From Syntrophorhabdaceae bacterium (GTDB lineage Bacteria; Desulfobacterota; Syntrophorhabdia; Syntrophorhabdales; Syntrophorhabdaceae), in the NCBI GenBank assembly GCA_036504895.1, contig DASXUJ010000111.1, forward strand, positions 1-53,114: a DNA stretch of 53,114 nt, in the 5' to 3' direction. Shown piece after piece: positions 1 through 53,114 of the stretch. The position numbers were made by a program, and so were the translations under genes. The notes beneath the pieces are model-generated. The model was not told the origin of the DNA and searched no databases. It was given only the letters and a program-made list of their open reading frames with translations. The first letter of the stretch is position 1. Each line of letters starts with the position of its first letter.

Positions 1-1362
1 ACGAAAGGCTATCCCCTCAAGTGCTTTTTCGTCGCGCCGCCTTTGACTCCTCCTTTTCCTAAAATGGAGGGAGCGATAGGCATTTCGTTCAAGGATTTCT
101 CCCGTCTTTTAAAACGGGATGATTTTTTGGGTATCGGCGAAGCGTACTGGACACGGGTAGTGGAAGGGGACGACAGGGTCCTCGCGCAAGCGGCCCTGGC
201 CATATCGCTCGGGAAGAATATCGACGGCCATTCCGCCGGCGCCCGGGGCAAGAAGCTCATCGAATACCTGGTTACCGGGGTCACGTCTTGCCATGAATCA
301 ATCCAGATGGACGAGGTAATGGAGAAACTCCGGTTCGGCGTCTACAATATGGTAAGAGAAGGCTTCGTCCGCCAGGAGCTGCCCGAGCTTTACAAGATCA
401 AGGACCTTCCGGTGGATATGCGAAGAATAATACTCACCTCAGATTTCTTCGATGCCGTGATGCTCACCGAAGAGGGGTACCTCGATTCGATCGCCCGAAA
501 AGCGATAGGCTATGGATTTTCCCCTATAGAGACAATCAAGACCATGACTATCAATCCTGCCGATTATCTCGGTTTGCGACACGTGGGGGCCATTGCGCCG
601 CTGCGTCACGCGGATATCCTCTTCCTCACCGACCTCGAGAAAATTTCGATAGACCGGGTTATGGCCATGGGTGAGGTGGTGGTGGAAAAAGGAGAATTCA
701 TCGGCAAGGCCCCCGAGCACCTTTTCCCTGCCCTCGTAATGAACACGATCAAAACCAGCAAGGTCACAGCGGACGACTTTCGCGTAAAGGCGCGCTCAAA
801 GGACAATACCATCCGGGTGATCCAGGTGGCAAACCCCACCATCACGAGGGAAGTGACCCATCAACCGGAGGTAAGAAACGGGTTTATACAGAAAGACCTG
901 AGAGAAGATATCATCCCAACCGCGGTGATCAACAGGACCAAGCCAAAGCAAATGGGAAAAGGCTTTATCAAAGGCACGGGCATTACGGACGGGGCCGTGG
1001 CCACCAGTATTATTTGGGATTCATGTAATATTTTTACCATAGGCAGCGACGAAGAGGACCTGAAGGCCGCGGTAAACCGTCTTATCGAGCTACAGGGAGG
1101 AATCGTGATCTCGAAGCACGGCAAAATTATCTTTGAGTTTCCCATGCCCGCCTTCGGCCTCATGCCCCTCATAAGCCTCAAGGAGATTGCGGCGAAAACA
1201 AGAGAGCTCCAGGGGAAACTCGAAGAGATCGGCGCCCGCCTGGAAAAACCTTTCCTCACGATCCAGACGATCCCCTTCACGGGCCTGCCGTTCCTAAGGA
1301 TCACGGACAAGGGTCTGGCGGATATCAAGAGCAGGAAGCTGGTTTCCATATTTGTGAAGTGA
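1..1362 (+). CDS. ade: Adenine deaminase, 5'-truncated by the window edge
   Basis: Amidohydrolase-superfamily enzyme that hydrolyses adenine to hypoxanthine and ammonia for purine salvage in the cytosol. The frame is open from base 1, so the true start and the N-terminal metal-binding HxH region lie outside the window; about 453 residues are here against roughly 570-600 for the family. Counted from base 1, family landmarks are DGHSAG near residue 75, the SCHES stretch near 97 and VREGF near 119. The C-terminal domain carries MPAFGLMPL, which matches the Ade-type PxxGLM segment. An apparent TTG start at 43 is internal and is not used. A PEGA lipoprotein gene follows after 51 bp. Identification rests on motif recall; the family call is firm, the substrate is inferred. 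Confidence 0.88.
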   Translation, partial: TKGYPLKCFFVAPPLTPPFPKMEGAIGISFKDFSRLLKRDDFLGIGEAYWTRVVEGDDRVLAQAALAISLGKNIDGHSAGARGKKLIEYLVTGVTSCHESIQMDEVMEKLRFGVYNMVREGFVRQELPELYKIKDLPVDMRRIILTSDFFDAVMLTEEGYLDSIARKAIGYGFSPIETIKTMTINPADYLGLRHVGAIAPLRHADILFLTDLEKISIDRVMAMGEVVVEKGEFIGKAPEHLFPALVMNTIKTSKVTADDFRVKARSKDNTIRVIQVANPTITREVTHQPEVRNGFIQKDLREDIIPTAVINRTKPKQMGKGFIKGTGITDGAVATSIIWDSCNIFTIGSDEEDLKAAVNRLIELQGGIVISKHGKIIFEFPMPAFGLMPLISLKEIAAKTRELQGKLEEIGARLEKPFLTIQTIPFTGLPFLRITDKGLADIKSRKLVSIFVK

Positions 1363-1413
1363 GGCGGCCGAGGGAATGCAGGTTCTTTGCCCATGCATGA
1401 TAGAGGAATTCCC

Positions 1414-1908
1414 ATGATTGCCCGAAACCTTATCCTTCTCCTGTTTTGTGCGGCCCTGGCTGTAGGCTGCGGGACCTCGATCCTCAGGCAGGACATCCCG
1501 GTTACGACCAATCCCATGGGAGCGAAGATTTACGCAAACGGCAAGGACATGGGGAAAACTCCCGCCACCGTCTCCCTGGAGAGGACCCGAGAGCATGTCA
1601 TCACCATCGTCAAGGAAGGATACCGGCAGGAGGACGTGGCAATCCGAAAACAATACCAGTCCGATAAGGTCTTCATGAAAGCCCTCCAGACAGGGTTCAA
1701 CACCCAGATAGTCTCCAAAGACAACCACATGGCCGTAAACAGCGGATTCAACTCCGTCACCCAGCAGGAGCAGACAGGCGAAGCCTACACCCTGGTCCCG
1801 CCCGTAATAAAAATCACCCTCACCCCCAATTCAGCCCCGCCGGCTGTGAACTCCGGGTCCGAGCGAACCTCGCAAATTCTTCCTCCGGAACCTTCACCGC
1901 CCGAATGA
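1414..1908 (+). CDS. PEGA-domain lipoprotein
   Basis: About 164 residues. The start ATG at 1414 is chosen over an in-frame TTG at 1387 because AGAGGA lies just upstream and the protein then begins with a clean lipoprotein signal (MIARNLILLLF..AVGC, acylated Cys19). Residues about 27-65 form a PEGA-like beta domain with TTNPMGAKIYANGKDMG and a TPATVSL turn; PEGA domains occur in surface-exposed or wall-associated proteins. The C-terminus is Pro/Ser rich and probably unstructured. It lies 51 bp after the adenine deaminase gene and may be co-transcribed, but no functional link is evident. The role is unknown beyond envelope attachment. Confidence 0.72.
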   Translation: MIARNLILLLFCAALAVGCGTSILRQDIPVTTNPMGAKIYANGKDMGKTPATVSLERTREHVITIVKEGYRQEDVAIRKQYQSDKVFMKALQTGFNTQIVSKDNHMAVNSGFNSVTQQEQTGEAYTLVPPVIKITLTPNSAPPAVNSGSERTSQILPPEPSPPE

Positions 1909-2494
1909 GACGGGGAGCTACCCTAATCTCAAGTGCGCCTGCCTAAATGACAACTTCACAAGGAGTCCATCACGGTTACCAAAAGTTCGGTGGACTTTGA
2001 AGCCGATGCTCACCCGCTCTGTGGGGGAGGTGAGGATATTCGGCCGTTTGTTCGGCGGCAGCACCGGCCTGATAATATCTTTGGCAGGTCACTTTATTTA
2101 TGGGACTGCACAACCCCGAAGAATAAAGAAAATCAAGCCAACCAGGCATAATCGATAAGCGACTCTCACGGTAATGCCTCCTAATCTCTGGGTGGCTGAA
2201 GACGCGCTCTATTTATCGATTATCATTCAAAACCTTGGATGTCCGGAGAAATTCTCACAACTCGGCTTCAGAAGACGTTACGGGAAGGTCCTACAAACCC
2301 GATAAGCCAAACCTCGTCTTCTACAGCAAATAGCCCTATTAAATTATTTAGCCGATCTGAAGTTGGCCAGTAAAAACTTCACGCAAGCGGTAACAGGAAA
2401 TATCCTTTATCGTAGAAATAATCCCTCAGATAATGTAGATTTCATGCTGCACCTCAATATACAACATTGCCTCACCCGAGGGAGGAGTCGAATC
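1909..2494. other. Spacer with only one weak small ORF
   Basis: This 586-bp gap before the ammonium transporter has no long ORF that looks coding. In-frame codons upstream of 2495 encode residues without Amt character and are taken as 5' leader. The only candidate gene is the 23-residue minus-strand peptide at 2098-2169. No convincing sigma-54 or sigma-70 promoter for the transporter was found by eye. Confidence 0.5.
2098..2169 (-). CDS. Possible 23-residue small membrane peptide or lipoprotein
   Basis: A GTG start is preceded by a perfect AGGAGG seven bases upstream. The predicted peptide MRVAYRLCLVGLIFFILRGC continues with AVP and stops. It has a basic start, a hydrophobic core and an LRGC end that resembles a minimal lipobox, a layout reminiscent of entericidin-type small lipoproteins. 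Only the ribosome binding site and composition support it; such an ORF can arise by chance. Confidence 0.28.
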   Translation of the reverse strand: MRVAYRLCLVGLIFFILRGCAVP

Positions 2495-3706
2495 ATGAAA
2501 GCATGGTCCCGAACTATTCCAGCCGTAATCGCGTGCCTGTTGCTGGCGCCTTTGTGTGCATGGTCAGGTGAAACAGACATCAATAATGTAACCAACACGG
2601 TTCGCGAAGTCGAACAGTACAACTTCTCCATCCATATCCTGGCCATGCTGCTCGTCGGCTTCGGGTTTCTCATGGTCTTTGTCAGGAAATATGGGTATAG
2701 TGCGACTACCGGCACATTCCTCGTGGTGGCCTCGGCCATGCCGGTCTACCTTCTTGTCCGTTCTCTCGGTGTAATCTCCGCCGAAGCCATGCCTGCGACC
2801 AGCATTGCCGTCCTCCTTTTGGCCGAATTTGCTGCCGCGTCCGCCCTCATCGCAATGGGCGCCGTTCTTGGGCGTCTCCGGGTCTATCAGTACGCCCTCG
2901 TCGGCATTTTTGCCGTTTTGGCCTACATGGTCAATGAATGGCTGGTTCTTGACGGAGGGTTAGGGATTACGAAGGGTTTCGTGGACGCCGCGGGCTCCAT
3001 AGTGATTCACGCCTTCGGCGCCTATTTCGGAATCGGGCTGACCGTTGCGCTTACCCGTAAGGCAAGCGTGGGAACGGCCATTGAGAGTGATGAAACATCG
3101 GACAGGTTTTCCATGCTGGGCTCCATGGTATTATGGATCTTCTGGCCAAGCTTCTGCAGCGCCGTGGTTCCCCACGGACAAATGCCGCTCACCGTTATTA
3201 ACACGATCATGTCATTGTGCGGCGCTACCCTGATTACGTACCTCGCGAGTGTCCTCCTACGGAAAGGAAAGGTCTCGATTGCCGACATGGCCAACGCTGC
3301 GCTGGCAGGAGGAGTGGCCATAGGCGCTATGTGCAACCGTGTCTCCCCAGCCGGCGCCTTCGGCATCGGTCTTTTGGCCGGGGCCATTTGCGTGATAGGC
3401 TACGTCGTGATACAGCCGAGGGTGCAATCCCTGTTCAGGATCGTGGATACGTGCGGCGTTCATAATCTGCACGGCATGCCGGGCATCCTTGGAGGCGTCG
3501 TCGCCGTATTCGTAATTCCCGGGGTTGCAACGGCACAGCTTGCCGGGATCGTCTTTACCGTATTATTTGCCCTCATTGCCGGGATAGGCTCGGGTTATCT
3601 TATCAAGGCCACGGGTTCGAAGATCGCCGAATATGAAGATGCCGATGAGTTTGACGGGATGGAGGCGGATGAGGAAGAGGTCAAAAGATTGCATCTTGCT
3701 AAGTAA
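2495..3706 (+). CDS. Rh-type ammonium transporter (Amt/Rh family)
   Basis: Polytopic inner-membrane protein of about 403 residues that conducts NH3/NH4+ (possibly CO2 in Rh relatives). The ATG at 2495 is chosen because a GGAGG sequence precedes it and the product then begins with a signal-like segment (MKAWSRTIPAVIACLLLAPL, cleavage near AWSGE), as in Rh/Amt proteins. The twin histidines are in IVIHAFGAYFG and in DTCGVHNLHGMPG; the latter motif and FWPSFCSAVVP are typical of the Rh branch more than of classical AmtB. The last 30 or so residues are a strongly acidic cytoplasmic tail. No glnK gene is next to it, unlike classical amtB loci. A decayed copy of its 3' end lies at 7629-7741. Confidence 0.88.
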   Translation: MKAWSRTIPAVIACLLLAPLCAWSGETDINNVTNTVREVEQYNFSIHILAMLLVGFGFLMVFVRKYGYSATTGTFLVVASAMPVYLLVRSLGVISAEAMPATSIAVLLLAEFAAASALIAMGAVLGRLRVYQYALVGIFAVLAYMVNEWLVLDGGLGITKGFVDAAGSIVIHAFGAYFGIGLTVALTRKASVGTAIESDETSDRFSMLGSMVLWIFWPSFCSAVVPHGQMPLTVINTIMSLCGATLITYLASVLLRKGKVSIADMANAALAGGVAIGAMCNRVSPAGAFGIGLLAGAICVIGYVVIQPRVQSLFRIVDTCGVHNLHGMPGILGGVVAVFVIPGVATAQLAGIVFTVLFALIAGIGSGYLIKATGSKIAEYEDADEFDGMEADEEEVKRLHLAK

Positions 3707-3728
3707 ACGGGTGCGGCTGCGTTTTTTT
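3705..3728 (+). terminator. Possible intrinsic terminator of the ammonium transporter gene
   Basis: AAACG overlapping the stop codon can pair with CGTTT across a 10-nt loop, followed directly by a run of seven T (3722-3728). The stem is short, so this is a tentative call based mainly on the T run just past the gene. Confidence 0.33.
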
Positions 3729-3896
3729 GAGTGAAGCCCAATGGGACCCGGGAAGGTGCAGGGAGAGTTAGTCATTTAGTAATGCCCATCCTCTTTGTTT
3801 CACCGGTAATTTCTCTTGACTGGCAGCGGGAGAGACCTATATTGTCTTCAGCATGTAATTGACCCACTAAACTTCACGCCGGAACAGGAGGGACGA

Positions 3897-4160
3897 ATGC
3901 ATATTCTGTGGACTATCATTATCGGCTTTCTCGCAGGTGTTGTTGCCAAGTTCCTAATTCCCGGGAAAGATCCGGGTGGATTTATCATCACTACCATCAT
4001 CGGGATTGTCGGCGCAATCCTCGCAACATATTTGGGACAGGCCATGGGGTGGTACGACGCCGGTCAGAAGGCCGGGTTCATCGGCGCCATCATCGGCGCC
4101 ATCATACTTCTCCTTCTGTACAGGTTATTCAGACGTTTTTTCGGGACAAGGCAGGCCTGA
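3897..4160 (+). CDS. GlsB/YeaQ/YmgE-family small membrane protein
   Basis: An 87-residue protein with three hydrophobic segments (about residues 3-20, 26-48 and 60-77). Glycine-rich repeats such as GFLAGVVAKFLIPG and GFIITTIIGIVGAI are typical of transglycosylase-associated GlsB/YeaQ proteins, which are induced by envelope or general stress in many bacteria; the molecular role is not settled. The ATG at 3897 is preceded by CAGGAGGGA, which decides the start over an in-frame codon at 3816. It stands alone between the transporter and the DUF4126 gene. Confidence 0.8.
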   Translation: MHILWTIIIGFLAGVVAKFLIPGKDPGGFIITTIIGIVGAILATYLGQAMGWYDAGQKAGFIGAIIGAIILLLLYRLFRRFFGTRQA

Positions 4161-4275
4161 CCGCATTGGCTGAAGGGGATCGCGTGGGCGGGAAAAGAGC
4201 AGCTCCCGTCAGCCGCCCGGCCCTGGTATGGGAATAATTCCGCATGGGTAACCGCGTACACGCAGAGCGTGAGTG

Positions 4276-5274
4276 ATGGAAACCATCGCTCTCCTCGGTT
4301 CTTTAACAGGTCTCGGTCTGATGGCCGGACTGAGCTTGTACGCGACCATCCTCACCGTGGGCCTGGGCGTTCGCTTCGGCCTTGTCCACCTTGACCCCGG
4401 CCTGCAACATCTCGCGGTGCTTGCCGGCACACCCGTTCTCGTGGCAGCAGGCATCGTATATCTCTTCGAATTCTTTGCCGATAAGATTCCCTGGCTGGAC
4501 AGCATTTGGGATTCCGTTCACACCTTTATCAGGCCCTTTGGGGCCGCCGTGTTGGGGGTCACCGCCATCGGTTCGGTCGATACCGTGACGCAGGTGCTGT
4601 CCGTTATCTTGTGCGGAGGTGCAGCCTTGGCTTCTCACTCGGCAAAAGCGGGAACCCGCATAATGGTCAATCACTCGCCGGAGCCCGTCTCGAACGTGAG
4701 CCTGAGCCTCTTTGAGGATGGGCTGACATTCCTGGGAACATGGTTTTCCCTGAAGCATCCCCAACTAATGCTTATAATCGCAGGGGTTTTTATGGTAATT
4801 ATCCTGGCTATCTCGCCACGTATTTTTCGGCTGCTGAAGGTCGAGCTTCTGGCTTTTCACGCAATGATTGACAAATACCTGTCGGGCTCCGGCCGCCTGC
4901 CGGCCGGGGAACCGATGCCCGACGGGTACGAACAATACCTTCGGAAGCGATTCGATCCGTCGGCATTTCCAAAGGCGGTTAGGTGCGTCGCATCGAGGGG
5001 AGTGGGTGGGTTGCGCCACTCCGTAGGTTATCTCTGCCTTGGCGGGGAAGGGCTATTCTTTCTGACGCGGCGATGGTTTCATTTTTCCCTATGGCAAATG
5101 AAGGGCAATTCCATAACAGACCTCAGGCGCACCAAGGGTCTGCTCCTCGATCTCATTTCTTTTTCGGATGGGGAAGGTCCGAGGAGCTTCTACTTTTTCA
5201 AGAACCGTTCCGACCGGGGCATGCAGGCCCTTGTGATGATGCAGGATCAGTCCCCGACAAAAGACGTTACTTGA
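4276..5274 (+). CDS. DUF4126-domain membrane protein
   Basis: About 332 residues. The first 190 or so form the DUF4126 membrane domain with several helices (GLGLMAGLSLYATILTVGLG and later segments to about residue 180); the rest is a soluble C-terminal part with SVGYLCLGGEGLFFLTRRW. The function of DUF4126 is unknown. A GTG at 4273 is directly ahead of the ATG and could also serve; neither has a strong ribosome binding site. The C-terminal soluble extension is longer than I remember for the plain DUF4126 family. The gene is followed by a hairpin-bearing spacer at 5377-5403. Confidence 0.65.
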   Translation: METIALLGSLTGLGLMAGLSLYATILTVGLGVRFGLVHLDPGLQHLAVLAGTPVLVAAGIVYLFEFFADKIPWLDSIWDSVHTFIRPFGAAVLGVTAIGSVDTVTQVLSVILCGGAALASHSAKAGTRIMVNHSPEPVSNVSLSLFEDGLTFLGTWFSLKHPQLMLIIAGVFMVIILAISPRIFRLLKVELLAFHAMIDKYLSGSGRLPAGEPMPDGYEQYLRKRFDPSAFPKAVRCVASRGVGGLRHSVGYLCLGGEGLFFLTRRWFHFSLWQMKGNSITDLRRTKGLLLDLISFSDGEGPRSFYFFKNRSDRGMQALVMMQDQSPTKDVT

Positions 5275-5376
5275 CTCGCAGTGTTTCACGGGACACCGCT
5301 CTACTACGGGGTATTGGACCTCATGGCGGGGGGAACCGAAGGGGACCACCGGTCGGCTTCGACGACCGCTCTCAAG

Positions 5377-5403
5377 GAATCAGATTGCGGGGCGATCTGA
5401 TTC
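5377..5403. repeat. Perfect 9-bp inverted repeat
   Basis: GAATCAGAT, nine bases of spacer, then ATCTGATTC. It lies between convergent genes (DUF4126 on plus, the exported 98-residue protein on minus). It may fold as a transcript-end hairpin, but no T run follows on either strand, so it could equally be a protein-binding dyad. Confidence 0.5.
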
Positions 5404-5515
5404 AGGGTGTCCGTCAATATGGCTATCTGCGTAAAAAGCTGGTGCCGCCGCAATGCTCATGGCGGCTCCCGCGGGCAACAAGGGCCGCCATGGTTAACGA
5501 AAATAGCTGCTCAGG

Positions 5516-5812
5516 TCACTTCTTTGCCGGAACAGGCGCCGGCCCTGCCTTCTTGCCTGTGTCCTTGGCCTCAATGGTCGCTGCCTTCATGGTATACTCG
5601 ATAGTCACCTTGGATCCGACTTTAAGGTCTCCCGTCACCTTGGTGGCAGCATCTTTTGCAATTTCCCATTTCTCCTTGCCCTTCTGCACGGTAATAGTGT
5701 CATCTTTCATTTCCAGGACCGGTCCCGTAACCTGATAGGTCTTCGGACCTGCGGCAAAGACCAGCGAAGAAAATAGAATTATTGCGCTCACGACGATCAG
5801 AAAACTTTTCAT
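5516..5812 (-). CDS. Small exported beta-rich protein, unknown function
   Basis: 98 residues. The start at 5812 has GGAGGG upstream and gives a clear Sec signal peptide (MKSFLIVVSAIILFSSLVFA, cleavage near AAG). The mature part has short alternating strands (YQVTGPVLEMKDDTITVQKG, TKVTGDLKVGSKVTIEYTM), reminiscent of small OB-like periplasmic domains, and ends in a Lys/Pro/Ala tail. I do not recognise a named family. The next minus-strand gene upstream, 70 bp away, is the double helix-hairpin-helix protein, so they may be co-transcribed. Confidence 0.68.
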   Translation of the reverse strand: MKSFLIVVSAIILFSSLVFAAGPKTYQVTGPVLEMKDDTITVQKGKEKWEIAKDAATKVTGDLKVGSKVTIEYTMKAATIEAKDTGKKAGPAPVPAKK

Positions 5813-5881
5813 AGAAGCACCCTCCTCTTGATTTAGATTACGCAGTCTTTCGGACTGCCCCACGGGCCGCCTCAGCCCCCG

Positions 5882-6583
5882 TTAATCCACGCTGATCAAA
5901 TCCTTGATCTTATCGAAGGTTTTCTCCTTTATCCCCTTGACCCGCATAACATCCTCCGCCTTCTTGTAGGGGCGCCCATCGATAATCGCCTGTGCTTTCA
6001 CCGGCCCGATTTCAGGGAGGGCTTCCAGCTGCTCCTTTGTCGCGCTATTGATGCTCACCTTCTCGCCGGGAGCCGGCTTCGCAGCAGCCGGAGCAGCAGT
6101 TCTTGCCGGGCTCTTCGCTGCCGGCGCCGCGGGGGTCGACGCTGCCGGAGCAGGGATTTCCTTCGCAGGCGGAGTCCCGACCGGCGTTCCTTTGGCCTTC
6201 TCCTTCACCGGGACCGGTGACACGGTCGGCTTCGGCGGGGCCGTCGGTTTGGCCTCCACAGCAGGTTTTGCCCGTGCCGGGGCAGCGCCGACCCTCACAT
6301 AAGGTTTGATGGATTCAATGGTCTTCTCTGGGATACCCGCCTTCTTGAGATCCTCTATCGACCGGTAGGGACGGCCGGCAATGATCTTTTTTGCCGTAGC
6401 AGGACCAACGCCCTTAATGGATTCGAGCTCCTTTTCTGAGGCGGTATTCAGGTCCATCACCGTCGTCTTCTGGGGCTGACCGTAGCTCGGGGAGCCCCCC
6501 AAAATAAGGGACAATCCTAAAAGGCTTGCCGCAACGAGGAACAAATAAGCTCTAAAGTATTCCGTCTCGGTTTTGGTTGGCAT
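5882..6583 (-). CDS. ComEA-like protein with two helix-hairpin-helix domains
   Basis: 233 residues: an N-terminal membrane anchor or signal (about 11-35), a first HhH domain (DLNTASEKELESIKGVGPAT, about 43-95), a long Ala/Pro/Lys linker (about 98-172), and a second HhH domain (INSATKEQLEALPEIGPVKA, about 176-232). ComEA-type proteins bind DNA non-specifically outside the inner membrane during uptake. Duplication of the HhH unit around a flexible linker is unusual; most ComEA proteins have one. GGAGG six bases before the ATG supports the start. DNA binding is inferred from fold only, and no competence genes are next to it. Confidence 0.75.
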   Translation of the reverse strand: MPTKTETEYFRAYLFLVAASLLGLSLILGGSPSYGQPQKTTVMDLNTASEKELESIKGVGPATAKKIIAGRPYRSIEDLKKAGIPEKTIESIKPYVRVGAAPARAKPAVEAKPTAPPKPTVSPVPVKEKAKGTPVGTPPAKEIPAPAASTPAAPAAKSPARTAAPAAAKPAPGEKVSINSATKEQLEALPEIGPVKAQAIIDGRPYKKAEDVMRVKGIKEKTFDKIKDLISVD

Positions 6584-6880
6584 TTCATACCTCCAGTCTC
6601 TTGTGGTAAAAATGGTTTTGGAATCACGTCTTCAGTTCAGGCGAGGCATAAGCATGTCTTCAACGATTAGTATGCCCACAGTCATGTCATCCACTTTCCC
6701 CTTCATGGGAATCGAACCCTTTAACATCATAGGCCTTTCCTCCCGTGAGATGCATAATACTTGTATAAGAACTAAATTTTGATTGGTCAAGAACCGTACC
6801 ACGGGGGCTAATGATTTAGTATCAACGGTATAGCGTGATCCCCGGGTGAGATGGGAATAGAGACTAAATGATGAACGAAT
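6584..6880. other. Intergenic spacer, nothing identified
   Basis: About 300 bp without a coding-like ORF. A short plus-strand ORF at 6573-6782 has no ribosome binding site and no recognisable composition. No hairpin or promoter stands out. Confidence 0.4.
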
Positions 6881-7231
6881 TTACTTGATGACGAGCTTTG
6901 AAGCGTAACAGCACTTTACAAGGTCCTCATATACCCCGGGGTCGACATTGACGCATCCGCCGGTTACCTTATTGCGACGCTTCGCGTCCGGACTCTTCAG
7001 CCGAGCGAGTCTTTGTTGACCACGTACATCGATCACCCGATGAATGCAATAGAGATAGTTCTTTGTTTCCATGAATGAGAGGATGTCCCCTCCGTAGCCC
7101 GGGTCCGGCGTGGTGTAGTGGGTTAGTTGAAACTCACCGCGGGGAGTGTCAACACCCACCAGCACAGGATGACACGTCCCCGCGAAGCAGATTAATGCCG
7201 CTGCGATATCGACGATCACCTCAGGGAACAC
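6881..7231 (-). CDS. L,D-transpeptidase (YkuD-like) catalytic domain
   Basis: 116 residues holding the core of a YkuD/L,D-transpeptidase domain, which cross-links or modifies peptidoglycan in the periplasm. Landmarks are VIVDIAAAL at the start, VGVDTPRGEF at 25-33 (the family's G-x-TPxGxF turn), the catalytic-pair histidine at 63 in CIHRV, and the catalytic cysteine at 92 in TGGCVNV. There is no signal peptide of its own. The start used is GTG at 7231, only three bases after the TGA of the upstream lipoprotein and in the same frame. Read through that TGA, the two would make one lipid-anchored transpeptidase. It is either a coupled second cistron or the 3' part of a gene broken by a nonsense change. 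Confidence 0.68.
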   Translation of the reverse strand: MFPEVIVDIAAALICFAGTCHPVLVGVDTPRGEFQLTHYTTPDPGYGGDILSFMETKNYLYCIHRVIDVRGQQRLARLKSPDAKRRNKVTGGCVNVDPGVYEDLVKCCYASKLVIK

Positions 7232-7234
7232 GGA

Positions 7235-7477
7235 TCAGCCCTTCTTTTTCTTTGCAGGAGCCGGGGCCGGAACCGACGGAGGCAGTACTTCTTTCTTGAT
7301 CTCCCGTGGAGGCGGAACAGGTATTTCCGTCTTCGTCTCAGGGGGAACCACTTTCGCCATCGGCGGCGGGGGTGAAGCTGTTTCACTCCTCGGAGCCAGA
7401 ATAGGATATGCGCAACCGCTCAGTGAAAGCCCGATAATAGTGACCAGGATTACGAACCAGAACGATCTTCTTTTCAT
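7235..7477 (-). CDS. Proline-rich lipoprotein, in frame with the downstream transpeptidase domain
   Basis: 80 residues. The ATG at 7477 has AAGGA upstream and opens a lipoprotein signal (MKRRSFWFVILVTIIG..LSGC, acylated Cys22). The rest is a Pro/Lys/Ala-rich linker ending in KKKKG followed by TGA. Such a linker normally connects a lipid anchor to a periplasmic catalytic domain, and exactly such a domain follows in the same frame after three bases. I infer that this is the N-terminal anchor of a split L,D-transpeptidase. As a stand-alone product it would be a lipid-anchored tail with no domain. Confidence 0.55.
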   Translation of the reverse strand: MKRRSFWFVILVTIIGLSLSGCAYPILAPRSETASPPPPMAKVVPPETKTEIPVPPPREIKKEVLPPSVPAPAPAKKKKG

Positions 7478-7628
7478 ACTGCAGTCTTCCTTATGATTAG
7501 CCTTGCTTGGTAACTCGCCCTCATCCCGGCAAGCTCTCGGGAAGGACTGTTTAGACAATCTCTCCCCTACACAGCAATATCTCAAATAGACAGGATATTG
7601 TCAAATCAAAAGATCACCCTCAATGGGA

Positions 7629-7741
7629 ATATAAAATGCTGATGAGTTAGACGGGATGGAGGCGGACGAGGTCAAAAAGATTGCATCTTGCTTAATAAAC
7701 GGGTACGAACGCGTAGTGAGTGAAGGAAAACCAATTGGGGA
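7629..7741 (+). pseudogene. Decayed copy of the ammonium transporter gene's 3' end
   Basis: This stretch aligns along its length, in direct orientation, with 3629-3742, covering the acidic C-terminal codons, the stop codon and about 35 bp of downstream sequence. Shared blocks include ACGGGATGGAGGCGGA, AGATTGCATCTTGCT and TAAACGGGT. It carries a premature TAG, a six-base deletion and several substitutions, so it is non-coding. The rest of the duplicated gene is not recognisable here. Confidence 0.75.
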
Positions 7742-8060
7742 TAGCGGATAAGTCGGACAAAACCGGCTAAACATATCCCTTGCCCCTACAAAATCCAGGA
7801 GCGAGGCTTTGAGGCCTATCAAAGAATGCCGCTCGAAAAGTGCACAGGCATCGTATTCAGCAAAATGTATTACTTGGGCCAATTCAAGAAAGGTGCTTAA
7901 AGACGCGACATCAGGCTTTTTGCGTGCTTCTTGGAAATACACGACCGCTATTAATGATGGTGGTTCAATCTTGTTGGCGGCACTCGGAACTGGTTTCAGA
8001 AACGATGAGACGCGTCCACGCGTCGTAGATTAAGGCAGTGGCGCAGGTCTGATCCGGAGG
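7742..8060. other. Gap next to the amt remnant, no supportable gene
   Basis: A minus-strand frame at 7770-7942 reads with coding-like composition (ARKKPDVASLSTFLELAQVI), but it has no ribosome binding site, runs into the amt remnant and matches no family I recognise. It may be the remnant of another gene that decayed with the amt copy. Confidence 0.35.
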
Positions 8061-8438
8061 TCATCCGACATCTTGAGCCTGCCCTATGAGCGATTCGACC
8101 GCGTGGATAAACTCCTTTCGTGTTATCGGTTTTTGAAGCACTATTTTAATGTTGCTCGACAAGTCGTCAGCATCTGGCGGGACCGCGTCCCCTGTGAAGA
8201 GGATAATCGGGATGCCCACCGCCGCCTTCATCAACTCCTCACCCAGTTGTACCCCCGTCATACATGGCATGGTAAGATCTGTGATGACAAGGGCTACTTC
8301 CTCGCGGTTACCGGTAATGAAATCGAAGGCTTCTTTTGGATCACTGAAAGATTTTTCTCCATAGCCAGCCCTTCTCAGAAATTGCTCAAGATACTCCTCC
8401 ACGAGTTTGTCATCGTCTATGACCACAAGATATTTCAC
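8061..8438 (-). CDS. Stand-alone response-regulator receiver protein
   Basis: 125 residues consisting only of a receiver domain. The acidic pocket is DDDK at 8-11, the phospho-acceptor aspartate is in TDLTMP near 54, the switch threonine is in LFTGD near 102, and the conserved lysine is in LQKP near 123. With no output domain it would act like CheY or Spo0F, by protein contact or as a phosphorelay step. GAGAGGTGA precedes the ATG. No cognate kinase gene is adjacent; the large kinase at 14300 is several genes away. Confidence 0.85.
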   Translation of the reverse strand: MKYLVVIDDDKLVEEYLEQFLRRAGYGEKSFSDPKEAFDFITGNREEVALVITDLTMPCMTGVQLGEELMKAAVGIPIILFTGDAVPPDADDLSSNIKIVLQKPITRKEFIHAVESLIGQAQDVG

Positions 8439-8844
8439 AGGTCACCTCTCAAGACAATATAAGCATAAATGTTCAATACGGCGTGCGTATAAAACATTTG
8501 TTTTTTCCGCACCATTTTGATGCCGCGCAAAGGCCTGATTTTTAAATTATATTCACAAACAGTATTTGATGTGGTTTTTCACCCGCCAAACAAACCGTCC
8601 CTTTTTCATGAGGACGGGCGTCTAAGCGCGCCGTGCTCCCGTGAACAGACCATTTCAGGGATAGGGGTTAATTCCGCAGGGCGCAGTACATTATTACCAC
8701 ATGGCATGTTGATATCGTGAAAAATAGGCAAAAACTCTAGTTCGGGAAAACATCAGTACCACGGCGTTATTTTTTCCATCACTACCCCTGAACATCCATA
8801 ACACCGAGGCCGCCCTCTCTCACCTTACAAACGTTTCACTACCT
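8439..8844. other. AT-rich spacer, nothing identified
   Basis: No coding-like ORF with a ribosome binding site is visible. The promoter of the receiver gene must lie at the left end, but I could not choose a convincing pair of boxes. The right part leads into two palindromic elements. Confidence 0.4.
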
Positions 8845-8888
8845 GCCGATATGTCCTATTAATTGGAAAATTCATAGGATATATCGGC
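8845..8888. repeat. 15-bp inverted repeat with 14-nt loop
   Basis: GCCGATATGTCCTAT at 8845-8859 and ATAGGATATATCGGC at 8874-8888 are complementary at 14 of 15 positions. It immediately precedes the larger palindromic element at 8896-9029 and may belong to it. Confidence 0.6.
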
Positions 8889-8895
8889 TGCCTGT

Positions 8896-9029
8896 GGGCG
8901 CTGAAAAATGGGGATGGTTCAGACGTGCCGTCAGGTGAGCATTAGAGTGCGGAGCCGTATACATATACGGCGTAGTACCTAAGCGGAAGCTGGCGGTGCG
9001 TATGGGCCATCCCCCCTTTTCCAGCGCCC
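8896..9029. mobile_element. 134-bp palindromic, MITE-like or structured-RNA element
   Basis: The ends are inverted repeats: GGGCGCTGAAAAATGGGGAT and on through 8917 pairs with 9007-9029, with eight perfect outer pairs and most of the next 14 positions matching. Inside is a perfect GCCGTATA-CA-TATACGGC palindrome and further small stems (GACGTGCCGTC). There is no ORF. This is consistent with a miniature inverted-repeat element, a REP-like element mobilised in trans, or a folded non-coding RNA. No target duplication was visible. Confidence 0.5.
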
Positions 9030-9116
9030 GTCCACGCGTACAAAGCCCCACCCGTTCTCATATTCCCACACACACTTTAAAATCACCCCCAACCATGCCT
9101 AGATTGAAATAAGCCC

Positions 9117-10310
9117 ATGACCGACAACTCTCCCGCTCCCTCCTCATCTCGCTCTACTCAGGCACCCTCCCGGTTTGGGGCGCTTGATGCCCAGCGGGGG
9201 CTCATCATCATTCTTATGGCGGTCGATCATGCCTCCATGTTCGTCGCCCGGGCACATTCCGTGGAGTTCTGGGGCACCCCTTTGCCCTCTTACCCCGACG
9301 CCTTCTGGTTCCTCACCCGCTGGCTCACCCACATGTGCGCTCCGGGCTTCTTCTTCCTTATGGGGATGGGCATGGTCATGTTCGCCGGCTCCCGCCGCCG
9401 CGCCGGGTGGAGCGAGGGCAGGATCTTCGGCTTTTTCGCCGCCCGTGGCCTCCTCTTGATCGCCCTTCAGCTTCTCGTCGAAAATCCTGCATGGATGGCA
9501 GGCAGCCTTTTCGCCGCCCCAGGCGCAATGGTGATGAGGGGAGGCCCCATACCGGGCGGAGGGACGGGCGGGGCCGTCTACCTCGGGGTACTCTTTGCTC
9601 TCGGCTCTGCCATGATATTCTGGGCCTTCATGATACGGCTGCCCTCATGGCTTATCGGCGTAATCAGCCTCGCGGCCGTGGCTTTGACCGAGATTGTCGT
9701 GCCCGGACCAGGCGAGGTGAATACGCTCTACCCTCCCCTTCTCAGGGTGCTCCTCATTCCCGGGCATACTGACCCGGTGGTGGTCTTCTATCCGATCATC
9801 CCGTGGCTTGCCCCGTGCGGGCTGGGCCTTATCTTCGGGAGGGCCGTGCTCCGCGACACTCCGACTGCCAGGCGGTGGGCCTTGTGGACCGGCATCGTCC
9901 TCGCTATCATTTTTCTTTTGCTCCGCATTCACGGAGGATTCGGCAATCTGAATGAGGTCCCGCCGGGCTGGATGGGCTTCCTGAACGTGGTGAAATATCC
10001 GCCGAGCCTCTCCTTCCTGGCCCTTGCGCTCGCGATCAACCTCCTTCTCATGGCTTCGTGGAGAAAGATCGAGCCTTTTTTTCAGAATCGGCGCCACCCC
10101 CTGCTCGTCTTCGGCAGGGCTCCTCTCTTCTTTTATCTCCTTCACCTCTGGCTATACGCCCTGCTCGGCGTGTTCTTTCCCCGGGGAAACGGACTCCCCG
10201 CTCTCTATGCGATCTGGCTCCTGGGGCTTGCGGTCCTCTACCCCCTGTGTCTCCTTTACGTTGAATTTAAAGCGAAAAAACCCGTTAGTTCCCTGTGGCG
10301 ATTTTTTTAG
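9117..10310 (+). CDS. DUF1624 / HGSNAT-like membrane acyltransferase family protein
   Basis: 397 residues with a short hydrophilic N-terminus and about nine or ten membrane segments. LDAQRGLIIILMAVDHASMF (about 23-42) is the hallmark RGL..LMxxDH segment of the DUF1624/YeiB/heparan-glucosaminide acetyltransferase group, thought to move acyl groups across or at the membrane. The substrate is unknown. The start ATG at 9117 lacks an obvious strong ribosome binding site. The 3' end overlaps the convergent plsY gene by 26 bp. Confidence 0.75.
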   Translation: MTDNSPAPSSSRSTQAPSRFGALDAQRGLIIILMAVDHASMFVARAHSVEFWGTPLPSYPDAFWFLTRWLTHMCAPGFFFLMGMGMVMFAGSRRRAGWSEGRIFGFFAARGLLLIALQLLVENPAWMAGSLFAAPGAMVMRGGPIPGGGTGGAVYLGVLFALGSAMIFWAFMIRLPSWLIGVISLAAVALTEIVVPGPGEVNTLYPPLLRVLLIPGHTDPVVVFYPIIPWLAPCGLGLIFGRAVLRDTPTARRWALWTGIVLAIIFLLLRIHGGFGNLNEVPPGWMGFLNVVKYPPSLSFLALALAINLLLMASWRKIEPFFQNRRHPLLVFGRAPLFFYLLHLWLYALLGVFFPRGNGLPALYAIWLLGLAVLYPLCLLYVEFKAKKPVSSLWRFF

Positions 10311-10890
10311 ATGAGCCCAGCTTATGCTCCGTCCCGGCCGCGAGTCTCCTGATGTTTCCCCGGTGTTTGACCACGATCATCACGGTCACGACAATGGAGA
10401 GGTAAAGGTACATAGCGGGGGCCTTGAGGGCTATCAGGAGGAAAGGCATGGCCACGGTGCCCGCGATGGAACCCGCGGAGACATACCTCCATTTGAGAAG
10501 GACGATGAGAAAGACAATGAAACTTCCGAGAATTGCGAGAGGGTTCAGTGCGAGATAGACGCCCAGGGCAGTGGCAACGCCCTTGCCGCCCTTGAAGCCG
10601 AGAAAGAGAGGAAAGAGGTGTCCCAGGAATGCGGCCAGACCGACGGCGGCAATAATATATTCGGGCAATCCGTAGTGTATGGCGCAAAAGGTGGGGATAT
10701 AGCCTTTCAGGGCGTCCCCGATAAGGGTGATGATGCCGAGCGCCTTTCCTGCGGTCCTCATCACATTGGTGGCACCGATGTTCCCGCTCCCCACCGAGCG
10801 TGGGTCCTTTCCCTTCATCTTCGAAAGTATCACACCCACGGGTATGGAGCCGATCAGATATGCGGCGATGATGAAGAGAAGGGAGCGCAT
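10285..10890 (-). CDS. plsY: Glycerol-3-phosphate acyltransferase PlsY
   Basis: 201-residue inner-membrane enzyme that transfers the acyl group from acyl-phosphate to glycerol-3-phosphate, the first step of phospholipid synthesis in the PlsX/PlsY pathway. Family landmarks are AYLIGSIPVGVILSKMKGKD (about 9-28), SGNIGATNVMRTAGK (about 35-49) and GFKGGKGVATALGV (about 98-111). Length is typical. The 3' end overlaps the DUF1624 gene on the other strand. Confidence 0.95.
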   Translation of the reverse strand: MRSLLFIIAAYLIGSIPVGVILSKMKGKDPRSVGSGNIGATNVMRTAGKALGIITLIGDALKGYIPTFCAIHYGLPEYIIAAVGLAAFLGHLFPLFLGFKGGKGVATALGVYLALNPLAILGSFIVFLIVLLKWRYVSAGSIAGTVAMPFLLIALKAPAMYLYLSIVVTVMIVVKHRGNIRRLAAGTEHKLGSSKKIATGN

Positions 10891-11052
10891 ATGGTTAAGA
10901 ATAGGGGAAAGGAGGAGGGATTGTCAACGAATTTACGTCCCATAGTCTGTAATTCCCCCCTTCGCTTGCAATTCTCCCTTCCTTGTCGCAAAATAAAGGA
11001 AAAACCATACCAGGAGCCTATTTCAAGCCACCGGCCCCGCGAAAGGAGATAT

Positions 11053-11733
11053 ATGACAAAATTACCTTGGAAATACGGTACCAGTTTACTGACAGTCATT
11101 TCTGTAACGGCATTGATCTTTCTCGCGGGGATTGCCCTCGCTGCCGACGCCCAGGCTCCGGCAGCACCGTCCATGCCTTTGAATTCTCCTGAGGCGAAGA
11201 CCCCTCTGCCCGCACCGTCGGGCATGGATACTCTCTCTGCCATTTTCACGCGGCGGAGCATCCGCAAGTACACCGCCGCTCCCGTTTCCGATGAGACGGT
11301 CAAAATCCTCCTTCGTGCCGCCATGGCCGCCCCCTCCGCGAGAAACGAGCAATCATGGGAGTTTGTGGTGATCAGGGACAGGAACACTTTAAAGGAGCTT
11401 CCTAATATCAGCCCCTTTGCCGCACACGTCCCCTCTGCCCAGGTGGCGATTCTCGTGGTGGGGAACAGGAAACTGGAGGCCGTGCCCGGTCTCTGGGTCC
11501 CGGACTGCTCGAACGCGACGATGAATATCCTTCTTGCCGCCCATTCCATGGGACTCGGCGCGGTCTGGACGACCTTATATCCTTACGAAGAGAGAATGGC
11601 GGGCATGAGGAAACTGGTCCTTCTGCCCGACCATGTCGTGCCCCTCGCCATCATTCCCCTGGGATACCCGGCAGAGAAGAAGCACCGGGAGGACAGGTTC
11701 AAGCCGGAAAAGATCCACTACGAGAAGTGGTAA
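11053..11733 (+). CDS. Nitroreductase-family flavoprotein with an export signal
   Basis: About 226 residues. The ATG at 11053 is set by AAAGGAGAT upstream. The N-terminus is signal-like (a basic start, a hydrophobic stretch TVISVTALIFLAGIALAADA, then a Pro/Ala-rich linker to about residue 55). The nitroreductase domain follows with the FMN-binding FTRRSIRKY segment, AAPSARNEQSWEFVVI and GLGAVWTTLYPYEERM. These enzymes are normally cytosolic NAD(P)H-FMN oxidoreductases, so export is unusual; FMN and an electron donor would have to be supplied outside, or the segment is a membrane anchor. It converges on cydB. Confidence 0.82.
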   Translation: MTKLPWKYGTSLLTVISVTALIFLAGIALAADAQAPAAPSMPLNSPEAKTPLPAPSGMDTLSAIFTRRSIRKYTAAPVSDETVKILLRAAMAAPSARNEQSWEFVVIRDRNTLKELPNISPFAAHVPSAQVAILVVGNRKLEAVPGLWVPDCSNATMNILLAAHSMGLGAVWTTLYPYEERMAGMRKLVLLPDHVVPLAIIPLGYPAEKKHREDRFKPEKIHYEKW

Positions 11734-11759
11734 GGTGGGAACGGCGCGGCGACCCTTAT

Positions 11760-12755
11760 TTATTCGTAGGAGCGCCCTGCGCCTACTTTGCCCCGAAATA
11801 CCGCATAGCTGTAGACCACGTAGCCGATCACCACGGGCAGGACTATTGCCGCGCCCCAGAGGGTAAAACGGAGCGTCTCCGGTTGGGCCGCCGCCTCGGT
11901 AAAGGTGAGGGTCGGCGGGATCGCGTAGGGGTAGAGAGAAGTGATAAGGCCCAGGTAGCCCGAGAGGAAAAGGCCGAAGGCGCATAACAGGGGCGCCGGC
12001 TCGCGCCGCTCGTGGAGGGCTTTCAGGAGCAGGTACGCGGATATCAGCCCCAGGAGCGGAAAAGACCAGACGAAATGGATCCTGGGGGCGGAAAACCAAT
12101 GCTGCCATACCAGGGGATAATGATAGGGCGTCCACACGGTCACCACCGCCATAAAAAAGAGCACAAGCAAGGTCGAGGGCAGGGCATAGCGGTAGCCGAG
12201 CTCCTGTACCTCCCCTTCGGTCTTGAGGATAAGATAGCATGAGGCGAGCATCACATATCCCGGTATGAGGGAGAAGCCGACAAGGAGGGAAAAGGTATTG
12301 AGCCAGTCCATGGCCCCGCCCGAAAAAACATCCTGTGAGATTGAAATACCTGAAAGGATCCCGCCCAGCATGAAGCCCTGGGAGAGGACCGCGACAAGGC
12401 TCCCGAAGAAGAACGCCCTGTCCCATGCACCTTTTTTCTTTGCATTCGTCCTGAATTCAAAGGTCACGCCCCGGAAGATGAGTCCCATCACGAAGGCCAT
12501 AAGGGGAATGTAGAGGGCGCTCGAAAGTATCGCGTAGACGGAGGGGAAGGCCGCGAAAATGGCCGCTGCCCCGAAGACGAGCCACGTTTGGTTCGTATCC
12601 CACACAGGGGCGATGCTCTCGGTCATGATTGCCCGCTTCTTGGGGTCGGCGGCGAGGGGAAAGAGGAGCGCCATTCCGAGGCTGATACCGTCGAGGATAA
12701 TGTAGAGGATCATGGCAAGGCCGATAATCCCGGCCCAAAGGTGGATCAGAACCAT
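11760..12755 (-). CDS. cydB: Cytochrome bd quinol oxidase subunit II
   Basis: 331-residue integral membrane subunit of the bd-type oxidase, which reduces oxygen to water with quinol. It begins WAGIIGLAMILYIILDGISL, matching the CydB N-terminus, and contains the conserved WDTNQTWLVFGAAAIFAAFP stretch (about 51-70). It starts six bases after the cydA stop and is co-transcribed with it. No cydX-like ORF was recognised after it; the next gene is convergent. In an otherwise anaerobic-looking gene set the oxidase probably serves oxygen protection. Confidence 0.95.
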   Translation of the reverse strand: MVLIHLWAGIIGLAMILYIILDGISLGMALLFPLAADPKKRAIMTESIAPVWDTNQTWLVFGAAAIFAAFPSVYAILSSALYIPLMAFVMGLIFRGVTFEFRTNAKKKGAWDRAFFFGSLVAVLSQGFMLGGILSGISISQDVFSGGAMDWLNTFSLLVGFSLIPGYVMLASCYLILKTEGEVQELGYRYALPSTLLVLFFMAVVTVWTPYHYPLVWQHWFSAPRIHFVWSFPLLGLISAYLLLKALHERREPAPLLCAFGLFLSGYLGLITSLYPYAIPPTLTFTEAAAQPETLRFTLWGAAIVLPVVIGYVVYSYAVFRGKVGAGRSYE

Positions 12756-12761
12756 TCTCCT

Positions 12762-14162
12762 TTACCCCTCCTCTCCCGGCGATGAAGAAGATCCAAAAGA
12801 TCTCATGCCCGCGGGTCTCTCGACGTGGGGGATAGGGCCCGTCAGGTCCGGTCCTCCCTTGAGCATGGTGAAGATATAGTAAAAGTAGCTGCTCCCGACG
12901 ACGATAAAGATTACGATGAAGAGGGCGAGCGACCAGATTGCGCTTGCCGCCGGAATAGGAGAAAGGCCGTCCGGGGTCCTGACCAGGTTATAGACCAGCC
13001 AGGGCTGCCGTCCCACCTCGGTCGTGACCCATCCCGTCTCCGTGGCAAGCCATCCCAGGGGCTGAATGAATATAAGGGCCCGGAGAAATAACCTATTTTC
13101 GAATAGATTGCCCCTCAGCCGCAGTATGCCCGCCCAGACCATGACGAATAAGAAGACAAAACCGATACCCGCCATAACCCGGAAATTCCAGAAGAGGACC
13201 AATGAATTAGGACGGTCGCCTCGGGGAAACTCCTTGAGACCCTGCACCCTGCCTTCGAGAGTGTGGGTGATGAGCATGCTCAACCCATCCGGCACCGATA
13301 TCTGGGCAAAATTCGTCTCCCTTTCCATGTCGGGAATGGCAAAGAGATGAAGAGGCGCGCCTCCCCGGATATTCGTCTCCCAGTGAGCCTCGATGGCTGC
13401 GAGCTTGGCCGGCTGGCTGGAAGCGACCGCACGGCCGTTCACGTCCCCGAGAAAGACCTGAAGGGGGGCGAAGAGGGCCGCCATAATGAGCGCCATGCCC
13501 ATGGAGCGACGGGAGAAGGGGACGTAGCTTCCTCTGAGCAGGAAAAAGGCGCTGATTCCGGCAACGGCGAAGACGGAGGTTTCGAAGGAGGCGATCAGCA
13601 TATGGCTGAAGGTGATGGGGAAGGAAGGGTTGAAAATCGCTTCCCAAAAGTTGGTTACCATGAACTTCCCGTTCGACATGGTGAACCCGCTCGGCGTCTG
13701 CATCCAAGAATTGCCCGCCAGAATCCAGAAGGCGGAAAGGATCGAGCCCGCCGACACCATGCACGTGGCGAGAAAATGGACCCCCGGACGCACCCGCTTC
13801 CATCCGAAGAGCATAATGCTCAAGAAGCCTGCCTCGAGGAAAAAGGCGACCATCACTTCGTAATAAAGGAGGGGAGAAAACACATTGGCCGTGATGGTCG
13901 CGAACCGTGACCAGTTGGTGCCGAACTGAAATTCCATCACGATACCCGAGACCACGCCTACGCCGAAATTGATGGCGAAGATCCTGGCCCAGAAGCGATA
14001 CATGCGGTAATAGATCTCTTCTTTTGTCGCGAGCCAGAACGCCTCCACAACCACGAGATAGAATCCAAGGCCGATGGTGAGCGTCGGAAAGAGCATATGA
14101 AACATGATAGTGAGGGCAAATTGCAACCGCGAAAGAAAAAGAGGCTCTGTCAGGATGTCCAT
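12762..14162 (-). CDS. cydA: Cytochrome bd quinol oxidase subunit I
   Basis: 466-residue heme-bearing subunit. LSRLQFALTIMFHMLFPTLT includes His22, equivalent to the E. coli heme-ligand His19. The second histidine-bearing segment is ITFSHMLIASFETS, and the GWVTTEVGRQPWLVYNLVRT signature (about 389-408) is intact. The quinol-binding loop is short, so this is the short-loop type. GGGGGG lies upstream of the ATG. It heads the cydAB operon, expressed from the promoter at 14247-14275. Confidence 0.96.
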   Translation of the reverse strand: MDILTEPLFLSRLQFALTIMFHMLFPTLTIGLGFYLVVVEAFWLATKEEIYYRMYRFWARIFAINFGVGVVSGIVMEFQFGTNWSRFATITANVFSPLLYYEVMVAFFLEAGFLSIMLFGWKRVRPGVHFLATCMVSAGSILSAFWILAGNSWMQTPSGFTMSNGKFMVTNFWEAIFNPSFPITFSHMLIASFETSVFAVAGISAFFLLRGSYVPFSRRSMGMALIMAALFAPLQVFLGDVNGRAVASSQPAKLAAIEAHWETNIRGGAPLHLFAIPDMERETNFAQISVPDGLSMLITHTLEGRVQGLKEFPRGDRPNSLVLFWNFRVMAGIGFVFLFVMVWAGILRLRGNLFENRLFLRALIFIQPLGWLATETGWVTTEVGRQPWLVYNLVRTPDGLSPIPAASAIWSLALFIVIFIVVGSSYFYYIFTMLKGGPDLTGPIPHVERPAGMRSFGSSSSPGEEG

Positions 14163-14246
14163 TCTTCAGCCCCCCAATCGGCCTCGAGAGCCACGCACCC
14201 GGTTCCGCAGGGATGATGGAAAGAGACGAAAGGGCGCCATACCCAC

Positions 14247-14275
14247 ACAATAGTTCGCCGCCCCGCTCATGTCAA
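14247..14275 (-). promoter_or_regulatory. Sigma-70-like promoter for cydAB
   Basis: On the minus strand, TTGACA (14275-14270) is separated by 17 bp from TATTGT (14252-14247), about 85 bp before the cydA start. The consensus -35 and ideal spacing make this a good candidate. The -35 box abuts the T run of the upstream kinase gene's terminator. Confidence 0.6.
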
Positions 14276-14276
14276 T

Positions 14277-14297
14277 AAAAAAGGCAGGCGCTCCCGC
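14277..14297 (-). terminator. Intrinsic terminator of the histidine kinase gene
   Basis: On the minus strand just after the kinase stop, GCGGG-AGCG-CCTGC forms a five-pair hairpin (one G-U) followed by CC and six T. It cleanly separates the kinase transcript from the cydAB promoter. Confidence 0.55.
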
Positions 14298-14299
14298 GG

Positions 14300-17200
14300 T
14301 TATATCTCCGGATTGAAAAGGATTTTGAATTCGGTGCCTTTACTATTCATGAGCTCGATGGCGCCGTCAAGCTGCTCTACCAGGGTCACGACAAGCTGCA
14401 TCCCCATAGAAGCCGTATTCCTGAAATCGATCCCTTCGGGGAAGCCGATCCCTGAATCCGTAATGGTAAGGGCCATCCGGCCGTCTTCCCTTGCCAGAGC
14501 GATGGAGATTACCCCCTCCCTGGCGCCACGAAAGGCGTGCTTGAGGGCATTGGAAAGGAGCTCGTTCATGATAAGGCCCAGCGGTATGGCAACATCTATA
14601 TTGAACCACACGGGGTCTACGTCCATATTGAGTGTTATCGCCTTTCCCATGGAATAGGTACTGACGAGGTCGTGGGCGAGGTCTCCCACATATCCCGGGA
14701 AATAGATGCGCGAGAGGGCTTCGGACCGGTAAAGTCTGTCGTGGATGAGGGCCATGGTCTTGATGCGGTCCATGCTCATCCTCAGGGCGTTGCGGGCCTG
14801 CGGGTCATTGAGATGGTGGGCCTGAAGGTTAAGGAGACTCGACATCACCTGAAGGTTGTTCTTGACCCGGTGGTGGATCTCTTTCAGGAGGATCTCCTTT
14901 TCCTTGAGGGAAGCCTTGACCGTCTCCTCTTCGACCTTACGGGACGTGATGTCCCATAAAATACCGTAAATATTGAGAGGCTTTCCGGTATCGTCACAAA
15001 ACGGCTGTCCCCGCGCCGCAAGATAATGAACGGTTCCATCGGGCCAGACCACACGATAATCGGATTCATAGGGCTCGCTCTGCTCCACGGTCGCGGCCAT
15101 TGCCGATTTTACCCTTTCCCGGTCATCAGGGTGGATGGTACAAAAGAAATCCTCTGCAACGCCCGTGAATACGGTTGGGTCGATCCCCATGAGACGGCAC
15201 GTCTGCTCGTCGAAATCTCGCTGGTTTTGTGCCCCATCCCAGCTCCATGCCCCCATGCGGGCCGACCGGAGCGCGAGGTCGAGGCGCGCCTTATGCTCGT
15301 AAAGCCCATCCTCGGCGAGTTTCCGGGCGGTAATATCTTCAACGAAGCCTTCTATAATCTGTTCCCCTTTATCATTGCGGGCAGGCCATGCGTGAAGGTT
15401 GCCTATAAAGGTGCTCCCGTCTTTTCGTCTGTAAAGGTTTTCGACCTGGACCGGCCCCTCGGCCCGTTCTATCATTTCCATAATGGGCGGCCGGGCGGCC
15501 GGGTCCGCATAAAGGTCCCGGGCGGCGTCCGATACGAGGGCAATCAGTTCTTCGGGCGAGGAATAGCCGAACATGCGGGCATGGGCAGGATTGTTGGCAA
15601 TGATCTTCCCTTCCCGTGTGGACTGAAATACTCCAAGAACGGCGTCGTCGAAGAGGCGACGATATTTTTCCTCGCTTTGGCGAAGGGCTTCCTGGATTCT
15701 CTTCTGCTCGCTCACGTTGCGGATGGTGCCGACAAAGGCCTTGACGGAGCCGTCTTCGGCTTTTATCGCCGCGGCGGTGACAAGGGTATCCATGATCGTC
15801 CCGTCCTTTTGCTTCAGCCGAAGGGGGTGTTCCTTCACATGCCCTTTTTCCTGGATAAGGCGATGCAGCGGTGCGCGCTCTTCCGGGTTTTCATAGAAAC
15901 CCGCGACTGGCGCCTCGAGGAATTCATTTCTGCTCTCATATCCGAAAAGTTCCAGGGCCGCATCATTACAATCGATCCATTGCCCGTAAGGACGGGAGAT
16001 GAAGACACAGTCACGGGAGGTGGTGAAGAATTCCCGGTATTTTTCTTCGCTCTCCTGAAGCGTCCTCTCCAGCGTCCTCTCCCTGGTCTGGTCCCTGAAT
16101 ACCAGCACCACGCCCATGATCACACCACGCTCGTCACGGATCGGGGCGCCGCTGTCCGCAATGGGCCGCTCCGCGCCATCACGTGCAATGAGAAGGGTAT
16201 GATTTGCGAGCCCCACTACCCGGCCTTCTCTCAGCACGCGCTCAACCGGGTTCTCCACAACTCTTCGGCTCTTCTCGTTGATAATGCGGAATACTTCCTC
16301 GAGGGGTTTCCCCTGGGCATCTGCCTCGTTTTGACCGGTAAGCTCCTCTGCCACGAGGTTCATGTGTCTTATAAGACCGAGGGCATCGGTGGTGATAACC
16401 CCGTCACCGATGCTGTAAAGGGTAGTTCGGAACAGCTCCTGGGACTCGCGCTCGGTCCGCTCGAGATGGTACAATGACCGATAGAGGCCCGCCTGGCGGT
16501 GACGGAAGATATAGGCGGTCACCGCCGCTGCACAGCCAATGAGGAGGAGGACCGTACACGTGATGACCCCGGCTCGAAAGCGGGCCTCGGCGAGAATCTC
16601 GTGAGCGTTCACCTTCGCCACCATAAACCAGGGTGATTCGGTAATGGGGCGCAAATCGGCAAGCACTTGCTTCCCCCGGTAATCCTTCCCGAGGTACATG
16701 CCTTGCTTTCCTAAAACCGCCTGCACCGCGGGCATATCGGTTCCGGTGAGGGGCAGGCGCAATCTGAGCGCGGTTCCGGACATGTGACGAAGGGTGTTCA
16801 GGAAAAGGACATCGCTCCCGTCCCGGCCCACGAGAAGGGTTTCTGCGGTTCGACTGGGGGTTGGCCAGGATTCGATAAGAGGGTAGAGAAAAGTCGCCGC
16901 GTCAGTCCGAAAAGCCAGAACTGCAATGGCCTTGCCGTCAGCGCCTTTTATGGCCCCTATGGGATCCATATAGATTTTGCCGTTTTTGGCTCGGTAGAGG
17001 TCGCTTAAGACCGGGACCCCGGAACGCACGCTTTGCCGTATCGCAAGGGTCTCCTCAGGCTCGACGGGTTCCGGCTGCTCGCTTGTGGAGAATATAATGC
17101 GTCGGCCGTCCGGTGCAACGAGAAGGACATCCGCATACACGGCATGCTCCAGATACGCCCTGAGTTGCAGCCGTAGCTTCTCTTTCAGCCGTCCATTGCC

Positions 17201-17473
17201 GGAATTTCGACAAAAGATATTCACCGCTTCGGTGAGAAACGGACTTTGCAGGTCCCTCGAGATATCGGCAAGCCGATCCTTCCTCCATTCCCCTATCTGG
17301 GAACCCTTAAGTGCCGAGATGATTTTCAGCTCGTGATATTTTTCCAGTCTGATACGATCCGCCTCTGTGCGATAGAAGAAGAATCCTCCTACGATAAGGA
17401 GCAGGGACAGGAGGACAAAAAAACCTACCCAATATCGCCGTTGGTCCAGGAGCGATGCCTTTTGTTCTTCCAT
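14300..17473 (-). CDS. Membrane-bound multi-PAS sensor histidine kinase (HisKA_2 type)
   Basis: 1057 residues. A first membrane helix (about 14-33), an extracytoplasmic Cache-like sensor (about 40-300) and a second helix (about 305-330) are followed by four PAS/PAC modules (about 347-470, 475-600, 605-725, 730-860). The kinase core has LLKEIHHRVKNNLQVMSSLL with the phospho-accepting His near 875, then an ATPase domain with NELLSNALKHAF and a GIGFPEG loop. The HHRVKNNLQ form marks the HisKA_2 class common in light, redox and general stress sensors. No response regulator is adjacent; candidates in the window are the receiver proteins at 8061 and 23987. A terminator-like hairpin lies in its 5' leader. 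Confidence 0.9.
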   Translation of the reverse strand: MEEQKASLLDQRRYWVGFFVLLSLLLIVGGFFFYRTEADRIRLEKYHELKIISALKGSQIGEWRKDRLADISRDLQSPFLTEAVNIFCRNSGNGRLKEKLRLQLRAYLEHAVYADVLLVAPDGRRIIFSTSEQPEPVEPEETLAIRQSVRSGVPVLSDLYRAKNGKIYMDPIGAIKGADGKAIAVLAFRTDAATFLYPLIESWPTPSRTAETLLVGRDGSDVLFLNTLRHMSGTALRLRLPLTGTDMPAVQAVLGKQGMYLGKDYRGKQVLADLRPITESPWFMVAKVNAHEILAEARFRAGVITCTVLLLIGCAAAVTAYIFRHRQAGLYRSLYHLERTERESQELFRTTLYSIGDGVITTDALGLIRHMNLVAEELTGQNEADAQGKPLEEVFRIINEKSRRVVENPVERVLREGRVVGLANHTLLIARDGAERPIADSGAPIRDERGVIMGVVLVFRDQTRERTLERTLQESEEKYREFFTTSRDCVFISRPYGQWIDCNDAALELFGYESRNEFLEAPVAGFYENPEERAPLHRLIQEKGHVKEHPLRLKQKDGTIMDTLVTAAAIKAEDGSVKAFVGTIRNVSEQKRIQEALRQSEEKYRRLFDDAVLGVFQSTREGKIIANNPAHARMFGYSSPEELIALVSDAARDLYADPAARPPIMEMIERAEGPVQVENLYRRKDGSTFIGNLHAWPARNDKGEQIIEGFVEDITARKLAEDGLYEHKARLDLALRSARMGAWSWDGAQNQRDFDEQTCRLMGIDPTVFTGVAEDFFCTIHPDDRERVKSAMAATVEQSEPYESDYRVVWPDGTVHYLAARGQPFCDDTGKPLNIYGILWDITSRKVEEETVKASLKEKEILLKEIHHRVKNNLQVMSSLLNLQAHHLNDPQARNALRMSMDRIKTMALIHDRLYRSEALSRIYFPGYVGDLAHDLVSTYSMGKAITLNMDVDPVWFNIDVAIPLGLIMNELLSNALKHAFRGAREGVISIALAREDGRMALTITDSGIGFPEGIDFRNTASMGMQLVVTLVEQLDGAIELMNSKGTEFKILFNPEI

Positions 17474-17838
17474 AAGACTCCTTTATGTCCCATGCTGAAA
17501 AGAGGGCCACACCACGCACGCCCCCGTTGTTCGTCTGCCCTTACCCGGGAGAAGATCGGGAGCTCGACAAAAAAAACGTTCACACCACGACGTGTGGTCT
17601 GAACGCCTTGTTCAAACACCGTAACCTCACCACTTCCCTTACGATATGAGGCTTATATAGTATCATTTCTATCTATTTTTGTAAAACCTGGACGCGGGGG
17701 CGGCCATTAGACCCACCCGGGGTCAGCCGGCCCGTCTTCGCCAGTCACCTGACCAGACACGGTGTTCTCTTCGTCTGCACCACCCCGGTTTAAAATCCTG
17801 TCCAAACCTGCTATATTATATCTTTATCCGGAGGAGAT
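17474..17838. other. Divergent intergenic region with a leader hairpin
   Basis: The 365-bp region separates the minus-strand kinase from the plus-strand queuosine pair. It holds the terminator-like hairpin at 17569-17604. Toward the right, TATATTATAT with GGAGGAG just before 17839 is consistent with a -10 region and ribosome binding site of the queuosine transporter gene. Confidence 0.45.
17569..17604 (-). terminator. Terminator-like hairpin in the 5' leader of the histidine kinase gene
   Basis: Read on the minus strand, GTTCAGACCAC, a five-base loop and GTGGTGTGAAC form an 11-pair stem with one mismatch, followed by G and eight T. It ends about 95 bp before the kinase start, with no minus-strand gene immediately behind it. 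It is therefore either an attenuator in the kinase leader or the end of a short transcript. Confidence 0.55.
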
Positions 17839-18552
17839 ATGGGCGAGACCCGACAGGAAAAACAAGCACCCGGCGGCCCCCAGGGCTATTCTTTATGGTT
17901 CATACTCGTGGTCGCCGTCTTTTTGACCTGTCTTATCGCCTCCAACATAATCGCCGCCAAACTGATCTTTGTCTTCGGCCTACCTCTCACCGCGGCTATC
18001 GTGATCTTCCCCTTGAGCTATGTCTTCGGGGACGTGCTCACGGAAGTGTATGGGTATAGAACGGCGCGCCGGGTGATCTGGCTTGGATTCCTTTGTAATC
18101 TTATAGTAGTGGTGGCCATATGGATCGGGCAGGTCCTGCCTGCCGCGCCTTTCTGGGACGGTCAGGCGGCGTACGAGAGAATCCTGGGCTATACCCCCCG
18201 CATCCTCGGGGCCTCTTTTATCGCCTATCTCGTGGGGGAGTTTGCCAACTCCCTCATCCTTGCAAAAATGAAGATCGCCACCCGCGGGCGCTGGCTGTGG
18301 ACCCGGACCATCGGCTCCACCGTGGTGGGGGAGGGCCTCGATTCCCTCGTCTTCATGACCCTTGCCTTTGTGGGACACATGCCCGCTTCGGCCCTGGCCT
18401 CCGCCATATTGGCCCAATGGCTTGTAAAATCCGCCTATGAAGCGGCGGTTACCCCCTTGACGTACAAGGTGGTGAGATTTCTGAAGGAAAAGGAAGGGGT
18501 GGACGCCTACGATTACGATACCCGCTTCAATCCCTTCCTCGTAGCCGACTGA
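17839..18552 (+). CDS. Queuosine precursor transporter (YhhQ/QPTR family, formerly DUF165)
   Basis: 237-residue inner-membrane protein with about six helices that imports queuosine precursors such as preQ0/preQ1. Family landmarks are LIASNIIAAKLIFVFGLPL (about 33-51), FPLSYVFGDVLTEVYGYRTA (about 55-74) and the RTIGSTVVGEGLDSLVFM segment (about 156-173). GGAGGAG precedes the ATG. It is followed after 14 bp by queC, so the cell appears able both to make and to import the precursor, or uses QueC with imported intermediates. Confidence 0.92.
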   Translation: MGETRQEKQAPGGPQGYSLWFILVVAVFLTCLIASNIIAAKLIFVFGLPLTAAIVIFPLSYVFGDVLTEVYGYRTARRVIWLGFLCNLIVVVAIWIGQVLPAAPFWDGQAAYERILGYTPRILGASFIAYLVGEFANSLILAKMKIATRGRWLWTRTIGSTVVGEGLDSLVFMTLAFVGHMPASALASAILAQWLVKSAYEAAVTPLTYKVVRFLKEKEGVDAYDYDTRFNPFLVAD

Positions 18553-18566
18553 ATAGAGGTATTCTC

Positions 18567-19259
18567 ATGCACACGCCTGATATCGCGCAAAACTGCCTGG
18601 TAGTCCTGAGCGGCGGTCAGGATTCGACCACCTGCCTCTACTGGGCCAAAGAACACTTCACCCATATCCACGCAGTCACCTTCGATTACGGGCAGCGCCA
18701 TAGAAGGGAGATCGATGCGGCGGAAGCCATCGCACGTCTTGCCGGAGTAAAGGAGTTCGAGGTCATCGATATGAAAGGACTCATGGAGAGCACGAGCCCT
18801 CTTATCGATACCGGGCGCCCGGTGGAACATTATGAGAGTGCGGAAGAGCTCCCCGGCGGCATCGAAGATACCTTTATCCCCTGCCGTAATATCCTTTTTC
18901 TGACGGTTGCGGCAAACCGCGCCTTCGTGAGGGGAATCGAAGACCTCGTGATCGGGGTATCCGCCGTCGACTACGGCGGGTATCCGGATTGCAGACCCGA
19001 GTTTATCCGTCTCATGGAAGAGACCCTGCGCCAGGGTCTCGAGGGGAAAATCACAATCCATGCCCCTCTCATCTCCATGAGCAAGAAAGAGACGGTCCTC
19101 CTCGCCCTCTCCCTGCCCGGATGCATGGAGGCTCTCGGCTTGAGCCACACCTGCTACGAGGGGATGTCTCCCCCCTGCGGCAAGTGCCACGCCTGTCTCC
19201 TCAGAAAAAAAGGGTTCGAGGAAGCAGGGGTGAAAGACCCTATTTTAATGGGCAGATAG
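18567..19259 (+). CDS. queC: 7-cyano-7-deazaguanine synthase QueC
   Basis: 230 residues. It converts 7-carboxy-7-deazaguanine to preQ0 with ATP and ammonia, a step in queuosine synthesis. The PP-loop LSGGQDSTTCLYWA is at about 11-24 and the zinc site is CYEGMSPPCGKCHAC near 195-209. Length and both signatures are typical. It forms an operon with the precursor transporter; queD, queE and queF are not in the window. Confidence 0.96.
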   Translation: MHTPDIAQNCLVVLSGGQDSTTCLYWAKEHFTHIHAVTFDYGQRHRREIDAAEAIARLAGVKEFEVIDMKGLMESTSPLIDTGRPVEHYESAEELPGGIEDTFIPCRNILFLTVAANRAFVRGIEDLVIGVSAVDYGGYPDCRPEFIRLMEETLRQGLEGKITIHAPLISMSKKETVLLALSLPGCMEALGLSHTCYEGMSPPCGKCHACLLRKKGFEEAGVKDPILMGR

Positions 19260-19270
19260 ACCGCACATAC

Positions 19271-19508
19271 TCCAACTCTAAGTGCTGTTGAATGGGACTC
19301 ACGTCGCCCCCTCTCTCAGCAAAGCTGAGCGAGCCTCCCCCCGCCTAAGGCGCCTACTGTTGGTCGCGCTCGCTGTGCGAGCTACATCACGCGATTCAAT
19401 TGGGAAGGCCCCCATTATGCAGATTCCCTCTATCAAGATGATTTCGAGGCGGCAAGAAGGAACATACTGGAGGCGTACTCAAAGAGAACGCTTTGAGTTA
19501 GAGTTGGA
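19271..19508. mobile_element. 238-bp element bounded by perfect 11-bp inverted repeats
   Basis: TCCAACTCTAA at 19271-19281 is exactly mirrored by TTAGAGTTGGA at 19498-19508. Just inside the right end is CTCAAAG-AGAACG-CTTTGAG. Within the element a plus-strand frame of about 56 codons (19327-19496) ends with DDFEAARRNILEAYSKRTL and a stop, which looks like the C-terminus of a real protein, but it has no start. It fills the space between queC and the symporter's 3' end. No target duplication was seen. A relic of a small insertion is the simplest reading. Confidence 0.45.
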
Positions 19509-19509
19509 C

Positions 19510-21090
19510 CTAGATGTGCCGGAAAGCGGCGCGTATCGTCTCTTCCTTTACCGGGCGGGTGGAAAGGGATACCGCCACAAAGACGATCATTGCGATAGGA
19601 AGGGCGATAACCTGGGGATCGATCATGGACCATGGAAGTCCGGCGAGCGTCTCTTTTCCGAAAAAAGCCCTGCTCAGGCCCAGCCACTTCGCCTCGTTTT
19701 CATGAAAAAAAACCATCCATATAAGAGATGAGCAGAAGCCGCTCACGATGCTCGCCTTGGCGGCCGCCTTGGTGCCCCTCTTCCAATAAAGGGCGAAGAG
19801 ATAGGCGGGGATAAAGGTGGAGCCCGAAAGGCTGAAGAAGAGCGCGGTTGCCATGGCGACGCTGCCTTCAGGGAGGATGAGCCCGAGAATCAGGGTGGCA
19901 AAGATGCTGAAGACAATGCCGATCCTCGTGACGATGGTGGTCTCCGCCACCGATTTTCCTTTCAGAAGGGCCTGCTCGAAAATATCCCTCGAGAGGCACG
20001 TGCCGAGGGTGTGGAACTGGCTGCTGTTTGCGCTCATGGCCGCGGCCATGAGGGTGACGAGAAAGAGGGCGACGAACCAGGGGGGATAGAAGCGCTCGAT
20101 AAAAAGAGGGATGATCTTGTCTACATTCCCCTGCACTTCCTGGATGGCCAGGCCGAGGTAATTATTGTAGAAGCTCACGTTCGTGAGGGCCCCGACCATG
20201 AAGGCAATGCCCGTCGAAAGAAGAATGAAGAAGGCGGTAAAGGGGATCGCCCGGTTAAGCTCCCGGTCGCTTTTCAATGTCATGAACCGTATGTTGAGCT
20301 GGGGCTGGCCTATCACCCCTACGCCCACGCCCATGATCATGGTGGTGACGACGTACCACCACAGCGGCGACCCCCATGCGGGCATGGCCGTGAAACCCCT
20401 GTGGCCTGATTCGATGAGGGCTGCCGGCACCAGCGGGGCAAGGCTCGTGAGCGACCGGTGGGCGTCGATGATTCCCCCTGCAGCCGCATAAGTCGTGATT
20501 CCGATGGCCATCATCATGGCGATCATGATGAGTCCCTGGAATGCCGAGGTATAGAGGACCCCTTTCAAGCCGCCCCATATCACGTAACATGCGGTAATGA
20601 GGAGAAATACCAGATAGGCGGTGGCGAAGGGCACATTGAGGTAGACCTCGACGAATCGGGCGATGCCGGTAAGGATGGCAGCCGAATAGAGGGGCATGAA
20701 TATGAGGATCACGAGGGCCGAGAAGCCCTGGACGAAGCGCGAATCGTACCTTCTCCCCAGGAGCTCGGGGAAGGTGTGGGCGTCCAAAGATTTGCTCATC
20801 TTTCTCGTCCTCTTCCCGAAGACCACGAAGGCAACAAATACGCCTACCATTATATTGAGAAAGGCGAGCCACATCATGCTGAAGCCGTAGAGGGCGCTTA
20901 TCCCGCCGAAACCGATGATCGCCGAGGTGGAGATATAGGTGGAGCCGTAGGAAAGAGCCATGGTCACGGGATGGACACTCCTTCCCGCAAGGAGGTAATC
21001 GGATACGGTGGTGGTCCTCCGGTACCCCACATACCCCAAATAGATGGTCACCACGAGATAGAGGATGATGAAGGTGATAAGGTAGGCCAC
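19510..21090 (-). CDS. Sodium:solute symporter family permease
   Basis: 526 residues with about 13 membrane segments. SDYLLAGRSVHPVTMALSYG (about 30-49) and STSAIIGFGGISALYG are typical of the SSS family (pantothenate, proline, acetate and related carriers), as is WGGLKGVLYTSAFQGLIMI near 170. The substrate cannot be read from sequence. It begins seven bases after the small accessory protein gene and is co-transcribed with it. Confidence 0.9.
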   Translation of the reverse strand: MAYLITFIILYLVVTIYLGYVGYRRTTTVSDYLLAGRSVHPVTMALSYGSTYISTSAIIGFGGISALYGFSMMWLAFLNIMVGVFVAFVVFGKRTRKMSKSLDAHTFPELLGRRYDSRFVQGFSALVILIFMPLYSAAILTGIARFVEVYLNVPFATAYLVFLLITACYVIWGGLKGVLYTSAFQGLIMIAMMMAIGITTYAAAGGIIDAHRSLTSLAPLVPAALIESGHRGFTAMPAWGSPLWWYVVTTMIMGVGVGVIGQPQLNIRFMTLKSDRELNRAIPFTAFFILLSTGIAFMVGALTNVSFYNNYLGLAIQEVQGNVDKIIPLFIERFYPPWFVALFLVTLMAAAMSANSSQFHTLGTCLSRDIFEQALLKGKSVAETTIVTRIGIVFSIFATLILGLILPEGSVAMATALFFSLSGSTFIPAYLFALYWKRGTKAAAKASIVSGFCSSLIWMVFFHENEAKWLGLSRAFFGKETLAGLPWSMIDPQVIALPIAMIVFVAVSLSTRPVKEETIRAAFRHI

Positions 21091-21097
21091 GGGCGCC

Positions 21098-21280
21098 TTA
21101 AGGGAGCTTTTCGATCAAGTCGATTTCTTCACGCTCCCAGCGGATCTCCTCGCGGTAATCCCCGTCCTTCTCCTCCGTGCCCTTGTGCCGGCAGACGATG
21201 CCGTAGACAAGGCAAAAAAGCACGGAGCCCAAGGTAGCGCAGTATCCCAAAACAACCCATATATCCGCAAAACCGAGCAT
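21098..21280 (-). CDS. Symporter small accessory protein
   Basis: 60 residues: one membrane helix (about 8-29) followed by a charged cytoplasmic tail rich in Glu, Arg and Lys. It lies just upstream of, and in operon with, the SSS symporter, a recurrent arrangement for small partner proteins of these carriers. The call rests on context, size and topology. Confidence 0.72.
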   Translation of the reverse strand: MLGFADIWVVLGYCATLGSVLFCLVYGIVCRHKGTEEKDGDYREEIRWEREEIDLIEKLP

Positions 21281-21845
21281 AATCTATGAGTACACTCTAT
21301 TTTCTTGCGCGGTCAATGTCAATTAAAAAGGTAATGAGGGCATAAGGACATACTGCTTGCAATGGTACTAGCCCAATGTGAAGCCGGTTGGGAGACCACG
21401 GGGCCGGGAGGGCTCCATACTCCCCGCTTCGGCTGCGCCTGTTACCCACTAAGGTTCGTCGAGCACTCGGTCACCCAACTCGTCGTACCTCCTCAGACAT
21501 GAGTGACCGTCCTTCGGAACGTTCCTCCTCACCAAGTGGGTGACCCAACAGTGCTCGCAAGGCGCGGTGAGTATGAAACCCTCCCGTCCCCGTGAACTGA
21601 ATCTGGGGAACTGCTCTTTTCACCGATGAGACATTCTAACTTCCTGTAGTCGTGGCTCTGGCACCGGCGGGCTGGTATGCCGCTTTCATGCAGCATACAA
21701 CAGCAGCCACCAATTTTGCTTGAAATTTTGATCGGAATGGACCACAATAGACGAATACTTATATGAAAGGGGCATAATGCGGTTGTACTGGGGAGTACCA
21801 AATGTCACATTACACGATCGTCCCCCGTATCCTAGTGTAAACTGA
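21281..21845. other. Gene-free spacer with a long imperfect palindrome
   Basis: The 565-bp region between the symporter operon and the AT-rich cassette has no coding-like ORF. It contains the inverted-repeat element at 21397-21594; the rest shows no recognised feature. Confidence 0.5.
21397..21594. mobile_element. 198-bp long imperfect inverted-repeat element
   Basis: The left arm CACGGGGCCGGGAGGG and the following CATACTCCCCGC pair with the right arm through GTGAGTATG..CCCTCCCGTCCCCGTG with few mismatches. An inner pair, CGAGCACT/AGTGCTCG with GGTCACCCA/TGGGTGACC, continues the symmetry. It has no ORF and is consistent with a MITE-like element or a stable folded RNA. It sits on the left border of the two-gene AT-rich cassette. 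Confidence 0.5.
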
Positions 21846-22652
21846 ATGTTAACCTTTCTTTTCTGGAATTTAAACAGGAAGCCTATTCAGCAAAAAGTTG
21901 TCAATATTTGCATAAATTTTGATATTGATGTAATGATGCTTATCGAATCCACGATTGATGATAGCGTCTTACTATATAAGTTAAATACTGCGGGTGACAA
22001 CGGGTATTATTTTTCGGATGGCATTGGATGCAAAGACATTAAGATTTTTTCAAGGTTCAGCGGGGATTATCTGCAACCATTTTTCGAGTCTGAGCGGCTG
22101 ACCATAAGAAAAGTCAATTTACCCGGATGCACAGAGTTCTTGCTGGCTGTGAACCATTTTCCGAGCAGACTTCATTGGAGCGGAGAAAGCCAAGCGTTTG
22201 AAAGCACCCGCTTATCGTCACAGATAAAGAGGGCCGAGAAAGACGCAGGACATAAACGAACAGTTTTGGTTGGTGATCTTAATATGAACCCGTTTCATGA
22301 TGGCTTGGTAAGCGCGAACGGCCTGCACGGTGTCATGAGCAGTAAAATAGCCCGAAGGATTGCCAGAACTGTTCAGGGAGAAGATTATCCTTTTTTCTAC
22401 AATCCAATGTGGAATTTTTTTGGAGACCGGACGCCTGGTCCGCCGGGTACCTATTACTACAACAATGCGGAGCATAAAGTGTTCTTTTGGAATATATTTG
22501 ATCAGGTGTTGATTAGGCCTGAGTTGTTGGACAATTTCATAGCGGATGAACTTAGGATTTTGGAGTCGGACGGCGCGCACTCGCTCCTTTCGGAAACCGG
22601 ATTACCTAAGGGGTCTGATCACTTGCCAATCCTGTTCAAACTTGACATTTAA
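21846..22652 (+). CDS. Endonuclease/exonuclease/phosphatase (EEP) family protein
   Basis: 268 residues. EEP-fold metal-dependent phosphoesterases cleave DNA, RNA or small phosphoesters. The expected active-site landmarks are present: Asn8 in FWNLN, Glu34 in LIEST, His104 in VNHFP, Asp144/Asn146 in GDLNMNP, an Asp in FDQVLI near 220, and Asp258/His259 in GSDHLPI. There is no signal peptide, so it probably acts in the cytosol. Base composition is visibly more AT-rich than the flanks, suggesting transfer. It is followed after 15 bp by an unknown gene with a strong ribosome binding site; the two look like a cassette. The substrate is unknown; a nuclease in a defence or mobile context is one possibility. 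Confidence 0.8.
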   Translation: MLTFLFWNLNRKPIQQKVVNICINFDIDVMMLIESTIDDSVLLYKLNTAGDNGYYFSDGIGCKDIKIFSRFSGDYLQPFFESERLTIRKVNLPGCTEFLLAVNHFPSRLHWSGESQAFESTRLSSQIKRAEKDAGHKRTVLVGDLNMNPFHDGLVSANGLHGVMSSKIARRIARTVQGEDYPFFYNPMWNFFGDRTPGPPGTYYYNNAEHKVFFWNIFDQVLIRPELLDNFIADELRILESDGAHSLLSETGLPKGSDHLPILFKLDI

Positions 22653-22667
22653 TTAGGAGGTATCAGA

Positions 22668-23099
22668 ATGAAAGACCTTTGGCCCGAAAGCCTCACTGAT
22701 GTTTCGGATCTCAGAGCCCCGGTGACGGTGCTCAGAGAACAAGCTTCTCTCTTGGGACAAAAAACAAGAAACCTTCTGACTGGCGAAGTTGCGAGGCCCA
22801 AGGTGCCTACCGATAAATTCGTGTATCAGTTTATCATTCACAGTCGAACCATTGAATACTCGTACCACCTTTTGACTATCACCAATGATATGAACCTCTA
22901 CCCTGTGACAATAACGGTAAGCGAAGAGACGCGCAAGCATGTTTTAAGTGAAATAGGCAATCCTCTCGTGGACGATCCCCCTAGGGGTCTAATCGCTGGC
23001 GATGAAGAGGAGTTTCTAAATATTCTGGAACAAGTGCTCGGTGCCCCGCAAACGGTGAAAGTGGTGAAGAGTATATTAGCCCAAATCAAAAGGCCGTAA
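22668..23099 (+). CDS. Unknown protein paired with the EEP enzyme
   Basis: 143 residues, not recognised. AGGAGG sits nine bases ahead of the ATG. No signal peptide or membrane helix is visible. The N-terminal third is polar (LWPESLTDVSDLRAPVTVLR), the middle has beta-like hydrophobic stretches (KFVYQFIIHSRTIEYSYHLL), and the C-terminus is helical and acidic then basic. It shares the AT-rich composition of the EEP gene and follows it by 15 bp, so it is probably a partner, inhibitor or sensor for that enzyme. That role is inference from gene order only. Confidence 0.6.
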   Translation: MKDLWPESLTDVSDLRAPVTVLREQASLLGQKTRNLLTGEVARPKVPTDKFVYQFIIHSRTIEYSYHLLTITNDMNLYPVTITVSEETRKHVLSEIGNPLVDDPPRGLIAGDEEEFLNILEQVLGAPQTVKVVKSILAQIKRP

Positions 23100-23326
23100 A
23101 GAACACTGAAGGTGCCACGAAATGGGGAGCACAAGGGAACGGGCATAATTATATAACTACCTCGGGGCTTCTCAGCGTCAGGTCTTGTTTTTTTCATAAA
23201 TAGCAGCCGGATCAAAAGAATCAAAATTTCTCCCCATAATTTGTAATCATGGCCAAAAGGCCATAAGCTGGACATGTATGTGCAAGAGTGATTTCCCACA
23301 TTGTCGCTACTCCCCAAAACTTCCAG

Positions 23327-23586
23327 ATGGTCGGGCTGCGGGGGGTGTTCCTGGAGCGACTTGTGGAGGGCCTGAGGGACCCTGCAGCGGAGGGCTCCGG
23401 TGGCGGCGTAGCCGGCACGCGCGCCGGATAGGTGGATCGGGTCCGGCAAGACCAGTCGGTTTGCGGACGACCAAAGCGCCCTGCCCCAAAAACAAACTGC
23501 GCACTGAGCGCGAGGAGCCCGGGAGCGTGTTGGGTCCAGGACCGGAGCAGGCGGAGCGGAAGGAACAATCCCCGCAGCCCGACCAT
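23327..23586. mobile_element. 260-bp GC-rich element with 17-25-bp terminal inverted repeats
   Basis: ATGGTCGGGCTGCGGGG at 23327-23343 is perfectly mirrored at 23570-23586, and the match continues with TGTTCC after two mismatches. The interior is strikingly GC-rich compared with the AT-rich cassette on its left, and it has further internal stems. It carries no credible gene. A non-autonomous insertion or a large structured RNA are the main options. Together with 21397-21594 it brackets the EEP cassette, but the two elements do not share sequence. Confidence 0.55.
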
Positions 23587-23841
23587 ACCCCCCCCAACCG
23601 GCTTCACCTCTTGGTTTTAAGGTGTGTTAAGCGTTTAGGACCGAGGGAGAACGTAGTTGCGTACGTCACAATGGTCTCCCCAAACTCCCCTATGCAGATA
23701 GTTATGTAGCGTACAGGCTCCGATGGACTGAAATAGTTTTTCACAAGGTAAATCTGGGGCATCGTTGTTTCGCCTGTTGCTTCAATGACATAGGCCGGTA
23801 TTGGGCAAACCGTTTTGGACTCTTTTAAGAACAAAGGGGTT

Positions 23842-23949
23842 ATGGCCCTTGCATTTTTTCTTCTCCTGTGTTTCATTTTGAATGTGGCCTTTGCGTGTCC
23901 GTCGTCGGACGTTATGCCGGCGCCGGAGCAAGGGTTGAGAAGCGAATAG
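23842..23949 (+). CDS. Possible 35-residue exported peptide
   Basis: MALAFFLLLCFILNVAFACP is followed by 15 polar residues and a stop. It looks like a signal peptide with a short mature tail, and AAGGGG lies just upstream, rather close. The frame is also open further upstream from about 23784 and could start at a TTG. It ends 38 bp before the receiver gene. Evidence is composition only. Confidence 0.25.
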   Translation: MALAFFLLLCFILNVAFACPSSDVMPAPEQGLRSE

Positions 23950-23986
23950 TGAGAGCGGACGTTCTTTCGTAAAAAGGAGGAAACAA

Positions 23987-24499
23987 ATGAGCGATTCTAT
24001 TCTGGATGGGAAAAGGATTCTGGCAGTAGACGACGAGCCCGATGTGCTGAACGTTCTCAACGAGGAAATCATGTTTGCGTGCCCTCATGCGACCTTTGAA
24101 AAGGCCACGAACTACGAGGACGCGGCGAAGCTCCTCAAGTCCAAAGAGTATGATGTGGTAGTCCTCGACATCATGGGCGTGCGGGGGTTCGACCTTCTTG
24201 ATATTGCGGTGAAACGGGGATTCAGGGTGGCCATGCTCACCGCTCACGCCTTGTCGCCCGAGGCGTTGAAACGCTCTATCGATCTTAAGGCGCGGGCATA
24301 CATCCCGAAGGAGAAGCTCGGCGAGATCGTCCCCTTTCTCGAAGATCTCCTTAAGTTTGACTACGAGTCGGGCTGGGTCCGTCTTATGGAGAAGCTTTAC
24401 GGCTTTTTTGCCGCAAACTTTGAGACAGACTGGGAAAAGAACACCGGCGGCTCCACATGGCGGGAATGGGTAGGCGTGAACAGGGAGGAGAAGCGGTAG
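23987..24499 (+). CDS. Response-regulator receiver protein with short C-terminal extension
   Basis: 170 residues. The receiver domain (about 8-125) has DDEPD at 15-19, the phospho-acceptor Asp in VLDIMG near 61, and the switch residue in AMLTAHA near 84. The conserved lysine is in IPKEKL near 107. Residues about 126-170 are a helical tail with several Trp residues and no DNA-binding domain I recognise. AAAAAGGAGG precedes the ATG. No kinase gene is adjacent. Confidence 0.85.
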   Translation: MSDSILDGKRILAVDDEPDVLNVLNEEIMFACPHATFEKATNYEDAAKLLKSKEYDVVVLDIMGVRGFDLLDIAVKRGFRVAMLTAHALSPEALKRSIDLKARAYIPKEKLGEIVPFLEDLLKFDYESGWVRLMEKLYGFFAANFETDWEKNTGGSTWREWVGVNREEKR

Positions 24500-24529
24500 A
24501 GGGAAATCAAGCCTCCGCTCTCCCGGATT

Positions 24530-25237
24530 TCAGGGGACGGCTATGGGAACGAGAAACCGCCACCCTTTGTAATTCATTATGGCGCCGGAGCGGGTGACCT
24601 CGTCCAGTTTAAGGCTTTCATTTAAATATTGGCCCTCCTTAAGGGTCACATCATTGATTCTCGCGAAGCGTGAACGGGGCTCGGCGATATAATAGTGGAG
24701 CGACATCCTGAGCTCCGGCAGGGTGCCCCCCACCATTGAGGGAAGTTCGGAAAGGGTGAATACTTTCCCTCCGGGAGGCGGTTTGGGCTCCACCCCCGTA
24801 GACGCCTCGTTGAGCGCGAGAGGAGGGGATTGCCGGCTCGCCTCTGACGGGCGCTTCGCTTCGGGAATCGGGGGAGAAGGCGTTGCCCTGGACGAAGCTT
24901 GTGCGGTACGGCTCTCCTTCGAGGGCGCAAGACGGCTTGGGACTTCTTTCCCATTGATCCGCGTGACCCCTTCTTCAGTCCCTTTTACAGGACCGGGCGA
25001 ACTATCCACGGCAATTTTGACGCCGGCCCCTTGGGAGCCTGCCCTCCAGGGACCGATCCACCATGCGAAAAATCCCATATTAAGTACGAGTATTGTGGAA
25101 AGAATGTAAAGCCAGACCCGTGGTCTCCGAGATTCCTTACGGTATGGGTGTCCCTGGAAACTTATCGCGACGCGGCCGTGCTCCTCGTGCCGCTGTGTCT
25201 GTTCCAGCTTCTTTAATGCTTCGAGGATATATGACAT
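24530..25237 (-). CDS. gspB: GspB-like general secretion pathway protein
   Basis: About 235 residues. Starting at the ATG at 25237 gives the typical MSYILEALKKLEQTQRHEEH cytoplasmic helix, then one membrane segment (about 44-65), a long Pro/Ser-rich periplasmic linker, and the C-terminal T2SSB domain (LRMSLHYYIAEPRSRFARIN to GWRFLVP). GspB works with the ATPase GspA to place the type II secretion outer-membrane ring through peptidoglycan. It follows the gspA stop by two bases, so the pair is co-transcribed. No other gsp genes are in the window. Confidence 0.85.
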   Translation of the reverse strand: MSYILEALKKLEQTQRHEEHGRVAISFQGHPYRKESRRPRVWLYILSTILVLNMGFFAWWIGPWRAGSQGAGVKIAVDSSPGPVKGTEEGVTRINGKEVPSRLAPSKESRTAQASSRATPSPPIPEAKRPSEASRQSPPLALNEASTGVEPKPPPGGKVFTLSELPSMVGGTLPELRMSLHYYIAEPRSRFARINDVTLKEGQYLNESLKLDEVTRSGAIMNYKGWRFLVPIAVP

Positions 25238-25239
25238 TT

Positions 25240-26877
25240 TTACCTGGTCGTCCTCCGCGCACCGAGAGAAGGTCCTCCGGCTCCGGCCGCATCCATAAGG
25301 CACAGGATGGTCTTGGCCCCTGCGACACCGTCGGCCGTAAGCCCGACCGTGGTTTGAAACTTCGTCACCTGTCTTTCCATCTCCTTATCATACACGGGTT
25401 CGCGACCGGGGCGTACCGTCCGCCCCTCAAGAAGCGCCAATTGCCGGTCGATCCATGCCACCAGGGGCCCGCTGCTGCCTTTCGCCACATCGGCTTCGTA
25501 GCCTGAGGGTGGTCGCCAGAGGATGAGATATTGACCGCTCCACCGGGGCAGGAGCTCATTCAAATGAACCTCTCCGCTGTCGTTGCCCACCCTGACGTCG
25601 GCAGTCTCACCTTTGAGCGCAGTGACGAGGACCTCGTACTCACCGCCCCCTTTCCCATTGCGGAGGGTGAGGAGCGCGGGCCTGTTAAACCTGCGCAGGC
25701 TGCTCAATGTCCCTCTCTCCTCGGTACACCTGATTCCCTGTGAACTCGCCTGCCGGCAGACCGAGCGGCTGTCGCCGGCGTCGTAGGAGATTTCCCACAT
25801 CCCGAACAGGGCCTGACGGACCACATGGCCTGCCTGTGCACCCGTAAGGGTGGGTGGTATTTCAAGGCTGAAGGGCTTTGGAACAGGAGCGGCTGTCGCG
25901 GGCGCTGCCTTTGCCGGGGACGACGATACCGCCGGGGACGCGGTCGGGGCAGAAATGGTATTTTTCGATGAGACGTAGAATGCGCCTACGCCCAGGATCA
26001 CGAGAATGGCGGCATACATGAATCCGGTCTTCCAATGAGTCCGGAACAGGGGCCGCCACCACAGATTTTCGCCGGAAACCTCCCGTGCCGCCCTGAGAAG
26101 GATCTTTTTGTCCACCTTATCCTTGTCCTCTACATAGGCGCCGGTCAGGGCCCGGTCACAAATCACGTTGATCAGCCTGGGGATCCCGCCGCTCACACGG
26201 CAGAGAAGTCCCATGGCCTTCTCGGTAAAGAGGGTGCCCCTTGTCATTCCCGCCACCTTAAGCCGGTGCCGTACGTACTTCGATATCTCCTTTTTTGCTA
26301 GGGGGCCCATATGGTACCGCGCGGTAATCCGCTGGGAGAGCTGTCTCAGCTCGGGCCGGGCCAGCATGTCACGAAGCTCGGTCTGACCGAGCATGATGAG
26401 CTGGAGAAGCTTGCGTTCGTTCGTCTCGAGATTGGTGAGCAGCCGCACCTGCTCCAGGACTTCTACGCTCAGGTTCTGAGCCTCCTCCACGATCAGGATC
26501 GCCCGCCGCCCCCTGGCGTTCGTTTCCAGGAGATAGCTGTAGATGCCGTCGATGAATACCTTGTTGCTGACTGTTCCTTCAGGATAGGCTATCCCGAATT
26601 CATCGCACATGGTGGCAAGGAGCTCGGGGACTGTCAGCTTGGGATTGAGAATGAAAGCAATGTCGCTATTATCCGGCATCTGCTCTAGGAGACAGCGACA
26701 GACCATGGTCTTTCCCGTCCCCACCTCTCCGGTGAGCAGGATAAAGCCCCCGTCGCTTTCGATCCCGTAGACGAGATGGGCCAAGGCCTCCCGGTGCCCC
26801 TCGCTCAGATAAAAATAGTGGGGGTCCGGAGCAATGGAAAAGGGATTCTCCTTGAGGCCGAAATATTCTCTATACAT
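25240..26877 (-). CDS. gspA: GspA/ExeA-like AAA ATPase with C-terminal periplasmic region
   Basis: About 545 residues. The N-terminal ExeA-type AAA domain begins YREYFGLKENPFSIAPDPHY, has Walker A GEVGTGKT near 49 and a Walker B-like LIVEEAQNL near 130. A membrane helix near 278-300 is followed by a Pro/Ala linker and a periplasmic part that ends in a peptidoglycan-binding-like repeat (VTKFQTTVGLTADGVAGAKT). GspA uses ATP to let GspB remodel peptidoglycan for secretin assembly. The start is taken at the ATG at 26877; a TTG five codons earlier is possible, and neither has a clear ribosome binding site. Confidence 0.85.
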   Translation of the reverse strand: MYREYFGLKENPFSIAPDPHYFYLSEGHREALAHLVYGIESDGGFILLTGEVGTGKTMVCRCLLEQMPDNSDIAFILNPKLTVPELLATMCDEFGIAYPEGTVSNKVFIDGIYSYLLETNARGRRAILIVEEAQNLSVEVLEQVRLLTNLETNERKLLQLIMLGQTELRDMLARPELRQLSQRITARYHMGPLAKKEISKYVRHRLKVAGMTRGTLFTEKAMGLLCRVSGGIPRLINVICDRALTGAYVEDKDKVDKKILLRAAREVSGENLWWRPLFRTHWKTGFMYAAILVILGVGAFYVSSKNTISAPTASPAVSSSPAKAAPATAAPVPKPFSLEIPPTLTGAQAGHVVRQALFGMWEISYDAGDSRSVCRQASSQGIRCTEERGTLSSLRRFNRPALLTLRNGKGGGEYEVLVTALKGETADVRVGNDSGEVHLNELLPRWSGQYLILWRPPSGYEADVAKGSSGPLVAWIDRQLALLEGRTVRPGREPVYDKEMERQVTKFQTTVGLTADGVAGAKTILCLMDAAGAGGPSLGARRTTR

Positions 26878-26891
26878 TTTATAATTAATCA

Positions 26892-26921
26892 ATGCTAGCA
26901 GATGAGACCGAACCTAGTCAA
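26892..26921 (-). promoter_or_regulatory. Possible promoter for gspAB
   Basis: On the minus strand, TTGACT (26921-26916) is separated by 18 bp from TAGCAT (26897-26892), 15 bp before the chosen gspA start. This would give a very short leader, which fits the lack of a ribosome binding site. The call is tentative. Confidence 0.38.
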
Positions 26922-27069
26922 GAGCCCGAAGGAGAGAACGCGGGAAACCCGACGGCCCGATCCTTTCTTAACTTAAGCGTTTCTGCGGAGATTTTCACTA
27001 TATCCGATGAAAAATAACTGAAATGATTTTTCAATCGTGAAGCGCACTTCCGAGGGGCCGGAGAGAAAT

Positions 27070-27098
27070 AACGGCGGAGGTGAATCGCCTCCGCCGTT
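27070..27098 (-). terminator. Terminator hairpin after the ATP synthase operon
   Basis: AACGGCGGAGG and CCTCCGCCGTT form a perfect 11-pair stem with a seven-base loop, 56 bp after the atpC stop. On the minus strand it is followed by ATTTCTCTC, a modest T-rich tail. Confidence 0.65.
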
Positions 27099-27153
27099 CC
27101 ATTCGCTCGTTATGACCGTTATAATCGGTCCTTCCCCCGGGACAACGGAAGGA

Positions 27154-27561
27154 CTACTGGTTCCCGGATGCCGCGCTGATCCTTGCGATCGCCCTCATGA
27201 GGGCCAACTCGTGCCTCCGGTACTCCTCTTCTTCCTGGGAAAGCTCCTTCAGTGCCGACTCGGCCCGGCTGAGGGCCTTTTTCGCCCGATCAACATCGAT
27301 CTCATGGGCGAATTCAGCGGTATCGACAAGAAGCGTCACTTTGTCGTCATGGACTTCACAGAATCCGCCGCTTGTGGCGAGGCTTTTTACCACCCCGTCT
27401 TTCACGTATCGTATTTCGCCTATTTCGATCGTGGTGAGGAACTGAATATGTCCCGCAAGAATTCCGAAGTCACCGAGTGCGCCGCGGGCCTCTACAATTT
27501 CCGCCTCATCTCTCACCACGACCCTTTCAGGAGTTATCACTTCAAGGCTGAGACTGTTCAC
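27154..27561 (-). CDS. atpC: F-type ATP synthase epsilon subunit
   Basis: 135 residues. It forms the central stalk foot with gamma and inhibits hydrolysis. The N-terminal beta sandwich is clear (LSLEVITPERVVVRDEAEIV, GDFGILAGHIQFLTTIEIGE), and the C-terminal helical hairpin spans about 88-135. It is the last gene of the operon, two bases after atpD, followed by a hairpin terminator. Confidence 0.95.
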   Translation of the reverse strand: MNSLSLEVITPERVVVRDEAEIVEARGALGDFGILAGHIQFLTTIEIGEIRYVKDGVVKSLATSGGFCEVHDDKVTLLVDTAEFAHEIDVDRAKKALSRAESALKELSQEEEEYRRHELALMRAIARISAASGNQ

Positions 27562-27563
27562 TA

Positions 27564-28994
<1,431 letters not shown>

Positions 28995-28997
28995 TTA

Positions 28998-29867
28998 TTA
29001 AGTTCCTCTCAAGGCTTCCGCACCGCCAACGATGTCCATCATTTCGCTGGTTATGCTCTCTTGTCTTCTCTTGTTATAGACGAGGGTGAGATATTTCACT
29101 ATCTCGCCGCAGTTGCTCGTCGCATTCTCCATGGACGCCATTCGCGCCGCGTGTTCCGACGTCTGAGATTCGATCAGGGCGTAATAGATCTTCGTGCTGA
29201 TGTATTTCGGAATAAGGGCCTCTACGATCCCTTCCCGCGACGGCTCATAGAGGTAATCCCCCGTGTCGTCGCCCTGGGCGGCCTCACCCATGCTCAACGG
29301 GATGAACTCGTCGAACATGATTTCCTGCTTGATAGGGGTGATGAACCGCGTATAGGAGAGGTAGACCTTATCGAACTCTCCACCGAGATAAAGATCGATA
29401 AGCTCGGTCCCAAGGGTATCCACCAGGCCCTGGTCCACCTTCTTGATGTCGGTCAGCTCTTTTGCGATGTCGACCTTCCTTCTCTGAAGGTAGTCCTTCG
29501 CCTTTCTTCCTATGACGTAGACCGCGATGCGATCGTACTTGTCTTTGTTCTGAAGGGCGAAATTCTGGGCGGCCAGGCTGACATTCGTATTGAAGCCGCC
29601 GGCCAGCCCCCTGTCGGAGGCGATCGAGACGATGAGCACCTTGTTGATGATTTCTCTCGGAGTGAGCAGCGGATGACTACCCGCGGGAAGCTTCTGGGCC
29701 ACCCTCCTCACGAGGTCTTCCATCTTGAGCGCATAGGCTCTCGTCTTCTCGAGCTCCGCCTGCGCTCTGCGCAGCTTGGATGCCGAAACCATCTTCATGG
29801 TCCGTGTGATAGTCTGGGTGCTGTCGATACTGCTTATTTTTCTCTTAATATCCCTTAGAGTTGCCAT
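28998..29867 (-). CDS. atpG: F-type ATP synthase gamma subunit
   Basis: 289-residue rotor shaft. The N-terminal helix is DIKRKISSIDSTQTITRTMK, SDRGLAGGFNTNV is at about 84-96, and the C-terminal helix is ENATSNCGEIVKYLTLVYNK followed by RRQESITSEMMDIVGGAEAL. All are typical of the family. It lies between atpA and atpD. Confidence 0.97.
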   Translation of the reverse strand: MATLRDIKRKISSIDSTQTITRTMKMVSASKLRRAQAELEKTRAYALKMEDLVRRVAQKLPAGSHPLLTPREIINKVLIVSIASDRGLAGGFNTNVSLAAQNFALQNKDKYDRIAVYVIGRKAKDYLQRRKVDIAKELTDIKKVDQGLVDTLGTELIDLYLGGEFDKVYLSYTRFITPIKQEIMFDEFIPLSMGEAAQGDDTGDYLYEPSREGIVEALIPKYISTKIYYALIESQTSEHAARMASMENATSNCGEIVKYLTLVYNKRRQESITSEMMDIVGGAEALRGT

Positions 29868-29884
29868 CTCGCGTCCCTAATGAT

Positions 29885-31393
<1,509 letters not shown>

Positions 31394-31398
31394 CGAAT

Positions 31399-31941
31399 TT
31401 ACTCCTTCAGAATATTTTCCTTCAATGTCTCAAGCTGCCTTTTGACGCTGCCGTCTATGATAGTGCCGTTCACGTTGATCTTTATGCCTCCGAGGAGGCT
31501 TTTATCTTCCACCGGATTGAGGATTACCGTCTTCTGCCACTTTTCTTTGAGGACCTCTGCGATCCGGGCCAGCATCGCGCTGTCCAGGGGGAAGGCGGAC
31601 CATATGGTGCCCTTCACCTTTCCTTCCTTCTCGTCCACGAGATCGGAATAGGCTTCTTTCATCATGGGCAGATAGGTCATCCTGTTCCTCTCCATGAGCA
31701 TGGCGAGTATATTGGAGACCGGCGCGGAAATGCCCATAGCCCTCACGACGTCGGAGAGGAGCTCTTTCCTCTTTTCCACTTCGAGGATAGGCAGCATGAG
31801 CGCCCTCCCGAGCTTCTCTTCTTTCTGGAAAAGGGTCACGATCGAGGTGAGCTCTTCAAGATAATCCCTGAACTTCCCGTCCTTTTCTCCTACATTGAAA
31901 AGGCCCCGTGCATATTTCCTGGCGATGGACTGGTGTATCAA
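31399..31941 (-). CDS. atpH: F-type ATP synthase delta subunit
   Basis: 180 residues. It connects F1 to the peripheral stalk. The N-terminal helical domain ([20 protein letters not shown]) and the C-terminal [20 protein letters not shown] with VKRQLETLK are the family landmarks. It overlaps the upstream atpF stop by four bases, indicating translational coupling. Confidence 0.95.
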
Positions 31942-32426
31942 TTTAAACTCCTTAGCTTTTCTATGAACTCTTCGACCATCTTATCGTTGTCGCCTTTGCC
32001 GAATCGTTCCGTCACGAGGGTTTCCGCCTTCTCCATCACGAGTTTCGCGATCTCCCCTTTTACTTTGCCCGCGACCTCTCTCAGCTCCTGCTCGTAGGTC
32101 ATTCTCGCCTGCTCCTGAATCCTGGCGGCAAAGGCGCGGCCCTCTTCGAGGAGTTTCTGGCTTTCCCTGGCAGTCTCTTCGGCTACTTTTGCCTTGAATG
32201 CGTCGATTTCAGAATCGAGCCTGGCAAGCCTCGCCTCGTACTCGCTTTTCATTGCGGAGGCTTCGCTCACGAGCCGGTCGGCTTCTTCCAATTGCTCCTT
32301 GACCCTGTTATGTCTGTTCAGAAAGAATTCCTTGAAGGGTTTTGCGCCGAACTTCACGAGTAATCCCACGAGAATGAGAAAATTGGCGATCTGGAAGGTC
32401 CATTTCAACGGTTCCGAGAGATGCAT
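31938..32426 (-). CDS. atpF: F-type ATP synthase subunit b
   Basis: 162 residues. A membrane helix near 11-29 (FQIANFLILVGLLVKFG) is followed by a long charged coiled coil that forms the peripheral stalk. It is one of two b-type genes in tandem; this one is the b partner next to atpH. The start follows the b' stop by two bases. Confidence 0.9.
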   Translation of the reverse strand: MHLSEPLKWTFQIANFLILVGLLVKFGAKPFKEFFLNRHNRVKEQLEEADRLVSEASAMKSEYEARLARLDSEIDAFKAKVAEETARESQKLLEEGRAFAARIQEQARMTYEQELREVAGKVKGEIAKLVMEKAETLVTERFGKGDNDKMVEEFIEKLRSLN

Positions 32427-32428
32427 GG

Positions 32429-32854
32429 TTAGACGCTCCTTTTCAGAATCTTTTGCGCTGCCTCGCCCGCGAGCTTTTCCACGTCCGCCATGAGGGCGCC
32501 ACGGAGCCTCGTGGTCTCTCCGCCTATCTCCGCCTTAAAACGCGCAAGCTCATCGGCCAGGTTTTTTCTCGCCTTGTCGATGATCGCCTGAGACACGTTA
32601 TGGGCCTCGGCCATGGAGGTGTCGCGAACTTCGAGGATCGGTTTTCGCCGCTCCTTCGTCTCTTCATCATAGGTCTTTTCCAGCTTGACCGTTTCCTGCT
32701 TCACGTCGCCGGCTTTCTCGAAAAGGGAGCTTATAGTCTTTCGCCTTTTTTCGATAGCCTTGAGTACAGGTTTGAAGAGAAAAAAGTTCAGGATTACCAT
32801 CACCACGAGGATGTTCGCAAACTGAACGAGTAGAGTCGAGTCGAACTTTATCAT
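32429..32854 (-). CDS. atpF': F-type ATP synthase subunit b'
   Basis: 141 residues. It has one N-terminal membrane helix (LLVQFANILVVMVILNFFLF, about 8-27) and a charged coiled coil. Two divergent b-type subunits replace the usual homodimer, as in several delta-proteobacteria, cyanobacteria and phototrophs. It is the first gene of the operon; atpB (a) and atpE (c) are not in the window and are probably encoded elsewhere, as is usual for this lineage. Confidence 0.88.
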   Translation of the reverse strand: MIKFDSTLLVQFANILVVMVILNFFLFKPVLKAIEKRRKTISSLFEKAGDVKQETVKLEKTYDEETKERRKPILEVRDTSMAEAHNVSQAIIDKARKNLADELARFKAEIGGETTRLRGALMADVEKLAGEAAQKILKRSV

Positions 32855-32891
32855 TGGACCACTCCGTTCTTTGACCTAAAAGAATATTTTC

Positions 32892-32934
32892 ACAAGTGCA
32901 TTAAACTTGTATCACAAAAATTGATCTTATGCAA
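32892..32934 (-). promoter_or_regulatory. Possible ATP synthase operon promoter with a dyad
   Basis: On the minus strand, TTGCAT (32934-32929) is 17 bp from TACAAG (32911-32906), about 50 bp before atpF'. An inverted repeat, ACAAGT-7-ACTTGT (32892-32910), overlaps the -10 and start region and could bind a regulator. Both boxes match the consensus only partly. Confidence 0.35.
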
Positions 32935-32939
32935 TTTAT

Positions 32940-33758
32940 TTATTGTCTGGGGGAGGAAAAAAATTCAATTAATTTTTCGAGCTCTTCTTCAGAGAAAAAC
33001 TCAATGATTATCTTACCCTTGTTCTTCTTGTGCGTGACCGTCACCCGGGTGCCGAGGATATCGGTGAGGCTCTCCTCCATATCCGCGTACCTGGACCGTT
33101 CGGGACCGGGCTTCTTCCTCGCCGCCCTCTCGAGGTCGCGCACGGAGGCCCCCTCTTGCAGGACCCTGTCTACGAATTTTTTTTGCTCTTTTTCATTTTT
33201 AAGGCCGAGGAGCGTCCTCGCATGCCCCTGGGTAAGCTTCCCCTCCGAGACTAAATGGCGCACCCATTCCGGAAGCTTGAGAAGCCTTAAATAGTTGGTG
33301 ACCGAGCTCCTGTTCACCCCGATCCTTTTTGCAAGGTCCTGGTGAGTATAACTGAATTCGTCCACGAATTTCTGGTAGGTCACCGCGATCTCCACGGCAT
33401 TCAAATCTTCGCGCTGCAGGTTTTCGATGAGGGCGATCTCCAGGGCCTCCCGGTCGTCCACGTCCTTTATCACGGCAGCCACTTCGGAAAGTCCCGCCAT
33501 GACCGCGGCACGGTACCTGCGCTCACCCGCGATAATATCGTAGCCCTTTTCTCTCTTCTTCAGTATGATCGGCTGGAGGAGCCCTTTTTCCCTGATGGAT
33601 TGGGCAAGCTCCAGAAGGCTTTCTTCTTTTATTGAAAGTCTCGGCTGGGTGGCGCCGGGGGTTATCTGGTCAATGGCGATGAGCTTGCTGCCGCCCCTTT
33701 CCTCCACGTCCTTCAGTATGGCGGAAAGGCCCCGCCCCAGTGGATCTTTTTTTGCCAT
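32940..33758 (-). CDS. parB: Chromosome-partitioning protein ParB
   Basis: 272 residues. It is a CTP-dependent DNA clamp that loads at parS and works with ParA in chromosome segregation. The N-terminal ParB domain has GLLQPIILKKR and the GERRYRAA motif (near 77-84), followed by the helix-turn-helix region (DLAKRIGVNRSSVTNYLRLL, about 138-157) and a C-terminal dimerisation segment. The start codon directly abuts the parA stop. The rsmG-parA-parB cluster often lies near the replication origin. Confidence 0.96.
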   Translation of the reverse strand: MAKKDPLGRGLSAILKDVEERGGSKLIAIDQITPGATQPRLSIKEESLLELAQSIREKGLLQPIILKKREKGYDIIAGERRYRAAVMAGLSEVAAVIKDVDDREALEIALIENLQREDLNAVEIAVTYQKFVDEFSYTHQDLAKRIGVNRSSVTNYLRLLKLPEWVRHLVSEGKLTQGHARTLLGLKNEKEQKKFVDRVLQEGASVRDLERAARKKPGPERSRYADMEESLTDILGTRVTVTHKKNKGKIIIEFFSEEELEKLIEFFSSPRQ

Positions 33759-34514
33759 TTAACGTCCTCCCAATATCTCGGATGCAAGGTCGAGGTAGCT
33801 TTCCGCTCCCTTCGATGTGATGTCATAGAGGAGCACGGGCTTCCCGTGGCTCGGAGACTCGCTCAATTTCACATTGCGCGGTATCACGGTCTTGAAGACG
33901 CCGTGGTTGAAGCATTTGTTTACCTCTTCCCATACCCTGAAAGAGAGGTTGTTCCTCTTGTCGAACATGGTGAGAAGGATCCCCAGGATGTCGAGATCGG
34001 GATTGAGCCGCTTCTTAATAATGGTGATCGTCCTCTGCAGCCCCGCGAGACCTTCCAGGGCAAAATATTCGCACTGAAGGGGGATGATCACCGAATCGGA
34101 GGCGGCGAGCGCATTTATGGTGAGGAGCCCGAGAGAGGGAGGACAGTCGATGAATATGTACTCATATTCCTCCTTCAGGGAAACAAGGGCCTTGCGGAGC
34201 ACGAATTCCCGCTCCTCCATGTCGAGGATCTCCACTTCCGCACCGATGAGGTCGGGGTGCGCCGGGGCGATATCGAGGTAGGGCACCTGGGTCTTGCGGA
34301 TGATCTCCTTCATCTGCTTAAGGCCGATGAGGACATGATAAATGTGGGCATAAAGGCCGCTATAGTTGATGCCGAAGCCGGAGGTGGTATTGCACTGAGG
34401 GTCAAGGTCGATGATGAGGGTCTTCCTCTCGGCCACGGCGATCGATGCGGCGAGATTTACCGCAGTCGTGGTTTTGCCGACCCCTCCTTTTTGATTTGCC
34501 AATGCGATGATCAT
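33759..34514 (-). CDS. parA: Chromosome-partitioning ATPase ParA (Soj)
   Basis: About 251 residues. The deviant Walker A motif is ANQKGGVGKTT near the N-terminus, IIDLDPQCNTTSGFG follows, and FIDCPPSLGLLT is near 117. The chosen ATG at 34514 is preceded by AAGG eleven bases upstream; an ATG three codons earlier (34523) is also possible. It is upstream of and contiguous with parB. The upstream 158-bp gap to rsmG holds a CCCGC-TTTC-GCGGG hairpin (34594-34607) without a T run. Confidence 0.96.
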   Translation of the reverse strand: MIIALANQKGGVGKTTTAVNLAASIAVAERKTLIIDLDPQCNTTSGFGINYSGLYAHIYHVLIGLKQMKEIIRKTQVPYLDIAPAHPDLIGAEVEILDMEEREFVLRKALVSLKEEYEYIFIDCPPSLGLLTINALAASDSVIIPLQCEYFALEGLAGLQRTITIIKKRLNPDLDILGILLTMFDKRNNLSFRVWEEVNKCFNHGVFKTVIPRNVKLSESPSHGKPVLLYDITSKGAESYLDLASEILGGR

Positions 34515-34681
34515 GACTTGCATTACCTTACCATAAAAAAGGTTTGATTGTGAATAATTCGAAAAAGGGCCGGGCCGGCAGGGATGGTCCCTTCCCGCTT
34601 TCGCGGGTGCGGTGGACAGGAAGAGGCGGGGGAGATCGAAAAAAGTAAAATGGGGGCAGGCAGAAGAGAGAACGGTCGCGG

Positions 34682-35317
34682 TCAGGCGGCCTGTTTGAGA
34701 TATATATAAAGACGATAACTCCTGTCGGCAGAGAACAGGCGGTAGGGCACCGTCTCTTTCAGCGTGAAGCCGGGGACTTCCGCTGCCTCCTCATTCATGC
34801 CCTTCATGATATAGGCCTTGCCGCCTTCCCGCAAATGGGCGCCGCCGAGGCTTAATATTTTAGGGATGGGGCCGAAGGCCTTGGCCACCAGCGTGTCCAC
34901 TCCAATGGGGTCGAGGGATTCTATTCTTCCATGGATCGGATGGAACTTCTCGAGGGGCACGTTTCGGGAGATATGGCGCTGGAACTGGACCTTCCGGAGG
35001 CTGCTGTCTATGGCAAAGACTTCCATTTCAGGGTTCAGGATCTTGAGCGGGATGGCGACGATCCCGGAGCCGGACCCGACGTCGAGGGTACTTCCCAGGG
35101 GTCCTCTTTGGGTGTGAAGGAAGAAGGTGTCGTAGAGGAGGACCTCCACGATCGAACGGATGTCTTTGAAGCCGGTGAGATTTACCCGGTCGTTCCATTT
35201 CGAAAGCTCTTTTATATAAAAGGAGAGCTTTCCCACCACAGGCTCCCCGGCGGGAATGTGGAACAGGTGTAAACCCCTCTCGATCAAATCTTCTATGCGC
35301 ACCATTAAGCGTAGCAT
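34682..35317 (-). CDS. rsmG: 16S rRNA (guanine-527-N7) methyltransferase RsmG
   Basis: About 211 residues. It methylates G527 of 16S rRNA using SAM. The SAM-binding TLDVGSGSGIVAIPLKI is near 78-94, and KWNDRVNLTGFKD is the family's N-terminal motif. Several in-frame ATGs exist (35329, 35317, 35305); 35317 is chosen because GGGGA lies at a plausible distance. It is the first gene of the rsmG-parAB group and is divergent from the BamD-LptA fusion. Confidence 0.93.
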   Translation of the reverse strand: MLRLMVRIEDLIERGLHLFHIPAGEPVVGKLSFYIKELSKWNDRVNLTGFKDIRSIVEVLLYDTFFLHTQRGPLGSTLDVGSGSGIVAIPLKILNPEMEVFAIDSSLRKVQFQRHISRNVPLEKFHPIHGRIESLDPIGVDTLVAKAFGPIPKILSLGGAHLREGGKAYIMKGMNEEAAEVPGFTLKETVPYRLFSADRSYRLYIYLKQAA

Positions 35318-35331
35318 AAAAATCCCCATTC

Positions 35332-35340
35332 TGTTATAAT
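35332..35340 (+). promoter_or_regulatory. Extended -10 promoter predicting a leaderless transcript
   Basis: TGTTATAAT is a perfect extended -10 (TG, one base, TATAAT). The expected start of transcription, about seven bases further, falls on or next to the ATG at 35347, so the mRNA would have little or no 5' leader. This fits the absence of any ribosome binding site before that gene. A GTG at 35341 would be excluded from such a transcript. Confidence 0.5.
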
Positions 35341-35346
35341 GTGGCC

Positions 35347-37047
35347 ATGAAAAAAGTACTTGTAGTTCTCATAGCATGTCTCATTCTCGCCTCGTGCGCG
35401 AGCGAGCCCGTCAAGAAGCAGGGACCCGGGGACCTCTACGTGGACGGCGTGAACCTGATGAAGGAAAAGAAGTTCGATAAGGCAATAATGAAGTTTTCCC
35501 AGATTACGGAAAATTATCCCTTCGACCCTCTCGCACTGGTAGCGGCGGTCAAGCTGGGAGACGCCCATTTCGACAAAAAAGATTACGTGCTGGCAGCCAC
35601 TATCTATGAAGGCTTCATTGCAGCCCATCCCGAAGACGAAAATGCTCCCTACGTCCTGCTGAGGCTTGGAGAGGCATACGAGAGGCTTTCCCTGTCCATC
35701 GACCGGGATCAGGGCAATACCCTGAAGGCAATCGAGAAATATACCCTCCTTAAGAACCGTTATCCGAAAAACCAGTATATCAAGCTCGTGGATGAGCGTC
35801 TTAAAGACCTGGAGCAGAAGCTTACCGACCGGGAGCTGTACGTGGGCGAGTTCTATTACAGAACGAACCAGTATAACGCCGCGATCGTGCGCCTCGAGTA
35901 TTTTCTGAAAAAGTATCCTAATGCCCCGGGAACGGACAAAGCCCTCTTTTATCTGGCCATGTCGTACAAGGAGCTCGCCTTTGCCGAAAAGAGCGACCTT
36001 TATTCGGATAGATTGAAAGCCGAATACCCCCGGAGCATCTATGCCCGCTCTACCATCCGGGAGAGGAAAACTCTCCGGTTGGCCGGCGGTCCGGATGACG
36101 AGGAAGGCATCAAGCGGAAGCGCCTGAACCCGGAGGTCCGGGCAGAGGCAACCCAAGCCGCGAGTCAGCCGGCCGCGCCCGGCTCAAAGGCCCCCGCGCC
36201 CGCTCAGGCAGCCATGGCGGCCGCACCCTCCGGACAACCGGCAGTCCCGGCCACCAAACCTGATGCCCAGGTGACCAACGAGATAGAGGCCGCCCTGCTC
36301 GAACAGCCCGATCCCGACAAGAGGGAATCCCTCATCTTCGAAGAAGACCTGGTGCCCCAGCCTTCGGTCTCTCATGACACCGCGCTTCCAAGACGGCAGG
36401 CCGCGGTTGGACAGGCCGGGGAGAAGCCGCAGCAGACCGTCCCCGAGACGGTCTACACCACGGACACCACGAAAAAGCGCACCATCGACCTAACGCCGGG
36501 CATGTATCAGGACCAGAAGGCCATGAGCGCCGCCGTAAAGGGCGAGGCAGGCAAGGCGCCGGATGAAGGTGCGGGAAAGGCGACCCCAAAGACGGCGGAG
36601 AAGGACAAGAAGAAGGACCTCGATTTCTTCGATAAATCCAAGCCCATCGATATCGTCTCCGATTCCATGGAGGGCTTCGACAAAGAAAAATATGTGGTCT
36701 TCAAGGGTAATGTGATCGCCAAGCAGGCGGACCTCTTTATATTCGCAGACCTCATGGAGGCCTATTTGAACGATCAATCAAATGAGATCGACAAGGCGTA
36801 TGCGAAGAACAACGTGAAGATCGTAAAACAGGAGCGGACCGCCACTTCAAACGAAGCAATCTTCGACAACAGGAAAGGTGAGATCGTACTGAAAGGTAAT
36901 GTCGTCGTCTTTCAGGGCAAGGATAAGCTGACCGGCGACGTGGTCACCTATTATGTGAACGAGGATAAGGCCGTGGTCGAGGGGGACAAGTTCAAGAGGG
37001 CGAGGGTCACCCTTACCCCCACGAAAGAGAAGGAAAAAGGAAAATAA
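35347..37047 (+). CDS. BamD-like lipoprotein fused to an LptA/OstA-like domain
   Basis: About 566 residues. A lipoprotein signal (MKKVLVVLIACLILASC, Cys17) leads into a BamD/YfiO-type TPR region to about residue 235 (DLYVDGVNLMKEKKFDKAIM, ENYPFDPLALVAAVKLGDAH, GEFYYRTNQYNAAIVRLEYF). Next comes an Ala/Pro-rich low-complexity linker (about 245-430). The C-terminal part (about 435-550) is LptA/OstA-like, with KPIDIVSDSMEGFDKEKYVV and GEIVLKGNVVVFQGKDKLTG plus a VTYYVN strand. BamD assembles outer-membrane beta barrels and LptA bridges lipopolysaccharide transport, so this joins two outer-membrane pathways in one lipid-anchored chain. Ordinary BamD is about 240-290 residues and LptA about 170-200. 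The fusion is continuous with no stop or frame change. Confidence 0.85.
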   Translation: MKKVLVVLIACLILASCASEPVKKQGPGDLYVDGVNLMKEKKFDKAIMKFSQITENYPFDPLALVAAVKLGDAHFDKKDYVLAATIYEGFIAAHPEDENAPYVLLRLGEAYERLSLSIDRDQGNTLKAIEKYTLLKNRYPKNQYIKLVDERLKDLEQKLTDRELYVGEFYYRTNQYNAAIVRLEYFLKKYPNAPGTDKALFYLAMSYKELAFAEKSDLYSDRLKAEYPRSIYARSTIRERKTLRLAGGPDDEEGIKRKRLNPEVRAEATQAASQPAAPGSKAPAPAQAAMAAAPSGQPAVPATKPDAQVTNEIEAALLEQPDPDKRESLIFEEDLVPQPSVSHDTALPRRQAAVGQAGEKPQQTVPETVYTTDTTKKRTIDLTPGMYQDQKAMSAAVKGEAGKAPDEGAGKATPKTAEKDKKKDLDFFDKSKPIDIVSDSMEGFDKEKYVVFKGNVIAKQADLFIFADLMEAYLNDQSNEIDKAYAKNNVKIVKQERTATSNEAIFDNRKGEIVLKGNVVVFQGKDKLTGDVVTYYVNEDKAVVEGDKFKRARVTLTPTKEKEKGK

Positions 37048-37051
37048 ACGG

Positions 37052-37109
37052 AAAAGGGCGGAGCGATCAGGCGGGCGATAATCCCTCTTGACCGCTCCGC
37101 CCTTTTTTT
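37052..37109. terminator. Strong bidirectional terminator
   Basis: AAAAGGGCGGAGCG (37052-37065) pairs perfectly with CGCTCCGCCCTTTT (37093-37106), and the T run extends to 37109. The mirrored A run serves the minus strand. It lies between the convergent BamD-LptA and trxA genes. Confidence 0.85.
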
Positions 37110-37125
37110 GCATTTTATGACGGGA

Positions 37126-37452
37126 TTAGCCGGTTACTTTCTTGAGCAGGGTGTCTACTGCGTTTTTAGGCTGGGCGCCGATGATCCGGTCGACCACTTC
37201 ACCCTTATTAAAGAGGATGAGAGTGGGAATGCCCCTCACTCCATATTTTGAGGGAGTAACCGGGTTTTCATCCACGTTCAGCTTCAGCACTTTTATTTTA
37301 CCCTCATATTCTCCTGCAACCGTATCGACCACAGGTCCCATTACCTGGCACGGCCCGCACCAGGTCGCCCAGAAATCGACGACCACGGGAATCTGGGACT
37401 CGATCACTTCCTTGGCGAACTCCGCATCGCCCACCGCTTTCGCATTGCTCAT
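37126..37452 (-). CDS. trxA: Thioredoxin
   Basis: 108 residues. The redox site WCGPC is at about 31-35 within VVDFWATWCGPCQVMGP. The cis-proline is in RGIPTLILFNKG near 75. It is a cytosolic disulfide reductase for ribonucleotide reductase, methionine sulfoxide reductase and others. AGGAGG-like sequence precedes the ATG. The upstream minus-strand zinc-ribbon gene is 88 bp away. Confidence 0.96.
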   Translation of the reverse strand: MSNAKAVGDAEFAKEVIESQIPVVVDFWATWCGPCQVMGPVVDTVAGEYEGKIKVLKLNVDENPVTPSKYGVRGIPTLILFNKGEVVDRIIGAQPKNAVDTLLKKVTG

Positions 37453-37540
37453 ATTGACCTCCTTAAAGTTTTCTTTATCTTTATAGAGCGGGTCCCTTCA
37501 TTTTCTCTATAAGGCAGCGCCGCCGCCTTGCATCTTATCT

Positions 37541-37723
37541 TCACCTGAAAGGGCTCTTTCGGGGCCCGGAGCAGCCGCCCTTTTCGGGCGCCTCGGTTTT
37601 GAGATCGGCTCTCTCGACCTCGTCGCTCGTGCATGAAGGACAGATGATCTCTTTCCCCTCGGTGTGCCCCACATCCTTAAATGTATGGCCGCAGGCTTTG
37701 CATTTATATTCGTAAATAGACAT
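37541..37723 (-). CDS. FmdB-type zinc-ribbon protein
   Basis: 60 residues. Starting at the ATG at 37723 gives MSIYEYKCKACGHTF, the classic FmdB/CxxC-CxxC opening. The second pair is ICPSC near 27-31. A C-terminal Lys/Pro/Gly tail carries one further Cys. FmdB proteins are small putative regulators of unknown role. A longer frame from 37804 is rejected because its extra residues do not fit the family. Confidence 0.82.
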   Translation of the reverse strand: MSIYEYKCKACGHTFKDVGHTEGKEIICPSCTSDEVERADLKTEAPEKGGCSGPRKSPFR

Positions 37724-37833
37724 ACCACATCCCCCGTCTCTTAATAGATATGTATTCTCACTCCGTTTGTCAAATAGGGGGGCCTTCACCTCAAAAACAG
37801 TCAAAATAAAATTATTACTCCTGATCTTTTATC

Positions 37834-37861
37834 TTGACAGAATCCCGGAGATATCTAACAA
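37834..37861 (+). promoter_or_regulatory. Possible promoter of the PAS-LuxR regulator gene
   Basis: TTGACA (37834-37839), a 16-bp spacer, then TAACAA (37856-37861); shifted by one base, AACAAT gives 17 bp. The start of transcription would be near 37868, leaving a leader of about 105 nt before the gene at 37973. Confidence 0.45.
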
Positions 37862-37972
37862 TTAGGTGAAGTCCTTGTTGAACCGGGGGCAGGCAGTCTG
37901 CTTTTTTTTCAATCCAAAAGGCGCCGGCACGCGGCTCCGACAAATTCTGATTTTCCGGGGGGGGGAAGTCAC

Positions 37973-39010
37973 ATGGAAGGGGAAAAGGACTCTAAGACGC
38001 GAGTTCTCGATCGACTTGAAAAGGCGGTTTTGAGGGTAGCGGAGATCGAGGCGCCTCTTGCCCGGAGCGAGCCACCGTCCGGGGAGCGCGGTATCGTGAA
38101 GCAGCAGACCGCGGAGGAAGCACTGGCGAAGAGCGAATCCCTCCTGGAAGCCATCGTCAATAGCTCACCCATCCCTCAGTTCGTTATCGACAAAAATCAT
38201 AAGATCCTATTCTGGAACAAGGCGCTGGAGCAGTTGACCGGCCTTGGGAGCTCGGAGATGATCGGCACCGACAATCATCTGAGGCTCTTTCGGTGCATGG
38301 AGAGACCCTGTCTCGTAGACCTCGTGGTGGATGCCGATACGGAGGAGATTTACCGGTGGTACCAGTCCGACGTCGGCAAATCCGCCCTTACTGATGGAGC
38401 TTATGAGGCAACGGATTTTCTGAAGTTTCCGGGGAAAGGAGAGCGTTGGCTTCATCTTACGGCGGCCCTGATCAGGGGTTTGGACGGTGCTGTCATCGGG
38501 GCCGCGGAAACCATTCAGGACATTAGCGAACAAGCTTCTATGCTGGAGACCCTGAAGAGGAGGGAGCACGACCTCCAGATGAAATCGATCAATCTCGAGG
38601 AGGCGTATACGGCGCTTAAAGTGCTGCTTCAGCGGAAGGAGGCGGACAGGGAGAGCCTCGAAAATTCGATCCTCACTAATGTGAGGCAGTTAATATCCCC
38701 TTTCCTCGATAAGCTGGAAGATACCCGCCTTGCCGATAACCAAAGGCTTTACCTCAACATAATTCGATCCAGCCTGGAAGATATCATATCTCCTTTTATC
38801 ACTACAATTGCGGCATTAGCCTCACAGCTGACCCCGATGGAACTTAAGGTGGCATCCTTGATCAGAGCAGGGAAATCCACGAAAGAAATCGCCGAAATCT
38901 TGAGCGTAGGGGCGGGAACTGTTGAAACACACAGAAAGAGCATCCGGAGTAAACTGGGGCTCAATGGAAGAAAAGTAAACCTCCATTCCTATCTAAGCTC
39001 CCTCACATGA
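37973..39010 (+). CDS. PAS-domain LuxR-family transcriptional regulator
   Basis: 345 residues. A charged N-terminus is followed by one PAS domain (about 58-190; AIVNSSPIPQFVIDKNHKIL, FWNKALEQLTGL), a coiled-coil linker (about 195-225), and a C-terminal LuxR helix-turn-helix. The latter shows LTPMELKVASLIRAGKSTKE and VGAGTVETHRKSIRSKLGL. It is probably a one-component sensor-regulator. A cysteine pair in FRCMERPC inside the PAS domain could hold a ligand or metal. GGGGGGGGG-AAG precedes the ATG. Confidence 0.85.
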   Translation: MEGEKDSKTRVLDRLEKAVLRVAEIEAPLARSEPPSGERGIVKQQTAEEALAKSESLLEAIVNSSPIPQFVIDKNHKILFWNKALEQLTGLGSSEMIGTDNHLRLFRCMERPCLVDLVVDADTEEIYRWYQSDVGKSALTDGAYEATDFLKFPGKGERWLHLTAALIRGLDGAVIGAAETIQDISEQASMLETLKRREHDLQMKSINLEEAYTALKVLLQRKEADRESLENSILTNVRQLISPFLDKLEDTRLADNQRLYLNIIRSSLEDIISPFITTIAALASQLTPMELKVASLIRAGKSTKEIAEILSVGAGTVETHRKSIRSKLGLNGRKVNLHSYLSSLT

Positions 39011-39244
39011 GAACCGGGGAGAAAGCCTCCCCAATAAACACCCTGTAACTATCCTTCAGCCCGTCATTGTTCATCCGATACCATAATTAGTTATCGGCAG
39101 CGCGGGAAAAACCGCTTGGGAGAAGCGGCCCCGGGCGATCACGTGTCTCAATTTGAGCAGCCGGCGGGAGAGAAGGTATATCGGGCCGCTCTCAAGATAT
39201 TGCATGAAGCGGAAATTCAGATAAATTCTGAGGGGGAAAGGAAC

Positions 39245-41008
39245 ATGTCTCTAAAAAATGTGAGTCTCACAAAGCAGTTTACAATTTTCGGCTCTCTTCT
39301 CGCCATAATCTGCATTGCAGTGACTGCCGTCGCCTGTTTATGGGAGATACGAACCGACTTTGTCAAGAAAGCGAATATCGAGCTGGATAACCGGCTGAAG
39401 GTCTTTTGGGAGATGGTATTGTCGAAGGATGCCTCCATGGCTCGCAGCAAGATGAAGATCGGAGAAAAGATAAAGGCGGCAAATATGGAAATTCGGGATG
39501 GAAAATTGGTCTTGAATGCTTCATCCCGCGGCTCCGGCAAGGAACCGGCCGACAACACCTCCTATGTGTTCAATGATGACGAACTTGTAGTCGACCGGAT
39601 CAAGGACCTCTACGGCGGGACCGCAACCATTTTTATGAAGGATACACGCATTTCAACCAATGTGTTGAATAACGACGGGACTCGTGCGGTGGGCACAAAG
39701 CTGCAGGGTGCGGCCCATGAGGCGATTTTCAAAAAAGGCCTCCCCTACCGGGGCGAAGCCCTGATCCTGGGGAATGAGTATTTCACTGCCTATGATCCTA
39801 TCCGAAGCAAAAACGGCGATGTGGTGGGCGTACTGTATGTGGGCGTACCGAAGAGTGATTATTTTGCGGCATTGAACCGTATGATGCTCGTTACCGGTGG
39901 CATCGCCCTTGCCTTGATTGTGGTCGTCAACCTCCTGCTCATCGCTTTCGTCCGGAGACTCATGAGACCTATCGTCGATTTGGTGCCTATCGCGAACCAT
40001 CTCGCAGAGGGGGACCTTTTCATGAGCATCGAGACGGAACGGAAAGACGAGATCGGTCAGGTGCGCAATGCCATGAATCACATGGCGCAAAAACTGCGTA
40101 CCATCATAATAGAGGTAAAATCGGCATCCGACAAGGTGGCGGCGGGCAGCAAACAGATGAGCGCCACCTCGGAAGAGATATCTCAGGGAGCGGCGGAGCA
40201 GGCGGCATCGGCGGAACAAGTCTCCTCATCGATGGAGGAGATGGTCTCGAATATCAGGCAAAATGCCGATAATGCCCAGCAGACGGAGAAGATCGCATTG
40301 AAAGCAGCCGAGGATGCGCGTGATGGGGGGAAAGCAGTATCGGAAACGGTCTCTGCCATGAAACAAATCGCGGGCAAGATCTCGATCATCGAAGAAATCG
40401 CCCGTCAGACCAACCTTCTGGCACTGAACGCAGCAATCGAAGCGGCCCGGGCCGGTGAACACGGGAGAGGGTTTGCCGTGGTGGCTTCGGAGGTGCGTAA
40501 GCTCGCAGAGAGAAGCCAGGTGGCCGCGGGAGAGATAAGTACTCTCTCCGTTAGCAGTGTAGAAGTGGCGGAAAAGGCCGGTGAGATGCTCGCCCGTATC
40601 GTCCCGGATATTCAGAGGACCGCCGAGCTTGTGAGCGAGATCAATGCGGCAAGCAATGAGCAGAATTCAGGCGCCGAACAGATCAATGGTGCCATCCAGC
40701 AGCTCGATCGGGTAATTCAGCAGAACGCCTCGGGCACGGAGGAGATCGCATCGACTGCCGAAGAGCTCTCGAGCCAGGCGGAACAGCTTCAGGAAACGGT
40801 CTCCTTCTTCAAGGTGGAAGATCGCACCGAGGTCGGGCACCCGAGGGTCTCAGAGCCGCGGGTGAACGCGGGAAAAAGACCCGGAGCCATCCCGGAGCAC
40901 CCTGCCCTCGCTAAAAGAGTTTCGAAAAAAGGCAAGGAGAGTAAATTCGCCGGGGTCGACCTTAAGCTGGACAAAGGCAATCTCGACGATGAATTCGAGA
41001 GATTTTAG
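39245..41008 (+). CDS. Methyl-accepting chemotaxis protein with periplasmic Cache sensor
   Basis: 587 residues. The ATG at 39245 has GGGAAAGGAAC upstream and is preferred to an in-frame upstream codon at 39116. First membrane helix about 14-34; periplasmic single-Cache domain about 40-215 ([40 protein letters not shown]). The second helix is near 220-245, HAMP near 245-298, and the signalling hairpin contains [20 protein letters not shown] with [20 protein letters not shown]. It ends in a linker with a short basic and acidic tail but no clear CheR pentapeptide. No che genes are adjacent. Confidence 0.93.
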
Positions 41009-41009
41009 G

Positions 41010-41198
41010 GGCAGTCGATTAGTTAGAGGCAGTCGCTAGTCGCTAGTGAAAAAAAGGGGGGGCCTAGAGGCTGTCGATAGTGTTAGTCGATAGCCTCTAG
41101 CCGTCGGTGAAAGAGGAGGCTGATTGGGATGTGGTCTCGAAACGAGTCCCTTGCTTTCGTCTTTACTAACGACTAGAGACTAGAGACTAACGACTGCC
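41010..41198. repeat. Nested palindromes with 7-bp direct repeats
   Basis: GGCAGTCG at 41010-41017 is mirrored by CGACTGCC at 41191-41198. Inside are heptamer runs (AGTCGCT twice near 41031; GACTAGA twice then GACTAAC near 41171) and a hairpin in which CTAGAGGCTGTCGATA (41064-41079) faces TCGATAGCCTCTAG (41087-41100). The CTAG content is very high. It follows the chemoreceptor gene; it could end its transcript or be a mobile or recombination-prone repeat. Confidence 0.6.
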
Positions 41199-41259
41199 TT
41201 TTCTGCTTCTTGCTTTCGCTGCCTGGAAATGTTCATATATCCTGGAGGCCTGGGGGTTT

Positions 41260-42045
41260 ATGAGCGATCAGATCGACATAGAGAAAAGTTTTCATGGCAT
41301 CGTCTGGAACCGGGTACACGACGGGTATTTCTCCGATCCCTGTATCGCCGGGCCTTTGGTCGAAAAAGTCCGGGATTTCGCCTGTACATCACGGGCGACA
41401 AAAATCATCGACCTTGGCGGCGGCACCGGGTCCCTGCTCTCCTGCATTCGTTCGGCCGGCATCGGGCCGGACGTATCCCTTCTCAATCTCGATGATTCGC
41501 CCGTGCAACTCGATGCCGCGAGGTCCGCGGGTTTTACACTGCTTCGCGCTTCGGTGGACTCCTTTTCCCGACATGAGATCGACCCGGAAGGGGGACGGTG
41601 CCTCTTCGTCATGCGCTCGGTCCTGCACTATTTCGGAAAGGAGGGTCTGCGCCCTGTCCTGCGCCACATACTCGCCCAAACCGGGCCCGGGGAATACTTC
41701 ATTCATCAGAGCGCATCCTTCACGCACGCGCGGGATGCAAATTGCGCCAATACCCTCTACGGGATGATGGGGACAAAGAAGTGGTACCCCACTGTCGCCT
41801 TTCTCCGTAAATGCCTTCGGGAGGAGGGGTGGAGGGTGCGGGCGGTGCTTCCCGCCCCTCCCTTGCGGCTCAGGGATACGGACCTGATGGAGCGGTATAA
41901 CCTCGACCGGACCGCCATTCACCGGATTCGTGAACGCTTGTCCAGGAACCGCGCAGTGCCGGAGGACGTCTTCGTGAGAACAGAGACCGGCTTCTCAGCC
42001 TTTCTCCATTATTCGATCTATATCTGCACCCCGAATACGGGATAG
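41260..42045 (+). CDS. SAM-dependent methyltransferase
   Basis: 261 residues. A class I Rossmann-like methyltransferase core has KIIDLGGGTGSLLSCI (about 48-63) as the SAM-binding motif I, an acidic LLNLDDSP at the end of beta 2, and FVMRSVLHYFG as post-motif. The C-terminal region carries KKWYPTVAFLRKCLREEGW, seen in small-molecule O-methyltransferases. The substrate is unknown. CTGGAGG precedes the ATG. Confidence 0.8.
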   Translation: MSDQIDIEKSFHGIVWNRVHDGYFSDPCIAGPLVEKVRDFACTSRATKIIDLGGGTGSLLSCIRSAGIGPDVSLLNLDDSPVQLDAARSAGFTLLRASVDSFSRHEIDPEGGRCLFVMRSVLHYFGKEGLRPVLRHILAQTGPGEYFIHQSASFTHARDANCANTLYGMMGTKKWYPTVAFLRKCLREEGWRVRAVLPAPPLRLRDTDLMERYNLDRTAIHRIRERLSRNRAVPEDVFVRTETGFSAFLHYSIYICTPNTG

Positions 42046-42171
42046 AGCTTCAAAAATCAAAATGAGTATGGGCAATTTTCTCGATTTTCTTCTTGACCCG
42101 TCTACTACTTCACGCTGTAGCCTTTCTTTGTCATGGCCATGACGAAAAAATACAGACGAAAGGAAGAGACT

Positions 42172-42354
42172 ATGAAAAACAAGGTAACGGTAGAGGAATG
42201 GGTCAAAAGGTTCGGCGCCGTCGGAATGGATGAGGCAGCAATACAGAAGTGGCACACCCTGTTCGAGAGCGAAAACCCCGAAGGCCACCAGAATTTCCTT
42301 GAATGGCTCGGATTGTCCGCTGAAAAAATAACTCAGATCAGAGGCCTGGCCTGA
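42172..42354 (+). CDS. Free-standing copy of the neighbouring MerR regulator's C-terminal domain
   Basis: 60 residues. The ATG at 42172 follows AAAGGAAGAGAC. The sequence matches residues about 118-170 of the MerR protein encoded 61 bp downstream: W10-V, GMDEAA at 18-23, WH at 27-28, PEGH at 36-39, FL, LG and IR recur in the same order and spacing. It has no DNA-binding part. It could bind the same ligand, compete with or heterodimerise with the regulator, or be the ancestral stand-alone domain. A 13-pair hairpin separates the two genes. Confidence 0.75.
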   Translation: MKNKVTVEEWVKRFGAVGMDEAAIQKWHTLFESENPEGHQNFLEWLGLSAEKITQIRGLA

Positions 42355-42357
42355 GGC

Positions 42358-42390
42358 GAACTGCCCCCGGTATGGTGCCGGGGGCAGTTC
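42358..42390 (+). terminator. 13-pair perfect hairpin between the free domain and merR-like genes
   Basis: GAACTGCCCCCGG, a seven-base loop, then CCGGGGGCAGTTC and CTTTATA. It lies directly after the stop of the 60-residue gene and 26 bp before the regulator. The U-tract is short, so it may terminate only part of the transcripts and set the ratio of the two products. Confidence 0.6.
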
Positions 42391-42415
42391 CTTTATACAC
42401 AGAACGAGGATAGAG

Positions 42416-42949
42416 ATGGTACTCATTACCGATGCAGCACGGAGGTTCGGCCTTTCCCGCAGCACTTTACTCTATTATGATCGCATCGACTTGTTAAAAC
42501 CGTCGGAACGCACCGGCGCAGGCTATCGGGTCTATTCGCCTGACGATCTGGAAAGGTTGTCCGCAATCTGCAGCTTTCGCCGGGCAGGACTGACTATAGA
42601 GGATATCCGTCACGTCCTGTCGGTGAAAGAGGATGCCCATGGAGCGATAGTAAGGCGGCGCATGGACGAGATCGGAAAGGAGATCCTCGTCCTCCAGGCC
42701 CAGCAGCGCCTGCTCGGGAAAATGCAGAAAATTCAATCGTGCCCGGCACTGCCGAATGCAATCGACAAACAGGCCTGGGTTGAAATGCTTCGGGTCGCGG
42801 GAATGGATGAAGCGGCCATGAAGACGTGGCACCTCGAATTCGAGCGTCGCTCCCCGGAAGGCCACCACCGGTTCCTACTCGCCCTGGGGATATCGAAAGA
42901 GGAAGCCGAGTCTATCAGGTCCGCGGCCGGGTGGGAACCCCGGATGTAA
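42416..42949 (+). CDS. MerR-family transcriptional regulator with a C-terminal ligand-like domain
   Basis: 177 residues. The N-terminal winged-helix MerR domain is ITDAARRFGLSRSTLLYYDR and GYRVYSPDDLERLSAICSFR (about 4-70), followed by the dimerisation coiled coil (about 80-110). Residues 118-175 form a small domain with W121, GMDEAA 129-134, WH 138-139 and PEGH 147-150 that is repeated in the neighbouring 60-residue protein. Metal-binding cysteines typical of MerR itself are absent, so the effector is probably not mercury. The target promoter may be the regulator's own or that of the transporter at 42991. Confidence 0.85.
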   Translation: MVLITDAARRFGLSRSTLLYYDRIDLLKPSERTGAGYRVYSPDDLERLSAICSFRRAGLTIEDIRHVLSVKEDAHGAIVRRRMDEIGKEILVLQAQQRLLGKMQKIQSCPALPNAIDKQAWVEMLRVAGMDEAAMKTWHLEFERRSPEGHHRFLLALGISKEEAESIRSAAGWEPRM

Positions 42950-42990
42950 ACATGTTGATAAGGTGCGCGTTCTGATGGTATTCCATAGTA

Positions 42991-43911
42991 ATGCGCGCGC
43001 CGGTCCGTCTCAAAGATATTCTGCTGGTCATCGTGGTTATCTCTTCCATGGCCACGTCCATCATTTTCCCTGACTTCGGTTCCCGTTTCAGCGCCCTGCC
43101 TTTCTACTCCCTCATGATCAATTTCTTTCTCAGTTACCTCTCCATCGACCTCGCCTCCGTCTGGAAAGCGCTCAAGGGCCACAGTGTGGAGATTTTTCTT
43201 TTCACCCTGATGAAACTGGCCGTGCTGCCCGTGGTCATCTATTTTGCCTTCTCCTTGTTCGCACCCGATTATGCCCTTTCCGCCCTGCTTTTGACGGGAG
43301 TTTCCACGGGTGTCGTCGCGCCTATGATTTCCAATATGGTGCGGGGGAACAGCGCCCTGGTCCTGGTCGTGGTGGTGATTACCTCGGCGCTGGCGCCTTT
43401 TACGTTACCGGCCCTCATCAAGGTAGTGGTCGCGAAGGAAGTGGCGATTTCTTTCGTGTCCATGCTGCGGATGCTGGCTACCGTGGTTTTTATTCCTATT
43501 GTGGTTGTTGAAATCATCCGATACCTGCTGCCCCGGCTTGTGGCGCCGATCCTGAAAGTCCAGTTTCCCGTCTCTCTTTTTCTCTTCGCCTTGATCAATC
43601 TGGGGGTTTTCTACCGCTACGCCCCTTTCTTCAGAAAAGAGCCGTCGGTGATCATCATGGCGACGGTCGTGGCCTTCATCCTGGGGGCAATTTATTGCGT
43701 CGTCGGTATACTATTTTTCCACAAGGGACCGGTGGAGAATCAGGTGGCCGGCGCGGTCATGCTGGGTAACCTCAACAACGTGCTGGTGATCGTCTTCTCG
43801 TCTGAGTTTTTCGGCCCCGTGGAACCGCTGGTCGCCGCAATGTACATGATCCCCTTCTTTGTCATCGTGATCCCCCTTCGCTACTACCGCCATCGAAAAG
43901 AAACCGCCTAA
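42991..43911 (+). CDS. Bile acid:sodium symporter (BASS) family transporter
   Basis: 306 residues with about nine or ten membrane helices. TGVSTGVVAPMISNMVRGNS (about 101-120) and VITSALAPFTLP resemble the substrate/sodium-binding core of BASS proteins; GAVMLGNLNNVLVIVF (about 253-268) is the second repeat. The real substrate could be any organic anion. No good ribosome binding site precedes the ATG at 42991. It is 41 bp after the MerR-family regulator and may be its target. Confidence 0.72.
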   Translation: MRAPVRLKDILLVIVVISSMATSIIFPDFGSRFSALPFYSLMINFFLSYLSIDLASVWKALKGHSVEIFLFTLMKLAVLPVVIYFAFSLFAPDYALSALLLTGVSTGVVAPMISNMVRGNSALVLVVVVITSALAPFTLPALIKVVVAKEVAISFVSMLRMLATVVFIPIVVVEIIRYLLPRLVAPILKVQFPVSLFLFALINLGVFYRYAPFFRKEPSVIIMATVVAFILGAIYCVVGILFFHKGPVENQVAGAVMLGNLNNVLVIVFSSEFFGPVEPLVAAMYMIPFFVIVIPLRYYRHRKETA

Positions 43912-43992
43912 TTTGGGGTGAGGCATGAAGGCCAGGGCTTGAAATCGGAGCACGATTGAAAGATAATATTTTGGCACAAAAACCGATTAATT

Positions 43993-44448
43993 ATGGAGTC
44001 TAAATCCCGAGGACCCGGCGCATCCGGGATCACACAAATAAACGGCTACCCCGAGACCGATATGTGCGCGCGCTGCTTAGGGGAGTGCTGCCGCCGCCAG
44101 CCCGGCCATTGTCTGCCTTCGGAGTTTGGATCGACCGAGGATCTCAGAGCGGCCTTACTCAGCGGCAGGTATGCGATAATTCTACTCATGGACTCCCACA
44201 TCACGGCACGGGTAATCCGGCCCCACTACAAAGAGCCCGACCGGCAAAAGGGCTGCACCTTTCATCATGCGAAGGGCTGCGAGCTGCCGCTACCGGACCG
44301 GCCCTACGGGTGCCGGATGCTGCTGCCGAGAGAGCGTGACGACGGCCATTGCGAGCCGAAAGGGGTCTCCATCGAGGAGGCGGCACGGATGTGGGAGGAA
44401 AGCGGATACCTGCCCCCTTTATGGGCCGGTATGGGCCCGGGCCGGTGA
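43993..44448 (+). CDS. YkgJ-like cysteine-cluster protein
   Basis: 151 residues with an N-terminal cysteine cluster CARCLGECCRRQPGHC (about 25-40), then GCTFHHAKGCEL and a final YGCRMLL. The arrangement matches CxxCxxxCC zinc or iron-sulfur cluster proteins of the YkgJ type, which have no settled function. The start is uncertain: there is no ribosome binding site at 43993, and an ATG at 44062 directly precedes the cluster. Confidence 0.68.
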   Translation: MESKSRGPGASGITQINGYPETDMCARCLGECCRRQPGHCLPSEFGSTEDLRAALLSGRYAIILLMDSHITARVIRPHYKEPDRQKGCTFHHAKGCELPLPDRPYGCRMLLPRERDDGHCEPKGVSIEEAARMWEESGYLPPLWAGMGPGR

Positions 44449-44558
44449 GCCATACGGTAAAGGGAAGTTGCGATAGATACGCAAAGAGGTCGTTTCGCGG
44501 TATTAAAGTGGCGATGGGTTTACCTGGAGGCGGTTTAAAACAACTGGGAGGAAAAAAC

Positions 44559-45449
44559 ATGGTTAATCGTAATGCAGGAAAAAGACTTGTGGTACTCATG
44601 GCGATTCTGCTCCTTCAATTGGTTTTGGCAGGAATGCTGACGGCAGCGGAGCCGGCGAAGATTGTCCAGAGCGGAGCGATTCTGACGGTAGCCGATTCCA
44701 AAAGGCTGATCGCCAAGGGCGTGGCACAGATGCCGATCGTCAGGAATGCCCTTGCCAACGGTATGGTCATTATCATCAAGGGGACGACCAATGCCTACGT
44801 GGCGGAGGAGATCACCGGACAGAAAGTCTCCCACACCGCGTATGTGACGGGAAGGATTGAACCCGAAAAAGGAGCCAAAAAACTGCTCAAAGGGCAAACC
44901 GTGAACCACATAGTTCTGGAGAAAGGCAAGGTAGTCGATATCCCCCTTGCTGATGCCGTGAAAAAGTTGAAAGCAGGGGACGTGGTCATGAAGGGGGCGA
45001 ACGCCCTGGACTATAGGAACAAGCTCGCGGCAGTCAATATTCTCGACCCGGCAGGGGGAACGACAGGGATCACAATGCCCTACATAATCGGACGCAAGGC
45101 TCACCTCGTCATTCCGGTCGGCCTCGAAAAGCTGGTCGCAGGGGATATAGTGGACCTGACCTTGAAGATGCGCGAGCCGATGGAATCCTTGCCCGCCCCC
45201 TCCGGCCCTTCGTCGACGCCCTTTCCCGGTCACGTTCTTCCCTCCCTGTGGCTCCTCACGGGCGAGATCGTCACGGAGCTGGAGGCCATTAAAATACTGA
45301 CGGGAGCAACCGCCTTTCAGTCGAGTGCAGGGGGCGTCAGCGGCGCGGAAGGAGGAGTATGGCTCGTGTTCAGAGGAACGAGGGAGCAGGTGTCAAATGC
45401 CCTCAAGCTGGTTCGCTCAATCCAGGGCGAGCCGCCATATACGGAGTAA
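44559..45449 (+). CDS. Exported protein of unknown function
   Basis: 296 residues. GGGAGG before the ATG at 44559 and a signal peptide (MVNRNAGKRLVVLMAILLLQ..LTAAEP) fix the start. The mature part is mixed alpha/beta with many short strands and glycine turns: MVIIIKGTTNAYVAEEITG, VVMKGANALDYRNKLA, NILDPAGGTTGITMPYIIGR and a final GGVWLVFRGTREQVSNALKL. There are no Cys residues in the mature part and no catalytic motif I recognise. The gene stands alone between the cysteine-cluster and pentapeptide genes. I do not assign a function. Confidence 0.7.
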   Translation: MVNRNAGKRLVVLMAILLLQLVLAGMLTAAEPAKIVQSGAILTVADSKRLIAKGVAQMPIVRNALANGMVIIIKGTTNAYVAEEITGQKVSHTAYVTGRIEPEKGAKKLLKGQTVNHIVLEKGKVVDIPLADAVKKLKAGDVVMKGANALDYRNKLAAVNILDPAGGTTGITMPYIIGRKAHLVIPVGLEKLVAGDIVDLTLKMREPMESLPAPSGPSSTPFPGHVLPSLWLLTGEIVTELEAIKILTGATAFQSSAGGVSGAEGGVWLVFRGTREQVSNALKLVRSIQGEPPYTE

Positions 45450-45541
45450 CCCGGTAGCGACGTCCGAACACCGCAAGCCTCCGGCGCCCGCATGGTGCGA
45501 TAAAGGATGGGGACGGAAAATCCTTTTAGAACAGGGAGTCC

Positions 45542-45994
45542 ATGAAAGAAGGAAAACTTGTATTCGTGTTATGTGCCGTTCTTTGCGCCGTCTGGTTTTC
45601 AAGCGCACCATTGCGAGCCTTCAAGGCGGCGGACAGGGACAAGCTCCTGAAAACGGGGCAGTGCCAATGGTGCGACCTTGGCAAAGCGGATTTGGCAGGC
45701 GCAAAATTGAAGGGAGCCGACCTCTCGGGGGCGAACCTCTCCGAGGCCGTCCTCACCGGCGCTGATCTCTCGAAGGCGGACCTGTCGAGCGCGTACATGC
45801 ACAACTCGAACCTCTCCGACGCAAATCTGGCGGATGCCTTTTTCGCCGGTGCGAACCTGCAGGGAGCCAAATTGTCCGGCGCCGACCTCACCGGCGCGGA
45901 CCTGTCGGGCGCTACCTGGACGGACGGGACCAAATGCGACAAGGGCTCGATAGGAAAATGCAATGTCCCCAATCTTCTCGGACAGTATGAATAG
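45542..45994 (+). CDS. Exported pentapeptide-repeat protein
   Basis: 150 residues. A signal peptide (MKEGKLVFVLCAVLCAVWFS, cleavage near LRA) precedes a run of A(D/N)LxG-type pentapeptides from about 45 to 125 (ADLAGAKLKGADLSGANLSE and onwards), forming a right-handed beta helix. CQWC near 41-44 and two C-terminal cysteines could form disulfides. Exported pentapeptide proteins have no single known role. A ribosome binding site (AACAGGGAG) precedes the ATG. Confidence 0.85.
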   Translation: MKEGKLVFVLCAVLCAVWFSSAPLRAFKAADRDKLLKTGQCQWCDLGKADLAGAKLKGADLSGANLSEAVLTGADLSKADLSSAYMHNSNLSDANLADAFFAGANLQGAKLSGADLTGADLSGATWTDGTKCDKGSIGKCNVPNLLGQYE

Positions 45995-46091
45995 GAATAG
46001 GACTGTGCTGCACCGATATTGACCATACCACCTCTCGACGGACTTGCGTTTCTGTCTTACCTTCCCTCTATGATAAATTGAGGAGGCGGAG

Positions 46092-46928
46092 ATGAAAAAA
46101 TCGATAGGATTGACCGCACTTGGCATTGCCGTTGGAGGGGCTTTGGCGGCAAAGTCTTACGTGAGACGGCCGGGAAAGAGTGATTCCGGGCTTCCCGATC
46201 ACGCTTCGCTGACCTCGGCGTTAAAAAGTGTCGTAAAGGTTGGAGACCCGAAGGCGAACGGAGGATTGGCGCTCAATATGTGGGCGGCGATCGTGGGTCG
46301 GGATGGATTGGTACATGCCGTGACCTTTACGGGCGATCACTTCGGCGATCAATGGCCGGGCAGCAGAGTAATCGCGGCACAGAAGGCGAACACCGCCAAT
46401 GCCTTCAGCCTCCCGGCTCTTGCCTTGTCTACCGCCAATATCTATGCGGGCACCCAGCCCGGCGGATTTCTCTATGGCATTCAGTTCAGCAATCCCGTGA
46501 ATCCTGCAGTAGCGTATGCAGGCGATGCAGACCGTTTCGGGCAGGAAAGAGACCCGATGGTCGGGAAGGTCCTCGGCGGCATTTGCGTCTTCGGTGGAGG
46601 CCTGGCCCTTTACAACTCCGAAGGACGGATCGTAGGAGCCCTTGGGGTGAGCGGAGACACCTCGTGCGCCGATCATAATATCGCCTGGAAGTTGCGCCAC
46701 GCCCTCGGCCTCGATTATGTCCCGGCGGGGGTAAATAAAAACAGCTCCAACCCGCAAGGCGACGACAACGCGATCTATGATGTGACGGACGGCAAGAGCG
46801 TGAGCGGCTATGGCCATGCCGACTGTGGCCTTGGAGAAAAAGCGATCGCCGAAGCGTTCAAAACGACATGTCCCGTGAGGATTCCGAAGGCTCACCGGCC
46901 ACCAGGCGAAAATGCAGCCCTGTTATAG
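46092..46928 (+). CDS. GlcG/HbpS-family (DUF336) protein with N-terminal export-like segment
   Basis: 278 residues. The N-terminus (MKKSIGLTALGIAVGGALAA) resembles a signal or anchor. The remainder contains the GlcG/HbpS fold landmarks GKVLGGICVFGGGLALYNSE, GRIVGALGVSGDTSCADHNI and AWKLRHALGLDYV. HbpS members bind heme or related ligands at the cell surface; others have no known ligand. The GAGGAGGCGGAG sequence precedes the ATG. It is 109 bp upstream of the MerB-like selenoprotein; a shared transcript is possible but not shown. Confidence 0.78.
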   Translation: MKKSIGLTALGIAVGGALAAKSYVRRPGKSDSGLPDHASLTSALKSVVKVGDPKANGGLALNMWAAIVGRDGLVHAVTFTGDHFGDQWPGSRVIAAQKANTANAFSLPALALSTANIYAGTQPGGFLYGIQFSNPVNPAVAYAGDADRFGQERDPMVGKVLGGICVFGGGLALYNSEGRIVGALGVSGDTSCADHNIAWKLRHALGLDYVPAGVNKNSSNPQGDDNAIYDVTDGKSVSGYGHADCGLGEKAIAEAFKTTCPVRIPKAHRPPGENAALL

Positions 46929-47037
46929 TATAGCTTCCTGAATCAGACGATTGACAGGCCCGAGTATGGGACATAGGTTCCTGCCAGAAAGTGGAGCGGC
47001 AAGACGGTGTCGCACACGCGAGAAAGGAGGGCATGCC

Positions 47038-47748
47038 ATGGAGGAAAGTATTTTGGTACAGCGAGCGTACACGGCTGTTCTGGACCACTTCATAAAGACC
47101 GGCCGGGCGCCTCATTATACGGAACTTGCAGCCACTCTCGGATTGGGGCCCGAAGAAGCCAGACAGGTGCAACACAAGGCAGCCGATTCGGCAATAGCCT
47201 GCTGGTTTGTGACAGGCACGGATTATGTCGAGTCCTGGGCGCCCTTTTCCAATGTACCGACCCATTATCTGGTGACGATAGAGGGGGATCAGAAGTGGTA
47301 CGGCCAGTGAGGGATAGAATCGCTGGCCGTGCGCTGGCTCTTTCCCGGCAAGGAGATCCGCATCGACGCTCGTTGTCTCGATTGCGGCGAACCCATCCTC
47401 GTTCGTATGCGGGATGAAAAGATACTGGAGATAACCCCCGCGACGACAGTGGGACATATGAATCTCCCTTTTGCGAAGGCTTTGACTGGAGATGTATCAT
47501 GGGGTATGGCCTGAAGCCGCATGAACCTCTTCCGGTCGGAAGAACACGCAAAAAACTGGCCCTCCTATGATCCCATCTCCGCGGAATCGATTATGCCCTT
47601 AGCCGATTGGGCGCAGGTTTTCAGCGGACCTTTGCACAGGAATCGGATGGAGCCAGGCTATCTTTCGCGAATACACGAATACGCACCGAAATTGTTCCAG
47701 TCGTTAAAGGAACTGGGAAAGGAGGGCAGGTTCTGGACCCCTGAGTGA
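47038..47748 (+). CDS. MerB-like (alkylmercury lyase family) protein, probable selenoprotein with two Sec residues
   Basis: 236 residues if the in-frame TGA codons at 47308-47310 (residue 91) and 47512-47514 (residue 159) are read as selenocysteine. AGAAAGGAGG lies seven bases before the ATG. The N-terminal helical domain (LDHFIKTGRAPHYTELAATL) precedes a MerB-type catalytic domain. WYGQ-Sec91-GIESL aligns with YAWCALDTL of plasmid MerB, so Sec91 replaces catalytic Cys96 and Glu replaces Asp99. Sec159 precedes SRMNLFRSEEHAKNW, aligning at the Cys158/Cys159 pair. DARCLDCGEP matches the conserved third cysteine region. All three pieces share one frame and read as one continuous domain, with the natural stop after RFWTPE. 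Known MerB cleaves carbon-mercury bonds; Sec, with its high mercury affinity, would suit that. A recent double-nonsense pseudogene is the alternative, but both stops hitting catalytic cysteine sites argues against it. Confidence 0.82.
47311..47344 (+). promoter_or_regulatory. Possible weak SECIS-like structure after the first TGA
   Basis: GGCC (47325-47328) can pair with GGCT (47336-47339, one G-U) around a seven-base loop that starts with GT and lies 18 nt after the TGA; GAA and TTC outside can extend it. It is much weaker than the structure after the second TGA. Confidence 0.35.
47528..47543 (+). promoter_or_regulatory. bSECIS-like hairpin after the second TGA
   Basis: TCTTCC, loop GGTC, GGAAGA: six perfect pairs. 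The loop begins 19 nt after the TGA at 47512. From memory, the E. coli fdhF SECIS element also has an apical GGUC loop 18 nt after its UGA, recognised by SelB. Loop identity and distance together make this strong support for selenocysteine insertion. Confidence 0.7.
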
Positions 47749-48292
47749 GCATCATCATGGACACTTGCATAGGCTGAACGCACTCGATCGGCGGCTTTCT
47801 ACCGGCAATCATATAGCTAGGTTTCGGTTTTCGTATAGCGCGTAAGACAGCACACTTGAATCGCTTGTCTTCTTGGTCTATCAGTACGGGCCGCTGTAAA
47901 TCCTCGCCGATTCACTGGCCGAGGCTCGAGAGCGCCTGACGGAGCGGCTCGCTGGAAATCAGAATGATTCCCTCATACGGTTGGTCCAACTCCAAGATGA
48001 GAAGCAATGAACCCGCAGCCTACAAGAAACAGATGGCAAAAACAATAACGACCACTGCATTGCGCGGGGAGGACAGACCAAAGCCAGGAAGCTAGTCTGC
48101 AAGTGGTTGTCCTAAGTCCTAAGTAATTAAGCACCATTCCCTATCATTTGTTCTGTCTTCAAAAAGCCTCCAGGGAACGGCCCGGCAAAGACGGGTCCGG
48201 ATCCTTTTCACAGAGAATGATGCAGAAAATACAAATTAAGGATATAATCAATTTGACACCAAACATCGCGCAAACGGACAGTCACTTGACTC
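47749..48292. other. Gene-poor region with a coiled-coil gene remnant
   Basis: The 544-bp region has no intact gene. The only coding-like trace is the remnant at 47900-48115. A CCTAAGTCCTAAG tandem lies near 48111. No promoter or repeat element was recognised otherwise. Confidence 0.45.
47900..48115 (+). pseudogene. Remnant of a coiled-coil or helical protein
   Basis: One frame reads ILADSLAEARERLTERLAGN and on to LVQLQDEKQ, TGA (48008-48010), then continues with TRSLQETDGK to a TAA at 48113. It has helical, charged composition but no start codon context. No SECIS-like hairpin follows this TGA. It looks like a decayed gene end. Confidence 0.3.
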
Positions 48293-49078
48293 TTGAAACG
48301 GTCCTTTCCTGAATGGACTATTTACTTGTCAAGCAAACTTACCGATCACGAATACACGCAAGGTCGCCCGCTTTTCGACGATGGCGACATGGCATCTGGA
48401 AGAATCTTTATAGACGATGACCTTCATTTATCGGTGTCTGTAAGATCGTTCAGATCGGAAAATGTTGCGGCATTTGTGAAATCAATGCTTGATGTAGATG
48501 AGCCCACGGCAACCAGATTATACGAAACCCTTATCAAAACTTACCCGATATATTTGACTCGTGATTTATCTAAAGCAAAAGAGTGGTTACGCTCAATAGC
48601 ACGTGGTTCCGAACGGTATGGAGTAGTTGCATCCTCGGGAGCCCTGAGACTTAAGCCTTATGGCTTCAATGTCAAAGCCTCTATCGAGCCCAAGAATTGG
48701 TTCCTTAATGACAAAAACGACATTAGATCTTCCTATTACATGGAGGACGTAGCTTCGGAGTTTGATATACAAGGTTTAGAGCTTGATTGGACTTGTGTGG
48801 CATGGGACGCTGATTTGCGTTTTAATGGAAACGACTGGATTCTTAAGTCATTTCGGGGCACTTCGTGGCAAGACGTTAATGATGCCGATGCCAGGTATTA
48901 TTTGAAGAATGCATACCGAGTCCTACTTACCAGAGCGCGCCAAGGAATGGTGATATTTATCCCACATGGAGATGGGATAGACCCAACGAGGCATCCTGAT
49001 TTCTACGATAAGACATATGAATACTTGCTCTCGGTCGGAATTCGGGAATTGGCGCGCAATGAGGACGGGCGTCACTAA
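48293..49078 (+). pseudogene. C-terminal fragment of a DUF2075 (Schlafen-like) helicase-domain protein
   Basis: 261 codons are intact. DIQGLELDWTCVAWDADL and YLKNAYRVLLTRARQGMVIF followed by IPHGDG and PDFYDKTYEYLLSVGIREL match the C-terminal end of DUF2075 proteins, including the motif-VI-like LLTRARQG. The N-terminal two thirds with Walker A and B are missing; an in-frame TGA lies two codons before the TTG used as start. The 3' end (EDGRH and stop) is supplied by the 42-bp repeat at 49063. Composition is more AT-rich than the core genome. DUF2075 proteins often occur in defence or mobile loci. As it stands it cannot act as a helicase. Confidence 0.72.
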
Positions 49079-49104
49079 ATAACTGACTATCCCCGCGTCT
49101 CCAC
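49063..49104. repeat. 42-bp direct repeat, copy 1
   Basis: It is identical at 41 of 42 positions and in the same orientation as 52481-52522, 3,418 bp away. It covers the last codons and stop of the truncated DUF2075 gene. It starts GGACGGGCGTCACTAAAT and ends CCCCGCGTCTCCAC. Confidence 0.9.
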
Positions 49105-49143
49105 TTAGCGTAGTTTGCTATATGTCAATCGAACACTAAGTGA

Positions 49144-50217
49144 TTAATCTGATACGCTGCAATGACGATAATTTTCCAGGGCCCTATTGTATTCATCAAC
49201 CATAGATTGGAGGATGGGAGATTTGGCCTTAACTTCGGCTAAGACTTTGTTGTGCCACTGGCTTTTCTCGTTATAGGCGTTGACCTTGACCTCTAGGTTA
49301 TGGCCTTTCTCTGAGCCGACCCGCGTGCCTCTCTCAGCTTCAATGAAGTCTTTTTCCACATCGAGCTCTCGTCTCAGCCTGGCAATCTGGTCATTCAAAT
49401 TGGTTATTTCGTTTTTCTTGAGTTCGATTTGGGCCAGAAGACTTTGGGGGGGAGCGATACATGTCTGCTGCGGAACCGGCGGCGATTGAAGCCCGAAAAT
49501 CTGAACTGCTATGTAGGTTTCCAGCCCATCCATCTTTCCCTTCACCACCGCAACACCAATGTCTTCGATCTTCGGCGAGAGGATATTCTTCCTGTGTCCC
49601 GGACTCTGCATCCAATTATCAATGACCCTCTGGTTGGTGGAAAACAAACCGCTGCCGATATTTTCAGATAAGATCTTATACCGATATCCTACTTTCTGCG
49701 CAACATCGGAGGCCCCTTGACCGTCGGGGGAGACATGTGCAAAATACTGTTTCTTAAACATGTCATCGGCTCTTGACTCCGCGATTGCAACGAGGAGCGT
49801 GTTTTCTTTCAAAGGGGGAAGGTGGTCGAGCGCGCGGGCTTTGTTGGTAAGGTCGACGATGGCATCTTTGCCGAGGATTTCTCGAGACGGGTAGTTTTTA
49901 TAACCGGATGGACACTCTTGTTTGTAAACAATAACGCAAATGATGACGACCACGAGAGCAATCGCCACACCATACTTCCTGAGAAATTGTAATTGTTTCT
50001 GCTTGGATTCCTCTTCCGCGTTGATTTCGGCAAACATAGGCACGTCCTCTAAGGACTTCCAGGGCGTGTTGGTCCCATACCGGGCTTGCGTCTTGCCGTT
50101 GATCTCGCCCCTCTGGAACAGTTGCCGCATCTGACTGGTCGTAAACGGTCCACACATACAGCTGGTGCCGCGCCAGTTGCGGCCCATATAGTACCAATCT
50201 CGTAGATGATCTGTCAT
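49144..50217 (-). CDS. GYF_2/DUF4339 - transmembrane - CAP domain protein with C-terminal coiled coil
   Basis: 357 residues. The N-terminal cytoplasmic domain (about 6-62) has WYYMGRNWRG, CGPFTTSQMRQLFQRGEING and the GTNTPWKSLEDVP end of DUF4339/GYF_2 domains. A membrane helix is at about 84-100. The extracytoplasmic CAP/SCP domain (about 115-245) has AESRADDMFKKQYFAHVSPD, ILSENIGSG, WMQSPGHRKNILSPKIEDIG and AVQIFG, the usual CAP1-CAP2 landmarks. Residues about 255-350 form a coiled coil. CAP domains of this bacterial YkwD type are secreted and of unknown biochemical role. No clear ribosome binding site precedes the ATG. It lies inside the repeat-bracketed segment. Confidence 0.82.
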   Translation of the reverse strand: MTDHLRDWYYMGRNWRGTSCMCGPFTTSQMRQLFQRGEINGKTQARYGTNTPWKSLEDVPMFAEINAEEESKQKQLQFLRKYGVAIALVVVIICVIVYKQECPSGYKNYPSREILGKDAIVDLTNKARALDHLPPLKENTLLVAIAESRADDMFKKQYFAHVSPDGQGASDVAQKVGYRYKILSENIGSGLFSTNQRVIDNWMQSPGHRKNILSPKIEDIGVAVVKGKMDGLETYIAVQIFGLQSPPVPQQTCIAPPQSLLAQIELKKNEITNLNDQIARLRRELDVEKDFIEAERGTRVGSEKGHNLEVKVNAYNEKSQWHNKVLAEVKAKSPILQSMVDEYNRALENYRHCSVSD

Positions 50218-50838
50218 ATCGTAATCAGCGCATGCTTGGGGGGATATAACAGTGGGTCATAACAATAATAGCCAGAACGTTGCGCCCCTAAGAACGTCCT
50301 CCACACTATTGCTTACATTGCATAGTTTCCTGTCCGCGTAAACCCCAGTTCTCAATATCAGAAAATTATAAGCTCATCGAGAAGCTGAAAACAGTGATCA
50401 TAGTCAATAAATGAAAGAATATCTCGCAGAGGACAAAGAACGTTTCTATCGAGCATAGCATAGTCCGTGAAGGTTGAAAATGATTAAGGGCAGGGCGCGA
50501 GGTCCCTTCTCCAGTGATACTTTCCTTCGTGAGTTACCTTGACATCCGTTCGAATGGTACCTACAAACTTTTTTAGGGAGGCCGAGGAATGTCCCTACTG
50601 TTTTTCGGCTATCCCGTCAAGGCGACGCGCTGTCCTCAGTGCACGTCTGAGTTGATGGCCGCGTAAAGGGGCATACCGCCTGGTCACGACTGAGGAATGG
50701 GAGGCGAAGTGAACCGCCGACCAGCGTATACTTCGTGCTTGGATCTTCGTTCTGATCTGCGGTCACTATGGTCGATAAAACGAGGCACCCGTGTTTTCCA
50801 TAACGACGGGGAACCGATAGACAGAGAGGGCAGACAAC
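50218..50838. other. Gene-poor spacer in the repeat-bracketed segment
   Basis: The 621-bp gap holds only the possible 25-residue zinc-ribbon-like peptide at 50589-50666. No other coding-like ORF, strong hairpin or promoter could be assigned. Confidence 0.45.
50589..50666 (+). CDS. Possible 25-residue zinc-ribbon-like peptide or gene fragment
   Basis: MSLLFFGYPVKATRCPQCTS continues with ELMAA and stops. AGGGAGGCCGAGGA precedes the ATG. The CPQC knuckle resembles half of a zinc ribbon, so this is either a tiny peptide or the start of a truncated gene. Weak evidence. Confidence 0.3.
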   Translation: MSLLFFGYPVKATRCPQCTSELMAA

Positions 50839-51693
50839 ATGCGATGGAGGGACGGTCGAGAAAGCGATAATATTGAAGACCGTCGCGGGATGTCTCGTGG
50901 CGCCAAGATAGGTGGTGTAAGTGGCCTGGGTCTCGTGGCAGTCGTGTTGATCAGCTTGTTTTTAGGTATTGACCCGACTGTTCTTTTGCAAGGAGGACCG
51001 GATCAGGCTCCTTCCGTTTCTGCTCCGCGAAGTGGCGGGCCGGCCGTAAAGGATGACCTACGCAACTTTGTGGCTGTGGTGCTGGGCGACACTGAGGACG
51101 TCTGGAACGAGGCCTTCCGCAGGATGGGACGGACGTATCAGGCTCCAAGGCTGGTTCTTTTTTCAGGGGCTGTGGAGTCTGCGTGCGGAATGGCTGGTTC
51201 GGCAACGGGGCCGTTTTATTGTCCGTCCGATCACAAGGTCTACCTGGACTTAAGCTTCTTCGAAGACCTACGCTCGCGGTTCGGCGCTCCAGGTGACTTT
51301 GCCCGGGCCTACGTCATTGCCCATGAGGTTGGCCATCATGTACAAACCCTTCTTGGTATCTCCCAAAAGGTGAACCAGCTCCAGTCGCGGGCAAACCCTT
51401 CAGAAAGAAACAAATTATCCGTGAGGATGGAATTGCAGGCTGATTGCTTCGCAGGGGCGTGGGCCCAGCAAGCTGATAAGAGCCGCCATATCCTTGAGGC
51501 CGGAGACGTCGAGGAAGGGCTGAACGCAGCCAGCGCGATTGGAGATGATAGGATCCAGCGGAAAATTCAGGGTTACGTGGTCCCGGACGCTTTTACCCAT
51601 GGAAGTGCAGCGCAGCGGGTGCGCTGGTTCAAGCTTGGATTCCAAAGCGGCAATATCCAGGCCTGTGATACCTTCGGCACTGATCGGCTTTGA
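50839..51693 (+). CDS. YpfJ/KPN_02809-family neutral zinc metallopeptidase
   Basis: 284 residues. A charged N-terminus, a membrane helix (about 27-44) and an extracytoplasmic peptidase domain. The zincin motif HEVGH is at 162-166, and the third ligand region is the downstream MELQADCFAGAWAQQADKSR (about 195-214). Two conserved cysteines (CGMAG, FYCPSDHK) precede the motif. These proteins are common but their substrates are unknown. The N-terminus starts MRWRDGRESDNIEDRRG, typical of the family. Confidence 0.92.
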   Translation: MRWRDGRESDNIEDRRGMSRGAKIGGVSGLGLVAVVLISLFLGIDPTVLLQGGPDQAPSVSAPRSGGPAVKDDLRNFVAVVLGDTEDVWNEAFRRMGRTYQAPRLVLFSGAVESACGMAGSATGPFYCPSDHKVYLDLSFFEDLRSRFGAPGDFARAYVIAHEVGHHVQTLLGISQKVNQLQSRANPSERNKLSVRMELQADCFAGAWAQQADKSRHILEAGDVEEGLNAASAIGDDRIQRKIQGYVVPDAFTHGSAAQRVRWFKLGFQSGNIQACDTFGTDRL

Positions 51694-51818
51694 GGCCATG
51701 CTGTTATGGAAACAGCTCTTAACATTGCCACGCGTCCGTTTAGGATGAAGAGGCAACGCCCTTCCAGAGGCAATCCAGGGGCGTATGGGCTGCAATATCA
51801 CATAAAAGGAGGCATAGT

Positions 51819-52310
51819 ATGGGCCTGTTAGACATGTTAATGGGAAGCAGTAAGACTCGAGAGGGATTCCAGGATTTCCTTAATAGGTTCCAGGAAGGCC
51901 CTCCCTCGGAAGGTTATAGTGACCAGGAAGTTCTGGACCGTTACGGCCAAGTGGCACACGAGGCAGCTCCCTCGGATTATGAGGCGGCAGCCCGTGATGC
52001 CTTTGGACACCTCTCCCAGACAGATCGGGAGCAATTCGGCCGGATGCTGGCGGGTCAAGCGCAAAGCAGGGGGCTTAACCTTCCCGGGCTCACCCCGGCT
52101 CAGGGCCCGGGCTTTGGAGATGTGGACTGGCTTTCGAATATTACCAGTCAGATCCATCAGCAACCGGGCATGCTACGCGACATCTTGGGTGGACTTAGTG
52201 GAGGTGGCGGACCGAGCAGTTCGGGAGGCATCTTGAGCAGCCCCCTTGCGAAGGCGGCTTTGGCCGGCATTGCTGCCATGCTCGTGAAAAGGGTGTTGGG
52301 CGGCAGGTAA
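51819..52310 (+). CDS. Hypothetical protein with Gly-rich tail
   Basis: 163 residues, family not recognised. The N-terminal half is acidic and helical (GYSDQEVLDRYGQVAHEAAP, SDYEAAARDAFGHLSQTDRE). The C-terminal third is Gly/Ser-rich (GGGGPSSSGG) and ends in a hydrophobic, basic helix (AKAALAGIAAMLVKRVLGGR) that could touch membrane. AAAAGGAGG precedes the ATG. It sits between the metallopeptidase and a truncated LysM gene and is probably co-transcribed with the latter, suggesting an envelope-related role by context only. Confidence 0.65.
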   Translation: MGLLDMLMGSSKTREGFQDFLNRFQEGPPSEGYSDQEVLDRYGQVAHEAAPSDYEAAARDAFGHLSQTDREQFGRMLAGQAQSRGLNLPGLTPAQGPGFGDVDWLSNITSQIHQQPGMLRDILGGLSGGGGPSSSGGILSSPLAKAALAGIAAMLVKRVLGGR

Positions 52311-52373
52311 TTCCAGAGAGTGGAGTTCTAAACGAGGATGGAAATTCGAAGAATAGAAAGGAGGCGAAGAAAC

Positions 52374-52496
52374 GTGGCTGACGACGGAACGAAGGAGTCG
52401 GGTGGGACTGACCAATGGGACGCTACACAATACCATGAAGTCAAAGCGGGAGATACCCCGACAAAAATAGGGCGTAACGGGGACGGGCATCACTAA
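52374..52496 (+). pseudogene. LysM-protein gene truncated by the 42-bp repeat
   Basis: GTG start with AAAGGAGG upstream. The 40-residue product ends YHEVKAGDTPTKIGR and then NGDGHH, stop. YHEVKAGDTPTKI is the opening strand and turn of a LysM peptidoglycan-binding domain, which should continue for about 30 more residues. The last codons and stop come from the repeat at 52481. The same repeat also supplies the end of the DUF2075 fragment, so both look like insertion scars. Confidence 0.6.
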
Positions 52497-52522
52497 ATAA
52501 CTGACTATCCCCGCGTCTCCAC
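52481..52522. repeat. 42-bp direct repeat, copy 2
   Basis: It differs from 49063-49104 at one position (A for G at the tenth base). It truncates the LysM gene. The short inner match GGGGA/TCCCC gives weak dyad symmetry, as at some element ends. Confidence 0.9.
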
Positions 52523-52642
52523 GAACCTATGAGGTCCGTGTCTAAGATGCAGTTCCTCCTACTATTAATTCCTGTATAACATCTAAGGAACAAAGGGTCA
52601 GCCCGTAAGGGTGTGTTGACGAAACTCGATCTGCGGCACCCT

Positions 52643-52695
52643 GGATGCGCTCGCAGCCTCAACGTACAGATGTACGCCTCCGGCAGCGATGCTCC
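52643..52695. repeat. 53-bp imperfect hairpin around CGTACA-GA-TGTACG
   Basis: A perfect core palindrome at 52663-52676 is flanked by imperfectly complementary arms (GGATGCGCTCGCAGCCTC against CCTCCGGCAGCGATGCTCC). It is consistent with a REP-like or miniature element next to the repeat scar. Confidence 0.4.
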
Positions 52696-52855
52696 AATGG
52701 CGCCACATCTGGAGCTTTCTATACGTTGCTATAGATATTTATGTGATGAGCAAATAAACGGCTCCGTCTTTCATAAATACCCGCTCCTCTCCCCAAACGT
52801 TTTCTCGCGTCGCTCCGAATGGTCACTCCTCCTCAATTTAGCCCGCGGGGCCTTT

Positions 52856-52891
52856 CCCCGGCACCTTATTATTCATTTCAATAGTGCCGGG
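52856..52891. repeat. Hairpin upstream of the last gene
   Basis: CCCGGCAC (52857-52864) pairs with GTGCCGGG (52884-52891), and TATT/AATA extends the fold inside the loop. There is no T run on either strand; it could be a terminator of unknown transcript or a regulatory structure. Confidence 0.4.
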
Positions 52892-53017
52892 CGGCACTGG
52901 CCGGTGAATCGGGGGCCGAAGGCGCGTAGCGGAATCGTTCAGATTCGTCGTCTGGGGAGGATCAGAGGGCGGAGGCGTAGAACGTGTGAAATAATCCCTC
53001 CATTCCCCTCTTTTCCC

Positions 53018-53046
53018 TGGACCCTCTTCACGCCATGTGGTACAAT
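53018..53046 (+). promoter_or_regulatory. Possible promoter for the last, partial gene
   Basis: TGGACC (53018-53023), a 17-bp spacer, then TACAAT (53041-53046). The predicted start near 53053 is about 28 bases before the GTG at 53081. Confidence 0.45.
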
Positions 53047-53080
53047 AAGCCTGTAAATACAGTCACTTGAGAGGGTTTAC

Positions 53081-53114
53081 GTGGACAATGAAACACTCTT
53101 CCCCTGCAGTGCCT
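53081..53114 (+). CDS. Start of a gene cut by the window end
   Basis: GTG start with GAGAGGG eight bases upstream and a promoter-like sequence further up. Only MDNETLFPCSA is visible, which is too short to identify a family. Confidence 0.5.
   Translation, partial: MDNETLFPCSA

Follow-up and report, generated by a model that had tools for sequence, protein, structure and literature searches.

A MerB-like protein family with predicted selenocysteine at both mercury-binding positions

The cleavage of the carbon-mercury bond by the organomercurial lyase MerB is textbook thiolate chemistry, in which Cys96 and Cys159 bind mercury and Asp99 delivers the proton. A locus in a Syntrophorhabdaceae bacterium (GenBank assembly GCA_036504895.1, contig DASXUJ010000111.1, positions 1 to 53,114 of the forward strand; the window is this whole stretch of 53,114 nucleotides) raises the question of what a MerB-like gene encodes when its frame contains TGA codons at the positions of both mercury-binding cysteines. 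The initial annotation had joined three open reading frames, separated only by TGA, into one MerB-like protein. They do form a single frame of 236 codons on the plus strand (47038-47748) that opens with ATG, closes with a TGA at 47746-47748 and holds two in-frame TGAs inside. The read-through protein of 236 residues matches the Pfam MerB model PF03243 (E 1.6e-20, 73.8 bits, cut-off 27), with a match that spans both TGAs. The features of the locus are the following:

47024-47030, plus strand: Shine-Dalgarno sequence AAGGAGG, 7 nt 5' of the ATG, read directly from the sequence
47038-47748, plus strand: predicted double-selenocysteine MerB-like protein, 236 aa (U91, U159), from homologues, structural model and fold search
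47308-47310, plus strand: first predicted selenocysteine codon TGA, U91, equivalent to MerB Cys96 in the alignment to 3f2g and in the family alignment
47317-47319, plus strand: codon of Glu94, equivalent to MerB Asp99; Glu in 106/106 members
47322-47338, plus strand: SECIS hairpin 1, GCUGGC-CGUGC-GCUGGC, starting 11 nt past the TGA codon
47374-47388, plus strand: CxxCG motif (residues 113-117) with Cys113 and Cys116; both Cys in 102/106 members
47512-47514, plus strand: second predicted selenocysteine codon TGA, U159, equivalent to MerB Cys159 in the alignment to 3f2g and in the family alignment
47528-47543, plus strand: SECIS hairpin 2, UCUUCC-GGUC-GGAAGA, loop GGUC, from codon-constraint analysis

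A scan for promoters and terminators at both ends of the gene yielded nothing convincing, and an Rfam scan of the whole window at gathering thresholds gave 0 matches. Elsewhere in the window, an open reading frame at 48293-49078 matches only the C-terminal part (positions 140-353 of 354) of the Schlafen group 3 helicase domain and is probably a gene remnant.

That the placement of the two TGAs is beyond chance, as proposed initially, is borne out by the homologues. In a family alignment of 106 members (the contig carrying L082 and L004 enters from both collections and is counted twice), codon 91 is TGA in 105 members and Cys in one, codon 159 is TGA in all 104 members that reach it, and a TGA occurs at no other codon of the aligned part (0/106). 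Expressed as residue pairs at sites 91 and 159, 103 members are U/U, two are U/contig end and one, from an Actinomycetota (L091), is C/U; the two sites are thus occupied by selenocysteine (Sec) or Cys throughout. Glu94 is invariant, and the Cys113-xx-Cys116 pair is kept in all but four members. Furthermore, dN lies far below dS before, between and after the TGAs, and purifying selection acts on each of the three segments.

The family is widespread. A search of 99 related genomes recovered six further full-length copies with both TGAs and a seventh that has the first TGA and ends with its contig (41-83% identity overall). When the alignment was used to query 395 genomes of the phylum, many more copies came to light, each full-length one with exactly two TGAs. 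A contig-collection scan found 211 relatives, 80 of which were retrieved and used, all of them records of metagenome-assembled genomes or similar; scanning that collection with a single sequence in which Cys codons were substituted for Sec found no relatives. Going by the names of the records, the carriers are Deltaproteobacteria (Syntrophaceae, Desulfobacterales, Desulfarculaceae and others), Nitrospirae and Chloroflexi (Dehalococcoidia, Anaerolineales), together with Actinomycetota, Acidobacteria, Gammaproteobacteria, Spirochaetes and Poribacteria; some records named 'Deltaproteobacteria bacterium' are classed as Myxococcia, which was taken as a naming artefact. At phylum level, the family is thus found in Desulfobacterota, Chloroflexota, Actinomycetota, Acidobacteriota, Nitrospirota and others. 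Carriage by phages or plasmids was rejected, as viral contigs scanned with two peptide patterns yielded no relative and plasmids gave only distant Cys MerB.

The machinery for Sec insertion is encoded in the window genome, where all four sel genes score over their cut-offs: selA (571 bits), selB (370 bits), selC (tRNA-Sec, 69 bits, gathering 47) and selD, of which there are two copies. One copy contains an in-frame TGA (L030, G000:C108:13608-14522) and probably encodes a Sec-containing SelD. The second selD adjoins a divergent gene for a MerA/lipoamide-dehydrogenase-like flavoprotein (353 bits, under the MerA cut-off; the two lie at 3081-4532 on the minus strand and 4712-5734 on the plus strand of L187). 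Across the phylum, selA is present in 359/395 genomes, including all 24 with double-TGA copies, and two genomes whose MerB relatives lack a TGA (G112, G135) do not have it. Because selA is so common in the phylum, this co-occurrence is consistent with Sec decoding but weak evidence by itself.

More direct evidence comes from the RNA. Bacterial SECIS loops carry a G within their first two positions, and in the fdhF SECIS of E. coli the apical loop reads GGUCU. At site 1, a six-pair hairpin, GCUGGC-GGUCU-GCUGGC, starts eleven nt past the first UGA, with CGUGC as the loop in the clade of the window. At site 2, CUCUUCC-GGUC-GGAAGAG starts twelve nt past the second UGA; the window hairpin has six pairs here because its outermost pair is C-A. 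Constraint on the RNA was separated from constraint on the protein by shuffling synonymous codons within each gene. The full stem is found in 103/105 real genes at site 1 against 14.0 expected in the shuffles, and in 91/104 at site 2 against 8.9 expected. Local folding energies are likewise lower in real than in shuffled genes (-8.0 versus -4.2 kcal/mol at site 1, -9.1 versus -3.6 kcal/mol at site 2). Leu164, Phe165, Arg166 and Ser167 are each encoded by a single codon (CTC, TTC, CGG and TCG) in 83 to 104 sequences. The six codons of lowest entropy in the entire gene fall without exception within the two hairpins or at their margins (mean entropy 0.58 bits, compared to 1.44 bits elsewhere). 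In addition, C-G pairs at site 2 have been exchanged for T-A in a compensatory manner (72 and 16 sequences). A SECIS-type hairpin held by synonymous codon choice therefore follows each TGA. Taken together, the Sec machinery, the TGA or Cys in homologues and the constrained hairpins strongly support the earlier proposal that both UGAs are read as Sec, and Sec is very likely present in the protein itself. The family is real, since the same double swap is conserved in more than 100 bacterial relatives.

The relationship of this family to MerB is evident at the level of both sequence and predicted structure. In the alignment to the solved MerB 3f2g, U91 corresponds to Cys96, as the initial annotation had stated, Glu94 to Asp99, U159 to Cys159 and Ser160 to Cys160. 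The second TGA, placed earlier at a 'Cys158/159 pair', hence falls exactly on Cys159 and not loosely on the pair. An AlphaFold2 model (37 sequences) reached a mean pLDDT of 96.9 and a pTM of 0.91, and Foldseek against the PDB returned eleven significant matches, all MerB (5c17, E 1.4e-9). By VIA-align, the model aligns with Hg-bound MerB2 (5c17) at Z 17.3 over 193 residues (rmsd 3.8) and with MerB (3f0o) at Z 16.1, while the next unrelated chain has only Z 4.4. The family thus shares with MerB/MerB2 (PF03243; 3f0o, 3f2f, 5c17) the whole-length fold, the ligand positions of Cys96 and Cys159 and an acidic residue at position 99. It differs in that Sec occupies the two ligand positions, Glu replaces Asp99 and Ser usually replaces Cys160, so that the canonical Cys96/Asp99/Cys159 triad is absent and replaced by Sec, Glu and Sec. 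The window protein is also only about 20% identical to proven MerB, lacks a mer operon context and scores below the two NCBIfam MerB equivalog models (32.4 versus a cut-off of 193 bits, 30.2 versus 200 bits); three NCBIfam models (SaoL and the two MerB models) match other members of the double-Sec family too.

A MerB relative with Sec has been described in SaoL, a single-Sec 'CU' entry that is called an 'organometallic' lyase of the SAO system and not a mercury lyase (PMC13188914, a 2026 review). The initial annotation had mentioned SaoL as a sign that the family may be known, but the window protein is not SaoL: its score against the SaoL model NF040728 is 47.3 bits versus a cut-off of 140, and SaoL identity was ruled out by score, Sec pattern and tree position. 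Like the window family, SaoL has Sec at the Cys159 position, but in L150 and L151, true SaoL copies from the phylum, the Cys96 position holds Cys and the Sec belongs to a 'CU' motif. SaoL therefore has one Sec only, keeping Cys at the first ligand position and directly before its Sec, whereas the window family has Sec at both and the residue preceding U159 in the window protein is not Cys. Furthermore, the two groups lie in different parts of the tree, and the window family has no conserved neighbours in 90 loci. No SaoL over cut-off was found in the window genome, in which SAO genes were searched with the SaoL model only.

In a maximum-likelihood tree built with the two Sec columns removed, for which the tool warns of long branches, the window family forms one clade (99/98). 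It is sister (100/99) to a MerB-like group with a 'WYGEC' motif (L010, L012, L065-L068, L166) that shares Glu at the Asp99 position but has Cys at the Cys96 position and, except for one Sec (L066), at the Cys159 position. A second double-Sec MerB-like family (L157, L159-L161, L163, L165, L174, L175, L178) was found as well, with two TGAs in 10/10 copies in a search of 297 genomes and the motif YAAUAxD ... FUxxxVFFxSEEHA. It resembles the window family in that both ligand positions carry Sec and a SECIS hairpin follows each UGA, but differs in having Asp at position 99, and its best match to the window-family model is below 40 bits. Since it groups on the opposite side of the tree, with canonical MerB and SaoL (subject to the long-branch warning), the second family is probably independent. 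Three further MerB-like proteins, L154 (identical to L011), L155 and L066, have just one TGA, at the position of Cys159, with close Cys forms in L152 and L153 for L155 and in L068 for L066. Sec has thus found its way into the MerB active site on several occasions, and the double swap at both ligands probably arose twice.

What would such a protein do? We consider it probable, with appreciable room for doubt, that the window gene encodes a MerB-fold selenoprotein with Sec at both mercury-binding positions and Glu94 in place of Asp99, acting as an organomercurial lyase with a bis-selenolate site. Lyase activity is likely in view of the fold and the active-site alignment, and methylmercury is a plausible substrate. 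The sequence evidence strongly supports the decoding of both UGAs as Sec through SelB and the hairpin after each. In the proposed mechanism, U91 and U159 would form a bis-selenolate pocket that takes up the organomercurial, for example methylmercury. Glu94 would protonate the leaving carbon, after which Hg(II) would be held by the two selenolates and then handed to low-molecular-weight thiols, sulfide or selenide. Mercury is bound more tightly by selenolates than by thiolates, and the likely gain would therefore be that sulfide-rich, anoxic cells could capture organomercury present at very low concentration. The gene stands alone, outside any mer operon. No companion genes had been noticed nearby at the outset, and across 90 loci no conserved neighbourhood was found, the commonest neighbour cluster occurring in 8/90 once frames overlapping the gene were excluded.

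The genomic background connects the family with mercury methylation. As the window genome encodes HgcA, with HgcB directly after it and both over cut-off (L186, 2244-3224 and 3235-3546), it is a predicted mercury methylator. Among 395 genomes, hgcA over cut-off is present in 17/24 with the double-Sec gene versus 97/371 without it (Fisher p 1.3e-5), and a further 2/24 have a truncated hgcA. Under stratification by taxonomic family the association persists at reduced strength (CMH p 0.013, odds ratio 5.2), and within one family (f10) hgcA occurs in 3/6 genomes with the gene versus 3/7 without. The association is partly phylogenetic; this single hypothesis was tested on hand-transcribed tables with phylogeny partly controlled, and it is therefore treated as a lead. 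A role beside HgcAB is speculative. The wider proposal, that the family is an obligately double-Sec methylmercury demethylase of anaerobes that works beside HgcAB in mercury-methylating bacteria and is responsible for some of the anaerobic methylmercury breakdown that merB does not explain, is put forward as a tentative one, which we hold to be somewhat doubtful. A 2021 survey of mer genes found 0 HgcAB in genomes encoding MerB without MerA (PMC8261052). Cys-based criteria would exclude the double-Sec family from such surveys.

The lyase reading has to be weighed against the low identity to proven MerB, the change of Asp99 to Glu in all members, the absence of a mer operon and the lack of a MerA over the curated cut-off in the window genome. 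Some of these points fit a protein that binds Hg(II) or methylmercury and keeps it sequestered, or that shields the cell, but leaves the carbon-mercury bond intact: on general chemical grounds a bis-selenolate site would have a very high affinity for Hg, the genome has no such MerA to handle released Hg(II), and the gene is stand-alone with its Asp99 replaced. However, the carboxylate at that position is strictly kept (Glu in 106/106), as expected for a proton donor, and the complete MerB active-site frame is retained, which makes sequestration unlikely. We give the same low standing to a protein that cleaves or otherwise handles some other organometal or organometalloid (for example organotin, organolead, organoarsenic or organoselenium), as proposed for the SAO system. 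The distance from proven MerB and the 'organometallic' designation of the one-Sec relative SaoL (PMC13188914) speak for it, but the enrichment in hgcA-positive genomes points to mercury, and SaoL is not found over cut-off in the window genome.

A selenium redox enzyme or a metal-sensing regulator built on the MerB fold and unrelated to organometals is improbable. Although winged-helix DNA-binding domains show some similarity to the N-terminal part (LexA, Z 4.4), this part aligns with MerB itself in an alignment that covers the full length (residues 1-205 of the model with chain residues 16-209), and the two Sec align with the mercury ligands of MerB and not with a redox CxxC-type motif. Finally, while the frame formally holds two stops, a pseudogene (a dead MerB with two nonsense mutations), sequencing errors or a reassigned genetic code can be dismissed with near certainty, given that more than 100 independent assemblies share the same two TGAs and have none at any further codon, that dN/dS stays low downstream of both, and that hairpins, Sec machinery and a terminal TGA are present.

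The double-Sec MerB-like family is apparently undescribed so far. Two reviews list the one-Sec SaoL and no double-Sec MerB, although Haft and Gwadz 2023 or Haft and Tolstoy 2025 may mention it. The deep-Sep paper makes no mention of MerB, and its authors note that selenoproteins without Cys homologues may escape their method (PMC12013277), a possible reason why the family has been overlooked. Surveys would miss the gene because it is split by gene callers at the two UGAs and because Cys96 and Cys159 are absent, and merB counts in metagenomes may be too low.

The replacement of both mercury-binding thiolates by selenolates, over several phyla and with almost no Cys forms, suggests a purposeful use of the affinity between mercury and selenium. 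In animals, it is to this affinity that mercury toxicity is tied. The double-Sec gene is a candidate demethylase in anaerobes, hgcAB carriers included, and makes anaerobic methylmercury breakdown directly testable.
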